Made by a program: the position numbers and the translations under genes. A DNA stretch of 64,000 bases, from positions 1,316,909 through 1,380,908 of the forward strand of contig NZ_LR732817.1 in assembly GCF_902506195.1 (NCBI RefSeq), in the 5' to 3' direction. Shown here one piece after another: positions 1 to 64,000 of the stretch; position 1 is the stretch's first letter; each line of letters opens with the position of its first letter. Under the pieces are notes generated by a model. That model had not been told where the DNA came from and ran no database searches. It worked only from the letters and a program-made list of their open reading frames with translations. This DNA comes from Citricoccus sp. K5. GTDB taxonomy: Bacteria > Actinomycetota > Actinomycetes > Actinomycetales > Micrococcaceae.

Positions 1-1
1 C

Positions 2-2926
2 GCCGTTCCCGCCGCGCCACCGGCCGCCGACCAGCGCCTGCTGGTCATCGATGGCCACTCCATGGCCTTCCGGGCCTTCTACGCGTTGCCGGTGGACAAC
101 TTCGCCACGGACACCGGTCAGCACACCAATGCCGTCTACGGCTTCACCACCATGCTGCTGACCATGATCCGCCAGCAGAAGCCCACGCATGTGGCGGTCG
201 CGTTCGATCTGGACACCCCCACGTTCCGCTCCGAGGAGTACACGGAATACAAAGCGGGCCGCTCGAAGACGCCCGAGGAGTTCCACGGGCAGATCAACCT
301 GATCATCAAGGTCATGGAGGCCATGAACATCCCCACCGTCTCGGTGGACGGGTTCGAGGCGGATGACATCGTGGCCACGTTCGCCGCGCAGGCCGAGGCA
401 GCCGGATGGGACACCCGTGTGGTCTCGGGGGACCGGGACGCCTTCCAGCTCATCACGGATCAGACGACGGTGCTCTACCCGAAGAAGGGCGTCTCGGACA
501 TCCCGCCCATGGACGCCGCCGCCATCATCGAGAAGTACGGCGTGGCCCCGGAACGCTACCCGGACCTGGCTGCCCTCGTCGGCGAGACGGCGGACAACCT
601 GCCGGGCGTCCCGGGCGTCGGCCCCAAGACCGCCGCGAAGTGGATCAATCTCTACGGCACCGTCGAGGACGTGCTCGAGCACGCCGACGAGATCAAGGGC
701 AAAGCCGGCCAGTCCCTCCGGGACCACGCGGACGACGTCCGGCGCAACCGCCGCCTGAACCACCTGCTGCGGGACATGGAGCTGCCCGTGGCCCTCGAGG
801 CCACCGAGCTCACCCACCCCGACCACGAGCAGGTCGAGGAGCTCTTCGACGCGCTCCAGTTCAACACCGTGCGTCAGCGCCTCTTCGACACCCTGGCTGA
901 GCGCCTCGGGGGCGAGCCGGAGAGCGCCCCGGTCGAGGCCACGCCGGAGTTCACGGTCCTCACCCCGGATGCCGCCGGCGTGGCCGCGCTGGAGTCCTTC
1001 CTCTCCGAGCACGCCGCCAACCTGATGGGTGTGCACGTGGTCCTGGACGGCCCGGCCATCCTGCCCAAGCGCAAGATCCCGGCCCCCGGCGACTACGGCG
1101 TCGCGATCGGCGCCGCGCTGGTGGCAGAGGTCAGCGGCAGTGCCGGCACCGCTGGCACGAACACCGGGCAGGCCGAGAAGGCAGTGAAGGTAGCGAAGGC
1201 TGCCGTCTATGTTGACCTCCGGCTCCCGTCCGGGAGCACATCCTCGGACACCACGCCCGACGCCGGCCCCGGCCCGGTGCTTGCCGCCTACCTCGCGGAG
1301 GCGGGCCACCCGAAGGCGATCTACGACCTCAAGGCCGTCGCGAAGGCGCTCTCCGCGGCGGGGCACCGGACCGCACTGGGGACGGAAGTGGTGCTGGCCG
1401 GCGTCGTGGATGATGTCCTGCTCTCCGCCTACCTGATCCAGCCGGACCGCCGCGGCTACGGACTGGACGCCCTGGTGCAGACATATCTGCAGTCCACCTT
1501 GGAGATGGAGGACGATCCGACCCAGGCGGGGGACCAGCTGGAACTGGATCTGGACAGTGCGGCCGACGCGGGAGCCTCCTCGGAGGAGGCCGTCCTCCAG
1601 GCCCGGGCGGCCGCCTCAGTCCGGGCGGGCTGGATGGTGCGGCGGCTCTCCGAAATCTTCTCGCCGGCCCTGATCGAGCGGGGCGGCCAGCAGCTGCTGC
1701 TGGACCTGGAGATCCCGCTGGCCGAGGTCATGGTGGACATGGAGCTGGCCGGCATCGCGGTGGACCGCCCGGTACTGGACGGACTGTTCGCCGACTTCAC
1801 CGAGCGCATGGAGGCGGCCCAGGAGTCGGCGTGGGCCTCGGTCTCGGAGGTGACCGGCGGGGAGAAGGTCAACCTCGGCTCCCCGAAGCAGCTGCAGGCC
1901 CTGCTGTTCGAGAAGCTGGACATGCCGAAGACGCGCAAGACCAAGACGGGCTACTCCACGGACGTCGACTCCCTCAACGACCTGCTGAACCAGACCCAGC
2001 ACCCCTTCCTCGAGAACCTGATGCTCCACCGGGACGCCACGAAGCTGCGGCAGACGGTGGAGGGGCTGCGGGACACTGTGGCGGAGGACGGGCGCATCCA
2101 CACCACCTACTCACAGACGGCCGCCGCCACCGGACGGCTGTCCAGCCTGCACCCGAACCTGCAGAACATTCCGGTGCGCACCGAGGCCGGCCGGAAGATC
2201 CGCGAGGTGTTCGTGGTGGGGGAGGGCTACGGCACCCTGCTGACCGCCGACTACTCCCAGATCGAGATGCGGATCATGGCGCACCTCTCCGAGGACGAGG
2301 CCCTGATCCAGGCCTTCCGGGACGGTGAGGACCTGCACCGGTTCGTCGGGGCGCAGGTGTTCGGCGTGGACCCGGCAGACGTCTCCGGTGAGATGCGGGC
2401 CAAGGTCAAGGCCATGAGCTACGGACTCGCCTACGGGTTGAGCTCCTTCGGGCTGTCCAAGCAGCTCCAGATCCCCGTGGATGAGGCACGGGGACTGATG
2501 AAGGGCTACTTCGACCGCTTCGGTGCCGTGCGCGACTACCTGAAGGACGTGGTGGCGCAGGCCCGCCGGGATGGGTACACGGCCACGATCAAGGGCCGGC
2601 GCCGTTACCTTCCGGACCTCAACAGTGACAACCGCCAGTTGCGGGACATGGCCGAGCGGGCCGCCCTCAATGCCCCGATCCAGGGATCCGCAGCGGACAT
2701 CATCAAGCAGGCCATGCTGGACGTGCAGCTGGCCATCAACGAGCAGGGCCTGCGTACCCGGATGCTGCTGCAGGTGCATGACGAGCTCATCCTCGAGGTC
2801 CCGGACGACGAGTTGGAGGCGGCCACCGCCTTGCTGGAGGACAAGATGGGCCATGCGGCGCAGCTCACGGTACCTCTGGACGTGAACGTGGGCGTGGGGC
2901 GAAGCTGGCATGATGCGGCCCACTGA
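2..2926 (+). CDS. polA: DNA polymerase I, 5' end cut off by window edge
   Basis: Fills repair gaps and removes RNA primers. The frame is open from base 2 and already encodes the family's N-terminal motif VIDGHSMAFRAFYALP before the first in-frame ATG at 62, so the true start lies upstream of the window. The 5'-3' exonuclease domain comes first (VSGDRDAFQLI; helix-hairpin-helix GVPGVGPKTAAKW). A middle region in the 3'-5' exonuclease position follows, interrupted by Ala/Gly/Ser-rich stretches. The polymerase domain closes the protein (motif A DYSQIEMR, O-helix RAKVKAMSYGLAYG, motif C QVHDELILEVP). The middle region lacks recognisable proofreading carboxylates, as is known for other actinobacterial Pol I enzymes. 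It overlaps the next gene by 17 bases. Confidence 0.97.
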   Translation, partial: AVPAAPPAADQRLLVIDGHSMAFRAFYALPVDNFATDTGQHTNAVYGFTTMLLTMIRQQKPTHVAVAFDLDTPTFRSEEYTEYKAGRSKTPEEFHGQINLIIKVMEAMNIPTVSVDGFEADDIVATFAAQAEAAGWDTRVVSGDRDAFQLITDQTTVLYPKKGVSDIPPMDAAAIIEKYGVAPERYPDLAALVGETADNLPGVPGVGPKTAAKWINLYGTVEDVLEHADEIKGKAGQSLRDHADDVRRNRRLNHLLRDMELPVALEATELTHPDHEQVEELFDALQFNTVRQRLFDTLAERLGGEPESAPVEATPEFTVLTPDAAGVAALESFLSEHAANLMGVHVVLDGPAILPKRKIPAPGDYGVAIGAALVAEVSGSAGTAGTNTGQAEKAVKVAKAAVYVDLRLPSGSTSSDTTPDAGPGPVLAAYLAEAGHPKAIYDLKAVAKALSAAGHRTALGTEVVLAGVVDDVLLSAYLIQPDRRGYGLDALVQTYLQSTLEMEDDPTQAGDQLELDLDSAADAGASSEEAVLQARAAASVRAGWMVRRLSEIFSPALIERGGQQLLLDLEIPLAEVMVDMELAGIAVDRPVLDGLFADFTERMEAAQESAWASVSEVTGGEKVNLGSPKQLQALLFEKLDMPKTRKTKTGYSTDVDSLNDLLNQTQHPFLENLMLHRDATKLRQTVEGLRDTVAEDGRIHTTYSQTAAATGRLSSLHPNLQNIPVRTEAGRKIREVFVVGEGYGTLLTADYSQIEMRIMAHLSEDEALIQAFRDGEDLHRFVGAQVFGVDPADVSGEMRAKVKAMSYGLAYGLSSFGLSKQLQIPVDEARGLMKGYFDRFGAVRDYLKDVVAQARRDGYTATIKGRRRYLPDLNSDNRQLRDMAERAALNAPIQGSAADIIKQAMLDVQLAINEQGLRTRMLLQVHDELILEVPDDELEAATALLEDKMGHAAQLTVPLDVNVGVGRSWHDAAH

Positions 2927-4274
2927 CCGGCCGGACGGGCCCACGGACGGGTTCACGGACGAACGTACCGCCGAGATCCTGCCCGGCTTGGACCTGCACC
3001 GTTTCCGGTCCTCCGGCCGGCCCGCCGCAGAGGACCCCCGCGGTGCCCGCATGATCGCCGCGGTCGAGCGGGGCTTCTACGAGGCGGTCCCCACCGGGGC
3101 GGCGCTCGACCAGGTCCTCTCCCTCTATGGGGAGGATCGGCGCACCTATGTGGGCGTCTATGAGACCGGGACGGATCCGGAGACCACCGAGCCGGTCGGC
3201 ACCTTCGCCTCCTTCAGCAAGCACCTCCAGACCGGGGCCGGCCGGGAGATCGAGGGCCTTCTCATCTCGGACGTGACCGTGCGCTCCACCCATCGCCGCC
3301 GGGGCATCCTGAGGGCCATGATGCGGGCCGAGCTGGACCGAGCCGCCACTGCAGGAATCCCCGTGGCCGCACTGAGCGCCTCGGAGGCCACCATCTACCG
3401 GCGGTTCGGGTTCGGGGTGGCCACCACCCGACGCACGGTGGAGGTGGACACCGGCGGTGAGGTCGCCCTCGCCGGGCCGGTTTCCGGGTCCATGAGGATG
3501 GTCGAGCCGAAGGACCTGCGGGACCTGGGACCGGCACTCTATGACCGTGCACACCGCCAGAGCCCCGGTGCCGTGGGCCGCACGGCCGCCTACTCGGTGA
3601 TCGAGACGGACACCTGGATGTCCAAGAACGATGGCAAGGGCACCGGGGTGCTCGCGGCCGTGCATCACGACGACGGCGGCACACCCCGCGGGTACGTCAC
3701 CTACACGTTCACCGGCTGGGACCAGAAGGTCCCGACCGTCAAGGTCGGGGTACTCGTGGCGAGCACCGCCGCCAGTTACCGGGCGATCTGGGACTACCTC
3801 GTCCACCTGGACCTCATCCGGAAGGTCGAGTGGGGCTTCGCCTCGGACGACCGGCTGCTCGAGAACCTGCTGGTGGACCCGCGCCGGGTCAAGACCACCG
3901 GGCATGCGGACCAGCTGTGGCTGCGCGTCCTCGACGTTCCGGCGTGCCTGACGGGCCGGCCGTACCACCGGGACGGCGAGCTGGTCCTGGAGGTCACGGA
4001 CCCCCTCGGCTATGCCGCCGGGATCTGGCGCCTGACCGTGGAGGGCGGCACGGCCGGCGTCGTGAGGGTGGGCGACGCCAAGACGGAACTCGAGACGGCG
4101 ACGGCAGACCTCTCCCTGGAGGTGGCCGACCTTTCCAGCGTGTACCTCGGCGGGGTGTCGGCGGAGATGCTGCGGCAAGCCGGGAGGATCACGGAGCACC
4201 GGCCGGGTGCCGCGGCGGAACTGACTGCCCTGTTGTCCCAGGACCGGCCCGTGTTCTGCATGACGGGTTTCTGA
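2910..4274 (+). CDS. Eis-like GNAT N-acetyltransferase
   Basis: A 454-residue protein with the Eis family layout: an N-terminal GNAT domain, a second degenerate GNAT domain and a sterol-carrier-like C-terminal domain. The acetyl-CoA loop is visible as VRSTHRRRGILRAMM, followed by ASEATIYRRFGFG. The C-terminus FCMTGF resembles the Eis C-terminus, whose terminal carboxylate acts in catalysis in the mycobacterial enzyme. Characterised Eis proteins acetylate amines, including aminoglycosides and lysines; the substrate here is unknown. Adjacent ATGs at 2910 and 2913 both overlap polA, suggesting translational coupling. Confidence 0.85.
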   Translation: MMRPTDRPDGPTDGFTDERTAEILPGLDLHRFRSSGRPAAEDPRGARMIAAVERGFYEAVPTGAALDQVLSLYGEDRRTYVGVYETGTDPETTEPVGTFASFSKHLQTGAGREIEGLLISDVTVRSTHRRRGILRAMMRAELDRAATAGIPVAALSASEATIYRRFGFGVATTRRTVEVDTGGEVALAGPVSGSMRMVEPKDLRDLGPALYDRAHRQSPGAVGRTAAYSVIETDTWMSKNDGKGTGVLAAVHHDDGGTPRGYVTYTFTGWDQKVPTVKVGVLVASTAASYRAIWDYLVHLDLIRKVEWGFASDDRLLENLLVDPRRVKTTGHADQLWLRVLDVPACLTGRPYHRDGELVLEVTDPLGYAAGIWRLTVEGGTAGVVRVGDAKTELETATADLSLEVADLSSVYLGGVSAEMLRQAGRITEHRPGAAAELTALLSQDRPVFCMTGF

Positions 4275-4284
4275 CGGACTGCCT

Positions 4285-4314
4285 TTGACCCAGACTTGCC
4301 AATGTCGTTAGACT
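4285..4314 (+). promoter_or_regulatory. Candidate rpsA promoter
   Basis: TTGACC (4285-4290) and TAGACT (4309-4314) are separated by 18 bases, a good primary-sigma promoter. It leaves a leader of about 115 bases before the rpsA ATG at 4436. Long leaders are common for ribosomal protein genes, but no known autoregulatory element was recognised in it. Confidence 0.6.
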
Positions 4315-4435
4315 GAACGAGCACTTTCTGTGCGCTACCAATATTCATATCAACCCACTATCCGGGTTGTCGCGTTCCCCACGTGTGTCCGCGTCACCCG
4401 GCCGAGTGAACAATCCACATCGGAGCCCCTACTAC

Positions 4436-5893
4436 ATGACCATTACCTCCACCGCCCCGCAGGTTGCCATCAATGACATTGGCACTGCTGAGGACTTCCT
4501 CGCCGCCGTTGACGCCACCATCAAGTACTTCAACGACGGCGATCTGGTCGAAGGCACCGTCGTCAAGGTCGACCGCGACGAAGTGCTGCTCGACATCGGT
4601 TACAAGACCGAAGGCGTCATCCCTTCCCGGGAACTTTCCATCAAGCATGACGTGGACCCGGACGAAGTTGTTGCCGTCGGCGACAGCGTGGAGGCCCTTG
4701 TCCTCACCAAGGAGGACAAGGAAGGCCGCCTGATCCTCTCCAAGAAGCGTGCTCAGTACGAGCGTGCCTGGGGCTCCATCGAGAAGATCAAGGAAGAGGA
4801 CGGCGTCGTCACCGGCACCGTCATCGAGGTCGTCAAGGGCGGCCTCATCGTGGACATCGGCCTGCGCGGCTTCCTGCCCGCCTCCCTGGTCGAGATGCGC
4901 CGCGTCCGCGACCTGGCCCCGTACATCGGCCAGGAGCTGGAAGCCAAGATCATCGAGCTGGACAAGAACCGCAACAACGTGGTCCTGTCCCGCCGTGCGT
5001 GGCTCGAGCAGACCCAGTCCGAGGTCCGCTCCAACTTCCTGCACAAGCTGGAGAAGGGCCAGGTCCGCACCGGCACCGTCTCCTCGATCGTCAACTTCGG
5101 TGCCTTCGTGGACCTGGGCGGCGTCGACGGCCTGGTGCACGTCTCCGAGCTGTCCTGGAAGCACATCGACCACCCGTCCGAGGTCGTCGAGGTCGGCCAG
5201 GAAGTCACCGTCGAGGTGCTCGAGGTGGACATGGACCGCGAGCGTGTCTCGCTGTCCCTGAAGGCCACCCAGGAAGATCCCTGGCAGCTCTTCGCCCGCA
5301 CCCACGCCCTCGGCCAGGTCGTGCCGGGCAAGGTCACCAAGCTGGTTCCGTTCGGTGCGTTCGTGCGCGTCGAGGACGGCATCGAGGGCCTGGTGCACAT
5401 CTCCGAGCTGGCCTCCCGCCACATCGACACCGCCGAGCAGGTCGTGTCCGTCAACGACGAGCTGTTCGTCAAGGTCATCGACATCGACCTCGAGCGTCGC
5501 CGCATCTCGCTGTCCCTCAAGCAGGCCAACGAGGGCGTCGATCCGGAGGGCACCGAGTTCGACCCGGCGCTCTACGGCATGGCTGCCGAGTACGACGACG
5601 AGGGCAACTACAAGTACCCCGAGGGCTTCGATCCCGAGACCAACGAATGGCTCGAGGGCTTCGAGACCCAGCGCGCCGCTTGGGAGCAGCAGTACGCTGA
5701 CGCCCAGGCCCGCTGGGAGTCCCACAAGGAGCAGGTGGCCCGCCACCTCAACGAGGATGCCGAGGTCGCGGCCGACGTCGAGTCCGGCGCCGCCTCCTAC
5801 TCCTCCGACGACACCAACCAGGTTGCCGATCAGGGCACCCTGGCCTCCGACGAGGCCCTCGCCGCCCTGCGCGAGAAGCTCACCGGCAACTGA
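4436..5893 (+). CDS. rpsA: 30S ribosomal protein S1
   Basis: S1 helps the 30S subunit bind mRNA. Four S1 RNA-binding domains of about 70 residues are visible in series: DGDLVEGTVVKVDRDEVLLDIG, DGVVTGTVIEVVKGGLIVDIG, KGQVRTGTVSSIVNFGAFVDLGG and LGQVVPGKVTKLVPFGAFV. An acidic, Trp-rich tail follows. At 485 residues it matches the four-repeat S1 of actinobacteria. I chose the ATG at 4436 over an upstream TTG at 4367 because the S1 fold begins just after it and GGAG lies 10 bases upstream. Codon use is strongly biased to C-ending codons, as in highly expressed genes. A strong terminator follows. Confidence 0.97.
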   Translation: MTITSTAPQVAINDIGTAEDFLAAVDATIKYFNDGDLVEGTVVKVDRDEVLLDIGYKTEGVIPSRELSIKHDVDPDEVVAVGDSVEALVLTKEDKEGRLILSKKRAQYERAWGSIEKIKEEDGVVTGTVIEVVKGGLIVDIGLRGFLPASLVEMRRVRDLAPYIGQELEAKIIELDKNRNNVVLSRRAWLEQTQSEVRSNFLHKLEKGQVRTGTVSSIVNFGAFVDLGGVDGLVHVSELSWKHIDHPSEVVEVGQEVTVEVLEVDMDRERVSLSLKATQEDPWQLFARTHALGQVVPGKVTKLVPFGAFVRVEDGIEGLVHISELASRHIDTAEQVVSVNDELFVKVIDIDLERRRISLSLKQANEGVDPEGTEFDPALYGMAAEYDDEGNYKYPEGFDPETNEWLEGFETQRAAWEQQYADAQARWESHKEQVARHLNEDAEVAADVESGAASYSSDDTNQVADQGTLASDEALAALREKLTGN

Positions 5894-5940
5894 TCTGCTG
5901 ATCAGTCACGGGGCGGCCATGGGCTGACCCGCCGACCTGA

Positions 5941-5970
5941 CAGGCCCCGCACCCTCCGGTGCGGGGCCTG
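5941..5970 (+). terminator. Terminator after rpsA
   Basis: A perfect 13-bp GC-rich stem (arm CAGGCCCCGCACC at 5941-5953, partner at 5958-5970) with a 4-base CTCC loop. There is no long U tract, as is common in high-GC actinobacteria. It lies between convergent genes and could act on both strands. Confidence 0.85.
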
Positions 5971-6046
5971 TCTGCGTCCGGGCTGACAGGGCAGTCGCAG
6001 GGCGCGAGTCCGTGGACGGCACCGTCGGAGACTGACGGTCAGCCGG

Positions 6047-7315
6047 TCAGCGGCGGGTGCTGACGGTCACCGTGAACGTCCGATCGCGGGAGAGCTGCCG
6101 GGTGGGGCCCACGAGGCGCTCGAGCTCAGGCCGGTACATCAGGTGCGAGTTCCACACGCACCACAGTTCCCCGCCGGGACGCAGGACCCGTGCCGAGGCG
6201 GCCATCAGGCGCACCGCGATCCGCGTGTCCACAGTGTTGCCCGCGTGGAACGGCGGATTGAGGACGAGGAGGTCCTCGCTGGCGTCCGGGAAGGTGGACA
6301 GGGCGTCATCCCGGCGGACCTCGATCCGGTCCTGGACCCCGTTGAGTGAGGCCGTGAGCCGGGTGGACGCACACGCGTCCGCGGACTGGTCAGTGGCGAT
6401 GACGCTCACACCGTCCAACCCGTCCAATCCGTCCAAGCCATCCAGTCCGGCCAGCTGCGAGGCCAAGTACACCGCGATCGTGCCGTTGCCGCAGCCCACG
6501 TCCACGGCCCGCTTCCGTCCGGCCCACTCAAGCCCACCCCGCTGGAGGTCGGACTCCAACGACCGGAGCAGGTAGGCCGTCCCCGGATCGAGGTTCGTCC
6601 CCCCGAAGGTGGCCCCGTGGGCGGCCAGGGTGACCGGGCCCAGGCCGGGCATCTGGTGTTCGGCGGTCCGGGGGAACGGGGCGGGGCGTCCGCGCCGCGG
6701 GCCACGGGCGGTGATGACCCGGGACTTGGACCGGCCCCGGCCGGGTACCACCGAGGCGAAGTACCGCTCGAGGACGGTGTTCTGGCGCGGGGTCATGTGC
6801 TTGTCCCGGCCGCCCGCGAGGAGCAGGACGTCCTCGTGTGCGTGTTCGGCGATCAGGTGCGCCCACTGCTCCAGGGCGTCCAGGGACCGGGGCAACTGCA
6901 GCAGGATCATGCGCGCCCCGGCCGCCAGCTCGGGGCCGATTCCGTGACGGCTCAGCGGGACGGCGTCCTTCAGCGCACCGGAGTCCCGGAACGCCGCCAC
7001 ATTGGCGTCGAATGAGCGCTCCTGGGCCAGGGCGTCCTGGCCGATCCGGACGCCATGTCCCGCGGTCAGCAGGGGCAGGGTGAGAGCGCCGTGACGGTCC
7101 TCGAGGACGACGACCGGAGGGACGCCGCTGTCATCCAGCGATACGGCATCCCACCAGGCCTGCGCCGTGTCCAGCAGCAGCAGGTCCGCGGCATCGTGGG
7201 CCTGGAGGTCGGGGGACTCGGGAAAGGGCCAGCGGGAGAGGGCAGCGAAGTCGAAGCCGGTGGTCAACGCGGTCCGGTGGACCGGCGGGGTCTGGCCTCG
7301 GGGGACGGAATTCAC
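6047..7315 (-). CDS. RsmC/RlmG-like rRNA guanine-N2 methyltransferase
   Basis: A class I SAM-dependent methyltransferase of 422 residues. The SAM loop DVGCGNG is at about 272-278 and the catalytic NPPFH at about 353-357. NPPFH in the C-terminal half, after a long N-terminal pseudo-methyltransferase half, is the layout of RsmC (16S G1207) and RlmG (23S G1835). I infer rRNA modification but cannot say which site. The GTG start at 7315 overlaps the upstream gene's stop (GTGA), so the two are probably coupled. Residues 291-302 are an LDG tripeptide repeated four times, encoded by a 9-bp tandem repeat just before the second Rossmann strand. Confidence 0.85.
   Translation of the reverse strand: MNSVPRGQTPPVHRTALTTGFDFAALSRWPFPESPDLQAHDAADLLLLDTAQAWWDAVSLDDSGVPPVVVLEDRHGALTLPLLTAGHGVRIGQDALAQERSFDANVAAFRDSGALKDAVPLSRHGIGPELAAGARMILLQLPRSLDALEQWAHLIAEHAHEDVLLLAGGRDKHMTPRQNTVLERYFASVVPGRGRSKSRVITARGPRRGRPAPFPRTAEHQMPGLGPVTLAAHGATFGGTNLDPGTAYLLRSLESDLQRGGLEWAGRKRAVDVGCGNGTIAVYLASQLAGLDGLDGLDGLDGVSVIATDQSADACASTRLTASLNGVQDRIEVRRDDALSTFPDASEDLLVLNPPFHAGNTVDTRIAVRLMAASARVLRPGGELWCVWNSHLMYRPELERLVGPTRQLSRDRTFTVTVSTRR
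6411..6446. repeat. Four-copy 9-bp tandem repeat inside the methyltransferase gene
   Basis: Units CCGTCCAAC, CCGTCCAAT, CCGTCCAAG and CCATCCAGT run head to tail and encode LDG units on the minus strand. The unit is a multiple of three, so copy-number change would keep the frame. A fifth degenerate unit, CCGGCCAG, may follow. Confidence 0.8.
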
Positions 7316-8025
7316 GGCAGGTCCACCCACTCGGTGCCCAGCGTGCGGAAGTGCGCCGTCCCCGCGGTGACGGACGCCAGCCGCTCGGTGAACGCGGCGC
7401 CGGACCGGCCGTCGTCGGGCAGGGCCACCACCAGCGTGGCGGATCCGGAGCCGTAGCGCGTCTCCTGGACCTGGAAGCCCGCGGCGCGCAGCTCGTTCTC
7501 CCACCGTCCGGCCTCGGAGTGTGGGGCATCGACGCCGGCCAGCACCATACGCTGCCGCGTCACCGTCACGGTCTGGTCCAGGGTGGCGGAGACGGCGTCC
7601 GAATAGGCGCGGACCAGGCCTCCGGCACCGAGCTTCACCCCGCCGAAATAGCGGACGACGGCGATGCACACGTCGGACAGGTCCCTCGCCGCGTTGCCCT
7701 CGGGCCGTGACCGGGTCTCGCGCTGGGACAGGGCCTCCAGCATGGGGACGCCCGCCGTGCCGGCCGGCTCGCCGTCATCCGAGGAGCGCATGGCGGCCCG
7801 GTCCGGGCCGAGGATGAACGCGCTGCACACGTGCCTGGCCTCGTGGTGCTGCTTCCGGAGGGCCGCGATGAAGGTGCGGGCCTCGTCCTCGGTCGTGACG
7901 CGCAGGGCGTGGCCGATGAAGCGGGAGCGCCTGATCTCCAGTTCGTGAACGATCGGGGTGCTGATCGTGATCGACGGGAGCACCGCATAGCGTGATGCCC
8001 GGGACCCGGGCTGCTCCACAGACAT
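7312..8025 (-). CDS. YigZ/IMPACT family protein
   Basis: A 237-residue member of the UPF0029/IMPACT family. Typical motifs are KRSRFIGH-like RRSRFIGHALRV, RHVCSAFILG, SSDDGEPAGTAGVPML and VVRYFGGVKLGAGGLVRAY. The C-terminal half is the ferredoxin-like UPF0029 C domain. Bacterial YigZ has no settled biochemical role; eukaryotic IMPACT restrains the Gcn2 kinase. I prefer the ATG at 8025 over one at 8052 because TAGAGT sits exactly 7 bases upstream of it, the leaderless arrangement seen repeatedly in this window. Its stop overlaps the downstream methyltransferase start. Confidence 0.88.
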   Translation of the reverse strand: MSVEQPGSRASRYAVLPSITISTPIVHELEIRRSRFIGHALRVTTEDEARTFIAALRKQHHEARHVCSAFILGPDRAAMRSSDDGEPAGTAGVPMLEALSQRETRSRPEGNAARDLSDVCIAVVRYFGGVKLGAGGLVRAYSDAVSATLDQTVTVTRQRMVLAGVDAPHSEAGRWENELRAAGFQVQETRYGSGSATLVVALPDDGRSGAAFTERLASVTAGTAHFRTLGTEWVDLP

Positions 8026-8038
8026 ACCGTCCACTCTA
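8026..8038 (-). promoter_or_regulatory. Leaderless -10 of the yigZ-like gene
   Basis: On the minus strand TAGAGT (8038-8033) is followed by 7 bases and then the ATG at 8025, so transcription should begin at or next to the start codon. This decides the start-codon choice. Confidence 0.6.
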
Positions 8039-8138
8039 CTGCCGAGTACCATCCGGCCGTGATGAGGTAGTTTGTTGGCCAGCGTGAACCCGCCCCGGCA
8101 CGACCGCCGGTGACGGCTCGATCGGAGGGGGACTCCAC

Positions 8139-10517
8139 ATGCTGACCCGATTGCACAACCGACTCGGTCTGCGCACCGGCCCGGCCATCTTCTTCATCTC
8201 AGCGTTGATCATCGTCGTCTTCACCCTGGCAATGGCGATCTTCCCGGGACCGGTCCAGGGTGCCTTCGGCGTGGTCTCCACCTACCTGCGCTATGACGTC
8301 GGCTGGTTCTACACGCTCGGCACCACGCTCTTGGTGGTCTTCGCGGTGGGACTGGCACTGAGCCGCTTCGGCCGCATCAAGCTCGGCGACGACGACTCCC
8401 AACCTGAGTTCTCCGGAATGGCATGGTTCGGCATGCTCTTCGCCGCCGGCATCGGCGCCACCCTGATGTTCTGGGGCGTGGCCGAGCCGATGAACCACTA
8501 CGCCAACCCGCCGCTGTACGGCACCGAGCCCCTGTCTGACCAGGCGGCCACGCAGGCCCTCGCGATCTCCAACTTCCACTTCGGCATCCACATGTGGGCC
8601 CTGCTCGTGGTGCCTGGCCTGTGCTTCGGCTACTTCACCTACAAGCGCAAGCTGCCGCCGCGCGTGTCATCGGCCCTGCAGCCCTTGCTCGGAGACCGGA
8701 TCCACGGCCCCTGGGGCAAGCTCGTGGACATCATCTCCGTGCTGTCCACCGTCTTCGGCCTGGCGGTCTCCGTAGGCCTGGGTGCCATGCAGATCAACAG
8801 CGGCATGAACTATGTCATGGGCGTCCCCATCAGCGGCTGGCTGCAGGCGGGCATCGTCGCCATTATCACGGGCATCGCCCTGGCTTCGGCGCTGGCCGGC
8901 CTGGACAAGGGCATCAAGCGCCTGTCCTACCTGAACATCGTGCTGGCGATCGTGCTGTTGGTCTATGTGCTCATGTGGGGTGCCACCATGGACACCGTGC
9001 GCGGCATCGTCGAGTCGGCGGGGGCGTACCTGTCCCACCTGCCGGCGCTGTCCTTCTTCAACGACACCTTCGGCGGCGGTGAGTGGTCAGGCGACTGGAC
9101 CGTCTTCTACTACGCCTGGACCGTGACGTGGTCGCCCTTCGTCGGGCTGTTCATCGCCCGGATCTCCCGCGGCCGCTCGATCCGCGCCTTCGTCACCGCC
9201 TGCCTCGGCCTGCCGACGGCCTTCGTGGTCATCTGGTTCGGCATCTACGGCCTGAGCGCTTTCACCATCGACCGTGCCGAGGGGACCGCGGGTTCTCTGA
9301 CGGAGACCATCGTCACGGACGGGAACGTGGAGGCGGCACTGTTCCAGCTCCTGCAGTCCTACCCGTTGTATCTGGCCACCGCAGTCCTGGCCCTCATCGT
9401 CATCGTCATCTTCTTCGTGACGTCACTCGACTCCGGGGCCCTGGTCCTGGACTCCATGGCCTCCGGGCACGAGGACGTGGGCCCGAAACGCCAACGCGTG
9501 TTCTGGGCCGTGTCCGTGGGGCTGGTCTGCGCCGTCATCCTGGTGACCTCGGGGGAGAACGGCCTGAACGCGCTCCAGGAGGTCATCATCGTCATCGGTG
9601 CCCCGGTGATGGCGCTGTCCCTGTTCCAGGCCTGGCTGCTGCTCCAGGCCCTGCGCGAGGACGCCGGGACCACCCGGCCACTGCGCACCCGGCAGTGGAA
9701 GCAGGTGCTGCCGATCGAGGAGTACCACCGCCGAGCCCATGAGGACGAGCACGACCTTGACGAGTACGTGATGCGGCCGGAGTACGAGGTGGGCACCGAG
9801 CCCGAGTACGAGGCACTCCAGCCGAACACCTACCACCGGCAACAGGCGCTGGAGAGCCGTGGACTGTTGACGGTCGGCCTGACCGGTGGCATCGCCTCCG
9901 GGAAGTCACTCGTGGCCCGTGACCTCGCGCAGTGGGGCGCCGTGGTCATCGACGCCGACGAGCTGGCCCGCGCGGCCGTCGCCCCGGGATCCGATGCCCT
10001 CTCGGAGATCCGTGCGGTCTTCGGCCCGGAGGTCATCGCCGAGAACGGTGAACTGGACCGCCAGGCCCTGGCACAGCTCGTCTTCGGCAACACGGTGGCC
10101 CGGGAGAGACTCAATGACATCGTCCACCCGCGGGTCCGGCAACAGATCCAGCGGATCGCCCGCGAGGCCGGCCCGGAGGCGGTGGTGGTCGTCGACCTGC
10201 CCCTGCTGGTGGAGACGGCGTCTGCGGGTGAGTTCGACGTGGTGCTCACCGTGGAGACCACTGCGGAGGCGAGGGTCAACCGGCTCGTGCATGAGCGGGG
10301 GATGTCCATGCAGGAGGCCTGGGCGCGGGTGGACGCCCAGGCCACGGACGCCGAGCGAAGAGACGTCGCCCACGAGGTCATCGTCAACGACGCGAGCCTG
10401 AACGACCTGTCCGAGGCCACGCGGCGCTTCTGGGACGACTACGTGCAGCCGGCCCTCGACGAGCACCGCGCCACCACCGCCGCGGGCAGCGCCACTCCTG
10501 AGAGCGGAGCCCAGTGA
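8139..10517 (+). CDS. BCCT osmolyte transporter fused to a dephospho-CoA kinase domain
   Basis: A single 792-residue frame joining two unrelated families. Residues 1 to about 510 are a BCCT secondary transporter (betaine/carnitine/choline class) with about 12 hydrophobic segments and signatures such as LMFWGVAEP (109-117), LSTVFGLAVSVGLGAMQIN and WSPFVGLFIARISRGRSIR. An acidic linker spans about 520-575. Residues about 577-770 are a complete CoaE domain: P-loop [11 protein letters not shown] (580-590), DADELARAAV, HPRVR and LPLLVE. BCCT termini face the cytoplasm, so the kinase would be cytosolic, in the place of the osmosensing tail of BetP. GGAGGGG 8 bases before the ATG is an excellent ribosome site. 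The stop overlaps a second coaE by GTGA. A TTG at 9867 could allow internal initiation of the kinase part. I know of no described protein with this pairing. Confidence 0.85.
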   Translation: MLTRLHNRLGLRTGPAIFFISALIIVVFTLAMAIFPGPVQGAFGVVSTYLRYDVGWFYTLGTTLLVVFAVGLALSRFGRIKLGDDDSQPEFSGMAWFGMLFAAGIGATLMFWGVAEPMNHYANPPLYGTEPLSDQAATQALAISNFHFGIHMWALLVVPGLCFGYFTYKRKLPPRVSSALQPLLGDRIHGPWGKLVDIISVLSTVFGLAVSVGLGAMQINSGMNYVMGVPISGWLQAGIVAIITGIALASALAGLDKGIKRLSYLNIVLAIVLLVYVLMWGATMDTVRGIVESAGAYLSHLPALSFFNDTFGGGEWSGDWTVFYYAWTVTWSPFVGLFIARISRGRSIRAFVTACLGLPTAFVVIWFGIYGLSAFTIDRAEGTAGSLTETIVTDGNVEAALFQLLQSYPLYLATAVLALIVIVIFFVTSLDSGALVLDSMASGHEDVGPKRQRVFWAVSVGLVCAVILVTSGENGLNALQEVIIVIGAPVMALSLFQAWLLLQALREDAGTTRPLRTRQWKQVLPIEEYHRRAHEDEHDLDEYVMRPEYEVGTEPEYEALQPNTYHRQQALESRGLLTVGLTGGIASGKSLVARDLAQWGAVVIDADELARAAVAPGSDALSEIRAVFGPEVIAENGELDRQALAQLVFGNTVARERLNDIVHPRVRQQIQRIAREAGPEAVVVVDLPLLVETASAGEFDVVLTVETTAEARVNRLVHERGMSMQEAWARVDAQATDAERRDVAHEVIVNDASLNDLSEATRRFWDDYVQPALDEHRATTAAGSATPESGAQ

Positions 10518-11176
10518 ACAACGTGAACGAGACGGAAGACGGCATGGTCAGGCCCCGGCTGCACATCGGGCTGACGGGCGGCATCGCCAGCGGCAAGTCC
10601 ACGGTTGCCGCGGAGCTGTCCGCCCTCGGTGCCATCGTGGTGGACGCGGACGCCCTCTCCCGGGCCGTCGTGGAGCCCGGCAGTGAAGGGCTGGGCCGCG
10701 TGCGTGAGGCCCTCGGCCCCACCGCGATCGCTGCGGACGGATCCATGGACCGCGCCGCCGTCGGGAAGCTGGTGTTCGCCGATCCAGAGGCCAGGGCGCT
10801 GCTGAACGGGATCATCCACCCCCTGGTGCGCGCCGAGGGTCGGAGACTCGTCATGGAGGCCGGTCCGGACGCCGTCGTGGTCCAGGACGTGCCGCTGCTG
10901 GTGGAGTCCGGGCAGGCGGGCACCTACGACCTCGTGCTGGTCGTGGAGGCGGACCCCGAGGAGCGGGTGGTGCGGATGGTCCGGGACCGGGGGATGACGG
11001 AGGATGACGCGCGGGCCCGGATCGCTGCCCAGGCCACGGACGAGCAGCGCCGCGCCGCAGCGGACGTGCTCATCGTCAACGACGCCGGCCTGGAGGACCT
11101 GCGCCGCGCCACGCGCCGAGTATGGGACGAGTACGTGGAACCGGTGCTCGGCGGGGACCAGATCCGCCGGCGGTGA
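10514..11176 (+). CDS. coaE: Dephospho-CoA kinase
   Basis: Phosphorylates dephospho-CoA on the ribose 3'-hydroxyl, the last step of coenzyme A synthesis, in the cytosol. At 220 residues it has the P-loop [36 protein letters not shown] and the lid segment [20 protein letters not shown]. It starts with GTG overlapping the stop of the fusion gene, with GGAG upstream. It aligns without obvious gaps to the CoaE domain of the preceding fusion at roughly half identity by eye. This copy sits directly before uvrB, the usual actinobacterial place for coaE (rpsA-coaE-uvrB), so it is probably the housekeeping enzyme. Confidence 0.95.
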
Positions 11177-11195
11177 ACCGGCCTCCCCGTCCGAC

Positions 11196-11212
11196 TCGAA
11201 CAGTTGTACGGT
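11196..11212 (+). promoter_or_regulatory. Candidate LexA box overlapping the uvrB leaderless promoter
   Basis: TCGAAC-AGTT-GTACGG (11196-11211) matches the actinobacterial SOS box TCGAAC-N4-GTTCGA perfectly in the left half and at 4 of 6 positions in the right. It overlaps TACGGT (11207-11212), which lies 7 bases before the ATG at 11220. A repressor here would cover the -10 directly. Confidence 0.55.
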
Positions 11213-11219
11213 GGAGTCC

Positions 11220-13391
11220 ATGAGTCTGGCACAGAAGATCAACCGGCAGGTCGCCCCCTTCGAGGTCATCTCGGACTACCAGCCCTCCGGTGACCAGCCG
11301 AAGGCGATCGCCGAACTCGCCGAGCGCGTCCAGGCCGGAGAGAAGGACATCGTTCTGCTCGGTGCCACCGGTACCGGCAAGTCGGCCACCACGGCCTGGC
11401 TGGTCGAGAAGGTGCAGCGTCCCACGCTCATCATGGTGCAGAACAAGACGCTCGCGGCGCAGCTGGCCAACGAGTTCCGTGAGCTGCTACCGAACAACGC
11501 CGTCGAGTACTTCGTCTCCTACTACGACTACTACCAGCCGGAAGCATACGTCCCGCAGTCGGACACCTTCATCGAGAAGGACTCCTCGATCAACGAGGAG
11601 GTCGAGCGGCTGCGCCACTCCGCCACCAATGCCCTGCTGACCCGCCGTGACGTGGTGGTGGTCGCCACCGTGTCCTGCATCTACGGCCTCGGCACCCCGG
11701 AGGAGTACATCGAGCAGATGGTCACGCTGCGCCGGGGCGCGGAGATGGACCGGGACACGCTGCTGCGCCAGTTCGTGGCGATGCAGTACGTGCGCAACGA
11801 CCAGGACTTCCACCGCGGGACCTTCCGGGTCCGCGGGGACACGGTCGAGATCATTCCGATGTACGAGGAACTGGCCATCCGGATCGAGTTCTTCGGGGAC
11901 GAGATCGAGGCCATCCAGACCCTCCACCCCCTGACCGGGCACGTGGTCCGCGAGGAAGAGGAGATGTACATCTTCCCGGCCTCCCATTACGTGGCCGGGG
12001 ACGAGCGGATGCACCGGGCCATCGGTGCCATCGAGGACGAGCTGCGGGACCGCCTGCAGGAGTTCGAGTCCCAGAACAAGCTGCTCGAGGCCCAGCGGCT
12101 ACGGATGCGCACCACCTACGACCTCGAGATGATGCAGGAGATGGGGTACTGCAACGGCATCGAGAACTACTCCCGGCACATCGACGGCCGGGCGGGCGGT
12201 TCCGCGCCGCACTGCCTGCTCGACTACTTCCCGGACGACTTCCTGCTCGTGGTGGACGAGTCTCACGTGACCATTCCGCAGATCGGGGCCATGTACGAGG
12301 GGGACATGTCCCGCAAGCGCACCCTGGTGGAGCACGGGTTCCGTTTGCCGTCCGCCATGGACAACCGGCCCCTGAAGTGGGGCGAGTTCCTGGAACGCAT
12401 CGGCCAGACCGTCTACCTGTCCGCCACTCCAGGCAAGTACGAGCTGGCCCAGGCCGACGGGGTGGTGGAGCAGATCATCCGGCCCACGGGGCTGGTGGAC
12501 CCGGAGCTGGTGGTCAAACCGACCCAGGGCCAGATCGACGACCTGCTCGAGGAGATCCGCGTCCGCAGTGAACGCGATGAGCGGGTGCTGGTGACCACTC
12601 TGACCAAGCGCATGGCCGAGGATCTCACCGAGTACCTGCTCGAGCACGGGGTCAAGGTGGAGTACCTGCACTCGGACGTGGATACCCTGCGGCGCGTAGA
12701 GCTGCTGCGGGACCTGCGCAAGGGCGTCTTCGACGTCCTGGTGGGCATCAACCTGCTGCGTGAGGGACTGGACCTGCCCGAGGTCTCCCTCGTGTCCATC
12801 CTGGATGCGGACAAGGAGGGATTCCTGCGCTCCTCCACGTCACTGATCCAGACCATCGGCCGCGCGGCCCGCAACGTGGACGGACAGGTCCACATGTATG
12901 CCGACCGGATCACCGACTCCATGCGGCAGGCCATCGACGAGACCAACCGGCGTCGCGAGGTGCAGGAGGCCTACAACAAGGAACACGGCATCGATCCGAC
13001 GCCGCTGCGCAAGAAGATCGCGGACATCACCGACCAGCTCGCTCGGGAGGACGCCGACTCCGCGGACTTCCTCGCCGGCATGGGCGGGGTGAAGACCGGC
13101 TTCGACTACGGGATGGGCAAACGTGGCTACACCGCCACGATCTCGGATGAACAGCGCGCCGCGGCCGCTCATGCGGCCGATGGAGACTCGGCCGACGGCT
13201 CCGGCGGCACAGGGGCTCCCGACTTCGCGAAGCTGCCGGCCAAGGACCTGTCCGAACTGATCGAGCAGATGAGCGCACAGATGCATCAGGCGGCCGTGGA
13301 CCTGCAGTTCGAGCTGGCCGCGCGGATCCGTGACGAGGTGTCTGAGCTGAAGAAGGAGCTGCGGCAGATGCAGCGCGAGGGCCACGCCTGA
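11220..13391 (+). CDS. uvrB: Excinuclease ABC subunit B
   Basis: UvrB is the damage-verifying helicase-like core of nucleotide excision repair; UvrA loads it and it recruits UvrC. The 723-residue protein has Walker A GATGTGKS (48-55), the DNA-clamping beta-hairpin region [24 protein letters not shown] ([11 protein letters not shown]), helicase motifs QTIGRAARN, and a C-terminal UVR domain ([27 protein letters not shown]) for UvrC contact. The ATG at 11220 is the family start. GGAG is only 3 bases from it, too close for an ordinary ribosome site, while TACGGT sits at leaderless spacing. Probably SOS-controlled. Confidence 0.98.
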
Positions 13392-13404
13392 GACGGCCGC
13401 CACT

Positions 13405-13433
13405 CCTGACTTCGGGCGGAGGCGGGGTACACT
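13405..13433 (+). promoter_or_regulatory. Promoter of the terC riboswitch leader
   Basis: TACACT (13428-13433) with a weak -35 CCTGAC (13405-13410) 17 bases upstream. Transcription would begin near 13440, at the 5' edge of the riboswitch, leaving a leader of about 220 bases before terC. Confidence 0.5.
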
Positions 13434-13440
13434 GGTCCAC

Positions 13441-13580
13441 GGCGTAGGGGAGTATCCCTAACACTGCGATCGTCAACACGCTGGATCTGTCCACGGGGAG
13501 AGCCAGCCGGACGCAGTGGCCTGCCGGGACCGTAACCCACAGGGAGCGGCCATGGCAGGCGGAGAGACTTGCGGCACCCA
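13441..13580 (+). promoter_or_regulatory. Manganese riboswitch (yybP-ykoY type) upstream of terC
   Basis: The leader has the conserved GGGGAGTA loop motif near its 5' end (within GTAGGGGAGTATCCC) and a downstream GGACCGTAACCC containing the ACCG element. Nested pairings are visible: CACTGCG (13462-13468) with CGCAGTG (13512-13518); inside it GCTGG (13480-13484) with CCAGC (13503-13507); and GCCTGCC (13519-13525) with GGCAGGC (13554-13560). In yybP-ykoY aptamers two docked loops bind Mn2+ and switch on efflux genes, including TerC family members. The 3' limit and the expression platform are uncertain. Confidence 0.82.
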
Positions 13581-13660
13581 CCTGAACGCGTGCAGCGTTT
13601 CCGACTCCCCATTATGGCGGAAGCGGGTCGCGCACCGCCCTCCTCACGGAAAGTGACCGC

Positions 13661-14917
13661 ATGGTTATCAACGGCTGGACCTGGGCCATCACGATCGCTG
13701 TCATCGTGGCCCTGCTGCTCTTCGACTATTTCTTCCACGTGCGCAAGGCACACATCCCCACCATCAAGGAGTCGGCCATCTGGTCGTCCATCTACGTGGG
13801 GATTGCCCTGGTATTCGGCCTGGTGTTCTTCGCCCTGGGCGACTCCCAGCATGCCATCGAGTATTACGCGGGCTACATCACCGAGAAGGCGCTGAGCGTC
13901 GACAACCTGTTCGTCTTCCTCGTCATCATGGCGTCGTTCAAGGTGCCCCGCGAGGACCAGCAGAAGGTCCTGTTGTTCGGCATCACCTTTGCACTGATTT
14001 CCCGGACCGCCTTCATCCTCGTCGGCGCCGCTGTCATCGAGCTGTGGTCGGATGTGTTCTACCTGTTCGGCCTGGCGCTGCTGCTCATTGCCGGCAGCCA
14101 GCTGAAGGGCGCGCTATCCACGGACGAGAGTAAGGACGAGGCGGACAACGTCATGGTCCGCCTGGCAAAGCGCATCATGCCGGCCTCGGACAAGTACGAC
14201 GGCGACAAGCTGTTCACGATCGAGAACGGCAAGAAGGTCATGACCCCGATGCTGTTGGTCATGGTGGCCATCGGTGCAACGGACGTGCTCTTCGCTTTCG
14301 ACTCCATCCCGGCGATCTTCGGCCTGACGCAGGAGCCGTACATCGTTTTCACCGCCACCGCGTTCTCCCTGATGGGCCTACGCCAGCTGTACTTCCTCAT
14401 TGACGGTCTGCTGGACCGCCTGGTCTACCTCACCTACGGTCTGGTCGCGATCCTGGGCTTCATTGGCGTCAAGCTCGTCCTGCACGCCCTGCACGAGAAC
14501 AACCTGCCGTTCATCAACGGCGGCGAGAACGTGCCGGTCCAGGAGATTCCGACCATGACGTCCCTGGTCGTGATCGTGATCATCCTGGTGATCACGGTGC
14601 TGGCCTCGTTGTACAGCCCGAAGGGCCGGTCGCTGATTGCCCTGCAGAATGCCGAGAAGTTCGCTTACCGGTACACCAAGCTGGACGATTCGGCACCCAC
14701 CGAAGAGCGCCGCGAGGCTGCCGAGAAGATGGACCGGTGGACTAGGGCGGCGGAGAAGGTCTCGCCGAAGTGGCGTGACGAGCTCGTCGAGCACAAGGAC
14801 AAGTATTCGCGGGTGATCCGCACCGCCCACGAAACACGGCTGGCCGATGCCGTGGCTGCCGGTCACGAGGCCCCCGTTTCCCAGCACATCGTCGACCGGG
14901 AAGGCCCGACGATCTAG
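13661..14917 (+). CDS. terC: TerC family membrane protein, probable Mn2+ exporter
   Basis: A 418-residue TerC/Alx family integral membrane protein. Family motifs are EKALSVDN (75-82) and ATDVLFAFDSIPA (206-218), whose Asp residues are the proposed metal ligands; several hydrophobic helices surround them. A hydrophilic C-terminal extension of about 85 residues (from about 330) is longer than in minimal members. Some TerC proteins are now linked to manganese export. Control by a manganese riboswitch in this window supports that role over the historic tellurite-resistance name. It is monocistronic, with a strong terminator. Confidence 0.9.
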   Translation: MVINGWTWAITIAVIVALLLFDYFFHVRKAHIPTIKESAIWSSIYVGIALVFGLVFFALGDSQHAIEYYAGYITEKALSVDNLFVFLVIMASFKVPREDQQKVLLFGITFALISRTAFILVGAAVIELWSDVFYLFGLALLLIAGSQLKGALSTDESKDEADNVMVRLAKRIMPASDKYDGDKLFTIENGKKVMTPMLLVMVAIGATDVLFAFDSIPAIFGLTQEPYIVFTATAFSLMGLRQLYFLIDGLLDRLVYLTYGLVAILGFIGVKLVLHALHENNLPFINGGENVPVQEIPTMTSLVVIVIILVITVLASLYSPKGRSLIALQNAEKFAYRYTKLDDSAPTEERREAAEKMDRWTRAAEKVSPKWRDELVEHKDKYSRVIRTAHETRLADAVAAGHEAPVSQHIVDREGPTI

Positions 14918-14963
14918 GGTTGCCCGTCTCGCCACCTTTCGCGGAAAGCTGTGGTCAATGTCG

Positions 14964-14997
14964 AAGCCCCGGCCCGGAACAATCCGGGCCGGGGCTT
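14964..14997. terminator. Terminator between convergent terC and pip-like genes
   Basis: A perfect 15-bp stem (AAGCCCCGGCCCGGA at 14964-14978, partner at 14983-14997) with the loop ACAA. It is symmetric and can serve both converging genes. Confidence 0.85.
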
Positions 14998-15050
14998 TCG
15001 TGCACCCTGTGCCAGTCAAGAGGCGCATGCCGGGAACCGCTGCCTACCGA

Positions 15051-16610
15051 CTATGGGCCGGTCATCTCCAGCAGCCGGCGGAGGATGCCCGGGCCGTCGT
15101 CCCCGATGCCGTCATGGTGGAACTCGTCGGTTTCCCAAGCCATCAGGCCCTGGACCCGGGAAGCCGTCTCCAGGGAGAGATCCCGGTCCACGTAGACGTC
15201 ATGGGTGTAAATCGCTGCGGCGGTCGGCACGGTATTGGTGGCCAAGGCCTCGAGGTCGTACAGGGGGCCCCAGTCGGTGCGGCGCGCCAATTCTTCGGTC
15301 ACGGCCTGCAGTGGTCTGAGGGCGGGGTCCAGATCCGCATACCAGTCGAAGACCATCTCCCCGGTGAGCAGCGGGTGTGCGGTCTGGTCTGGATCGAAGT
15401 CCGCGAGGTCGGGGAACGACCGCAGCACGCGTTGCGCGGCCCACGCCGTGTCCGTGGCGTCGTCCTCCGGCGGTGAAGCCAGTTGTGCCAACGGTGGCGA
15501 GTCCTGCTGCGCCTGCGAGACCTGAGCCGGCTGGGCGTAGATGGATTCGTGCATCACCAGGTACAACGGGTTCGTGGCCCGGGAGACCTGCTGGTACAGG
15601 CCGTGAAGGAAGACGTCAGACAGGATGTCCTGGCTGGCACCCGCCATCACCTCTCCACCCTCGGCGACCTTGACCGGCACGACCGGCACCCGTTCGAACG
15701 CCTCCTGGAGCAGGTAGTGCAACTGGTCCATCCGGGTGTTGCCCCCGAGGAACATCCCCAGCATCTGGACGCGCCCCACCGTGACGGGCGACCCGTCCGG
15801 GAGTAACACCGACGGCGCGGCCCCCGTCTCGCCGGCACGAACGGCATCGTAGACGCGGCCCAGGATCTGACGGTCCTCAGGAAAACGCCCGAAGTACTCC
15901 TCGTTGCGCGCACGCATGCGCTGATAGGTGGCGCGGTAGACGCGGTCCGGGGGGCCGTCCAGCGGCGCCAGTCCACCGGTGATGAGGGCTCGGGACATCC
16001 CCTCGGGGTGCCAGGACAGGTAGCTCAGCGCACAGAACCCGCCGAAACTCTGCCCGAAGACCGTCCACGGCTCCGCACCGAGCATCAGCCGGATCAGCTC
16101 GGCATCCTGCACGATGGAGGGCGCACGCAAGTGCACCAGGTAGTCCGCCTGCTCCTCGGGCGTGCCGATCAGGGGCAGTGTGTTGCGGTTGGCAGGGGTG
16201 GACAGACCGGTGCCTCGCTGGTCCAGCATCAGGATCCGGAACCGCTGGGCCACCTCCTTCATCCACCCGCCCAGCTGGGCCTGGCGCACCCCTTTGCCAC
16301 CGGGCCCGCCCTGCAGGAACAACAGCCACGGCAGGCCGTGCCCTGCGCCGGCTGCCCCGACGTCTGCCGAACTGTCCAGGGGTGCTGTGGTGTCCGGGTT
16401 GAGGCCGGAGACGTACTCGCGGGCGTACACCCGAATCAGCGCTCCCTCCGGCCGGGCATGGTCCAAGGGCAGGTCGAACCAGTGGTCGGTGATGCGGGTC
16501 CCGTCCAGCAACCGCGCCGACGGTCCGGCGCGGTGGGTACAGACGCCGGAGGCGATCACCTCGGCCGGCCGCGCGAAGGTGCGGGGATCGCCTGCGGCGC
16601 CGGGCGTCAT
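15051..16610 (-). CDS. Prolyl aminopeptidase-like alpha/beta hydrolase
   Basis: A 519-residue S33-type peptidase that would release N-terminal proline or similar residues from peptides. The oxyanion motif GGPGGKG is at about 101-107 and the nucleophile elbow GQSFGGF has Ser188. The cap domain follows, then a C-terminal segment containing ETDEFHHDG that should supply the catalytic His. No signal peptide is apparent. The ATG at 16610 overlaps the stop of the upstream GNAT gene (ATGA); the frame continues upstream but there lies inside the other gene. Family assignment is firm, substrate less so. Confidence 0.88.
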   Translation of the reverse strand: MTPGAAGDPRTFARPAEVIASGVCTHRAGPSARLLDGTRITDHWFDLPLDHARPEGALIRVYAREYVSGLNPDTTAPLDSSADVGAAGAGHGLPWLLFLQGGPGGKGVRQAQLGGWMKEVAQRFRILMLDQRGTGLSTPANRNTLPLIGTPEEQADYLVHLRAPSIVQDAELIRLMLGAEPWTVFGQSFGGFCALSYLSWHPEGMSRALITGGLAPLDGPPDRVYRATYQRMRARNEEYFGRFPEDRQILGRVYDAVRAGETGAAPSVLLPDGSPVTVGRVQMLGMFLGGNTRMDQLHYLLQEAFERVPVVPVKVAEGGEVMAGASQDILSDVFLHGLYQQVSRATNPLYLVMHESIYAQPAQVSQAQQDSPPLAQLASPPEDDATDTAWAAQRVLRSFPDLADFDPDQTAHPLLTGEMVFDWYADLDPALRPLQAVTEELARRTDWGPLYDLEALATNTVPTAAAIYTHDVYVDRDLSLETASRVQGLMAWETDEFHHDGIGDDGPGILRRLLEMTGP

Positions 16611-17194
16611 CGGTGGCCGTCCGAGGTGATTGGGTGGGCGCCGGCGGCGTCCTCGAGTGCGGCGCCCGTGAGCCGGAACGTCGTCCACTCGTCCTGGGAG
16701 GTGGCGCCGAGAGACCGGTAGAAACCGATCGACGGCTCGTTCCAGTCCAGGACGGTCCATTCCAATCGCGCATAGCCGCGCTCGGCCGCGATCCTGGCCA
16801 GGTGCAACAGCAGCCTCTTGCCGTGACCGCGTCCCCGCATGACCGGGTCCACGTAGAGGTCCTCGAGCCAGATCCCGTGGGTGCCCTCCCATGTGGAGTA
16901 GCTCAGGAACCACAGCGCCATGCCCACCACGGTGGGGCCGGAGGCCGGAAGCGACGCCGGCTCAGGCCCCGGCCCCGCGACGGTTCCCCGAAGCGTGTCC
17001 TCGATGACGTGGCAGAAGACCGCCGGTTGGTCGCCGAAGAGGCTCGCCTCCAGGGCGGCCTCCGTGGTCTTCACAGCGTCCGGCTCCTTCTCATAGATCG
17101 CGAGATCCCTGATGAGCCGGAGGATGTGGGGGACGTCTGCTGGGACGGCCGGACGGACGGCGCCGGGAACGGTTCTGGGGGTGGTGGCGCTCAC
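16607..17194 (-). CDS. GNAT acetyltransferase, SSAT/thialysine-like
   Basis: A 195-residue single-domain GNAT. The acetyl-CoA loop is VMRGRGHGKRLL, preceded by WLEDLYVDP. The end WTVLDWNEPSIGFYRSLGA is characteristic of the diamine/spermidine/thialysine N-acetyltransferase branch, which acetylates polyamine-like substrates. It is followed, with a 4-base overlap, by the aminopeptidase. The shared operon does not by itself explain a joint role. Confidence 0.85.
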   Translation of the reverse strand: MSATTPRTVPGAVRPAVPADVPHILRLIRDLAIYEKEPDAVKTTEAALEASLFGDQPAVFCHVIEDTLRGTVAGPGPEPASLPASGPTVVGMALWFLSYSTWEGTHGIWLEDLYVDPVMRGRGHGKRLLLHLARIAAERGYARLEWTVLDWNEPSIGFYRSLGATSQDEWTTFRLTGAALEDAAGAHPITSDGHR

Positions 17195-17224
17195 GTGTCG
17201 GGTCTCCTTCTCACAGAGTTCGGG

Positions 17225-19879
17225 TCACACTGTCCAGCCGGGCTCCGGGGCACCCACGGACACCACGTGCACCACGGGGTGGGCGGCCTCGTCCGAGGCG
17301 TCCAGGTCGACGAGGGCGTTGATGCCCCAGTCCAGGTGGCCCTCCGGGTCGACGAGGACCTGCCGGACCGTCCACCAACGGGAGCCGGAGACGCCGGCCG
17401 GGGCGCCGCCGTCGGGCCCTGGCTGAGGCGTGGTGTCCACGCGGAAGTACTGGGGTCCGCGGGCGGCGGGGCCGTCGTCGATGTCCTCGTAGTCCCCGAA
17501 GTAGCCGTCCAGTGCATACGCCCAGTCGTCGGCGGAGAACGAGTCACCGGCGTCCTTGCCGAGCTCGGCGAGGGCACCGTCCTGCTCATCGCCGAACAGC
17601 CGCACCCGGCGGAACAGGGCGTTGCGGACCATCACGGTGAAGACCGGCTTGTTGGCGGTGAGCCGTGGGGGCGCCGGCGGGGCCAACTGCTCGTGGTCCT
17701 TCTTCAGCTCCTCGATGTCCCCGGCCAGCAGGTCCTCCCACTCCTCGATGAGTGAGGAGTCGGTCTGCTTGACGATCTCGTCCAGCCAGGCCACCAGGAT
17801 GTCGAGTTCCTCGTCCCGATCGTCCTGCGGGATGGTCTGCTTGAGCGCCTTGACGGCATCGGTCAGGTAGCGCAGCAGCACCCCCTCGGAGCGGGACAGC
17901 CCGTAGAAGTTCACGTAGTCACCGAAGCCCATGGCGCGTTCGTACATGTCCCGGACCACGGACTTCGGGGTCAGCTCGAAGTCATGGAGCCAGGGGGCGG
18001 AGGCGCTGTACAGCTCGAACTGCTGCTCGAGCAGTTCGGCCAGCGGCATCGGGTACGTGACCTCGTCGAGGGCGTTCATGCGGTCCGTGTAGTCCATGCC
18101 CTCGGCCTTCATGGCCGCCACGGCCTCACCGCGTGCTTTCTTGACCTGGGCCGAGAGCACCTGCCGGGGAGGCTCGAGGGTTGCCTCCACGATGGAGACC
18201 ATGTCCAGGGCGTAGCCCGGGTCGGCCTGATCGAGGAGGTCGAAGGCGGCCAGGGCGAAGGGGGAGAGGGGCTGGTTGAGAGCGAAGTTCGGCTGCAGAT
18301 CCACGGTGAGGTCCACGGTGCGGCCCTCGGCATCCGGCTCGGGCAACTTCTCCACCACGCCGGTGGCCAGCAGCTCGCGGAAGATGCCCAAGGAGCGGCG
18401 CATGTGGGCGGCCTGTTTGGCCGGGGTCTCGTGGCTGTTCCGCAACATCCGGCGGACCGCGATGACCGGGTCGCCCGGCCGGTCGAGAATGTTCAGCAGC
18501 ATCGAGTGGCTGATGCGCATCTGGCTGCTCATGGCCTCGGGCTCGGCTGAGATGAGCTTCTCGAAGGTGGCCTTGCCCCAGGAGACGAAGCCCTTCGGCG
18601 GCGTCTTCTTCGGGGAGGACTTCGTGGACTGCTTCATGCGCTTGCTGCGCTCGGCCTCGTCCTTGATGTTCGCGAACTTCGCGGCCGCCTTCTGCTGGGC
18701 CTTGGCGTTCTCGATGACGTGCTCGGGCGCCTGCACCACCACGAGTCCCGAGGTGTCGTAGCCGGCGCGGCCGGCCCGGCCGGCGATCTGGTGGAATTCC
18801 CGGGCGTGCAGGATGCGGGTGCGCTGGCCGTCGTACTTGCTGAGGGCCGTGATGAGCACGGTGCGGATCGGCACGTTGATACCGACGCCGAGGGTGTCCG
18901 TGCCGCAGATGACCTTCAGGAGCCCCTCCTGGGCCAGGCGTTCCACGAGCCGGCGGTACTTGGGCAGCATCCCGGCATGGTGTACCCCGATGCCGGCCCG
19001 GACCAGTCGGTTGAGGGTCTTGCCGAATCCGGCGGAGAATCTGAAGCCTGCGATCCGCTCCGCGATGGCGTCCTTCTCCTCGCGAGTCGCCACGGACACG
19101 GAGGACAGGGACTGGGCCCGCTCGACGGCGTCCAGCTGCGAGAAGTGGACCACGTACACCGGTGCCTGACGGGTCTCCACCAACTCGGCGACCTTGTCCT
19201 GCACCTGCTCCTCAGACCATTCATAGGTCAGGGGGATGGGCCGCTCCGCGTGCGCGACGGTGGTGGTGGTCCGTCCCGTCCGTGCGGTCAGGTCCTCCTC
19301 GAACCGGGCGGTTTCCCCGAGCGTGGCGCTCATCAGCAGGAACTGCGCCTGGGGCAGCTCCAGCAGGGGCACCTGCCACGCCCAACCGCGCTGGGGGTCC
19401 GCGTAGAAGTGGAACTCGTCCATGACCACCGGTCCCACGTCCAGGCCGGACCCCTCCCGCAGGGCATGGTTCGCGAGGATCTCGGCCGTGCAGCAGATGA
19501 TCGGGGCGTCTCCGTTCACGGAGGAGTCGCCGGTCACCATGCCGACATGGTCTGCGCCGAAGATCTCCACCAGGGCGAAGAACTTCTCCGAGACCAGGGC
19601 CTTGATCGGGGCCGTGTAGTAGGTCCGCTGGCCGGTGGCCAGGGCCTGGAAGTGGGCGGCGATGGCGACCATGGACTTACCGGAGCCGGTGGGGGTGGAC
19701 AGGATGACGTTATTGCCCTGCACGAGTTCCATGACGGCCTCGTCCTGCGCGGGATACAGGGCGATGTCCCGGGACCGGGACCACTCGAGGAAGCCCTCGT
19801 ACACGGCATCGGGGGAGAGGCGTTCCGGCGCGGTCGCGAGACCGCCGGCGGGGGAGGGAATCAAGTCGGAGAGCAACAT
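17225..19879 (-). CDS. Ski2-like DEAD/DEAH helicase with DUF3516
   Basis: An 884-residue superfamily 2 helicase. Motif I TPTGSGKS is at 62-69, motif II DEFH at 154-157, motif III SATLG, and motif VI QIAGRAGRAGYDT. The C-terminal half, from about 420, is the DUF3516 region found in actinobacterial helicases. Ski2/Mtr4-like enzymes unwind RNA; the cellular role of this branch is not established. The ATG at 19879 is preceded by TAAGCT at 7-base spacing (leaderless). It is divergent from the methyltransferase at 19924. Confidence 0.9.
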   Translation of the reverse strand: MLLSDLIPSPAGGLATAPERLSPDAVYEGFLEWSRSRDIALYPAQDEAVMELVQGNNVILSTPTGSGKSMVAIAAHFQALATGQRTYYTAPIKALVSEKFFALVEIFGADHVGMVTGDSSVNGDAPIICCTAEILANHALREGSGLDVGPVVMDEFHFYADPQRGWAWQVPLLELPQAQFLLMSATLGETARFEEDLTARTGRTTTTVAHAERPIPLTYEWSEEQVQDKVAELVETRQAPVYVVHFSQLDAVERAQSLSSVSVATREEKDAIAERIAGFRFSAGFGKTLNRLVRAGIGVHHAGMLPKYRRLVERLAQEGLLKVICGTDTLGVGINVPIRTVLITALSKYDGQRTRILHAREFHQIAGRAGRAGYDTSGLVVVQAPEHVIENAKAQQKAAAKFANIKDEAERSKRMKQSTKSSPKKTPPKGFVSWGKATFEKLISAEPEAMSSQMRISHSMLLNILDRPGDPVIAVRRMLRNSHETPAKQAAHMRRSLGIFRELLATGVVEKLPEPDAEGRTVDLTVDLQPNFALNQPLSPFALAAFDLLDQADPGYALDMVSIVEATLEPPRQVLSAQVKKARGEAVAAMKAEGMDYTDRMNALDEVTYPMPLAELLEQQFELYSASAPWLHDFELTPKSVVRDMYERAMGFGDYVNFYGLSRSEGVLLRYLTDAVKALKQTIPQDDRDEELDILVAWLDEIVKQTDSSLIEEWEDLLAGDIEELKKDHEQLAPPAPPRLTANKPVFTVMVRNALFRRVRLFGDEQDGALAELGKDAGDSFSADDWAYALDGYFGDYEDIDDGPAARGPQYFRVDTTPQPGPDGGAPAGVSGSRWWTVRQVLVDPEGHLDWGINALVDLDASDEAAHPVVHVVSVGAPEPGWTV

Positions 19880-19923
19880 TACGTCCAGCTTACGTCTCGC
19901 CGGGGACGCGCTAGCGTGGAAGC
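19880..19923. promoter_or_regulatory. Back-to-back leaderless promoters for helicase and tam
   Basis: Minus strand: TAAGCT (19892-19887), 7 bases, then the helicase ATG at 19879. Plus strand: TAGCGT (19912-19917), 6 bases, then the ATG at 19924. The whole 44-base gap is therefore two -10 regions, and each -35 must lie inside or beyond the opposing promoter. Confidence 0.6.
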
Positions 19924-20769
19924 ATGCAGGACTTCACCTGGGATCCCCAGCAGTACACCGTCTTCGCCGACCGCCGGGCCCGGCCGTTCCGTGACCTCAC
20001 GGCGCGGGTCCGGGCCACGGACCCGAAGGTCGTGGTGGACCTGGGCTGTGGCCCGGGCAATATGACGCGGACCCTGGCCGAGCGCTGGCCGGGCGCCCAC
20101 GTGGTCGGTCTGGACTCCTCAGCGGACATGGTGGCCTCCGCCCAGCAGATGGCCGCGGAGTCGGGAGCACCCGGCAACCTGGAGTTCGCCGAGGTGGATG
20201 CCGAGCGCTGGGCGCCGGACGCCGAGGTGGACGTGATCGTGTCCAATGCCATGCTGCAGTGGATCCCGGATCATCGGCAGCTGGTGCGCGGGTGGCTCGA
20301 GGCCCTGAAGCCCGGAGCCTGGTTCGCCGTGCAGGTCCCCGGCAATTTCGCTGCCCCCTCGCATGCGACCATCGCGGAGATGTCCCGCCGCCCCGAGTTC
20401 GAGGTCGCCCTGGAAGGCGTGGTGGAACGGGAATCGGTCTACACCACGGACGAGTACCTGGAGACCCTGATCGAAGCGGGCTTCGAGGCGGACATCTGGG
20501 AGACCACCTACAGTCAGCCCCTCAGTGGACCCGATCCGGTGTACGACTGGGTCCGCGGCGCCGCCCTGCGACCCTCGTTGCAGCGGCTGGAGGCCGCCGA
20601 CCGGCGTGATGGCACCAATCTCCAGGAGCGGTACATCGAGGAGTACCGGCGGATCATGCGCGAGTCCTACCCGACCTACACCACGCCCGAGGGCGTGCGG
20701 CTGACGGACTACCCGTTCCGCCGCATCTTCATCGTGGGTGTGAAGAACGACCTCTCGCCCAGTATCTGA
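19924..20769 (+). CDS. tam: Trans-aconitate 2-methyltransferase-like
   Basis: A 281-residue class I SAM methyltransferase. The SAM loop is VVDLGCGPGNMT at about 37-48, followed by the acidic strand-end VVGLDSS and the motif SNAMLQWIPDH. The N-terminal WDPQQYTVFADRRARPF and the overall length fit Tam, which methylates trans-aconitate, a by-product that inhibits aconitase. Close homologues of uncertain substrate exist, so specificity is inferred. It stands alone, with a leaderless promoter and a terminator shared with the convergent MBL gene. Confidence 0.85.
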   Translation: MQDFTWDPQQYTVFADRRARPFRDLTARVRATDPKVVVDLGCGPGNMTRTLAERWPGAHVVGLDSSADMVASAQQMAAESGAPGNLEFAEVDAERWAPDAEVDVIVSNAMLQWIPDHRQLVRGWLEALKPGAWFAVQVPGNFAAPSHATIAEMSRRPEFEVALEGVVERESVYTTDEYLETLIEAGFEADIWETTYSQPLSGPDPVYDWVRGAALRPSLQRLEAADRRDGTNLQERYIEEYRRIMRESYPTYTTPEGVRLTDYPFRRIFIVGVKNDLSPSI

Positions 20770-20781
20770 GCTGGACTCCGG

Positions 20782-20804
20782 GGCGGTGACGTGAGGTCAC
20801 CGCC
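20782..20804. terminator. Bidirectional terminator between tam and the MBL hydrolase gene
   Basis: A 9-bp perfect stem GGCGGTGAC (20782-20790) / GTCACCGCC (20796-20804) with a 5-base loop in the 44-base gap between convergent genes. Confidence 0.7.
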
Positions 20805-20813
20805 GTCTCGGGC

Positions 20814-21494
20814 CTACCAGCCGCGTTCGCGCCAGTCCCCGAGGTGGGGGCGTTCCGTGCCGAGAGTGGTCGCGTCTCCGTGGCCGGGGTGGACGATCAT
20901 GTCATCCGGATACTGCTCGAACAACCGCTCCACCACGTCCGTGAACAGCGAGTCGAAGCGGTCCGCGTCCTGCTGCGTGTTGCCCACGCCCCCGGGGAAC
21001 AGGCTGTCGCCCGAGAAGCAGAGCGGCGGCCCGTCCTCTGGCTCGTAGACCAGCGCCACCGAGCCCGGGGTGTGCCCACGGAGCCCGACGACGGCCATCG
21101 AGATCCCGTCGAACGTCGCCGTATCGCCGTGGTTCAGCAGGACCTTCGCGCGCACGCCGGTCTCCCGCTCGATGGCGTCGGCATCGTCCACGCCGGCCGC
21201 GGTCGGAACCCCCGTGGCCTCCACGACCTCGGCCAGGGCCCGGATATGGTCCCAGTGCTGGTGGGTCGTGATGATCACGGCCAGCTTGAGCTCGCAAGGG
21301 GTGTCGTCCTTCGCCGACTGCAGCAGCTCACTGACGGCGACGGCGTCGTCCGCAGCATCGATCAGCACCTGGGTCCCGGACGTCTTCGAGGTGAGGACGT
21401 ACACGTTGTTCGCCATGTCGGAGACCGACCGCTGGCGGACCGTCACCCGGGGCAGATCGTGCAGCAACCGGATGGGGGAGGTGGATGAAGGCAT
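20814..21494 (-). CDS. MBL-fold metallohydrolase, glyoxalase II-like
   Basis: A 226-residue metallo-beta-lactamase-fold hydrolase. The zinc motif THQHWDH (77-83) is followed by RGHTPGSVAL, FSGDSLFPGGVG and HPGHGD, so all usual metal ligands are present. The lactoylglutathione-hydrolase-like branch covers many small thioester hydrolases and the substrate cannot be told. I chose the ATG at 21494 because it lies 7 bases downstream of TAGACT on the minus strand and just before the conserved fold; the open frame runs further upstream but looks non-coding. Confidence 0.85.
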   Translation of the reverse strand: MPSSTSPIRLLHDLPRVTVRQRSVSDMANNVYVLTSKTSGTQVLIDAADDAVAVSELLQSAKDDTPCELKLAVIITTHQHWDHIRALAEVVEATGVPTAAGVDDADAIERETGVRAKVLLNHGDTATFDGISMAVVGLRGHTPGSVALVYEPEDGPPLCFSGDSLFPGGVGNTQQDADRFDSLFTDVVERLFEQYPDDMIVHPGHGDATTLGTERPHLGDWRERGW

Positions 21495-21507
21495 GAGCAA
21501 TAGTCTA
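21495..21507 (-). promoter_or_regulatory. Leaderless -10 of the MBL hydrolase gene
   Basis: TAGACT (21507-21502, minus strand), 7 bases, then ATG at 21494. Confidence 0.6.
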
Positions 21508-21644
21508 AGGACGTTGACCGCCACCGGGGCAAGCCCATATCGGGGGTCAAGTCTCGATCGCCGCCGCTCCGTCCCCTCCGGACCGCCTCGGGCCTGGGCG
21601 CGGATCGGCCCCATCCCGGCGCCCCCCGGCGCTCCGCGCTCCGA

Positions 21645-21716
21645 TAGGGTGTCTGGACACACAGACACGGGACAGGGCACGGACCAGACACGGACCGGGT
21701 AGGGACACGGGGACAC
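21645..21716 (+). promoter_or_regulatory. gntR promoter with overlapping inverted repeat and GACACGG repeats
   Basis: A -10-like TAGGGT (21645-21650) runs into a perfect inverted repeat GTGTCTG-N6-CAGACAC (21649-21668). The leader then repeats GACACGG-like units (21664, 21687 and 21704 areas) up to the ATG at 21717. GntR-family proteins bind short inverted repeats, and an operator across the start site would suit autorepression. The rest of 21508-21644 is GC-rich with no recognised element. Confidence 0.5.
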
Positions 21717-22190
21717 ATGGCGGCACGGGGCACATCAGGCCAACCGAAGGATCCGGCGCAACCTGAGGATCCATCGGCGGGCACACCGCCGGCGAAGTCC
21801 CCCGCCACTCCGGTCCCCGCGTGGTTGGTCAGCGCCCTGTCCATCAATACCGGCTCGACCGTTCCCCCCTACGAGCAGGTGCGGACCGGACTGCTCGACC
21901 TCATCCACCGCAAGAGGCTTCCGGTCGGCAGCAAGCTGCCCACGGTGCGCGCACTGGCCTCGGCCCTGGGCGTGGCCGCGAACACCGTGGCCCGCGCGTA
22001 CAAAGAGCTGGAACAGGCCGCCGTCGTGACCGCCCGGCCACGGCTGGGGACCGTGGTGGCGCAGGGAAATGACACGGCGGAGTCCCAACTCGCCGCCGCG
22101 GCGGTCACCTATGCCCAGGTCGCGCGTGCCCTCGGGTATGGTCCGCGTGAGGCGACGCGGCAACTCGAGGCCGTCTTCCCGGCCTCCTGA
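21717..22190 (+). CDS. GntR-family regulator, YtrA type
   Basis: A 157-residue regulator. A proline-rich N-terminal tail of about 35 residues precedes the GntR winged helix ([14 protein letters not shown]..., [26 protein letters not shown]). Only a short helical C-terminus follows instead of a large ligand domain, which defines the YtrA subgroup. YtrA members often control adjacent ABC transporters. None lies here: the downstream gene is uvrA with its own promoter, so the targets are unknown and autoregulation is the simplest guess. Confidence 0.88.
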
Positions 22191-22216
22191 CGGAGAATTC
22201 GCTCAGGGCCGACGGT

Positions 22217-22258
22217 TCGAAGAGGTGTTCGAAGCATCTCTGCCATACAGTGGATTCC
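22217..22258 (+). promoter_or_regulatory. LexA (SOS) box and leaderless -10 of uvrA
   Basis: TCGAAGAGGTGTTCGA (22217-22232) differs from the actinobacterial SOS box TCGAAC-N4-GTTCGA at one base. TACAGT (22246-22251) follows and lies 7 bases before the GTG at 22259, so the transcript should start at the codon. The box covers the -35 side of the promoter. Confidence 0.75.
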
Positions 22259-25200
22259 GTGCCGAAATCCCTCACGACTCCCGACTCCGATACGGTTCCC
22301 GCCACGTCCGCGTCCTCCACGTCCCGCAACTCCCGTGGTCTCGCCTCCGGCCCCGCAAGTGGGGCGCACCGCCATGATCCCGATCGGATCGTGGTCAAGG
22401 GTGCCCGCGAGCACAACCTGAAGAACGTGGACCTGGACATCCCGCGCGATGCGCTGGTCGTCTTCACCGGGCTCTCCGGCTCGGGCAAGTCCTCCCTCGC
22501 CTTCGACACGATCTTCGCGGAGGGCCAGCGCCGCTACGTGGAATCGCTGTCCTCCTATGCGCGCATGTTCCTCGGTCGAGTGGACAAGCCCTCCGTGGAC
22601 TTCATCGAAGGTCTGTCCCCGGCGGTCTCGATCGACCAGAAGTCCACGAACCGCAACCCGCGCTCCACGGTCGGGACCATCACCGAGGTCTACGACTACA
22701 TGCGCCTGCTGTGGGCACGTATCGGCATCCCACACTGCCCCGAGTGCGGCGAGCCGGCCAGCCGGCAGTCGCCACAACAGATCGTGGACCAGCTCAGCGA
22801 GCTGCCCGCCAAGACCCGCTTTCAGGTGCTCGCCCCCGTGGCCCGGGGCCGCAAGGGCGAATTCGTGGACGTCTTCACCAACCTCGCCACACAGGGCTTC
22901 TCCCGGGCGATCGTGGACGGTGAACTCATCCAGCTGTCCGACCCGCCGAAGCTGAAGAAGCAGATCAAGCACACCATCGCCGTGGTGGTGGACCGTCTGG
23001 CCATGAAGGACGGCATCCGCCAGCGACTCACCGATTCGGTGGAGACCGCCCTGAACCTGGCCGACGGCCTCGTGGTCATCGACTTCGTGGACGTGGACGC
23101 CGCCGTGGACCCGGCCAAGGCCAATGCGGGCGAGTGGGACGCCTTCGATGCGGAGGGAACGCCCAAGTTCCGCTCGTTCTCGGAGAAGCTGTCCTGCCCC
23201 AACGGCCACCAGCTGACCATCGACGAGATCGAGCCCCGCTCCTTCTCCTTCAACAATCCCTTCGGCGCGTGCACGGTCTGCACCGGTATCGGCACCAAAC
23301 TGGAGGTGGACGAGGACCTCGTGGTCCCGGACCAGGACAAGACTCTCCTGGAGGGGGCCATCGCCCCCTGGTCGATCGGCAAGTCGACGTCTGAGTACTG
23401 GCAGCGGCTGCTCTCCGGCCTGGCCAGCGAGGTCGGCTTCAGCATGGACGTGCCCTGGAAGGACCTGCCGGCCGCTGCCCGCAAGGCCGTCCTGCACGGC
23501 AAGGACTTCAAGGTCGAGGTGTCCTACCGGAACCGCTTCGGCCGCGAACGCCGGTACACCACCGGCTTCGAGGGGGTCATCGACTACATCCACCGTAAAC
23601 ACCTCGAGACCGAGTCGGACCATGCCCGGGACCGCTACGAGTCCTACATGCGGGAGATCCCCTGTGCGGCGTGCAACGGCACCCGCCTGAACCCGACCTC
23701 ACTGTCCGTGACCGTCGGCGGGAAGTCCATCTCCGAGACCACGGTCCTGCCGATGCAGGACGCCATCGACTTCTTCGAGCAGCTCGAGCTGTCCGAGCGG
23801 GACGTGCAGATCGCGGACCAGGTCCTCAAGGAGATCCTGGCGCGCCTGCACTTCATGCTGGACGTGGGCCTCAACTATCTGAACCTGGAGCGGCCGGCCG
23901 GAACGCTGTCCGGCGGCGAGGCCCAGCGCATCCGCCTGGCCACCCAGATCGGTTCTGGGCTCGTCGGGGTGCTCTACGTCCTGGACGAGCCGTCCATCGG
24001 CCTGCACCAGCGGGACAACCGGCGGCTGATCGAGACACTGCTGCGGCTCCGGGACCTCGGCAACACCCTGATCGTGGTGGAGCATGACGAGGACACGATC
24101 GCGGAGGCCGACTGGATCGTGGACATCGGCCCCCGGGCCGGTGAGCACGGCGGCGAGGTGGTCCACTCCGGCTCCCTCGAGGGCCTGAAGGCGAACGAAC
24201 GATCGCTGACCGGTGACTACCTGGCCGGGCGGCGCGAGATCGCCCTGCCGGAGCAGCGCCGTCCCCTGGACAAGAATCGGAAGATCACCGTGGTCGGGGC
24301 CCGGGAGAACAACCTGAAGGACGTCACCATCGACTTCCCTCTCGGTGTGCTGACCGCCGTGACCGGCGTGTCCGGGTCCGGGAAGTCCACGCTCGTGAAC
24401 GAGATCCTGTACAAGGTCCTCGCCAACCAGCTTAACCACGCCAAGCACGTCCCGGGCCGGCACAAACGGGTCAACGGGCTGGACCAGCTGGACAAGGTCG
24501 TGCACGTGGACCAGAGTCCGATCGGCCGCACTCCGCGCTCCAACCCCGCCACGTACACCGGCGTGTTCGACACCATCCGGAAGCTCTTCGCGGACACCCA
24601 GGAGGCCAAGGTCCGTGGCTACCAGCCCGGACGCTTCTCCTTCAACATCAAGGGCGGTCGCTGCGAGGCATGCTCCGGTGACGGCACCCTGAAGATCGAG
24701 ATGAACTTCCTGCCGGACGTCTACGTCCCCTGCGAGGTCTGCCACGGCGCCCGGTACAACCGGGAGACCCTCGAAGTGCACTACAAGGGCAAGAACATCG
24801 CCGAGGTGCTCCAGATGCCGATCGACGAGGCGGCGGACTTCTTCTCCGCCTACACGAAGATCTCGCGCTACCTCAACACCCTGGTGGACGTCGGGCTCGG
24901 GTACGTCAAACTGGGCCAGCCCGCCACCACGCTCTCCGGCGGCGAGGCACAGCGCGTCAAGCTTGCGGCGGAGCTCCAGAAGCGCTCGAACGGCCGGACC
25001 ATCTACGTGCTGGACGAGCCCACCACCGGCCTGCACTTCGAAGACATCCGTAAACTGCTGGGTGTGCTGCAGTCCCTCGTGGAGAAGGGCAACACGGTGA
25101 TCACGATCGAGCACAACCTGGACGTCATCAAATCGGCTGACCATGTGATCGACCTCGGCCCGGAGGGAGGGTCCGGCGGCGGCGGCATCGTCGCCACCGG

Positions 25201-25267
25201 CACCCCGGAGCAGGTCGCTCGGAATGCGGCCAGCCACACCGGCCAGTTCCTCGCGGGGATCCTGTGA
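22259..25267 (+). CDS. uvrA: Excinuclease ABC subunit A
   Basis: The damage sensor of nucleotide excision repair; the dimer loads UvrB on lesions. About 1002 residues with two ABC ATPase halves: Walker [10 protein letters not shown] and GVSGSGKST, and signature motifs [12 protein letters not shown] and [12 protein letters not shown]. Zinc modules show as [20 protein letters not shown] and CEACSGDG...CEVCHG. A Ser/Thr-rich N-terminal tail of about 35 residues precedes the conserved start. GTG 22259 is preferred over GTG 22250 because it falls at leaderless spacing from TACAGT, while 22250 lies inside the -10. The stop overlaps the next gene by GTGA. Confidence 0.97.
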
Positions 25268-25947
25268 CGGCGCCCGTCAGCGCGATCCTGTTCGACCTGG
25301 ACGGGACCCTGGTGGATCCCGCGGGGGCCATCACCGGGGGCATCGCCACCGCCCTGGAGCGCCACGGACTGCCCGTGCCCGGCCCGGACCGGTTGGCGTC
25401 CCTCGTGGGACCGCCGTTGCAGGAGAGCCTGGCCTCCCTCGAGGGAGTCACGGCGGAGAACATGCCCTCGGTGATCCGGGACTACCGGGCCGGATACCTG
25501 AGCCACGGGATGGCGGCCAGCACCGTCTACCCCGGTGTCCGTGACGCCCTCGAGGACCTTCGGGCAGACCATCGGCTGGTGGTCGCCACCTCCAAGCCCC
25601 GCTCGCTCGCGCGCCAGCTGCTGCGCGTCCAGGGCCTCGATCACCTCTTCGCGGCGGTCTGCGGCTCGAACGACGACGAGACCGCACCGCTGCCGCCGCA
25701 CGGCACGAAGGTGCAGGCGATGGACGAGGCGTTGGCCGCCGTCGGGCACCCGGAGCGGGCCGTGATGGTGGGGGACCGGCACTTCGACCTGGCCGGGGCC
25801 ACCCACCACGGGATCCCGGGGATCGGTGTGCTCTGGGGCTTCGGCAGCCGGCACGAGCTGGAGGGAGCCGGGGCCACGGTCCTGTGTGAGGACGCGGGGG
25901 ACCTGCCCGCGCATTGCCGAGCACTGCTGACCGCGGCCCGGACCTGA
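25264..25947 (+). CDS. HAD hydrolase, phosphoglycolate phosphatase-like
   Basis: A 227-residue HAD-superfamily phosphatase. Motif [11 protein letters not shown] holds the nucleophile and acid/base aspartates; [15 protein letters not shown] is motif II (Thr), KVQAMDEAL supplies the Lys, and [12 protein letters not shown] is motif IV. A helical cap sits between motifs I and II. It belongs to the Gph-like group; phosphoglycolate can arise in DNA repair, but the substrate is not proven. The GTG start overlaps the uvrA stop, so translation is probably coupled. Confidence 0.85.
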
Positions 25948-25956
25948 CCCGGGCAC

Positions 25957-25962
25957 TATGAT
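25957..25962 (+). promoter_or_regulatory. -10 element before the acyltransferase gene
   Basis: TATGAT, the best -10 match in the gap, would give a leader of about 57 bases to the ATG at 26026. No clear -35 is present. Confidence 0.45.
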
Positions 25963-26025
25963 GGACCCGGTCCGCGGGAGCCTCCGGGACACTCAGCTCT
26001 GTCGATTCCACTGGAGAGGACGGCC

Positions 26026-26739
26026 ATGGCGACCAATGAAGCCGTGCGCACGGGGATCCGTGCCCTGGTCAAGGTCACCTGCCGGCCGACCATCACCGGC
26101 CTGGAGAACGTGCCGGAGTCCGGCGGGTTCATCGTGGCCAGCAATCACTTGTCCTTCTTCGACTCCGTGATCCTGCAGGCAGTCATGCCGCGCATGGTGC
26201 ACTTCTTCGCCAAGGCCGAGTACTTCACCCAGCCCGGCATCCGGGGCACGGTGATGAAGGGCTTCTTCGACTCCGTGGGCTCGATTCCCGTCGAACGCGG
26301 TGAGATGGCCGCATCCGTGGCAGCCCTGGAGTTACTCGTGGACCACGTGGAGGCCGGCTCGGGCGTCGGCATCTACCCCGAGGGCACCCGCAGTCGGGAT
26401 GGCCGCCTCTACAAGGGCCGCACCGGCGTCGGCTGGCTGGCACTGGCCACGGGGGTGCCGGTGGTGCCGGTCGGTCTGCGGGGGACCGACCGCCTCCAAC
26501 CTCCCGGTTCGAACCGGTTCACGCCGCACCGTTTCTCCCTGACCGTCGGCCAGCCGCTGCAATTCGAGCATCTCGGCACCAAGCACCCGTTGCCGCCCCG
26601 GCGGCAGGCGACGGCGGAGATCATGGACGCCATCGCGGCCCTCTCGGGCCAGGAACGCGCGGCCACCTACAACGAACCGGTCTCGGGCAACACCTCCGGC
26701 AGTCAAGCCGGACAGAGCCCGACGCCCGCCCAGGACTGA
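26026..26739 (+). CDS. plsC: 1-acyl-sn-glycerol-3-phosphate acyltransferase-like
   Basis: A 237-residue PlsC-type acyltransferase that would acylate lysophosphatidate during phospholipid synthesis at the inner membrane face. The catalytic HX4D box is NHLSFFDS (His41, Asp46) and the glycerol-phosphate binding block is YPEGTRSRDG. The N-terminus has only weak hydrophobic character, so membrane contact is probably peripheral. GGAGAGG lies upstream of the ATG. uvrC follows after 6 bases. Confidence 0.88.
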   Translation: MATNEAVRTGIRALVKVTCRPTITGLENVPESGGFIVASNHLSFFDSVILQAVMPRMVHFFAKAEYFTQPGIRGTVMKGFFDSVGSIPVERGEMAASVAALELLVDHVEAGSGVGIYPEGTRSRDGRLYKGRTGVGWLALATGVPVVPVGLRGTDRLQPPGSNRFTPHRFSLTVGQPLQFEHLGTKHPLPPRRQATAEIMDAIAALSGQERAATYNEPVSGNTSGSQAGQSPTPAQD

Positions 26740-26745
26740 TGCACC

Positions 26746-28848
26746 ATGGCTGATCCGGCCAGCTACCGCCCGAGGACCGGCGAGGTGCCCACCTCGCCGG
26801 GGGTGTACCGGTTCCGCGACCCGGACGGGCGCGTCATCTACGTGGGCAAGGCCAAGAACCTGCGGTCGCGACTCGCCTCCTACTTCCAGGACCCCAACGG
26901 GTTGCATCCCAAGACCCGGGCGATGGTGTTCACCGCCGCCTCGGTGGAGTGGACCGTGGTCGGCTCGGAGCTGGAGGCCCTGCAGCTCGAGTACACCTGG
27001 ATCAAGCAGTACACACCGCGGTTCAACATCATGTACCGGGATGACAAGTCCTACCCGTACCTCGCCGTGACGATGAACGAGAAGTACCCGCGGGTGCAGG
27101 TCATGCGCGGGGACAAGCGCAAGGGCGTGAAGTACTTCGGACCCTTCCACCCGGCCAAGGCCATCCGTGAGACCGTGGACCTGATGCTCCGGGTCTTCCC
27201 GGTCCGGACCTGTTCCTCTGGCGTCTTCCGGCGGGCCGAGCTCACGGGCCGGCCCTGTCTGATGGGCTACATCGACAAGTGCGCCGCCCCGTGCGTGGAC
27301 CGGATCAGCCAGGCGGGGCACCGGCAGCTCGCGCAGGACTTCTGCGACTTCATGGCCGGGGACGCCCAGAAGTACATCCGCCGCCTTGAAGCCCAGATGA
27401 AGGAGGCCGTGGCGGACCTGCGCTACGAGGACGCCGCGCGTCGCCGGGACGACATCGCGGCCTTGAAGCGGGTGTTCGAGCGCAACGCCGTGGTCCTCTC
27501 GGAATCCACGGAGGCAGACATCTTCGCCTTCGCCGACGACGAGCTCGAGGCCGCCGTCCAGGTGTTCCACGTCCGGGACGGGCGCATCCGCGGTCAGCGC
27601 GGCTGGGTGGTCGAGAAGGTCGAGGACGTCTCGGGTGCCACCATGGTGGAGCAGCTGCTGGAGCAGGTCTACGGCTCGCTCGAGGACACCAGCCGCATCC
27701 CGCGCGAGGTCCTCGTGCCCGAGCTGCCGGAGAACGCCGACCAGGTGGCCGCCCTGCTGTCCGGCATGCGGGGCGCCCAGGTCAGCCTGCGGGTGCCGCA
27801 GCGCGGTGACAAGAGGTCCCTGATGGAGACCGTCAAGGAGAACGCCGTGCTCGCGCTGCGGATGCATAAGACGCGCCGCTCCGGAGACCTGACGACTCGC
27901 TCCGCCGCACTGCGCGAGCTCCAGGACGCCCTCGAACTGCCCGAGCCGCTGCTGCGGATCGAGTGCTATGACATCTCCCACGTATCCGGGACCAACGTGG
28001 TCGGCTCCATGGTGGTGGTGGAGGACGGGATGCCGAAGAAGGCCGACTACCGCAAGTTCAGTGTGACGGGGGATGCCGCCCGGGATGACACGGCCGCCAT
28101 GCGCAACGTCCTCACCCGCCGGTTCCGCCACTACCTGGAGGACCAGGAGCGCAGTGGCACGTTCGCCACCGGGGAGATCGCTCTCGAGACGGATCCGGCG
28201 GATCCGGCTGGTCAGACGGGTCCCGGCGGAGCGGCAGAGGGCCCGGCCGGGGCACCCGCGGACGGTCCGTCCTCGCGCCGTTTCGCCTACCCGCCCTCCC
28301 TCGTGGTGGTCGACGGCGGCCCCCCACAGGTGGCCTCGGCCGTCCAGGCCCTGGCGGACCTGGGGATCACCGACCTGCCCGTGGTCGGCCTCGCCAAGCG
28401 GCTCGAGGAGCTGTGGCTGCCGGGCGAGGAATTCCCCCTCGTGCTCCCGCGCGCCTCCCAAGGGCTCTACATGCTGCAGCGGATCCGCGACGAGTCCCAC
28501 CGCTTCGCCATCACCTTCCATCGGGAGAAGCGTGGTAAGTCCATGGTCTCCTCTGCCCTGGACGGCATCGAGGGTCTGGGCCCGGCCAAGCAGAAGGTCC
28601 TGCTCAAGCACTTCGGTTCGGTCAAACGCATCCGTGCCGCCAGCGTGGATCAGCTGCAGGAGGCCCGGGGCATCGGCCCGGCCCTGGCGGCCACCGTCCA
28701 CGCGGCTCTCCACCCCGAGATCTCGGCGCCCGAAAGCGAGTCCGCTGAAGCCGCGGAGGCCGCTGGGACTGCCGAGCCTGCCGAGATGGCCTCGGCGGAC
28801 CGGGTGACGCACGGCGTGAACCTGACCACCGGGGAGATCCTGGAATGA
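26746..28848 (+). CDS. uvrC: Excinuclease ABC subunit C
   Basis: Makes both incisions in nucleotide excision repair. The 700-residue protein has an N-terminal GIY-YIG nuclease (PGVYRFRD...VIYVGKAKNLRSRL), a Cys pair region CLMGYIDKCAAPC, a UVR motif (LEAQMKEAVADLRYEDAARRRD) for UvrB, an RNase H-like 5' nuclease (IECYDISH, VVVDGGPPQV) and C-terminal helix-hairpin-helix repeats (LDGIEGLGPAKQKVLLKHFGS in part). A low-complexity Ala/Gly/Pro insert at about 483-508 lies inside the nuclease half, and an Ala/Glu tail extends the C-terminus. No LexA box was seen before it. Confidence 0.97.
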   Translation: MADPASYRPRTGEVPTSPGVYRFRDPDGRVIYVGKAKNLRSRLASYFQDPNGLHPKTRAMVFTAASVEWTVVGSELEALQLEYTWIKQYTPRFNIMYRDDKSYPYLAVTMNEKYPRVQVMRGDKRKGVKYFGPFHPAKAIRETVDLMLRVFPVRTCSSGVFRRAELTGRPCLMGYIDKCAAPCVDRISQAGHRQLAQDFCDFMAGDAQKYIRRLEAQMKEAVADLRYEDAARRRDDIAALKRVFERNAVVLSESTEADIFAFADDELEAAVQVFHVRDGRIRGQRGWVVEKVEDVSGATMVEQLLEQVYGSLEDTSRIPREVLVPELPENADQVAALLSGMRGAQVSLRVPQRGDKRSLMETVKENAVLALRMHKTRRSGDLTTRSAALRELQDALELPEPLLRIECYDISHVSGTNVVGSMVVVEDGMPKKADYRKFSVTGDAARDDTAAMRNVLTRRFRHYLEDQERSGTFATGEIALETDPADPAGQTGPGGAAEGPAGAPADGPSSRRFAYPPSLVVVDGGPPQVASAVQALADLGITDLPVVGLAKRLEELWLPGEEFPLVLPRASQGLYMLQRIRDESHRFAITFHREKRGKSMVSSALDGIEGLGPAKQKVLLKHFGSVKRIRAASVDQLQEARGIGPALAATVHAALHPEISAPESESAEAAEAAGTAEPAEMASADRVTHGVNLTTGEILE

Positions 28849-28868
28849 GAGGGGTGGACTGGACTGGG

Positions 28869-28880
28869 TAGTCTGGACGC
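28869..28880 (+). promoter_or_regulatory. Leaderless -10 of rapZ
   Basis: TAGTCT (28869-28874), 6 bases (GGACGC), then ATG at 28881. Confidence 0.6.
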
Positions 28881-29774
28881 ATGAGCGACGGCCTGACCCC
28901 GGTGAAACCACCCACCTCTGAAGTCCTCATCGTCACCGGCATGTCGGGAGCGGGACGGACCACCGCCGCCCACGCGCTGGAAGACCACGGCTGGTACGTG
29001 GTGGAGAACATCCCGCCACAGCTCTTCATCACCCTGACGGACCTCGTGGGCCGTTCCCCGGAGGCGATCCCGCGGCTGGCCCTCGTGGTGGACGTGCGGT
29101 CCAAGGAGCTCTTCAAGGACATCCAGGAGGCCCTGGGCCAGTTACGTGCCCAGGGCGTGGACTACCGGGTGCTCTTCCTGGATGCCAGTGACGAGTTGCT
29201 GGTGCGCCGTTTCGAATCGGCCCGCCGCCCGCACCCCCTGCAGGGTTCCGGCCGCATCCCGGACGGGATCGCCGTCGAACGCCTGCTTCTGCGGGAGCTG
29301 AAGGAAGAGGCCGAGATCGTGGTGGACACCAGCACGAAGAACGTGCACTCGCTGGCCACCACCATCACGGAGCTGTTCACCGAGTCCGGCCCCATTGTGC
29401 TGCGTCTGAACGTCATGAGCTTCGGCTTCAAGTACGGGCTCCCGCAGGACGCGAATTTCATGGCCGATGTCCGGTTCCTGCCGAACCCGCACTGGGTCCC
29501 CGAGCTGCGTCCCTTCACGGGCCGGGACACCGCGGTCTCGGATTTCGTGCTGCAGCAGCAGGGCGCCAGTGAGTTCGTGGATCACTACCTCGAGGCGCTG
29601 GTGCCCGTCCTGGACGGCTACCGCCGGGAGAACAAGCACTATGCCACCTTCGCCATCGGCTGTACGGGTGGCAAGCACCGCTCGGTGGCCGTGGCCGAGG
29701 AGCTGGGCCACCGGCTGAGCCAGCAACCGCGGGTCACGGTCAACGTGCACCACCGGGACCTGGGCCGGGAATGA
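28881..29774 (+). CDS. rapZ: RapZ-type nucleotide-binding protein (YvcJ family)
   Basis: A 297-residue P-loop protein of the RapZ/YvcJ family. In E. coli RapZ is an RNase E adaptor for small-RNA decay; the actinobacterial role is less clear. The Walker A is GMSGAGRTT (20-28), with Arg where Lys is usual; GAGR is common in actinobacterial members. The C-terminal domain carries IGCTGGKHRSVAVAEEL. The rapZ-yvcK-whiA order is a widely conserved cluster. Its stop overlaps yvcK by ATGA. Confidence 0.93.
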   Translation: MSDGLTPVKPPTSEVLIVTGMSGAGRTTAAHALEDHGWYVVENIPPQLFITLTDLVGRSPEAIPRLALVVDVRSKELFKDIQEALGQLRAQGVDYRVLFLDASDELLVRRFESARRPHPLQGSGRIPDGIAVERLLLRELKEEAEIVVDTSTKNVHSLATTITELFTESGPIVLRLNVMSFGFKYGLPQDANFMADVRFLPNPHWVPELRPFTGRDTAVSDFVLQQQGASEFVDHYLEALVPVLDGYRRENKHYATFAIGCTGGKHRSVAVAEELGHRLSQQPRVTVNVHHRDLGRE

Positions 29775-30838
29775 GTGGGATGGCGGGGATGCCGGGCATG
29801 AGCAGCCATTTCACGGGCCAGTTGCCCCTGGCGCCCAGTTCCGTTCCGGCGCCGGGCCAGCCGGCCGGGACGTACGATCCGACCCTGCGCGTCACCGCGC
29901 TCGGCGGCGGCCATGGGCTGTCGGCCACGCTGCGGGCCCTGCGGCTCATCGCCGGGGAGATCACGGCCGTGGTGACGGTGGCCGACGACGGGGGATCCTC
30001 GGGCCGCATCCGCCGGGAGATGGACGTGCTGCCGCCTGGTGACCTGCGGATGGCCCTGGCCGCCCTGTGTGATGACACGGACTGGGGGCGGACCTGGCGC
30101 GATGTCATGCAGCACCGGTTCACCTCCAAGGAGGGCACCGAGGCCACGCTGGACAACCACTCCCTGGGCAACCTGTTGATCGTGGCCCTGTGGGAGCTGC
30201 TCGGTGACCCGGTGGGCGGACTGCGCTGGGCCGGGGCCCTGTTGGGTGCCCGCGGTCAGGTGCTGCCCATGTCCACCGTGCCGCTGGCGATCTCCGGTGC
30301 CGTGCTGTCCGAGAACGAGAAGGGCGAGCTGGTCCGGCGGACCGTGACGGGCCAGTCCTCGCTGGCGGCCGCCGGGAAGAACACCAGGGTCTCCCACATC
30401 CGGCTCGAACCGGAGAATGCCCCCGCCTGTGAGGAGTCCATGGAGGCCATCGAGCTCTCCGACTGGATCGTCCTCGGGCCCGGTTCCTGGTACACCTCCG
30501 TCCTGCCGCACCTGCTGCTACCCGAGCTGCGTGACGCCCTGGTCCGCACTCCGGCCCGGAAGGCGCTCGTGATGAATCTCACCACGGACACCGCGGAAAC
30601 CTCCGGCATGAACGCGGCGGACCACCTGGAGGTCATCCACCACTACGCGCCCGATCTGCGGTTGGACGTCGTCATAGCAGACCAGGACGCGGTCCAGGAC
30701 GCCCAGGGCTTCGTGGATGCGGCTGAGCGTCTGGGGGCCGCGGTCCTGTTTAGTAGGGTTGGTGCCGGTTCGGGGACCCCGATCCATGACCCACTGCGTC
30801 TGGCTTTGGCCTTTCAGGAGGCCTTCAAGGGCTCCTGA
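29771..30838 (+). CDS. yvcK: YvcK/CofD-like gluconeogenesis factor
   Basis: A 355-residue CofD-like protein. It shows [51 protein letters not shown] and [15 protein letters not shown]. YvcK binds UDP-sugars in studied species and is needed for growth on gluconeogenic carbon and for normal cell shape. A Met/Gly-rich N-terminal tail of about 40 residues precedes the fold, so a start further in is possible, but the ATGA overlap with rapZ favours the annotated one. Confidence 0.93.
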
Positions 30839-30915
30839 TACGGTCATCGTCGTCCGTCACGCCCACCGGTATGGCGGCTCCACCAGTACAAGCGAGAGAT
30901 GTGAGGCGAGACGCC

Positions 30916-31902
30916 ATGGCGTTGACTGCGGCGGTGAAAGAGGAATTGGCCCATCACGGGATCAAGAGCTCTTCCGAACGGAAGGCCGAGGTCTCGGCCA
31001 TGCTGCGCTTCGCCGGGGGACTGCACATCATCTCCGGCCGGATCGTCATCGAGGCCGAGCTGGACCAGGCCGCCACCGCCCGCCGACTCCGGACCGCCAT
31101 CGCCGAGGTCTACGGCCACGGCAGCGAGATCATCGTCGTGTCCGGCGGCAATCTGCGCAAGGGCAGCCGCTACGTCATCCGGGTGATCCGTGATGGCGAA
31201 TCCCTCGCCCGCCAGACCGGCCTGCTGGACGTCCGCGGCCGCCCCGTGCGTGGTCTGCCCCCCATGATCGTCAACGGTTCCGTCGCCGACGCCGAGGCCG
31301 TGTGGCGCGGAGCCTTCCTGGCGCACGGGTCCCTCACCGAACCGGGCCGGTCATCCTCCCTGGAGGTCACGTGCCCCGGCTCCGAGGCCGCCCTGGCACT
31401 GGTGGGGGCCGCCCGCCGGCTCGGCATCGCCGCCAAGGCCCGCGAGGTGCGCGGCGTGGACCGCGTGGTCATCCGTGACGGAGACGCCATCTCGGCCCTG
31501 CTGACCCGAATGGGGGCGCACGACACCGTGCTGGTGTGGGAGGAGCGCCGCACCCGCAAGGAGGTCCGCGCCACCGCCAACCGGCTGGCCAACTTCGATG
31601 ACGCGAACCTGCGGCGTTCGGCCCAGGCCGCCGTCGCCGCCGGGGCACGGGTCGAACGGGCTCTGGACATCCTCGGCGACGAGGTCCCGGACCACCTCAA
31701 GTACGCCGGGCAGCTGCGCGTGGACCACAAGCAGGCGTCCCTGGACGAACTCGGACGGCTGGCCGATCCGCCCATGACCAAGGACGCCATCGCTGGCCGG
31801 ATTCGCCGACTGCTCGCCATGGCGGACAAGCGGGCCATCGAGGAGGGCCTGCCCGGGACCGACGCCGCCCTGCCGTCGGACACGTCGGAACATGACGCCT
31901 GA
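30916..31902 (+). CDS. whiA: WhiA DNA-binding protein
   Basis: A 328-residue WhiA: an N-terminal LAGLIDADG-type fold lacking nuclease residues ([26 protein letters not shown]) and a C-terminal helix-turn-helix ([27 protein letters not shown]). WhiA is a sporulation regulator in Streptomyces and affects cell division in non-sporulating Gram-positives. I placed the start at ATG 30916 ([11 protein letters not shown]), the family start; an upstream in-frame ATG at 30871 adds a non-conserved tail. It follows yvcK after 77 bases. Confidence 0.95.
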
Positions 31903-32126
31903 CGACTCCTGAATCACGCTCTGCGGGGGTGCTGTGATGACCACACCGCAGCTGGCCGGTACCTGGCCGGCAACTTTCCGGCGGCTGAACATTCCGGCTC
32001 TGAGCGGAACCGGTGGCCAACGCCCCCACAGGGGTGCTTAGGATGGGAAGCAAGGTCTCCTGACGGGGGCCAGACACCAGGGCCCGGCACCCCGGACCCT
32101 GGATACATGTCCATCAAGGAGGAAAC
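31903..32126 (+). promoter_or_regulatory. whiA-sodA intergenic region
   Basis: Holds an imperfect hairpin CTGCGG (31921-31926) / CCGCAG (31946-31951) that may end whiA transcription, a direct repeat of CTGGCCGG, and a -10-like TAGGAT (32039-32044) for sodA. The sodA ribosome site AAGGAGGAAAC is unusually strong for this genome. No metal-regulator box was recognised. Confidence 0.4.
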
Positions 32127-32750
32127 ATGGCTGAATTCACCCTGCCGGAACTTGATTATGACTACAGCGCGCTGGAGCCCCACATCTCGGCGAAGATCAT
32201 GGAGCTGCACCACTCCAAACACCACGCCACCTATGTGAAGGGTGCCAACACCGCCCTCGAGAAGCTGGCCGCCGCCCGCGAGAGCGGCGATTTCGCCACC
32301 GTCAACCAGTTCTCCAAGGACCTGGCGTTCAACCTGGGTGGGCACACCAACCACTCCATCTTCTGGAAGAACCTGTCCCCGAACGGCGGGGACAAGCCCG
32401 AGGGCGAACTGGCCGCGGCGATCGACGAGTTCTTCGGCTCCTTCGACAAGTTCCAGGCCCACTTCACCGCCGCCGCGCTGGGCATCCAGGGCTCCGGCTG
32501 GGCCGTGCTCGCCTACGAGCCGATCGGCGGCAACTTGGTCATCGAGCAGTTCTACGATCAGCAGAACGGCGTCCCCGTGGCCACCATCCCGCTGTTCCAG
32601 CTGGACATGTGGGAGCACGCCTTCTACCTCGACTACCAGAACGTCAAGGCGGACTACGTCAAGGCCATCTGGAACATCGTGAACTGGGCGGACGTCTCGG
32701 CCCGCTTCGAGGCCGCCCGCGCCGGCGCCTCCAAGCTCATCACCCCCTGA
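32127..32750 (+). CDS. sodA: Superoxide dismutase, Mn-type
   Basis: Converts superoxide to oxygen and peroxide in the cytosol. A 207-residue Fe/Mn SOD with ligands His28, His76, Asp160 (in [12 protein letters not shown]) and His164. The second-sphere residue at position 145 is Gln (YDQQ); mycobacterial Fe-SODs have His there and Mn-SODs have Gln, so Mn use is predicted. No signal peptide. It is monocistronic between whiA and gap, with its own terminator. Confidence 0.96.
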
Positions 32751-32767
32751 ACCAGGTGACCCGTTGA

Positions 32768-32800
32768 CGGGCCGGCCGGCCACTGTGGTCGGCCGGCCCG
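32768..32800 (+). terminator. Terminator after sodA
   Basis: A 15-bp stem with one G-U pair (left arm 32768-32782, right arm 32786-32800) rich in GGCC repeats and a 3-base loop, followed by CTTCGTGTCTT. Confidence 0.8.
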
Positions 32801-32857
32801 CTTCGTGTCTTCAGACCACACTTCTCGTTCCTCTCCGTCCGACCGAAAGGCACCACC

Positions 32858-33871
32858 GTGAGTACTGCAACCAGGATCGCCATCAACGGATTCGGCCGCA
32901 TCGGCCGCAACGCACTGCGTGTCATCGAGCAGGAGGGCCACGATCTCGAGCTGGTGGCCGTGAACGACCTCGCGGACGTCGAGGACCTGATGTACCTCGT
33001 GAAGTACGACACGATCCTGGGGCGCTACCCGCACGGGATCGAGCTCGTGGACGGCAACCTGGTCGCCAATGGCAGGACCATCCGCGTCTTCTCCGAGAAG
33101 GACCCGTCGAAGCTGCCCTGGGACGAGCTCGGCGTGGACATCGTCGTCGAGTGCACCGGTCACTTCACCCGGGCCGAGGACGCCCGCAAGCACCTGGAGG
33201 CCGGCGCCCGCAAGGTCGTGCTCTCGGCCCCCGGCAAGGGCGTGGACGGCACCTTCGTGATGGGCGTCAACGACTCCACCTACGACCCGGCCATGGAGAT
33301 CATCTCGGCCGCCTCCTGCACCACGAACTGCCTGGCCCCCATGGCCAAGGTCCTACACGACTCCTTCGGGATCGTGGACGGCATCATGACCACCATCCAC
33401 GCCTACACCGGTGACCAGAACCTGCATGATGGGCCGCACCCCAAGGACCGCCGCCGCGCCCGGGCCGCCGCCCAGAACATGGTCCCCACCTCCACCGGCG
33501 CCGCCAAGGCCATCGGCGAGGTGATCCCCTCGCTGAAGGGCAAGCTGGACGGTTTCGCCATGCGGGTGCCCACGATCACCGGCTCCGCCACGGACCTCAC
33601 CGTCGAACTGGAGAGGGAGGCCTCGATCGACGAGGTCAACGCCGCCTTCCAGGCCGCAGCACAGACCCCGGAGTTGCAGGGCCGCCTGGTCTACAACGTG
33701 GACCCGATCACCTCCTCGGACATCATCACCTCGCCGGCGGCCTGCACCTTCGACGCCCCCTTGACCAAGTCGATCGGCAAGACCGTCAAGATCATCGGCT
33801 GGTATGACAATGAGTGGGGGTACACCTGCCAGTTGATGGACCTGACCTCCATGGTCGCCTCTAAGCTGTAG
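32858..33871 (+). CDS. gap: Glyceraldehyde-3-phosphate dehydrogenase, type I
   Basis: Oxidises glyceraldehyde-3-phosphate to 1,3-bisphosphoglycerate in glycolysis. 337 residues; NAD-binding INGFGRIGRN at the N-terminus, catalytic Cys154 in SAASCTTNC and His181. Residue Asp37 after VAVN (VAVNDL) fits NAD rather than NADP preference. It starts with GTG 32858 behind GAAAGG. It leads the gap-pgk-tpiA-secG cluster. Confidence 0.97.
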   Translation: MSTATRIAINGFGRIGRNALRVIEQEGHDLELVAVNDLADVEDLMYLVKYDTILGRYPHGIELVDGNLVANGRTIRVFSEKDPSKLPWDELGVDIVVECTGHFTRAEDARKHLEAGARKVVLSAPGKGVDGTFVMGVNDSTYDPAMEIISAASCTTNCLAPMAKVLHDSFGIVDGIMTTIHAYTGDQNLHDGPHPKDRRRARAAAQNMVPTSTGAAKAIGEVIPSLKGKLDGFAMRVPTITGSATDLTVELEREASIDEVNAAFQAAAQTPELQGRLVYNVDPITSSDIITSPAACTFDAPLTKSIGKTVKIIGWYDNEWGYTCQLMDLTSMVASKL

Positions 33872-33924
33872 TCCGGGTTCGAACCCCGCCCACCCAAGTT
33901 CCACCGTCCCGGAAGGCCCTGTGC

Positions 33925-35241
33925 ATGACCGCCAAGACCCTTGACGACCTGCTGGAGGCAGGAGTGGCTGGACGCCACGTCCTCGTCCGCTCCGACCTCA
34001 ACGTCCCGCTGGAGGATGGCGCCGTGGCTGACGACGGCCGCATCCGTGCCTCGCTGCCGGTCATCACCGCGCTGGCCGACGCCGGCGCACGCGTGGTCGT
34101 CATGGCCCACCTCGGGCGCCCGAAGGGCACGGCGGACCCGGCCTTCTCGCTCCGGCCCGCGGCCGAGCGGATGGCCGAGCTGGCCGGTCGTGAGGTGCGC
34201 CTGGCCGCGGACGTCACGGGCGCCTCGGCCCGTGAGGAGTCGGCGAACCTGCCCGACGGAGGCATCCTCCTCCTCGAGAACGTGCGGTTCGATCCGCGCG
34301 AGACCTCCAAGGACGAGGCCGAGCGTGCCGCGCTGGCCGCGGAGATGGCGGCCCTGACCGATGGCAGCGGCTCGTCCGAGTCGGCTCAGGCGACCCAGGG
34401 CGCCTACGTGGATGACGCCTTCGGCGCCGTGCACCGACGGCACGCCTCGGTGTATGACATCGCCGGCCTGCTGCCGTCGTACCAGGGTGGCCTCGTGTTC
34501 CGTGAGCTGGACGTGCTGTCCCGCCTGACCGGAGAGCCGGACCGCCCCTACGTGGTGGTCCTCGGAGGCTCCAAGGTCTCGGACAAGCTGGCGGTGATCG
34601 ACAACCTGATGGACCGCGCGGACACCCTGCTGATCGGGGGCGGGATGCTGTTCACCTTCCTCAAGGCCCAGGGCCACGAGGTCGGTGCCTCCCTGCTGGA
34701 GGAGGACCAGATCCCCGTCGTCACCGAATACCTGGCGCGCGCCGAGAAGGGCGGCTGCCGGATCGTCCTGCCCACGGACATCGTCATGGCCTCGGCCTTC
34801 GCCGCCGACGCCGAGCATGAGGTCCTGCCCGTGGAGGCCCTGACCTCCGGTGCGCACGGCGCCTCTGCCCTGGGCCTGGACATCGGCCCCGAGACGCGTG
34901 TGGCGTTCGGCGAGGAGATCCGCCGCGCCGAGACCGTGTTCTGGAACGGGCCGATGGGTGTCTTCGAGTTCGAGGCCTTCGCCCATGGCACCCGCACGGT
35001 GGCCCAGTCCCTGACCGAGTCCACCGGGCTGACCGTGGTGGGTGGCGGTGACTCGGCGGCCGCCGTCCGGGCCCTGGGCTTCGATGACGAGCAGTTCGGC
35101 CACATCTCCACCGGTGGCGGTGCCTCCCTGGAGTACCTCGAGGGCAAGTCCCTGCCGGGCATCGACGCCCTGGAGCGCTCGGCCACGGGCCACGGCATGA
35201 ACCACAGCGCAGGTCCTGACGCGGCACAGGCAGGTGCCTGA
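33925..35241 (+). CDS. pgk: Phosphoglycerate kinase
   Basis: Transfers phosphate from 1,3-bisphosphoglycerate to ADP. 438 residues with [28 protein letters not shown], the hinge region [13 protein letters not shown] and the nucleotide-binding WNGPMGVFE and [12 protein letters not shown] short Ser/Ala-rich insert ([13 protein letters not shown]) before YVDDAFG and an Ala/Gly tail make it slightly long. It follows gap after 53 bases and precedes tpiA by 2 bases. Confidence 0.97.
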
Positions 35242-35243
35242 GC

Positions 35244-36059
35244 ATGACCTCGAAGACCAACGGCGTCTATGACCGCACCCCGCTCATCGCGGGCAACTGG
35301 AAGATGAACCTGGACCACCAGCAGGCCGTCACCCTCGTGCAGAAACTGACCTGGATCCTCACGGACGCGGACCACGACTTCGAGAAGGTCGAGGTGGCGG
35401 TGTTCCCGCCCTTCACGGACCTGCGCAGTGTCCAGATCCTCGTGGCGGGGGACCGGCTGCCCCTGGTATACGGGGCTCAGGACGTCTCTGCGGAGGATTC
35501 CGGGGCCTTCACCGGCGAGATCTCGGCACAGTTCCTGTCCAAGCTAGGGTGCCGCTACGTCCTGGTCGGCCACTCCGAGCGGCGCACGCTGCACGGCGAG
35601 GACGACGCCATGGCCAACCGCAAGCTCACCGCAGCACTGCGGCACGGCCTCGCGCCCGTCCTGTGTGTGGGCGAGGGCCTGGACGTCCGGCAGGCCGACC
35701 GCCACGTGGAGCACACCCTGGCCCAGCTCCGTGGAGCGCTCGAGGGCCTGTCCACCGAGCAGGTCACCGACCTGGTGGTGGCGTACGAACCCGTGTGGGC
35801 CATCGGCACCGGCGAGGTGGCCGGCCCGGACGACGCCCAGCAGATGTGTGCCGCCCTGCGCGCCGACGTCGCCTCCCGGTATGGTGAGGAAGCCGCCGAG
35901 GGTCTCCGCCTGCTGTATGGCGGATCCGTCAAGTCCTCGAATGCGGCCTCCATCCTGCGGGAGAAGGACGTGGACGGCCTCCTCGTGGGTGGCGCCAGCC
36001 TGGACGAGGCCGAGTTTGCTAGCATAGTCAGGTTCGAGCATCACCTGCTGACTGACTGA
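35244..36059 (+). CDS. tpiA: Triosephosphate isomerase
   Basis: Interconverts dihydroxyacetone phosphate and glyceraldehyde-3-phosphate. 271 residues; substrate-binding AGNWKMN, catalytic His in VGHSERR, catalytic Glu in [14 protein letters not shown], and the phosphate-binding LYGGSVK and LVGGASL. It starts 2 bases after the pgk stop, so translation is probably coupled. Confidence 0.97.
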
Positions 36060-36141
36060 TTCCGGCTGTTCGGCTCCGGTCGGACGGCGCAGAAGAACCC
36101 GAACGGGCCGGTGACGGCCTCCCGCCAATGGAAAGAGTGAC

Positions 36142-36393
36142 GTGGACGTCCTGACCCTCATCCTGCAGATCGCCCTGGCCGCCATCAGTGTCCTGCTGGT
36201 CCTGCTGATCCTGCTGCACAAGGGCCGCGGCGGCGGTATGTCCGATATGTTCGGCGGCGGCGTGACCTCTTCACTGGGTGCTTCCGGCGTGGCCGAGAAG
36301 AACCTGAACCGCATCACCGTCACCCTGGGCCTGACCTGGGGTGCGATCGTGGTGGCCCTCGGCCTGATCATGCGGTTCTCGCAGGACTTCTAG
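36142..36393 (+). CDS. secG: Preprotein translocase subunit SecG
   Basis: A small inner-membrane partner of SecYE that assists protein export. 83 residues with two hydrophobic helices (about 3-25 and 55-76) and the loop motif HKGRGGGMSDMFGGG between them. It starts with GTG 36142 behind GAAAGAG. Location after tpiA is a common actinobacterial arrangement. Confidence 0.95.
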   Translation: MDVLTLILQIALAAISVLLVLLILLHKGRGGGMSDMFGGGVTSSLGASGVAEKNLNRITVTLGLTWGAIVVALGLIMRFSQDF

Positions 36394-36409
36394 CCCGTCC
36401 TGGACGGGC
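36393..36409. terminator. Short hairpin between secG and pgl
   Basis: GCCCGTC / GACGGGC, a 7-bp stem with a 3-base loop starting at the last base of the secG stop, between convergent genes. It is weaker than the other terminators in the window. Confidence 0.5.
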
Positions 36410-36468
36410 GGCAGTGGCAGCGGCACAGAGCTGTCGGCCCACCCCAGTCCGGCAGCCAGTCCACCAGG

Positions 36469-37308
36469 TCAGACCTGACCGGCTGCCGCCTCGTCCAGCC
36501 ACCAGACAGTGTCATCCCGACCTGAGACCACCGACGCCGGCCAGCGGGCCGCGTCGGTGGTCTTGCCGTCACGGGCCTGCCGGACCGCTGCGACGGCCTC
36601 GGCCTTGTCCGCACCGGCCACCACGAACCAGAGCCGTTCCGCCGTGTGGAGGGCCTCCACAGTCAGTGAGAGCCGCCACGGCGGCGGCTTGGGGGAGTCG
36701 ACCACGGCAATGACCGTCGCTCCACGGGTCAGGGGGCCGGGCAGGCCCGGGAACAGGCTGGCGACATGGGCATCCGGTCCCACACCCAGCATCACCACAT
36801 CGAAGACCGGCAGGCGCTCGTCCGGCCCCCCGTCCACGCGCGCGTGGTCGGCGAGCTCGGACGCATAGGCCTCCGCCGCCGTCATGATCGACTCCAGCAC
36901 TGGCGTCTCCGGCGGCACCGTCCCCGCTGCTGCAGCGCTGTCAGCAGCGGGCATCCGGTGAATGTTCGCGGCGGGCATCCCGTGCTGGGTGACCAGGTCC
37001 TGCAGGAGGGCCTCCTCGGCCTGCTGCTCATTGCGGTCCTGGTCCCCGGCCGGAAGGAAACGCTCATCGCCCCACCACAGGTGCACCCGGGACCAGTCCG
37101 GGATGCGGAGATCCGCGGGGACGCCGGGTACCGCTGACACCAGATCGGAGAGCGCCGACAGGATCCCCGTGCCGGTCCCACCCCCGGTCAGCACGGCCGA
37201 GGCCGCGCCCCGGTCCCGGACGGCGTCGGCGAGGATGCGGAGCAACTCCCCGGCTGCGTCACGGCAGAGCGACTCGCGGTCGGAGAACAGGCGGGTTTCA
37301 TCGGTCAC
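36469..37308 (-). CDS. pgl: 6-phosphogluconolactonase
   Basis: Hydrolyses 6-phosphogluconolactone, the second step of the oxidative pentose phosphate pathway. 279 residues, DevB/SOL type: VLTGGGTGTGILSAL, WWGDERFLP and MLGVGPDAHVASLFPG. It overlaps opcA by 11 bases and is last in the tkt-tal-pgi-zwf-opcA-pgl operon. Confidence 0.94.
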   Translation of the reverse strand: MTDETRLFSDRESLCRDAAGELLRILADAVRDRGAASAVLTGGGTGTGILSALSDLVSAVPGVPADLRIPDWSRVHLWWGDERFLPAGDQDRNEQQAEEALLQDLVTQHGMPAANIHRMPAADSAAAAGTVPPETPVLESIMTAAEAYASELADHARVDGGPDERLPVFDVVMLGVGPDAHVASLFPGLPGPLTRGATVIAVVDSPKPPPWRLSLTVEALHTAERLWFVVAGADKAEAVAAVRQARDGKTTDAARWPASVVSGRDDTVWWLDEAAAGQV

Positions 37309-38239
37309 TGGGCAACACCGCTTTCAGATCGGTCAGGGGCAGCCCGTTGACCACCACATCGCCGAAGACCTCGTCCGGGTCCAGCCGGCGCAGCTCCTCT
37401 GCCAGGCAGTCCTGGTCGCTGCGCCGTGGCAGGGAGATGTGCTGGATCGGCCGGCCCTGCTGGTACAGGGAGGCCACATCTCCGGCAGGCCGGGACAACA
37501 CCACGTCGCCCCGCTGGCGCCGCAGCCGGACGGAGCGCATGCCCTGACCCGCCTTGGAATGGGCCATGGTGACGGGGACCCCGAGGCAGCGGGTGAGCCA
37601 GGCGGCCAGCAGCATGGTCGAGGGGGAGTCCTCGGCCCCGTCCACGGTGACGGAGAGGATCTCGGCGGAGTCCAGCCCGTCCAGGATCGCGGCCAGCTGA
37701 ATGCGCCATCCGGTCAGCCGGGTCCAGGACAGGTCGGTGTCCCCGCCCCGGTAGGTCTGGCGCAGGTGCATCAATGCCCTCCGGGGCGAGGGCGCCGTGG
37801 CCGTGTCCGTGATGCGGCGGTGCGCGATGCGCCCCAGGGCCGAGTCGGCCGGGATCTCCGGGGCGGAGTGGGGCCACCAGACCACGATCGGGGCGTCCGG
37901 CAGCAGCAGGGCGCCGATGAGTGACTCGGACTCCTCCGCATTGGAGCCGGAGCCGTGGAGGATGACCACGTCGGAGGCCCCGGCGTCACCGCCCACCCGG
38001 ATCTCCGCATCCAGCCGGGTGGGAGCTGCGGCATCCCCGGCAGCCAGCACGATGATCCGGCAGGGGTGCTCGCGGCTGGCCAGGTTGGCGGCCAGGATGG
38101 CCTCCTCGGCATGGTCCGGCGAGGTGGAGATGATCAGCGTCAGCACCCGGCCGAGCGCGACGACGCCCCCGGCCTCGCGCAGGCGGTTCATCTCCTTGGC
38201 GACCTGGGATGTGGTGGTGTCCTGGACCTCGACGATCAT
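37298..38239 (-). CDS. opcA: OpcA, glucose-6-phosphate dehydrogenase assembly protein
   Basis: A 313-residue OpcA family protein, needed in cyanobacteria and implicated in actinobacteria for an active glucose-6-phosphate dehydrogenase. Recognisable blocks are PCRIIVL, LLLPDAPIVVWWPHSAP, TDLSWTRLTGWR and the C-terminal RLDPDEVFGD. It lies between zwf (1-base overlap, TGATG) and pgl (11-base overlap), its standard context. Confidence 0.92.
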   Translation of the reverse strand: MIVEVQDTTTSQVAKEMNRLREAGGVVALGRVLTLIISTSPDHAEEAILAANLASREHPCRIIVLAAGDAAAPTRLDAEIRVGGDAGASDVVILHGSGSNAEESESLIGALLLPDAPIVVWWPHSAPEIPADSALGRIAHRRITDTATAPSPRRALMHLRQTYRGGDTDLSWTRLTGWRIQLAAILDGLDSAEILSVTVDGAEDSPSTMLLAAWLTRCLGVPVTMAHSKAGQGMRSVRLRRQRGDVVLSRPAGDVASLYQQGRPIQHISLPRRSDQDCLAEELRRLDPDEVFGDVVVNGLPLTDLKAVLPSDR

Positions 38240-39843
38240 CAGGGCCTCCTCCAGACGCGGCCGTCACGGGCCACGAGCTCGTCGGCGGTCTTCGGTCCCC
38301 AGCTGCCGGGGGCATAGGGCTCCGGCTGGCCGGCCAGGGACTCCCAGTACTCCTCGAACGGGTCGAGGATGGCCCAGGACAGCTCCACCTCGGCCTGGCG
38401 GGGGAACAGCGGCGGCTCGCCGAGCAGAACGTCGAGGATCAGCCGTTCGTAGGCCTCCGGGCTGTCCTCGGTGAAGGCATGGCCGTAGCCGAAGTCCATG
38501 GTCACATCCCGGACCTCCTGCTGGGTCCCGGGGACCTTGGAGGCGAAGCGGATCGTGACCCCCTCGTCCGGCTGCACCCGGATCACGATCGTGTTCTGCC
38601 CGAACTCGTCCTCACCGTGTCCGGGGAACAGCAGGTTCGGGGCACGCTTGAGCACCACGGCGATCTCGGTGACCCGACGGCCCAGTCGCTTGCCGGCGCG
38701 CAGGTAGAACGGGACCCCGTCCCAGCGCCGGGTGCGGATCCCCAGCTTCAGGGCGGCGTAGGTCTCGGTGGTGGACTCCGGGTTGAAGCCCTCCTCCTCG
38801 AGGAAGCCGGTGACCTTCTCCCCGCCCTGCCAGCCACCGGTGTACTGGCCGCGCGCGGAGGCGGCGCCCAGGCCGGCGTCGTCCATGGGGACCTCGACGG
38901 CCGCCAGGACCTTCTCCTTCTCGGTGCGCAGATGGTCCGCGTCAAAGGAGATGGGCTCCTCCATGGCGGTCAGGGCCAGCAGCTGCAGCAGGTGGTTCTG
39001 GATGACGTCGCGGGCGGCGCCCACCCCGTCGTAGTAGCCGGCGCGGCCGCCGATGCCGATGTCCTCGGCCATGGTGATCTGCACGTGGTCCACATGGTTG
39101 GAGTTCCACACGGGCTCGAACAGGCGGTTGGCGAAGCGCAGCGCCAGGATGTTCTGGACGGTCTCCTTGCCGAGGTAGTGGTCGATCCGGAAGACGGCAT
39201 CCGGGACGAACACCTGCTCGATCACATCGTTGAGCTCCCGGGCGCTGGCCAGATCGTGGCCGAAGGGCTTCTCGATGACGACCCGGCGCCACGGACGCCC
39301 CGAGGAACCGGCCTGGGCGGGGGAGGGCCGCGTCCCGGCGTCGTGGTGGCGGCCGGCCAGGCCGTGGTCGGCGAGCTGCTGGCTGACCTCCTCGAACCAG
39401 TCCGGCGGGATGGACAGGTAGAACACGGTGTTGCCGGCGGTGCCGCGGGAGACCTCGAGGTCGGCCAGCGTCCCATGGAGGTCCTCGTAGGCCGCGGCGT
39501 CGTCGAAGCCGCCGGAGACGAAGCGGAAGCCGCCGCGCAACTGGTTCCAGACGGTGTCGTTCCAGCCGGTCCGGGCCGAGGACTCCACGGATGCGCGCAC
39601 GTACGCCGTGAACTCCTCGTCGCTCCAGTCGCGCCGGCCGAAGCCGACCAGGGAGAAGCCGGGCGGGAGCAGCCCCCGGTTGGCGAGGTCGTAGATCGCC
39701 GGCAACAGCTTCTTGCGGGCCAGGTCTCCGGTGACGCCGAACAGGACGAGGGCGGAGGGTCCGGCGATCCGGGTCAGCCGCCGGTCCCGGGGGTCGCGCA
39801 GGGGATTGGCCGGGCGCGTTCCGGTCAACGGCTCAGGCACCAT
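38239..39843 (-). CDS. zwf: Glucose-6-phosphate 1-dehydrogenase
   Basis: Oxidises glucose-6-phosphate to the lactone, giving NADPH. 534 residues; nucleotide-binding FGVTGDLARKKLLPA, active-site RIDHYLGKETVQN, and the substrate Lys in VVIEKPFGHDL. The start overlaps pgi by 11 bases. A short variable Gly/Ser insert precedes WRRVVIEKPFG. Confidence 0.96.
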   Translation of the reverse strand: MVPEPLTGTRPANPLRDPRDRRLTRIAGPSALVLFGVTGDLARKKLLPAIYDLANRGLLPPGFSLVGFGRRDWSDEEFTAYVRASVESSARTGWNDTVWNQLRGGFRFVSGGFDDAAAYEDLHGTLADLEVSRGTAGNTVFYLSIPPDWFEEVSQQLADHGLAGRHHDAGTRPSPAQAGSSGRPWRRVVIEKPFGHDLASARELNDVIEQVFVPDAVFRIDHYLGKETVQNILALRFANRLFEPVWNSNHVDHVQITMAEDIGIGGRAGYYDGVGAARDVIQNHLLQLLALTAMEEPISFDADHLRTEKEKVLAAVEVPMDDAGLGAASARGQYTGGWQGGEKVTGFLEEEGFNPESTTETYAALKLGIRTRRWDGVPFYLRAGKRLGRRVTEIAVVLKRAPNLLFPGHGEDEFGQNTIVIRVQPDEGVTIRFASKVPGTQQEVRDVTMDFGYGHAFTEDSPEAYERLILDVLLGEPPLFPRQAEVELSWAILDPFEEYWESLAGQPEPYAPGSWGPKTADELVARDGRVWRRP

Positions 39844-41512
39844 CGGATCCCTGCGTGCCGTGCGCTGCCCGGAGGAGCTGGCCGATGCCGTCTGTGCGCT
39901 CGGTCAGGTGCAGCCGCACCACGGGCCGGCCGTGCTCGCGCAGCACGGAGGCGTCCCCGGCGGCCTGGGCGGCCAGCAGCTGGCCGAAGGTGAAGGGGCG
40001 GCCCGGGATGTCCAGGTCCAGGTCTGAATCGGCCGTGACCTGCAGGAAGACTCCCTCGGGCGTGCCGCCCTTGTGGTACTGGCCGGTCGAGTGCAGGAAC
40101 CGCGGGCCCCAGCCGAAGGTGACCGGGCGGCCGGACAGCGTCGCGAGGGCGGCGCGCAGGACCTCCAGCTCCGGGTAGCCCACGCGGTCCAGGTACGCGT
40201 GGACGGCCAGGTAGCCGTGGGCCGGCACCAGCTGCGCGACGGCGGCCAGCACCTGCCCGAGGTCATCCGGGTTCCCGGCGGGGCCGTTCACGACGTCGGC
40301 GGGACCGGTGACCTCGACGGTCCCGATCACGGTGTCCGGGCGCTCTTCCGCGGGCGTGGCATCCAGCAGGCCGCGGGCCGCAGTCTTCGCCGCCTCGACG
40401 TCCGGCTGATCGAAGGGGTTGATGCCGAGGATGCGGCCGGCCACCGCCGTGGCGAACTCCCACAGCAGCAGCTGCGCGCCGAGGGAGCCGAAGACCTCCA
40501 CCGCGTGCTCGGACCGGACGGGTGAGACGCTGTCGAGGGCATCTGACGCGTCGGGCGCCTCCCGGTCCTCGGGGTCGGCCACCAGGCGGATCTGCAGCAG
40601 GTCGTCGGCGGCGGAGAGGGTCTCCGGGTCCCCGGAGTCCACGACCACCGGCAGCACACCGGCGCCGTCCTTGCCCGTGGACTCGGCGATGAGCTGCTCG
40701 GCCCAGCCGCCGAAGCCGACCAGTCCGGAGTCCTCGTCGGAGAAGATCAGTTTGTTGCGCAGCGGGTCCGTACCAGCCATGGCGGCGCCGAGCTGGAGGC
40801 CAGGGTTGCCAGGGTCGTCGGTGGCGAGGACCTCGCGGGTCTCCTCGGCTTCGTCGAGCAGAGCGGCGATGTCCACGCCGGCCAGACCGGTGGGCACCAG
40901 GCCGAACGCCGTCAGGGCGGAGTAACGCCCGCCGACGGTGGGATCGGCCGTGAAGACCCGACGGTAGCCGGCTTCGCGGGCGGACCGCTCGAGCGGGGAG
41001 CCCGGGTCCGTCACCACGACGATCCGGGACGCGGCGTCGAGGCCGGCGTCGTTGAAGGCCTGTTCGAAGACTCGCCGCTGCGAGTCGGTCTCCACCGTGG
41101 AACCGGATTTGGAGGACACCACCAGGACGGTGTGTGCCACCCCCGCCGCCAGGACGTTGCCCACCATCTCGGGGTCGGTGGAGTCGAGCACGGTGAGCGG
41201 ACATCCCACGGTGGCGGCGATCACCTCGGGGGCCAGGGAGGACCCGCCCATGCCGGCGAGGACCACCCTGCTGATGTCCTCGGCCGCCAGCTCGGCGCGC
41301 AGGGCCTCGATCTGCGGCACCAGCTCCCGCGAGTCCTCGAAGAGGTCCATCCACCCGAGGCGCCGCGATGCCTCCTCCTCTGTGGCCGGACCCCACAGGG
41401 TGTGGTCCTTGCCGTCCAGGCGACTGGCGACACGGTCGTCCACCAGGGCCGGGACGTGACGGTCGATCGCCGCTAGGGCGGCACCGGTGGCCTGCAATCC
41501 GAGTGAACTCAT
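39833..41512 (-). CDS. pgi: Glucose-6-phosphate isomerase
   Basis: Interconverts glucose-6-phosphate and fructose-6-phosphate. 559 residues with the sugar isomerase folds: VLAGMGGSSLAPEVI, VSSKSGSTVET and GGRYSALTAFGLVP. It resembles the actinobacterial pgi found inside pentose phosphate operons more than the E. coli type. AGGAGACTGAC precedes the ATG. Placement next to zwf allows carbon to cycle between glycolysis and the pentose phosphate pathway. Confidence 0.93.
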   Translation of the reverse strand: MSSLGLQATGAALAAIDRHVPALVDDRVASRLDGKDHTLWGPATEEEASRRLGWMDLFEDSRELVPQIEALRAELAAEDISRVVLAGMGGSSLAPEVIAATVGCPLTVLDSTDPEMVGNVLAAGVAHTVLVVSSKSGSTVETDSQRRVFEQAFNDAGLDAASRIVVVTDPGSPLERSAREAGYRRVFTADPTVGGRYSALTAFGLVPTGLAGVDIAALLDEAEETREVLATDDPGNPGLQLGAAMAGTDPLRNKLIFSDEDSGLVGFGGWAEQLIAESTGKDGAGVLPVVVDSGDPETLSAADDLLQIRLVADPEDREAPDASDALDSVSPVRSEHAVEVFGSLGAQLLLWEFATAVAGRILGINPFDQPDVEAAKTAARGLLDATPAEERPDTVIGTVEVTGPADVVNGPAGNPDDLGQVLAAVAQLVPAHGYLAVHAYLDRVGYPELEVLRAALATLSGRPVTFGWGPRFLHSTGQYHKGGTPEGVFLQVTADSDLDLDIPGRPFTFGQLLAAQAAGDASVLREHGRPVVRLHLTERTDGIGQLLRAAHGTQGSDGA

Positions 41513-41585
41513 GTCAGTCTCCTGGTTCGTGCGGGGAGGGATTCAGGGAATGGTCAAGCGGTGACCGAGCGGCGATCAGCGGCCG

Positions 41586-42707
41586 TCAGTGGGCTGCGGA
41601 GTCCTTGAGCGCGGCGCGCACGGTCTCCAGCAGTTCGTTCCAGCTGGTCACGAACTTCTCCACGCCCTCCGCTTCGAGGACGGCCACCACGTCGTTGTAG
41701 TCGACGCCGGCATGGGCGATCGCGTCCAGCACGCGGTCCGCTTCCTCGTAGCAGTCCGTGATGGTGTCCCCGGTGACCTCGCCGTGGTCGGCCAGAGCCT
41801 CCAGCGTCTTCTCCGGCATGGTGTTGACCGTTCCCGGCGCCACCAGGCCGGTCACGTAGAGCGTGTCCGGCAACGCCGGGTCCTTGGTTCCCGTGGAAGC
41901 CCAGAGTGGACGCTGCGGGCGGGCACCGGCCGCCTCCAGGACGCGCCAGCGCTCCGTGTCCAGGGTCTCGGTGAAGATGCGGTAGGCGAGTCGGGCATTG
42001 GCGAGGCCCGCCTGCCCCGTGAGCTCGCCGGTCCCCTCGGCCGTGGACTCGGCGAGGCGGCGGTCCACCTCGGAGTCCACGCGGGAGACGAAGAAACTCG
42101 CGACGGAGTGCAGGGTGGACAGGTCGATCCCGGCGGCATGCGCCTGCTCCAGGCCCAGCAGCCAGGCGTTGAGCACCTCGCGGTAGCGGGTCAGCGAGAA
42201 GATCAGGGTCACGTTGACGCTCAGTCCCTGGGCGAGGGTCGCCGTGATGGCCGGCAGACCCTCTTCCGTGGCGGGGATCTTGATCAGCACGTTGGGCCGG
42301 TCCACGGCCTGGGCCAGCTTGCCGGCTTCGGCGACGGTCTTCTCGGCGTCCCGGGCAGACCGGGGATCCACCTCGATGGACACCCTGCCGTCCACCCCGT
42401 CGGACGCCTGGTAGACCGGCGTGAAGAGGTCACAGGCGGCCTGGACGTCCCGAGTGGTGAGCTCGAAGACGGCCTGGTCCAGGTCCGCGCCCTCGGCGGA
42501 CAACTGCGCCAACTGTTCGGCGTAGGCCTCCCCGTTCTTCAGGGCCGCGGCGAAGATCGAGGGATTGGTGGTCACGCCGGTGACGGTCCGCGTCTCCATC
42601 AGCTCGGCGAGGTTGCCCGTGGCGATCCGCTCACGGGACAGATCGTCGAGCCAGATGGACACACCGGCCTCGGCCAGTGCACGGGTGTTCGGGTTCTGTT
42701 CGGTCAT
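41586..42707 (-). CDS. tal: Transaldolase
   Basis: Transfers a dihydroxyacetone unit between sugar phosphates in the non-oxidative pentose phosphate pathway. 373 residues; the Schiff-base Lys is in [12 protein letters not shown], with [10 protein letters not shown] near the N-terminus and [12 protein letters not shown]. This is the longer bacterial tal type found in actinobacteria. GGAG precedes the ATG. It lies 60 bases after tkt. Confidence 0.96.
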
Positions 42708-42767
42708 CGTGTGCTCCGTACGTCTGGGGGGTGCTTTGCGTGGCGGTGGTGACCGGCCGGTGCCGGG

Positions 42768-44957
42768 TCAGCGACCGAGCAGGTCCCGAGCGGCGGCAGC
42801 CACGGCCTCGGCCGTGATGCCGTACTCGCGGAACAGCGTCTGGAAATCTGCCGAGGCGCCGTAGTGCTCCAGCGAGACCTGGGCACCGCGGACCCCGGTG
42901 TACTTGGCCCAGCCCTGCGCTATCCCGGCCTCGACGGACACCCGGACGGCGCCGTTGTCCGGTAGCACGGAGGCGCGGTAGGACTCGTCCTGGGCGTCGA
43001 ACCACTCGAGGCTGGGGGCGGACACCACCCGGGTCGGCACGCCTCCGGACTGAAGCTGGTCCCGTGCGGCCACCGCGAGCTGCACCTCGGAACCGGTCCC
43101 GATCAGGATCGCCTGGGGCTCGACAGCCGCGCCCGAGTCATCGATGGCGTCCAGCAGCACATAGGCGCCGCGGGCTGTGCCCTCCGCACCGGCGAAGCCC
43201 TGCTCGTCCCGCGGGAAGACCGGCAGGTTCTGGCGGGAGAGCACGATGCCCGCGGGGCCGTCGGTCTTCTCCAGGATGGTCTTCCAGGCCCAGGACACCT
43301 CATTGGCGTCGGCCGGGCGGACGACTGCCAATCCCGGGATGGCACGCAGCGAGGCGAGTTGCTCCACCGGCTGGTGGGTGGGACCGTCCTCGCCGAGGCC
43401 GATCGAGTCGTGGGTCCAGACGTAGATGGCCGGGGTGCCCATCAATGCGCCGATGCGGATCGCGGGGCGCTGATAGTCAGAGAAGATCAGGAAGGTCCCC
43501 ATGTAGGCCCGCAGCAGTGAACCGAGCGAGATGCCGTTCACGATCGAGCCGGCGGCGTGCTCGCGGATGCCGAAGTGCAGGGTGCGGCCATAGGGGCCGC
43601 CCTTCCAGGTGGCGGTCTGCCGGCTGGCGGGAATGAACGAGGGCTCGCCGTCCATGGTGGTGTTGTTGGAGCCGGCCAGGTCGGCAGACCCGCCCCACAG
43701 CTCCGGCATGACCGGGGCCAGGGCGGACAGGACCTTGCCGGAGGCGGCACGGGTGGCCATCCCCTTGGCACCGCCCGCGAAGCTGGCGTCGAAGTCCGCC
43801 TCGAAGGCGGGGAACGCCTCGGCGAAGTCCTCGGGCAGTTCGCCCGCCGTGAGGCGGTCGAACAGCCGGGCACGCTCCTCGTTGGCGCCGCGCCACGCGG
43901 CGTAGGACTCCTCCCAGGTGGCGCGGTAGGCCTTCGAGCGTTCGCCGACGCTGCGAGCGTGGGCCAGCACGCCGTCGTCGACGGCGAAGTGCTCCTCCGG
44001 GTCGAAGCCCAGGACCGTCTTCAGCCCGGCCAGCTCCTCGCCGCCGAGCTTGGAGCCGTGGATGGCGCCCGTGTCCTGCTTGCCGGGGGAGGGCCAGCCG
44101 ATCACGGTGCGGAGCTTGATGAGAGAAGGCTTGGCGGTCTGTGCCTTGGCCTCGGCCAAAGCTGTGTAGAGCTGTTCCGTGTCCTCCACGTAGTCCCCGG
44201 TGGCGAGCCAGTCGACGGTCTGGACATGCCAGCCGTAGGCCTCATACCGGGCGGCCACGTCCTCGCTGAACGCCACGTCCGTGTCGTCCTCGATGGAGAT
44301 CTCGTTGTCGTCGTAGATGACCACGAGGTTGCCGAGTTCCTGGTGGCCTGCCAGGGAGGAGGCCTCGGAGGTGACACCCTCCTGGAGGTCGCCGTCGGAG
44401 GCGATGACGAAGACGTGGTGGTCGAAGGGGCTTGACCCGAGGGCGGCGTCCGGGTCCAGCAGGCCGCGCAACCGGCGCTGGGCGAAGGCGAAGCCGACGG
44501 CGGAGGCCAGACCCTGGCCCAGGGGACCGGTGGTGATCTCCACGCCGTCCGTGTGCCCGTACTCGGGGTGGCCCGGGGTCTTGGAACCCCAGGTGCGCAG
44601 GGACTGGAGGTCCTCGACTTCCAGCCCGGCGCCGGCGGCGAACAGCTGCAGGTACAGGGTCAGGGAGGAGTGACCGGCCGAGAGGATGAATCGATCGCGT
44701 CCGGCCCAGGTGGCGTCCGCGGGGTCATGGTGCATGACGTTCTGGAACAGCTGCCAGGCGACCGGGGCGAGGGAGATGGCCGTGCCGGGGTGGCCGTGAC
44801 CGGCCTTCTCCACGGCGTCTGCGGCCAGTACGCGCAGGGTGTCCACGGCCTTCCGGTCCACGGCGGAATACGTGTACTCGCGGGCGGGCTGAAGACGCTG
44901 CAGGGAGGAAGTCCCCCCGGTGGCGGATCCGGTGGATGATGCCGGGGCTGAAGTCAC
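42768..44957 (-). CDS. tkt: Transketolase
   Basis: Thiamine-diphosphate enzyme moving two-carbon units in the non-oxidative pentose phosphate pathway. 729 residues; KAGHGHPG near the N-terminus, the ThDP motif ending in DDNEIS (GDLQEG...YDDNEISIE), [15 protein letters not shown] and the C-terminal domain [12 protein letters not shown]. It starts with GTG 44957 behind AGGAG, with a -10-like TAAGCT (45014-45009). First gene of the minus-strand operon; divergent from ctaB. Confidence 0.97.
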
Positions 44958-45068
44958 GAAAGCTGCTCCTGACGGGATGAAACTGGGGGCCGGTGCCGAC
45001 CTGACGCCAGCTTATCCCGAATGGGGCCACGCCCTGCAGGGGGTGAACCGCCAGTGACCTGTCACGAC

Positions 45069-45097
45069 CCGACATCGTGGGCGGGGAAAGGTACACT
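45069..45097 (+). promoter_or_regulatory. Candidate ctaB promoter
   Basis: CCGACA (45069-45074), 17 bases, TACACT (45092-45097). It gives a leader of about 50 bases to the ATG at 45157. The tkt promoter lies about 55 bases away on the other strand. Confidence 0.55.
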
Positions 45098-45156
45098 GGA
45101 AGGGGTGTTTCCAGCACCGATGACCACATCCCGCCCGCCTGCACCGTGAGAAGTAG

Positions 45157-46146
45157 ATGCCCAGCACCCTTGATGCCCAGTCCGCCGCGAGCCCGGCGCC
45201 CTCCAGCGCCCGTCCGGTCCACCGGAAGATCGGGTTCAAGCGGAAGGCCGCAGCCTACGTCTCGCTCACGAAGCCGCGGGTGATGGAACTGCTCCTGGTC
45301 ACCACGCTGCCGACGATGATCTTCGCGCAGAGGGGCTTCCCGGACGTGGTCACCATGATCGCCACCATGGTGGGTGGCGCACTGGCCGCCGGTTCCTCCG
45401 CGGCCTTCAACTGTTACATCGACCGGGACATCGACAAGCTGATGAACCGGACCAAGAAGCGCCCTCTGGTCACCGGCGAGGTCACGCCACGCGAGGCCCT
45501 CATCTTCGCCTGGGCCATCGGCGTGGTGTCCATCGCCATCCTCCTCTGGGGCACCAACCTGCTGGCCGCCGGCCTCGGCGTCCTGGCCATCTTCTTCTAC
45601 GTGGTCGTCTACAGCCTGATCCTGAAGCGCCGCACCGAACAGAACATCGTGTGGGGCGGGATCGCCGGCTGCTTCCCGGTCCTCATCGCCTGGGCCGCTG
45701 TCCGCGAGACCGTGGAGTGGCCGGCCATCGTGCTGTTCCTCATCATCTTCCTGTGGACCCCGCCCCACTACTGGCCGCTGTCCCTGAAGTACAAGCGTGA
45801 CTACCAGGCCGCGGACGTGCCGATGCTCGGGGCCGTGGCCTCGGCGCGGGTGGTCTCCAGCCAGGTCGTGCTCTACGCCTGGGCCACCGTGGCCTGCTCA
45901 TTGCTGCTGGTGCCGCTGGGCTGGGCCGGGATCGTCTACACGGCCGTCGCCCTCGTGGCCGGTGGCTGGTTCGTCTACGAGTCGCACGTGCTCTACGCGG
46001 AGTCTCAGAAGCCGGAGTACAACGACAAGAAGGCGATGAAGGTCTTCCACCTCTCCATCACCTATCTCACCCTCGTCTTCGTGGCACTGGCCGTGGATCC
46101 CTTCGTGGGCAGCCCGCTCATGCCGGTACCGGGCATCCCCTCCTGA
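45157..46146 (+). CDS. ctaB: Heme O synthase (protoheme IX farnesyltransferase)
   Basis: Adds farnesyl to heme b to make heme O, the precursor of heme A. A 329-residue UbiA-type membrane prenyltransferase with about 9 hydrophobic segments. The first Asp-rich motif is [20 protein letters not shown] and the second region is [17 protein letters not shown]. ctaB next to tkt is conserved in actinobacteria; ctaA lies just downstream on the other strand. Confidence 0.96.
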
Positions 46147-46190
46147 CCCTCCGGCTCTGAGGGCGTCAGCTGGCCGGCTGCCGTCCGTGG

Positions 46191-46490
46191 TCAGTTGCCG
46201 AGAGCGACCTGACGGTTGTGGTGGCCGTTGAGGATCGCGGTGGGGATGACCGCCACCGCGAACATCAAGAGGGACCACGTGCCGATGGCATCCATCCAGG
46301 CTCTGAAGGAGAGCAGGAGCAGCAGCACGGCGACGACGCGGTACGCGTAGACCCGTCGCGGGAAATGCACCGGGCGGCCGAAGAACCACGGGATTCGATG
46401 GCCATGATTGGCCTTGCTCACCACCCAGAATGAGGCGAAGAAGACCGCCGTGCCTGCCAGCCCTGCCAGTGTTCCCCCGAGAAGCCCCAT
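46191..46490 (-). CDS. Small membrane protein of unknown function
   Basis: A 99-residue protein, not recognised. It has three hydrophobic stretches (about 3-25, 47-62 and 68-86) separated by a basic, His/Arg/Pro-containing loop (KANHGHRIPWFFGRPVHFPRR). It lies between ctaB and ctaA, on the ctaA strand and downstream of it. AGGGCG precedes the ATG. The composition looks coding, but conservation is unverified. The gap 46491-46630 upstream holds nothing I recognise. Confidence 0.55.
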   Translation of the reverse strand: MGLLGGTLAGLAGTAVFFASFWVVSKANHGHRIPWFFGRPVHFPRRVYAYRVVAVLLLLLSFRAWMDAIGTWSLLMFAVAVIPTAILNGHHNRQVALGN

Positions 46491-46630
46491 GCGCCCTACT
46501 AGACCTCGCCGGGTCCCTCCTGGTCAAGGCAGGGTTTTGTGAAGGGTGCCGTCATGAGGGTTAGGCGATTCACTGGTGATCGGGGGCCTGCGTCGAGCTG
46601 ATCCCGCGCCGGCCGATCCGGACGCCCCGG

Positions 46631-47665
46631 TTAGGAGCGGACGACTGCTGGCCGGGTGCGGTAGGTGGAGACCTGCCGGTCCCAGACGGTGGTGACGGCC
46701 CAGACGACGAGGCCGGTGCCCAGCATGTGCAGCAGGACCACGCCGATCGGCAGTCCGGTGAAGTGCTGGATGTAGCCGACGATCCCCTGAAAGGCGATCA
46801 CCGCGATGAGGGCCCAGGCCGAGATTCGTTGCCGCCTCGAGGACTGCTGGCGCAGGACCACCACGAGCAGCACGAGGGCCGCGGCCGTCATGAGGTAAAC
46901 GGGGAAGGCGTGCAGGCGGGTGACCACCAATGGGTCGAAGTCATGGCGGGGGGCGTCCGCGTCACCACCGTGGGGACCGGTCCCGGTCACGATGGTCCCG
47001 AGGTACAGGACCACCCAGGCAACCACGAAGATGCCCCGGGCCAGGTTGCGGGACAGAGCGGAGGTCTGGCCGTCCACCACTGCCGCCGGGGCCACGTGCT
47101 GGTCCCCGTGGGCCTGACGGTGACGCCATTCAGCGCCGACCCGGTTCACCAGCAGGGTGGCGAAGCAGACCATCACGGAGGAGACGAGGAAGTGGAATGC
47201 CACCACCCAGGGGTTCAGCCCGGTCCAGACGGTGATGCCGCCCACCACGGCCTGCGCCGGGATGCAGGCCAGCATCCCCACCGAGATCCAGAAGATGCTC
47301 GGATGAGACTTGCGGAGGTTCCAGACCCACAGCAGCACCGCCAGGGCCGCCAGTCCCACCACGAAGGTCAGCAGGCGATTGCCGAATTCGATGACGCCGT
47401 TGATCCCCATCTCCGGGGTGTTGACCCAGGAGTCGTCGGTACAGGTGGGCCACGTCGGGCAACCGAGCCCGGAAGCCGTCAAACGCACGGCACCACCGGT
47501 GACGATGATGCCGATCTCGGTCACGAGCGAGATGACGGCGAGCACCAGGGTGCCCCGGGTGATGTCCCGTGGCGTGTATCGGCCGATGCCCGCATCGATG
47601 CGGCGCCACAGCCCGGGGCGGGTGGCGGAACCGCTCTGGGCGGTGGACTGGGTGGGGGTACTCAC
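46631..47665 (-). CDS. ctaA: Heme A synthase
   Basis: Oxidises the heme O methyl group to a formyl group, giving heme A for cytochrome aa3. 344 residues with about 8 membrane segments in two four-helix halves. The first half contains GGAVRLTASGLGCPTWPTC with the conserved Cys pair and EFGNRLLTF; the second has TRLHAFPVY and LLHMLGTGLVVW with heme-ligand histidines. It starts with GTG 47665 behind AAAGGA, 46 bases after the ABC permease gene. Confidence 0.94.
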   Translation of the reverse strand: MSTPTQSTAQSGSATRPGLWRRIDAGIGRYTPRDITRGTLVLAVISLVTEIGIIVTGGAVRLTASGLGCPTWPTCTDDSWVNTPEMGINGVIEFGNRLLTFVVGLAALAVLLWVWNLRKSHPSIFWISVGMLACIPAQAVVGGITVWTGLNPWVVAFHFLVSSVMVCFATLLVNRVGAEWRHRQAHGDQHVAPAAVVDGQTSALSRNLARGIFVVAWVVLYLGTIVTGTGPHGGDADAPRHDFDPLVVTRLHAFPVYLMTAAALVLLVVVLRQQSSRRQRISAWALIAVIAFQGIVGYIQHFTGLPIGVVLLHMLGTGLVVWAVTTVWDRQVSTYRTRPAVVRS

Positions 47666-47711
47666 TGCAGGGTCCTTTGAACGAGACGGACGGGTATGGA
47701 CTGTGGAACAC

Positions 47712-48530
47712 TCAGCGCCATTTGAACCACTTCAGGGCGCCGACCGTGGCCAGGATGCCCCAGCCGGCCAGGACGAGGAGGGCGCCGACGTCGGGCATTC
47801 CGGTGCCGAAGGCGGACCGTAGACCGTCACCCAGCGCGGCCGAGGGCAGGAAGGAGGCGATGCCGGAGAACCAGCTGATGGCGGGGACCGGGAAGACGGC
47901 CCCGCCCACGGCGCCCAGCAGCACCCACAGCAGGTTGGTGAGGGCCAGGGTGGCCTCTGGCCGGGCGGTGCCCGCGATGAGGAGCCCGAGGGCGGTGAAC
48001 GAGGCCGCCCCGAGGATGAGGAAGAGGACGGCCCACGGCACCCCGGCCCAGACGGGCTGCCAGCCCAGCGCGAGACCGATCCCGCCGATCACCACGACCT
48101 GGAGCAACAGGACCGCCAGGACGGCGCAGGCCTTGCCCAGGATGAGCCCGGCCGGCCCGAGGGGAGTCGTGGACAGGTAGGCCAGTACGCCGTAACGGCG
48201 GTCGAATCCAGTGGCGATGCCCTGCCCGGTGAAGGCCGAGCTGAGCACGGCGAGGGCAAGGACGCCCGGCACCGCCACGTCCACGCCGCGGACCCCGGCA
48301 CTGTCCATCAGTCCGGACCAGACGACGGCGAACAGGGCCATGAGGGGTAGGACGAGTGAGATCAGCAGCTGCTCGCCGTTGCGGATCGCGGTGACGGACT
48401 CATAACGTCCCTGCGCCATGACCCGGCGGGCCAGGGAGCTGGCGTTGCCGAGCCGCGGGGAGCTGCCCTGCGGGGACACGGCCGCGGCGGTGCTGGTGGT
48501 GCTGTGAGGGGTGTTCACGGGACTGCTCAC
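47712..48530 (-). CDS. ABC-2 type exporter permease
   Basis: A 272-residue integral membrane protein with about six hydrophobic segments and a hydrophilic N-terminus of about 45 residues. The segment STTPLGPAGLILGKA is typical of ABC-2 exporter permeases. It pairs with the preceding ATPase (GTGA overlap) and precedes ctaA. This neighbourhood is conserved in actinobacteria, where the transporter is often named drug-like; a role in cytochrome oxidase or heme biology is inferred from context only. Confidence 0.88.
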   Translation of the reverse strand: MSSPVNTPHSTTSTAAAVSPQGSSPRLGNASSLARRVMAQGRYESVTAIRNGEQLLISLVLPLMALFAVVWSGLMDSAGVRGVDVAVPGVLALAVLSSAFTGQGIATGFDRRYGVLAYLSTTPLGPAGLILGKACAVLAVLLLQVVVIGGIGLALGWQPVWAGVPWAVLFLILGAASFTALGLLIAGTARPEATLALTNLLWVLLGAVGGAVFPVPAISWFSGIASFLPSAALGDGLRSAFGTGMPDVGALLVLAGWGILATVGALKWFKWR

Positions 48531-49468
48531 GGGGCGACCTCCAGAAAGACCTCTTCAAGGGAACGGTGCAGCAGGCGCACGTCCGTGGGCATGATGCGGT
48601 GATCGCGCCACCACCCAGCCAGGTCCGCCCAGGCGTCGGGGGTGGTCAGCCCCTCGACGCGGAACGTGCAGTCGGCCGGCGCGCTGGGGCCCTCTGACAC
48701 CAGGTGGAGTCCGGACGGGAAGGCAGCCAGCGCGGCGGAGTCCAGTGGCTGCGGGACGGAGAAGTGGACCGGGGTCGGGCCCGTGCGGTCGGTGAGCTCG
48801 GCGACCGACCCGGACCGTTCGACCATGCCTTCCCGCAGGAGCACCACGTGATCGGCCAGCCGCTCGGCGTCATCGAGCAGATGGGTGGTGAGCACCACGG
48901 CCAGTCCGGCCTGCTTCAGCTCGAGGATCAGGTCGAACACCAGTTGGCGGGACACGGGGTCCAGCCCGGCGCTGGGTTCGTCCAGGAACACGACGCGCGG
49001 GCGGCCCGCGAGGGCGGCGGCCAACGCCACCCGCTGCTTCTGGCCACCGGACAGACGGCGGATGTCCCGGCCGGAGAACTCGTCGATGCCGAGGCGCTCC
49101 GTGAGGGCGGCCATGTCAGCCGGCTCCCGGTAGAGAGAGCAGATGTGGCGCAGCAACCGTGCCGGGGTGGCGGACGGTGGCAGCCCTCCGTCCTGGAGCA
49201 TGACGCCGACCTGGCTGCGCAGGGCGGCCCCGGCATGCCAAGGGTCCTCGCCGAGCAGGCGGACGGTGCCGGAATCAGGACGGTCGAGCCCCTGCGCGAT
49301 GGTCAGGGTGGTGGTCTTGCCGGCGCCGTTGGGGCCCAGCAGGGCGGTCACCTCTCCACTGCGGGCTCGGAAGTCCACGCCCTTGAGGATGTGGAGATCT
49401 CCCCGGCGGCTACGGACGGTCTTCTGCAGTCCCTCAAGGGACACCAGGACGGAGGGTGAGGATGGCAC
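48527..49468 (-). CDS. ABC-2 type exporter ATPase
   Basis: 313 residues. Walker A GPNGAGKTT (45-53), Q-loop VMLQDGG, signature LSGGQKQRVALA, Walker B VVFLDEPSAGLD and the switch TTHLL. A C-terminal domain of about 100 residues follows, as in DrrA/CcmA-like ATPases. GTG 49468 is chosen because TACCAT lies 6 bases upstream on the minus strand. First gene of an ATPase-permease-ctaA operon that diverges from sufR. Confidence 0.9.
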   Translation of the reverse strand: MPSSPSVLVSLEGLQKTVRSRRGDLHILKGVDFRARSGEVTALLGPNGAGKTTTLTIAQGLDRPDSGTVRLLGEDPWHAGAALRSQVGVMLQDGGLPPSATPARLLRHICSLYREPADMAALTERLGIDEFSGRDIRRLSGGQKQRVALAAALAGRPRVVFLDEPSAGLDPVSRQLVFDLILELKQAGLAVVLTTHLLDDAERLADHVVLLREGMVERSGSVAELTDRTGPTPVHFSVPQPLDSAALAAFPSGLHLVSEGPSAPADCTFRVEGLTTPDAWADLAGWWRDHRIMPTDVRLLHRSLEEVFLEVAP

Positions 49469-49480
49469 CCATCCATGGTA
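49469..49480 (-). promoter_or_regulatory. Leaderless -10 of the ABC/ctaA operon
   Basis: TACCAT (49480-49475, minus strand), 6 bases, then GTG at 49468. The matching -35 would fall at about 49503-49498, inside the inverted repeat. Confidence 0.6.
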
Positions 49481-49493
49481 CCCGCGTGGCCCC

Positions 49494-49518
49494 CTAGTTC
49501 TACGACCCGTAGAACTAG
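49494..49518. promoter_or_regulatory. Perfect 11-bp inverted repeat, candidate operator
   Basis: Arms CTAGTTCTACG (49494-49504) and CGTAGAACTAG (49508-49518) flank the 3-base centre ACC. It covers the predicted -35 of the ABC/ctaA promoter and lies about 60 bp upstream of the sufR -10. It is AT-richer than its surroundings. I do not recognise the regulator. Confidence 0.75.
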
Positions 49519-49540
49519 CGTGGCCGACACCACCCCTGGG

Positions 49541-49590
49541 CAAGGCAGGCCTTACTTTCGTGGTGGCGTTAATTAGGTAAACTAAGGGTT
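49541..49590 (+). promoter_or_regulatory. sufR leaderless promoter with a DtxR/IdeR-like box
   Basis: TAAACT (49578-49583), 7 bases, then GTG at 49591. Upstream, CAAGGCAGGCCTTACTTT (49541-49558) loosely resembles an iron-regulator box (TTAGGTTAGSCTAACCTAA), matching mainly the centre and the AGG/TAC shoulders. It would overlap the -35. The -10 itself sits in TTAG-GTAAA-CTAA, a small inverted repeat. Confidence 0.5.
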
Positions 49591-50331
49591 GTGTATTCCA
49601 CCAGCCAGCTTGATGTGCCCACCGCGGGCCCGGTCGACGGGCAGCGCGAGAGCACCCGGGACCGGGTGCTGCAGGTTGTCCTGACCCAGGGCCCGGTCAG
49701 TGCCGCCCGCGTGGGCGAGTTGCTGGGCCTGACCGCGGCCGCCGTCCGTCGCCATCTGGACGTGCTGTCCGAGGAGGGCGCCGTCGAGGTCAAGCTCGTC
49801 TCCGGCAACCGCGGCGCCGGTCGCCCCTCGCGCCGGTACGTGGTCAGCCGCGCCGGTCAGTCCCGCCTCGGCAATGACTACCTCGAGGTCGCCGCGCAGG
49901 CCCTTCATCGGCTGAACCAGGTCGGAGGGGCGGACGCTGTCCGCTCCGTGGCCCGGGATCGCTTCGCTGCCGTCGAGGACCGCTACCGGGAGGCCATCGG
50001 CACCGCCTCTAACCTCAAGGACCGGACCGCCGCCCTGGCCCGGGTCCTGGACGAGGAGGGCTTCGCCGCCAGCGTCCGCACCGTGGGCCTGGCCGCCAAC
50101 GCCGGAGGCAGGACCACCTTGAAGGCCGCTCAGATCTGTCAGGGCCACTGCCCACTCCAGGACCTGGCCGCGGACTTCCCTCAGTTCTGCGAGGAGGAGA
50201 CGGAGCTCTTCGCCCGCCTGCTGGGCGTGGACGTCCGCCGATTGTCCACCCTGCCCACCGGCGGACACGTCTGCACCACCCACGTACCGCTGGGTCGGGA
50301 TGCGGACCAGACAGATCCGGCGGAGCAGTGA
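49591..50331 (+). CDS. sufR: SufR-like Fe-S transcriptional regulator
   Basis: A 246-residue winged-helix repressor (TRDRVLQVVLTQGPVSAARV..., AAAVRRHLDVLSEEG). The C-terminal half has four Cys (183, 187, 200, 228) in QICQGHCP, QFC and HVC that could hold a [4Fe-4S] cluster. SufR homologues repress the suf operon when they carry a cluster. It starts with GTG at leaderless spacing; sufB follows after 122 bases, and the opposite gene is the ABC ATPase. Confidence 0.92.
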   Translation: MYSTSQLDVPTAGPVDGQRESTRDRVLQVVLTQGPVSAARVGELLGLTAAAVRRHLDVLSEEGAVEVKLVSGNRGAGRPSRRYVVSRAGQSRLGNDYLEVAAQALHRLNQVGGADAVRSVARDRFAAVEDRYREAIGTASNLKDRTAALARVLDEEGFAASVRTVGLAANAGGRTTLKAAQICQGHCPLQDLAADFPQFCEEETELFARLLGVDVRRLSTLPTGGHVCTTHVPLGRDADQTDPAEQ

Positions 50332-50453
50332 GCCGGCCCTGAGCCGACAGTGAAGCGGCACCGCGCGAACACCGGCCCCGCCGGACTCCACGGATTCACA
50401 CAGATTTACACCAGATCCAACAGACCATCAGCTCGATCACCAGAGAGGCAGCG

Positions 50454-51914
50454 ATGACCGATCAGATCATCAAGGAGAACGCCGACCCGGGCGTGATCTC
50501 CGAGGTATTGGAGAAGAACCCGGAACTCAATGCGATTGGCGCCTACCAGTTCGGCTGGTCGGACCAGAATGACGCGGGCGCCAATGCCCGCCGCGGCATC
50601 AACGAGGACGTCGTCCGGGACATCTCGGCGAAGAAGAACGAGCCCGAGTGGATGCTCAACCTCCGCCTCAAGGGCCTGAAGTACTTCGACCGCAAGCCCA
50701 TGCCGACCTGGGGCGCCGACCTCTCCGGCATCGACTTCGACAACATCAAGTACTTCGTCCGCTCCACGGAGGGCCAGGCGAAGTCCTGGGAGGACCTGCC
50801 GGAGGACATCCGCAACACCTATGAGCGCCTCGGCATCCCCGAGGCTGAGCGTGAGCGCCTGGTCTCCGGTGTGGCCGCCCAGTACGAGTCCGAGGTCGTC
50901 TACCACCAGATCCGTGAGGATCTGGAGGAGCAGGGCGTCATCTTCCTGGACACGGACACGGGCCTCAAGGAGTACCCGGAGATCTTCAAGGAGTACTTCG
51001 GCTCCATCATCCCGGTGGGGGACAACAAGTTCGCCGCGCTGAACACCGCCGCCTGGTCCGGCGGCTCCTTCGTCTACGTCCCCAAGGGCGTCCACGTGGA
51101 GATCCCGCTCCAGGCCTACTTCCGCATCAACACCGAGAACATGGGCCAGTTCGAGCGAACCCTGATCATCGCGGACGAGGACTCCTACGTCCACTACATC
51201 GAGGGCTGCACCGCCCCGATCTACAACTCGGACTCCCTGCACTCGGCCGTCGTCGAGATCGTGGTGAAGAAGAACGCCCGCGTTCGCTACACCACCATCC
51301 AGAACTGGTCCACCAACGTGTACAACCTGGTGACCAAGCGCGCGGTGGCCGAAGAGGGCGCCACCATGGAGTGGATCGACGGCAACATCGGTTCCAAGGT
51401 CACCCAGAAGTACCCGGCCGTGTACCTCACGGGTGAGCACGCCAAGGGCGAGACCCTGTCCATCGCCTTCGCCGGCGCGGACCAGCACCAGGACACCGGG
51501 TCCAAGATGGTGCACCTGGCCCCGAACACCTCCAGCTCGATCGTCTCCAAGTCCGTGGCCCGCTCGGGCGGCCGTGCCGCCTACCGCGGACTCGTCCAGG
51601 TGATGGAGGGCGCCAAGAACGCGGCGAACTCCGTGGTCTGTGACGCCCTGCTGGTGGACACGATCTCCCGCTCGGACACCTACCCGTACATCGACATCCG
51701 CGAGGATGACGCCACCCTCGGCCACGAGGCCACGGTCTCGCGCGTCTCCGAGGAACAGCTCTTCTACCTGATGAGCCGCGGCATGTCCGAGACCGAGGCC
51801 ATGGCGATGATCGTGCGCGGGTTCATCGAGCCCATCGCACGTGAGCTGCCCATGGAGTACGCCCTGGAACTGAACAAGCTGATCGAATTGCAGATGGAAG
51901 GATCGGTAGGCTGA
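50454..51914 (+). CDS. sufB: Fe-S cluster assembly protein SufB
   Basis: The scaffold subunit of the SufBC2D complex. 486 residues; the beta-helix core contains [39 protein letters not shown] and the conserved C-terminal [20 protein letters not shown]. No intein is present, unlike some mycobacterial SufB. The 122-base gap before it contains two similar stretches, ATTCACACAGAT and ATTTACACCAGAT (50394-50416), of unknown meaning. AGAGAGGCAG precedes the ATG. Confidence 0.97.
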
Positions 51915-51916
51915 GC

Positions 51917-53233
51917 GTGTCACAGACCGTCAACACCACTGACAACGCCTCCCCGGAGGAAATCGACGCCGACGGCGCCGGTGTGCCCGTCATCCCCGGC
52001 ATGGGTGAGGAGGGCGAGAAGCTCTCCGCCACCGTGGCCGAGGCGTCCGACGCCGGCCACGCCGCGCACAGCGTCCCGTCCGGTTCTCAGAAGCGCCCGG
52101 TCAAGCCCGGGTCCTCCCGTGCCGACCGCCTCTCCAGCTTCGAGTTGGCGGACTTCCCGGCCCTGACGGGCCGCGAGGAGGACTGGCGCTTCACGCCCCT
52201 GAACCGGCTGGCCGGCCTGCACCTGCCCGACGGCGACGACGCCCGTCTGACCGGTGCGGCACCTGCCGTCTCGGTCACCGAGCTGGACGGCGTCACGGTG
52301 GAGACCGTGGGCCGGGACGATGCCCGGCTGGGCTCCGTCCTCACGCCGGACGATCGTGTCTCGGCTGCAGCCTGGGCCTCGTTCGAGCAGGCCACCGTCG
52401 TGACCATCGGCGCCGATGTCGAGGCCACCGCCCCGGTGCGCATCGACATCACCGGAACCGGCACGGCCCCGGCCGCCCAGCACCTGCTGGTGGTCGCCGC
52501 GCCCAACTCGCGCGCCGACGTCGTGTTCCAGCACCGCGGCTCGGCCGTGGTCGCGCAGAACATCGAGTTCGATGTGCAGGAAGGGGCCGGTCTGAACGTC
52601 ACGTCCCTGCAGTCCTGGGATGACGGGGCGGTGCACGTCTCCGCCCAGCAGGCCCGGATCGGCAAGGACGCCTCGTTCAAGCACGTGGCCGTGTCCTACG
52701 GCGGGTCCCTGGTCCGCCTGACCCCGACCTCGCGGTTGGCCGGTCAGGGTGGCGAGACCGAGATGTTCGGCCTCTACTTCGCGGACGCCGGCCAGCACCT
52801 GGAGCAGCGCCTGTTCGTGGACCACGCCGTGGCGAACTGCAAGTCCAACGTCCTCTACAAGGGCGCCCTGCAGGGCCAGGACGCGCACACCGTCTGGGTG
52901 GGCGACGTCTTGATCCGCAAGGAGGCCGAGGGCACCGACAGCTACGAGAAGAACCAGAACCTGGTCCTCTCGGAGGGCACCCGCGTGGACTCGGTCCCGA
53001 ACCTGGAGATCGAGACGGGCCTCATCGACGGAGCCGGTCACGCTTCCTCCACGGCCCAGTTCGACGACGAGCAGCTGTTCTACCTGATGGCCCGTGGCAT
53101 CGAGGAGAAGGACGCCCGCGAGCTCATCGTCCGCGGCTTCCTCCACGAGATCATCCAGAAGATCGGGATCGCCTACGTCGAGGAGTCCCTCATCGACCAG
53201 ATGGATTCCGAGCTGCAGGTGGCCAGCCTCTGA
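51917..53233 (+). CDS. sufD: Fe-S cluster assembly protein SufD
   Basis: The SufB partner in SufBC2D, important for iron entry. 438 residues with a poorly conserved N-terminus, DWRFTPLNRL, and the C-terminal block SSTAQFDDEQLFYLMARGIEEKDARELIVRGFL shared (in part) with SufB. GTG start 2 bases after the sufB stop; its own stop overlaps the next ATG by 1 base. Confidence 0.95.
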   Translation: MSQTVNTTDNASPEEIDADGAGVPVIPGMGEEGEKLSATVAEASDAGHAAHSVPSGSQKRPVKPGSSRADRLSSFELADFPALTGREEDWRFTPLNRLAGLHLPDGDDARLTGAAPAVSVTELDGVTVETVGRDDARLGSVLTPDDRVSAAAWASFEQATVVTIGADVEATAPVRIDITGTGTAPAAQHLLVVAAPNSRADVVFQHRGSAVVAQNIEFDVQEGAGLNVTSLQSWDDGAVHVSAQQARIGKDASFKHVAVSYGGSLVRLTPTSRLAGQGGETEMFGLYFADAGQHLEQRLFVDHAVANCKSNVLYKGALQGQDAHTVWVGDVLIRKEAEGTDSYEKNQNLVLSEGTRVDSVPNLEIETGLIDGAGHASSTAQFDDEQLFYLMARGIEEKDARELIVRGFLHEIIQKIGIAYVEESLIDQMDSELQVASL

Positions 53234-53577
53234 TGGCCGCCGGTCAGCGCGTGTGCGCCGTCGCGGAGATCGGCGCCGAGGAGGCCAAGCGGTTCACGGT
53301 CGACGGCATCGACGTCGCCGTGGTCCGGGCCTCCGACGGCTCGCTCCATGCGGTCAATGACATCTGCTCGCACGAGGAGGTGTCCCTCTCGGACGGATTC
53401 GTCGAGGGGTGCGCCCTGGAGTGCATCGGCCACGGCTCTGCCTTCGACCTGGTCACCGGCGAGCCGAACGTGCTGCCCGCCACCGCCCCGGTCGCCGTCT
53501 ACGCGCTGGCCGTGGAGGACGACTCCGTGTGGGTCGACACCGCCACCGTGCTGAACAGCGCGTCACTGAACTCGTAA
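53233..53577 (+). CDS. Rieske-type ferredoxin in the suf operon
   Basis: A 114-residue Rieske [2Fe-2S] protein. Ligands are Cys45-X-His47 (ICSHEEV) and Cys64-X2-His67 ([10 protein letters not shown]). It resembles the ferredoxin subunits of non-heme oxygenases, but no oxygenase is nearby. A Rieske gene between sufD and sufC is a recurring actinobacterial arrangement; it may supply electrons or be a first client of the machinery. Confidence 0.93.
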
Positions 53578-53645
53578 CCAGCCCCACCAGAACTTCCGCT
53601 GAAACCTCCCGCCGGCCGACCGGCGGAACCGCAAGGAGAACACGA

Positions 53646-54410
53646 ATGTCTACCCTGGAAATCAAGGACCTGCACGTCTCCATCGAGACCGAGACCGGCC
53701 CCAAGGAGATCCTCAAGGGCGTCAGCCTGACCATCAACACCGGCGAGACCCACGCCATCATGGGCCCCAACGGCTCCGGCAAGTCCACCCTCGCCTCGAC
53801 CATCGCCGGCCACCCCCGCTACGAGGTCACCTCCGGCAGCATCACCCTGGACGGCGAGAACGTCCTCGAGATGTCCGTGGACGAGCGGGCCCGCGCCGGC
53901 CTGTTCCTGGCCATGCAGTACCCGGTCGAGATCCCGGGGGTCACCATGACCAACTTCCTGCGCACCGCCAAGACCGCCATCGACGGCGAGGCGCCGTCCC
54001 TGCGTCACTGGACCAAGGACGTCAAGGCCGCCATGGAGGGCCTGAAGATCGATCCGTCCTTCGCGGCCCGTAACGTCAACGAGGGCTTCTCCGGTGGCGA
54101 GAAGAAGCGCGTGGAGATCCTCCAGCTCGAACTCTTCAAGCCGAAGTTCGCCGTGTTGGACGAGACCGACTCCGGCCTCGACGTCGACGCCCTGCGCGTG
54201 GTCTCCGAGGGCGTCAACCGCGCCCAGGACACCGGAGCCATGGGCACCCTGCTGATCACCCACTACACCCGGATCCTGCAGTACATCAAGCCGCAGTTCG
54301 TCCACGTCTTCGTGGACGGCAAGGTCGCCGAGTCCGGCGGCGCCGAGCTGGCCGACCGCCTCGAGGCCGAGGGCTACGAGCGCTTCGAGACCGCTGCAAC
54401 CGGAGCCTGA
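53646..54410 (+). CDS. sufC: Fe-S cluster assembly ATPase SufC
   Basis: The ATPase subunit of SufBC2D, a soluble ABC protein. 254 residues; Walker [10 protein letters not shown] (40-48), Q-loop [10 protein letters not shown], signature [11 protein letters not shown], Walker [17 protein letters not shown] and ITHYTRIL. The ATG at 53646 follows AAGGAGAACACGA; an open frame extends upstream through the Rieske gene but is not coding there. Confidence 0.97.
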
Positions 54411-54421
54411 GGAGCATCCCC

Positions 54422-54748
54422 ATGACCACTGAAGCACCCCAGACCGAACTGGATGACATCAGAGAGGCCCTGCACGAGGTCATGGACCCCGAGTTGGGCG
54501 TGAACATCGTGGACCTGGGCTTGCTCTACGGCATGCACTACGCCGAGGACGGCGCCCTGATCCTGGACATGACCCTGACCACCGCTGCGTGCCCCTTGAC
54601 GGACATGATCGAGGAGCAGATCAGCAACGAGATCGGCACCATGGTGGACGAATGGCGCCTGAACTGGGTCTGGATGCCACCGTGGGGTCCCGAGCGGATC
54701 ACCGACGACGGCCGTGAGCAGATGCGGGCCCTCGGCTTCAACATCTGA
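54422..54748 (+). CDS. sufT: SufT-like metal-sulfur cluster assembly factor (DUF59)
   Basis: A 108-residue MIP18/DUF59 protein with DPELGVNIVDLGLLY and the conserved Cys in TTAACPLTDMIEEQI. SufT helps mature Fe-S proteins under high demand. It is the last gene of the suf operon. No sufS or sufU lies between it and sufC, unlike in mycobacteria. Confidence 0.94.
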   Translation: MTTEAPQTELDDIREALHEVMDPELGVNIVDLGLLYGMHYAEDGALILDMTLTTAACPLTDMIEEQISNEIGTMVDEWRLNWVWMPPWGPERITDDGREQMRALGFNI

Positions 54749-54772
54749 TCCAGAGTCTGACCCGATGCGTCG

Positions 54773-54841
54773 GAGAATCCCGGTCATCCTGAACTTTCCC
54801 GAGAATTATCACCGGGAAACGTCAGGATGGCCGGGATTCTC
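54773..54841. terminator. Long imperfect hairpin between sufT and ecfT
   Basis: Arms 54773-54800 and 54814-54841 pair at 25 of 28 positions plus one G-U pair and extend by a further base pair, leaving a loop of about 11 bases containing GAATTATC. This is twice the length of the other terminators in the window. The right arm covers the last codons and stop of ecfT on the other strand. Confidence 0.75.
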
Positions 54842-55484
54842 GTGTCTCGCCGTGGTCCCCTGGCAGCCCGCGAGCAGCCAGGGCCTCACCCGTGGCGCGG
54901 GCGTGCCCCACGGTCGCCACCAGCACCGGTCCCATGAGCCGTACCGGTCCACGCCGCAGCCCGCGCGAGGCCAGGGCCTCGGCGTTGCGACGGACCGCTC
55001 CACCCACCCAGGGGATGGACCGGATCATCACGTTGACCGCCAGGGCAGCCGCCTCGGGATTGACGCCTACCGGGCGCAGGACGCCGAAGAACCGCTCCAG
55101 CCCGTCGAGCAGTTCTGTGCCCGGGGTGGTGATCACCAGCAACCGCGCCGCGGCCAGGGCGCCGAACACCGCGGCCACCACCACGAGGGCCGGACCGAGC
55201 GCCTCGAGGGGCGGGGCCGCCGTCGGGCCCCAGATCCCGGAGACGAAGCGGGCGATGCCGGCGAACAGCAGCAGGGGCCAGCCGCGGCGCCAGGGGGCGA
55301 GGAACTCGCGGGGGAGCGAGGCCGCCAGGTAGAGGGTGAAGACCACCGCCCCGGTCACGCCGACCACCAGCGGCTGGCGCCAGAAGACGAGGATTCCCGA
55401 GAGCGCCAGCAGCACAGCGTACTTGGCCCACAGCGGGCAGCGGTGCACCGCGGTATGGCCGGGCCGGTAGTCCAGCAGATTCAC
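54822..55484 (-). CDS. bioN: ECF transporter membrane coupling protein EcfT (BioN)
   Basis: A 220-residue EcfT that links the ATPase to the substrate-binding subunit. About five hydrophobic segments; the coupling helices carry AVRRNAEALASRGLRRGP and GEALAARGLPG, the two Ala-Arg-Gly motifs of the family. GTG 55484 overlaps the EcfA stop (GTGA). Its partners here are EcfA and BioY, so biotin uptake is the likely job. Confidence 0.88.
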   Translation of the reverse strand: MNLLDYRPGHTAVHRCPLWAKYAVLLALSGILVFWRQPLVVGVTGAVVFTLYLAASLPREFLAPWRRGWPLLLFAGIARFVSGIWGPTAAPPLEALGPALVVVAAVFGALAAARLLVITTPGTELLDGLERFFGVLRPVGVNPEAAALAVNVMIRSIPWVGGAVRRNAEALASRGLRRGPVRLMGPVLVATVGHARATGEALAARGLPGDHGETRESRPS

Positions 55485-56335
55485 AGCCTGTCCATTCCCG
55501 TGTCCCGGCCATCCCTGCGGCTTCGGCGGGCCAGGACGTCCGTGCGGTACCACTGAACGGCGTCCGGGCCGGAGGCGTCATGGACGATGTGCCCGTCGGC
55601 GATGACGAGGCACCGGTCCGCTTGGGCGGCGAAGTCGAGGTCGTGGGTGGTGAACACGACCTGCTCACACCGGCCGGATCCAGGCAGGGACAGCAGGAGT
55701 TCTTGGACCTCGAGTGTCCACTCCAGATCCAGCAGGGTGGTGGGTTCGTCGGCCACCAGCAACACGGGGTCCGTGGCCAGAACGGAGGCCAGGGCCAGGC
55801 GCTGGCGCTGCCCACCGGAGAGGTCATAGATGCTGCGGTGCCCCAGGCCACCGAGGCCGTGCGCCTGCAACAGGCGCTCGGCAGCCGCCCTTCGCTCCGG
55901 GCGGCCGCGGTGCGTGCGCCGCAGGGAGAGCTCGATGTCCTCTGCGGCGGTGGGCATCACCAGCTGGACGAGTGGGTCGGTGAAGACGAATCCGGTCCGC
56001 GCGCGGACGGCCGTGGTCTCCGTGGCCGCGTCCAGGCCGTGCACGCGCACGCTGCCCGCTGCGGGCAGGACCAGACCGTTGAGCAGGCGGATGAGCGTCG
56101 ACTTCCCCGAGCCGTTGGCTCCGATCACCGCGACCGTGGGTTCGGAGGCCACCAGGTCCACCGGACCCAGGACGCGGATGGTGCCGGCTTCCGAACCGGC
56201 CGACTGTCCGGGTCCCGGCGCGGCCCCGGGGGCATCGACCACTGCGGCGCGCAGCTCGAGGCCGGAGGCTGTTGCCCCGCTGCCGGGCCGGCCGTGGGTG
56301 ATGCTGTCGCGGTTTTGTGTGATGGTGGGCTCCAC
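55481..56335 (-). CDS. bioM: ECF transporter ATPase (BioM)
   Basis: 284 residues; Walker A GANGSGKST (72-80), Q-loop position FTDPLVQLVMPT (Thr where Gln is usual in ABC ATPases), signature LSGGQRQRLALA and Walker B LLVADEPTTLLDL. An N-terminal tail of about 50 Gly/Ala-rich residues is added. It is the only ATPase of the set, so it probably works as a homodimer, as in BioMNY. It starts 5 bases after bioY. Confidence 0.9.
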   Translation of the reverse strand: MEPTITQNRDSITHGRPGSGATASGLELRAAVVDAPGAAPGPGQSAGSEAGTIRVLGPVDLVASEPTVAVIGANGSGKSTLIRLLNGLVLPAAGSVRVHGLDAATETTAVRARTGFVFTDPLVQLVMPTAAEDIELSLRRTHRGRPERRAAAERLLQAHGLGGLGHRSIYDLSGGQRQRLALASVLATDPVLLVADEPTTLLDLEWTLEVQELLLSLPGSGRCEQVVFTTHDLDFAAQADRCLVIADGHIVHDASGPDAVQWYRTDVLARRSRRDGRDTGMDRL

Positions 56336-56340
56336 GCCGT

Positions 56341-56997
56341 TCAGAAACGCCGGAGGGCCAGGGCCGGGAAGGCCCGGATCACCGTGGCGGCCACGGCGGT
56401 GGCGAGCAGGTTCTTGATGACGTCACCGGGCCAGAACACCATGTCCGCCGCCAGGGCGGTCGGCAGGTCCAGGTCGAGCGCAAGCATCATCCCGCCGATG
56501 CCCATGGGGTGGATGAACACGAAGGATCCCACCATGGCCGAGAGCCACACCAGTGCCCACCAGCCGAAGCCGATCCGTCCGGCGGCAGCATCAGCGCCTC
56601 GAGCGGCACGCTGGGCGGCGGCTGCCTGGCCCCGTTTGAGGACCAGGGTCGAGAGGGCACCGGCCAAGGCGGCCGCGAAGGGGAACGCCAGCAAGTACCC
56701 GCCGGAGGGGCCGGCGAGCACCCCGAAGCCCGCGTTGAAGCCGGAGAGCACCGGCAGGCCCACCAGGCCCACCACCACGTACAGGGCCACGGAGAGGAAG
56801 CCGAGCCGCGCGCCCAGGATGAGTCCGGTCAGCATGACGGCGAAGGTCTGCAGGGTGATCGGCACACCGAATCCACCCACGGGAATCGGGGGCAGCATGG
56901 CGCACACGGCGATCAGGGCGGCGAAGACGCCGGCGAGGGCCACTTGGGCGGGAACCGCCAGCGGCTTGCGGCCGGCAACGGGAACGGTCTGGCTCAC
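56341..56997 (-). CDS. bioY: BioY biotin transporter substrate-binding subunit
   Basis: The S-component that binds biotin. 218 residues with six hydrophobic segments; PITLQTFAVMLTGLILG and AGPSGGYLLAFPFAA are BioY hallmarks. GTG 56997 follows GAGGAG; the longer open frame upstream lies in the promoter region. No biotin regulator box was recognised in the 128-base gap to the divergent ABC-F gene. Confidence 0.95.
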   Translation of the reverse strand: MSQTVPVAGRKPLAVPAQVALAGVFAALIAVCAMLPPIPVGGFGVPITLQTFAVMLTGLILGARLGFLSVALYVVVGLVGLPVLSGFNAGFGVLAGPSGGYLLAFPFAAALAGALSTLVLKRGQAAAAQRAARGADAAAGRIGFGWWALVWLSAMVGSFVFIHPMGIGGMMLALDLDLPTALAADMVFWPGDVIKNLLATAVAATVIRAFPALALRRF

Positions 56998-57125
56998 GGT
57001 GGACTCCTCAGAGGCGGTGGGACGGCGGCGTGGGCCGCGGCCAACCCGGTTTGGACGGCAACGGTAGACTTGGCGGGTTCCGCCAGCCCTGCCGGACAGT
57101 CTATTCATCTCAAGGAGTCCCTCCC

Positions 57126-58724
57126 GTGCTTGCCGTCACAGACCTCGAACTTCGCGTGGGGGCCCGGCTGCTCATGGACGGGGTCACCTTCAAGGTGGAC
57201 AAGGGGGACAAGGTCGGCCTGGTCGGGCGCAACGGTGCCGGCAAGACCACCCTGACGAAGGTCCTGGCAGACGGTGGCCTCCCCGCCGGAGGCAATGTGA
57301 CCCGGCGCGGCACGGTCGGCTACCTGCCCCAGGACCCCAAGGTCGAGGACATGGACCAGACGGCGCGGGACCGCATCCTCTCAGCACGGTCACTGGACCA
57401 GATCATCCGCCGCATGCGCCAGGCGGAGGACGACATGGCCAATGCGGATGACGCGATCCGTGAGAAGGCCATGAACCGCTATGGGAGGCTCGAGGCCGAG
57501 TTCACGACGTCGGGCGGGTACGCCGCGGAGTCGGAGGCCGCCACGATCTGTGCGAACCTCGGCCTGCCTGACCGCATCCTCGACCAGCCCCTGCACACCC
57601 TCTCGGGCGGCCAGCGGCGTCGCGTGGAACTGGCGCGCATCCTCTTCTCGGACGCGGACATCCTGCTGTTGGACGAGCCCACCAACCACCTGGACCATGA
57701 CTCGATCGTCTGGCTGCGTGACTTCCTCAAGGCCTACCCGGGCGGCTTCATCGTCATCAGCCACGACGTGGACCTCATGGAGATGACCGTCAACAAGGTG
57801 CTGTACCTGGATGCCAACCGCCAGGTGATCGACACGTACAACATGGGCTGGAAGAACTACCTGCTGCAGCGTGAGCAGGACCAGGCCCGGCGCAAGCGTG
57901 AGTACTCCAATGCGGAGAAGAAGGCCACGCACCTGATGGAGCAGGCGAACAAGATGCGTGCCAAGGCGACGAAGGCGGTGGCCGCTCAGAGCATGATCAA
58001 GCGGGCCGAACGCATGATGAAAGGCCTGGAGGGCGAGCGGGCGGCAGACAAGGTCGCCGCGATCCGTTTCCCGGAGCCCGCCAAGTGCGGCAAGACCCCT
58101 CTCCAGGCGGAGGACCTCTCCAAGTCCTATGGATCCCTGGAGATCTTCTCCGGAGTGGATCTGGCGATCGACCGCGGTTCCCGCGTGGTCATCCTCGGGT
58201 TCAACGGCGCCGGAAAGACCACCCTGCTGCGGATGCTGGCCGGGGTGGACCAGCCGGACACCGGCGAGGTCATCGCCGGGCACGGGCTCAAACTCGGCTA
58301 CTACGCCCAGGAGCATGAGACCTTGGACACCGACCGCTCCGTGTTGGAGAACATGAAGACCGCCGCACCGGACCTGGCGGACACCGAGGTGCGCAACGTC
58401 CTCGGGTCGTTCCTGTTCCAGGGCGACGACGTGGCCAAGCCGGCCGGAGTGCTCTCCGGCGGTGAGAAGACCCGGTTGGCCCTGGCCACCCTCGTGGCCT
58501 CCAGTGCCAACGTCCTGCTGCTGGACGAGCCGACGAACAACCTGGACCCGGCCTCACGCCGGGAGATCCTCAACGCCCTGCGCACCTATGAGGGTGCCGT
58601 GGTGCTCGTGACGCACGACGAAGGCGCCGTGGAGGCACTCAATCCGGAGCGTGTGGTGCTCCTGCCGGACGGCATCGAGGACCACTGGAACAGCACCTAC
58701 CAGGACCTCATCACCCTGGCCTGA
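57126..58724 (+). CDS. ABC-F family ATPase (ribosome-associated type)
   Basis: A 532-residue protein with two ATPase domains and no membrane part: Walker A GRNGAGKTT (34-42) and GFNGAGKTT, signatures LSGGQRRRVELA and LSGGEKTRLALA, and a basic helical linker rich in Lys/Arg. ABC-F proteins act on the ribosome in translation control or antibiotic protection. It corresponds in gene neighbourhood to the ABC-F gene near fabG in mycobacteria. GTG start behind AAGGAGT; TAGACT (57065-57070) is a possible -10. Confidence 0.92.
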   Translation: MLAVTDLELRVGARLLMDGVTFKVDKGDKVGLVGRNGAGKTTLTKVLADGGLPAGGNVTRRGTVGYLPQDPKVEDMDQTARDRILSARSLDQIIRRMRQAEDDMANADDAIREKAMNRYGRLEAEFTTSGGYAAESEAATICANLGLPDRILDQPLHTLSGGQRRRVELARILFSDADILLLDEPTNHLDHDSIVWLRDFLKAYPGGFIVISHDVDLMEMTVNKVLYLDANRQVIDTYNMGWKNYLLQREQDQARRKREYSNAEKKATHLMEQANKMRAKATKAVAAQSMIKRAERMMKGLEGERAADKVAAIRFPEPAKCGKTPLQAEDLSKSYGSLEIFSGVDLAIDRGSRVVILGFNGAGKTTLLRMLAGVDQPDTGEVIAGHGLKLGYYAQEHETLDTDRSVLENMKTAAPDLADTEVRNVLGSFLFQGDDVAKPAGVLSGGEKTRLALATLVASSANVLLLDEPTNNLDPASRREILNALRTYEGAVVLVTHDEGAVEALNPERVVLLPDGIEDHWNSTYQDLITLA

Positions 58725-58757
58725 GCGCTGTGGTGCGGGCGTCCCTCAGACGGGGAG

Positions 58758-59765
58758 CTACCGGCGGGCCTCCGCCTCGTCGAGCAGGGCGTCCTCGGCC
58801 TCCTCGTCGGTGAGTTGACCGTTGCGGCGCCGGACCGGCTTGCGCTTCGGGGCACGGTAGGCAGACAGGTATCCCTGTTCCTCGGTCAACCCGAGTTCCT
58901 GGTCGTCGCGGTCGTTCACGGCCCGCTGTCGGCCCATGTAGCCCCACACGATGAAGCTCATCAGGCCGAAGAGGAACCACTGGAGCGAGTAGGACAGGTG
59001 CGGCCCCTCATCCAGGGTGGGCGGCACCAGGGTCTGGGGTCGGCTCGCCGGAGCGGGGTCCTCCTCGACCATCTCGCCATAGGCGGTGTCCGCGATCGGA
59101 TAGTCGACGGCCTCTTCCAGGGCGACCAGGTCGATCGAGGCCAGCTGACCCTCCGGGGCCTCCCGCTCGAGGGTGGGCTCGCCGGGCTTGGTGCGGACCA
59201 CCACGGTGGCCTCGCCCTCGGGGGGCGCGGGGACGACGTCGGGCCAGCCGGCGGTGTTGCCGATGGGCAGCCATCCGCGGTTGACCGCGATGACGTCCCC
59301 GGTGTCCGCCCGGAACGGGACGATGACCTCGTACCCGGGCTTGCCGGCCTTCGGGCGATTGCGCACGATCTGGGTGTCCTCCGCCAGGTACTCGCCGGTC
59401 ATCTCCACCGGGGTCCATTCGCGGGGGGCCTCGAACGCCGTGAAGAGGTCCTCGTTGCCGGCCAGAGGGACGGGCGCGTCGTCGTAGTTCTCCAGGACCT
59501 TGTTGATCTCGGTGACGGCCTCCATGCGGCGGTCCATCTGCCACTGGCCGAGCAGGGCGCAGGCCACGGAGAAGATGGCGCAGAACGCCAGCCCGCCGAG
59601 CCACTGGGGGGAGAGCAGGAACCGGAAGTCGAGCCGCGCGCGCTTCTGTCCCGGACGGCCCGAATCTGCCTGCCGGTCGCTCTCGGAAGACTCGTATCGT
59701 CCGGCATTCCCGGCACGCTGATCTGCGCCGGCGCCGGTGACGCGATCGTTGCTCGTCTGGGTCAT
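58758..59765 (-). CDS. SURF1-like cytochrome oxidase assembly protein
   Basis: 335 residues; SURF1 proteins help insert heme A into cytochrome c oxidase. Two membrane helices (about 55-72 and 262-280) flank an extracytoplasmic domain with the family pattern LLGQWQMDRR near the first helix and VNRGWLP in the middle. A charged N-terminal tail of about 45 residues and an acidic C-terminal tail are present. It fits with ctaA and ctaB elsewhere in the window. It overlaps the upstream gene by ATGA. Confidence 0.92.
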   Translation of the reverse strand: MTQTSNDRVTGAGADQRAGNAGRYESSESDRQADSGRPGQKRARLDFRFLLSPQWLGGLAFCAIFSVACALLGQWQMDRRMEAVTEINKVLENYDDAPVPLAGNEDLFTAFEAPREWTPVEMTGEYLAEDTQIVRNRPKAGKPGYEVIVPFRADTGDVIAVNRGWLPIGNTAGWPDVVPAPPEGEATVVVRTKPGEPTLEREAPEGQLASIDLVALEEAVDYPIADTAYGEMVEEDPAPASRPQTLVPPTLDEGPHLSYSLQWFLFGLMSFIVWGYMGRQRAVNDRDDQELGLTEEQGYLSAYRAPKRKPVRRRNGQLTDEEAEDALLDEAEARR

Positions 59766-60097
59766 GAATCCTTCTCGCGGGTGTCAGTGCCGGTCGGGGC
59801 CAGGGGCAGGACGTCCTTCAGCAGTCCGCGGGACTGCAGGTAGTCGGCCAGCCAGTCACGATGGTCCTCGCAGGCCAGCCATGTCTTGCGCCGCTCGGGG
59901 GTGTGGATCCGGGGATTGTTCCATTCCAGGCGCCAGGCCGCCGCGTGCCCGCAGCTCTTGCGGGAGCAGACTTGCTGGTCCGCCGCAGTGTCGCTGCGCG
60001 CATCGCTTCCCGACGGCGGCCGGCCGCCGGGTGTGGGCGCCGGCGGCACTGGAGGATTGGTGCCGTCAAGGGCACCGAGGAGGTCATCGTGGCTCAT
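59762..60097 (-). CDS. Small Cys/His protein of unknown function
   Basis: 111 residues, not recognised. A Pro/Gly-rich N-terminus is followed by a compact part with VCSRKSCGHAAAWRLEWNNP and TWLACEDHRDWLADYLQSR. Two CX4C-spaced cysteines plus a Cys and two His suggest a small zinc-binding fold. It overlaps both neighbours (DUF3099 upstream, SURF1 downstream) by 4 bases, which argues that it is real and co-translated. Confidence 0.7.
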   Translation of the reverse strand: MSHDDLLGALDGTNPPVPPAPTPGGRPPSGSDARSDTAADQQVCSRKSCGHAAAWRLEWNNPRIHTPERRKTWLACEDHRDWLADYLQSRGLLKDVLPLAPTGTDTREKDS

Positions 60098-60534
60098 GCG
60101 GCCCTGTCGTCGTGCTCGTGCTTCGTCTCATCCGGGTGGTCTCCCGGTTGAGGGCCGCCGTCCACGGTCTCACCCTGAAGGGTCTCGGGTCCGGCGGTCA
60201 GCTCGAGCCGGGAGCCGAGTTGGGGGGTGCCCGTGGGGGCCGGAGGTACCGCGTCCAGCACCTGACCGTTGGACACGGCCCCGTTGTTGGCCAGCATCAC
60301 AGCGATGTATGGCAACACGATGGCCGCGATGAAGAGCACGATCTGCACCCAGCCGGTGGTGAAGAAGGCTCCGACGAAACAGGCCGTCCGGATGCCCATC
60401 TGCCACGCGTAGCGGACGAATCGGGCATCCCGGTCCACGTGTCCGGCCTCCGGGGCGCTGGTGATGCGCTGGACGTCGTCGTCACGGCCCGGGTGTCCGG
60501 CCTGTGGGCCGGTCTGGACGTGACGGGTGGACAT
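60094..60534 (-). CDS. DUF3099 family membrane protein
   Basis: 146 residues. The DUF3099 core is QRITSAPEAGHVDRDARFVRY followed by two adjacent hydrophobic segments (about 45-65 and 67-87) and ending VMLANNG; a long polar C-terminal tail follows. Function unknown; the family is restricted to actinobacteria. ATG 60534 follows AGGAGCGCCCC, preferred over ATG 60549. First of a three-gene run with the Cys/His protein and SURF1. Confidence 0.85.
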   Translation of the reverse strand: MSTRHVQTGPQAGHPGRDDDVQRITSAPEAGHVDRDARFVRYAWQMGIRTACFVGAFFTTGWVQIVLFIAAIVLPYIAVMLANNGAVSNGQVLDAVPPAPTGTPQLGSRLELTAGPETLQGETVDGGPQPGDHPDETKHEHDDRAA

Positions 60535-60645
60535 GGGGCGCTCCTGCAAGGCTGTGCGCTGGCACGGCGACCGTCCAGCGGGGTTTCGGTTCCGTCCATT
60601 GTCCCACTTTCCGCCCTAGAGTGGATGACCGGAGAAGTGATCTGA

Positions 60646-61452
<807 letters not shown>

Positions 61453-61457
61453 TTTCC

Positions 61458-62288
61458 ATGACTTCTGAGAACTCCGCGCACGCAGCAGGACACGACTCCA
61501 CTCCGTCCACCGCCCAGGACCTGGCCGGCAAGGGCGCCATCGTCACCGGCTCCAGCCGCGGTGTGGGCGCGGACACCGCCCAACTGCTCGCCGCCCGGGG
61601 GGCCGGCGTCGTCGTCAATTACCGCCAGAAGGCGCCCCGCGCCAACAAGGTGGTGGGCGCCATCGAGTCGGCAGGCGGCCGTGCCGTGGCCGTGGGCGCG
61701 GACATCACCACCGCAGAGGGCCGCAAGGCCATGGTGGACGCCGCCGTCGAGGCCTTCGGGTCCCTGGACATCCTGGTGCTGAACGCCTCCGGCGGCATGG
61801 AGACCTCGATGGGCGAGGACTACGCCACCGTGCTGAACCGCGACTCGCAGCTGGCCATGCTCGAGGCCGCGCTCGAGGTCATGCCGGCCGGCGGCCAGGT
61901 GGTCTTCGTCACGAGCCACCAGGCACACTTCATCGATTCGGTCCCCACCATGGATGCCTACGTCCCGGTCGCCCGGTCCAAGCGCGCCGGCGAGATCGCC
62001 CTGCGCGAGCGGATTCCGGCATTGCAGGAACGGGGGATCGGCTTCGTGGTGGTGTCCGGGGACATGATCGAGGGGACCATCACGGCCACCATGCTCAACC
62101 GTGCCGAGCCCGGTGCCCTCGAGGCCCGCCGCGAGGCCGCCGGCAGGCTCTACTCGGTGGCCGAGTTCGCAGCGGAGATCGCCGCTGTGGTGGGTTCGGC
62201 CGGCCGGGATCTGCCGGTCGGCCACACCGAGTACGTCGGCGGGGCCCAGGACTTCCTCGACGTGGCCGGAGACCCGGACCACCGCTAG
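61458..62288 (+). CDS. SDR oxidoreductase with an enoyl-reductase-like Y-X6-K site
   Basis: 276 residues. The cofactor loop is the classical TGSSRGVG (30-37), but the catalytic pair is Tyr168-X6-Lys175 (YVPVARSK), the spacing of enoyl-ACP reductases (FabI/InhA), instead of Tyr-X3-Lys. It follows fabG by 5 bases, the place of inhA in mycobacteria, so enoyl-ACP reduction is a reasonable guess, not proven. It could also be a reductase of another acyl intermediate. Confidence 0.8.
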   Translation: MTSENSAHAAGHDSTPSTAQDLAGKGAIVTGSSRGVGADTAQLLAARGAGVVVNYRQKAPRANKVVGAIESAGGRAVAVGADITTAEGRKAMVDAAVEAFGSLDILVLNASGGMETSMGEDYATVLNRDSQLAMLEAALEVMPAGGQVVFVTSHQAHFIDSVPTMDAYVPVARSKRAGEIALRERIPALQERGIGFVVVSGDMIEGTITATMLNRAEPGALEARREAAGRLYSVAEFAAEIAAVVGSAGRDLPVGHTEYVGGAQDFLDVAGDPDHR

Positions 62289-62308
62289 ACAGAGGGCGGT
62301 GCGGGCGG

Positions 62309-63217
62309 CTAGAGGCCGGCCAGCACGCGCAGGACGTCCAGGGAGGGCAGGTCCAGCTCGACGTGTGCGTGGGCGCGAAGAGCCGGCTTGGCACAGAACG
62401 CCACGGCCAGTCCCGCGGCCTGGAGCATATCGATGTCATTCGCACCGTCCCCTGCGGCGATGACGCCGTCGGCGTGGACCCCGGCCGCCGCGGACCAGGC
62501 ACGCAGCATCTCGGCCTTCACGGCCCGGTCCACCACCGTGCCCAGCACCCGGCCGGTGAGGCGGCCCTCCACGATCTCCAGGTCGTTCGCCCGGTACTGG
62601 TCCAGGCCGAGGTCGGCCGCGAGGGGCGCGAGGACCTGGGTGAAGCCGCCGGACACGGCACACACCTGCCACCCGGCCGCCTGGAAGGCACCGATGACCT
62701 CTCGCGCGCCGGGCTGGGGCTCGACGGCGGCCACCACCTGGTCGATGACCGCGGCGTCCAGTCCCGCCAGAGCCTTGACCCGGTGATGGAGCGATTGAGT
62801 GAAGTCCAGTTCACCGCGCATCGCGGCCTCGGTCACGGCGGCCACCTCAGCCTCGCGGCCCGCGTGGGCGGCCAACAGTTCGATGACCTCCTGGCGGATG
62901 AGGGTCGAGTCCACATCCATGACCAGCATCTTCGGCCGGGCCGCCAGTGCGGCCGCCGGGACCACCGCGGCGGCGTGCCCCTCCGGGAGCAGTCCGAGAT
63001 CGGGGCGGCCCGCCGTGTCACCGGCCTGCACGTGCCACCGCCAGCCGTGGAAGCCGACGCCGGCCACCGGCTCGGCATGGGCCGGCACCACCGGCGGGGT
63101 CGAGATCGGGTCGGAGTCTGCCCCGCCGGAACCCGGAGCATAGACCAGGACCAGGTCTGTCCCGATGGAGGAGGGGACGATGTCCGGACCGGTGGACGGG
63201 GAAACAATGGGCGGCAT
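62309..63217 (-). CDS. serB: Phosphoserine phosphatase
   Basis: Makes serine from phosphoserine. 302 residues: a short N-terminal region of about 95 residues in place of a full ACT pair, then the HAD domain with MDVDSTLIRQEVIE (Asp101, Asp103), VSGGF (Ser), a Lys in RAVKAEML and GDGANDIDML. The end FCAKPAL is typical of SerB. GAAAGG lies before the ATG, and its -10 (TAGGCT, minus strand) overlaps the -10 of the divergent ABC gene. Confidence 0.95.
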   Translation of the reverse strand: MPPIVSPSTGPDIVPSSIGTDLVLVYAPGSGGADSDPISTPPVVPAHAEPVAGVGFHGWRWHVQAGDTAGRPDLGLLPEGHAAAVVPAAALAARPKMLVMDVDSTLIRQEVIELLAAHAGREAEVAAVTEAAMRGELDFTQSLHHRVKALAGLDAAVIDQVVAAVEPQPGAREVIGAFQAAGWQVCAVSGGFTQVLAPLAADLGLDQYRANDLEIVEGRLTGRVLGTVVDRAVKAEMLRAWSAAAGVHADGVIAAGDGANDIDMLQAAGLAVAFCAKPALRAHAHVELDLPSLDVLRVLAGL

Positions 63218-63254
63218 GCCGTGGCCTTTCGTGCTTCAAGGGGTGTTTCTAGCC

Positions 63255-63267
63255 TAGTGTTTGAATC
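63255..63267 (+). promoter_or_regulatory. Leaderless -10 of the last ABC ATPase gene
   Basis: TAGTGT (63255-63260), 7 bases, then ATG at 63268. It overlaps the serB -10 on the other strand by one base. Confidence 0.6.
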
Positions 63268-64000
63268 ATGACCAGCCCCTCTTCCCAGCCCCTGCGCGCC
63301 GCCACGGACCACGAACTGTTCACCCCCTCGGGCGAGTCGGTCGTGGAGATGGCCGGGGTCGGTGTCCGGAGGGGCACCAAGGACCTGCTGTCCGAGGTCA
63401 GCTGGCAGGTCCGGGAGGATGAGCGCTGGATCATCATGGGCCCCAACGGGGCGGGCAAGTCGACGCTGCTGCAGGTCGCCTCCACCCGAATGCACCCGAC
63501 CACCGGCATGGTGGGCATCCTCGACGAGGTGCTCGGCGCCGTCGACGTGTTCGAGCTGCGCCCGCGCATCGGGCTGTCCTCCGCGGCCCTAGCCCAGCAG
63601 CTCCCGGACGGGGAGACGGTGCTGAACGCCGTGCTGACCGCGTCCTGGGGCGTCATGGGCCGCTGGAACGAGGCCTATGACACCGTGGACGAGGAGCGAG
63701 CCCGCCGCCTGATCTGGCAGTGGGGCCTGCGTAGCTACGAGGACCGCCGGTTCGGCACCCTGTCCGAGGGCGAACGCAAGCGTGTCCTCGTGGCCCGGGC
63801 GCTGATGACCGACCCGGAGTTGCTGCTCCTGGACGAGCCGGCCGCTGGTCTCGATCTGGCCGGACGTGAGACTCTCGTCCGGGCGCTGACGCGGCTGGCC
63901 TCTGACCCCGCAGCTCCCGCCCTCGTGCTGGTGACCCACCACGTGGAGGAGGTCCCGCCCGGATTCACCCATGCGTTGCTCATGCGCCAAGGACGGGTGG
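63268..64000 (+). CDS. ABC transporter ATPase, 3' end cut off by window edge
   Basis: An ABC ATPase open to the window end (244 codons). Walker A GPNGAGKST (58-66), signature LSEGERKRVLVARAL (Glu in place of the second Gly), Walker B LLLLDEPAAGLDL and the switch VTHHVEEVP. The pattern RRFGTLSEGERKR fits soluble, single-domain ABC ATPases of the YlmA-like type that lack an obvious permease. Partner unknown because the downstream region is missing. Confidence 0.9.
   Translation, partial: MTSPSSQPLRAATDHELFTPSGESVVEMAGVGVRRGTKDLLSEVSWQVREDERWIIMGPNGAGKSTLLQVASTRMHPTTGMVGILDEVLGAVDVFELRPRIGLSSAALAQQLPDGETVLNAVLTASWGVMGRWNEAYDTVDEERARRLIWQWGLRSYEDRRFGTLSEGERKRVLVARALMTDPELLLLDEPAAGLDLAGRETLVRALTRLASDPAAPALVLVTHHVEEVPPGFTHALLMRQGRV

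Follow-up and report, generated by a model that had tools for sequence, protein, structure and literature searches.

A BCCT-type transporter and a dephospho-CoA kinase (CoaE) domain are joined in one open reading frame of Citricoccus sp. K5, within a 64,000-nucleotide stretch of DNA that we analysed and refer to as the window. The proposed product is a single polypeptide in which a BCCT-type osmolyte carrier, followed by its own regulatory-type tail, would end in an extension with the CoaE fold. The fused CoaE domain is under purifying selection, and the trait selected across the family would be a cytoplasmic module of the carrier, not CoA synthesis.

The initial annotation described one uninterrupted frame of 792 residues, and both its coordinates and its length prove exact (Table 1). 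The frame opens with ATG at 8139, behind an SD-like GGAGGGGG at 8124-8131, and reaches its stop codon at 10515-10517 with no in-frame stop between. Pfam and NCBIfam profiles support both domains. The PF02028 match (cut-off 27 bits) covers positions 1-485 of the 485 in the profile, and the protein passes the NCBIfam BCCT cut-off TIGR00842 (489.9 vs 407.55). PF01121 scores 182-186.5 bits against a cut-off of 27, with the profile nearly fully covered, and the NCBIfam CoaE cut-offs are also passed (PRK03333, 226.5 vs 215; TIGR00152, 142.4 vs 65.55).

Table 1. Features of the fused gene and its neighbours, in window positions
Feature	Position	Strand	Remarks
Fused BCCT-CoaE gene	8139..10517	+	792 aa, stop codon included
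BCCT carrier domain, residues 17-508	8187..9662	+	Pfam PF02028, 554 bits
Native BCCT C-terminal tail (linker), residues 509-570	9663..9848	+	Motif common to unfused BCCTs of Rothia and Kocuria
CoaE domain, residues 578-755	9870..10403	+	Pfam PF01121; 6n39 CoaE, 138 bits
P-loop, residues 583-590	9885..9908	+	K589 = Mtb Lys14
DxD motif	9951..9959	+	D605 and D607 = Mtb Asp30 and Asp32
Dephospho-CoA cleft DLPLL	10194..10208	+	P688 and L689 = Mtb Pro113 and Leu114
Fused-lineage mark in lid helix	10320..10334	+	W728 and D732
Ordinary standalone coaE	10514..11176	+	220 aa from GTG; ATG 10544 is a possible start
yigZ-like gene	7312..8052	-	Divergent upstream neighbour; conserved-locus marker

When the same junction was sought in related genomes, it was found open and the fusion conserved: the fused frame is present in 34 distinct genomes, those of the window and the MAG G417 included, and is broken in an additional one (G335). 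An assembly or frame artefact at 8139-10517 is therefore rejected, these genomes having been assembled separately. Taken together, an error joining two genes and the production of two proteins from one reading frame have a very small chance of being correct. Two products would be in keeping with what 6 of 37 fused rows of the alignment have close to the junction, a start codon with an SD-like stretch: the window (TTG 9867), L080 and four from Kocuria (L093, L094, L103 and L105). The other 31 rows, including L079 (97% identical), have no such internal start, and a separate CoaE product, which from TTG 9867 would be about 22 kDa, is therefore not a conserved feature.

Matches spanning BCCT into CoaE, with at least 59% identity, occur in 28 of 395 genomes in a scan of the family (own genome included), one of which (G127, locus L105) ends early near the lid through a frame break. 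Scans of the order and the phylum returned 7 of 396 genomes (own and G020 included) and 2 of 396 (own included, E <= 1e-200), respectively; the latter threshold detects relatives of the window protein, not independent BCCT-CoaE fusions, and at this threshold the phylum scan did not find the fusion to be common elsewhere. Within the genus of the window, seven of eight genomes carry the fusion, and G007 is without the gene at this locus. We infer that the fusion genera are Citricoccus (g1), Micrococcus (g14), Kocuria (g5, in part) and Dermacoccus (g63), plus g82; nine loci were dropped because their species were already represented among the genome-scan loci. Two Kocuria genomes have frame breaks in the fused gene, in the lid region (L105) and at the junction (L106, a fragmentary MAG). 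Outside these genera, a MAG labelled as a gammaproteobacterium has a BCCT-CoaE gene flanked by accA and dnaE on a contig of 42.9 kb (L034:6001-8352). In the family of that MAG the gene occurs in 1 of 198 genomes; either inter-phylum transfer or a chimeric contig could account for it.

Directly after the fused gene lies the standalone coaE, which starts inside the stop codon of the fused gene, overlapping it by 4 nt (GTGA), and precedes uvrB; the fused domain therefore comes on top of a normal CoaE. The fused domain and 10514-11176 are the only two places matched by PF01121 in the 3.88 Mb genome. A separate CoaE was likewise found by PF01121 scan in 33 of 33 other fusion genomes, although in the three genomes of g82 it is known only as a Pfam match of 159-163 bits. 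The fused domain as the sole CoaE of the cell is thus rejected for the window and these 33 genomes. The MAG G417 (2.0 Mb) is the single fusion genome without a separate CoaE, and the P-loop lysine of its fused domain is replaced by Arg; a coaE was likely missed there, given that the MAG is only 2.0 Mb. The standalone coaE at 10514-11176 had been missed by the initial annotation.

BLAST of the window proteins places the fused gene in a usual order of rpsA, (rsmC), yigZ, BCCT-CoaE, coaE and uvrB, where we take the neighbours to be the genes so named. A methyltransferase-like frame at 6047-7669 of the window (- strand) has a translation with a short GLD repeat (GLDGLDGLDGLDG). In two Micrococcus genomes (L087 and L096), two tandem fused genes with differently altered kinase domains stand before the standalone coaE. 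In Rothia an unfused BCCT gene comes after coaE, and in two Kocuria genomes (L107 and L108) the order is an unfused BCCT gene, yigZ, coaE and a further BCCT gene. Relatives with separate genes, named beforehand as a finding that would speak against the fusion, do therefore exist in Rothia and some Kocuria, but their arrangement differs and the nearest relatives of the window are fused. G008 has an incomplete, unfused BCCT frame that sits between yigZ and coaE (L163:4268-5585) and is 59-67% identical to the window carrier; it may be either a remnant or a separate arrival. The fused gene of g82 lies away from coaE. Upstream of it (L129:451-2037) is a cassette-recombinase-like serine recombinase, for which CcrB is the best NCBIfam match, below cut-off, and an amidohydrolase gene directly follows it.

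Phylogenies of both partners bear on how the fusion arose. A single branch separates all fused CoaE rows from the others (33 rows, support 99/98), and does so again in a larger tree with 38 fused and 25 outgroup rows (SH-aLRT 98), six further loci having been left out of the outgroup set. The fused rows and the standalone CoaE of Citricoccus (8) and Micrococcus (11) together split from the other 51 CoaE rows at 99, and the fused copy therefore most likely came from the coaE of the Micrococcus/Citricoccus line. The standalone CoaE of Kocuria and Dermacoccus fall among these 51 rows, a placement that speaks for horizontal acquisition of the fusion by both genera, with long branches leaving some doubt. 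In a BCCT tree of 52 rows, from which L106 and L117 were excluded, the 37 fused rows are on one side (99), the nearest unfused BCCTs being those of L107, L108 and L099. The two partner trees are concordant and show a single origin of the fusion; horizontal spread appears to have followed. The joining of a BCCT gene with a coaE copy beside it took place a single time, in or near the line of Micrococcus and Citricoccus, and a separate coaE remained. From there the fused gene appears to have been passed on whole to Kocuria, Dermacoccus, the genus g82 and possibly a gammaproteobacterium, a course to which the trees and gene neighbours point short of proof. That the intact Citricoccus active site stems from gene conversion by the standalone copy is disfavoured, as the fused Citricoccus domains sit in the fused clade with W728 and D732.

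How the two domains are connected differs from the initial annotation, which saw an acidic linker and placed CoaE where the BCCT C-terminal tail should be. After the last transmembrane helix, a conserved tail (RTRQWK.VLP.EEY....RPEYE.GTEPE) is shared with the unfused BCCTs of Rothia and Kocuria, so the linker is the native BCCT tail and did not arise with the fusion. It is retained in the tail alignment, and CoaE thus follows it, replacing only the variable end beyond; a CoaE standing in for the osmosensing tail is rejected on this ground. The tail is best conserved at residues of about 516-556, linker omega is 0.023-0.041, and pLDDT in the window model falls below 50 at residues 550-569.

Catalytic capacity was followed through eight residues of Mtb CoaE (Lys14, Asp30, Asp32, Arg36, Arg66, Pro113, Leu114 and Arg140), with roles taken from passages of PMC3019153 and PMC2765170 and a constant offset of 575 in the window protein. 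All eight are present in the window copy, and the intact P-loop, Asp (DxD) and lid motifs first claimed for it are seen in the alignment. Across the lineage, 4 of 37 fused rows keep the full set, the window row being one of them, vs 45 of 45 standalone rows, the 46th standalone row being L106, a frame-broken fused copy. At least one of the eight is missing in the remaining 33 fused rows, and at least one of the four tested by mutagenesis in Mtb (Lys14, Asp32, Leu114 and Arg140) in 24; 13 keep all four. Lys14 is replaced in 13 rows, Asp32 in 9 and Leu114 in 14, the losses differing between fused lineages; the P-loop lysine is Ala or Thr in the three g82 rows. Arg140 and the P-loop glycines are kept in 37 of 37. 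Kinase activity has likely been lost in the altered fused rows, judging by these replacements, but this is not firm because some positions tolerate substitution: passages of PMC3019153 describe this to some degree for Lys14, Asp32 and Leu114, and Pro113 is Ala in mammalian enzymes according to part of PMC2765170. The fused lineage has marks of its own, W728 (36 of 36 rows), D732 (35 of 36) and P771, in a count that omits the frame-broken L105. The commonest letters in the 46 standalone rows are R (27), E (7), Q (5) and L (4) at 728, and A (33), D (6) and R (5) at 732.

These data bear on whether the domain is a working dephospho-CoA kinase tethered to the membrane, for which the carrier would serve as an anchor or osmotic input, making CoA locally, with decay in relatives coming later. 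The complete residue set of the window domain, its PF01121 score of 186.5 bits against 190.7 for the standalone copy, the conserved pocket of the Citricoccus fused domains and the 13 rows with all four tested residues agree with this picture. We nevertheless regard it as unlikely: every complete fusion genome scanned has a separate CoaE, and strong constraint persists regardless of the residue losses in 33 of 37 rows. The same separate CoaE (own genome and 33 of 33 others) and the same losses weaken the coupling of osmolyte flux to CoA synthesis that had been suggested.

Constraint was estimated with codon models (iqtree) in Citricoccus (6 genomes), Micrococcus (8) and Kocuria (7). Omega for the fused domain, standalone CoaE, BCCT and linker, respectively, is 0.063, 0.041, 0.030 and 0.041 in Citricoccus; 0.045, 0.030, 0.047 and 0.033 in Micrococcus; and 0.044, 0.067, 0.029 and 0.023 in Kocuria. 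The fused domain thus has a higher omega than the standalone enzyme in two of the three groups, and in Kocuria it is under tighter constraint than the true enzyme (0.044 vs 0.067). NG86 medians for Citricoccus, Micrococcus and Kocuria are 0.239, 0.452 and 0.217 (fused) and 0.185, 0.260 and 0.289 (standalone), lying above the codon-model values because dS is near saturation; by both measures the fused domain is under constraint. Some relaxation of the fused domain is likely, most of all in Micrococcus, given the higher omega in two groups and the much higher NG86 medians. A neutral passenger created by a lost stop codon would explain such relaxation (NG86 dN/dS of 0.45 in Micrococcus), the truncated L105, the frame-broken L106 and the missing gene of G007. 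It is disfavoured and highly improbable in view of an open fusion in 34 genomes, omega of 0.044-0.063, the fused-lineage marks and a confident CoaE fold that persists after loss of catalytic residues.

Pocket identity was compared with the rest of the domain using 5000 shuffles per group. In fused domains, a significant excess is found in Citricoccus (0.933 vs 0.767, reached by 9/5000 shuffles), none in Kocuria (0.734 vs 0.745, 2840/5000), and that in Micrococcus/Dermacoccus is not significant (0.670 vs 0.603, 783/5000); the pocket of g82 is likewise not significantly more conserved than the rest. The corresponding standalone values are 0.951 vs 0.876 (354/5000) for Citricoccus, 1.000 vs 0.751 (0/5000) for Kocuria and 0.871 vs 0.668 (1/5000) for Micrococcus/Dermacoccus. 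This pattern is relevant to a ligand sensor, in which the domain would bind ATP, CTP, CoA or dephospho-CoA and gate the carrier without catalysis. In favour of it, dephospho-CoA and CTP control Mtb CoaE through a balance between dormant trimer and active monomer, as related in part of PMC3123319, and BetP is a homotrimer whose three regulatory C-terminal domains change partners upon activation, according to a section of PMC10710835. The P-loop glycines and Arg140 are also kept in all 37 fused rows. A sensor of this kind is decidedly unlikely, with the pocket not preferentially conserved in Kocuria, nor significantly so in Micrococcus/Dermacoccus, and with the P-loop lysine changed to Ala or Thr in the three g82 rows.

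Selection that persists where catalysis has probably gone suggests that the domain serves the carrier. The reading we favour, at even odds, is exaptation of CoaE into a cytoplasmic module of a trimeric carrier, any catalysis in Citricoccus being a remnant or a bonus. Attached by the native tail, the module would cap the trimer, either through protein contacts or as an allosteric element, and aid assembly or gating. Points against exaptation are the 13 of 37 rows that keep the four tested residues, the signs of relaxation in the fused domain, the lost domain end in L105 and the absence of the gene from G007. In Citricoccus, window included, the pocket is intact and conserved among close kin, which makes ligand binding, and even activity, plausible; the domain there probably binds ATP and dephospho-CoA, and may phosphorylate the latter.

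The fusion can be set against several known systems. As in the BCCT family (PF02028, TC 2.A.15), the window protein has a full carrier domain and a cytoplasmic C-terminal tail; it differs in the CoaE domain added after the tail. Its nearest solved BCCTs by sequence and fold are TmaT (8zw8), BetT (8ybq) and BetP. Residue 328 (9120-9122) is Thr in the window protein and in 37 of 37 fused rows, at the place where TmaT, BetT and 9vbn have the second Trp of the AWW motif, so the substrate is uncertain and may differ from betaine or choline. The glycine betaine and BetT equivalog cut-offs are not reached (NF047988, 476 vs 650; NF007399, 416 vs 695). The CoaE domain resembles its family (PF01121) in being complete and, in the window copy, in keeping each of the eight functional residues of Mtb CoaE, but it is tethered to a membrane carrier, is a second copy and belongs to a lineage of its own (W728, D732), in which many relatives have lost residues. 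CoaE is also joined to another domain in mycobacterial CoaE-UPF0157 and mammalian bifunctional CoA synthase (PMC2765170; matches to 6n39 and 2f6r). Those partners are soluble and have to do with folding or CoA synthesis, whereas in the fusion CoaE is paired with a transporter. A cytoplasmic extension on an osmolyte carrier is likewise seen in BetP, ProP and OpuA (PMC10710835), whose C-terminal domains are osmosensing; none of these domains has the fold of a CoA-synthesis enzyme, as the extension of the window protein does.

A transporter with an added cytoplasmic domain is thus known, and CoaE as that domain was not met in the literature searched. No paper on a BCCT and CoaE pairing was found in the open-licence PMC literature, and within it the initial annotation, which knew of no described case, is borne out. 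It is possible, if doubtful, that a captured CoA enzyme, its catalysis lost in several lineages, became a regulatory pseudokinase domain of a trimeric transporter and spread horizontally as one gene, the intact Citricoccus domain tying the carrier to ATP/CoA state. Trimeric forms known for both partners (BetP, in part of PMC10710835; Mtb CoaE, in part of PMC3123319) offer a concrete structural idea to test. The fusions form a natural series on one transporter, from an apparently intact enzyme domain in Citricoccus to clearly altered ones in Kocuria, Micrococcus and g82, so that the steps by which an enzyme turns into an accessory domain can be traced.

The AlphaFold2 model of the window protein (mean pLDDT 80.7, linker poorly defined) has a LeuT-type carrier fold, with a TM of 0.95 by target length to TmaT (8zxk), and the best 50 Foldseek matches listed are BCCT carriers. 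A model of the altered Kocuria domain of L094 has a pLDDT of 87.1, and ranks 1-27 of its 50 listed Foldseek matches are CoaE proteins. A CoaE annotation calls for caution here, as a copy without the P-loop lysine can pass the family cut-off; L087 of Micrococcus, which has no such lysine, still does so in NCBIfam (83.9 vs 65.55).
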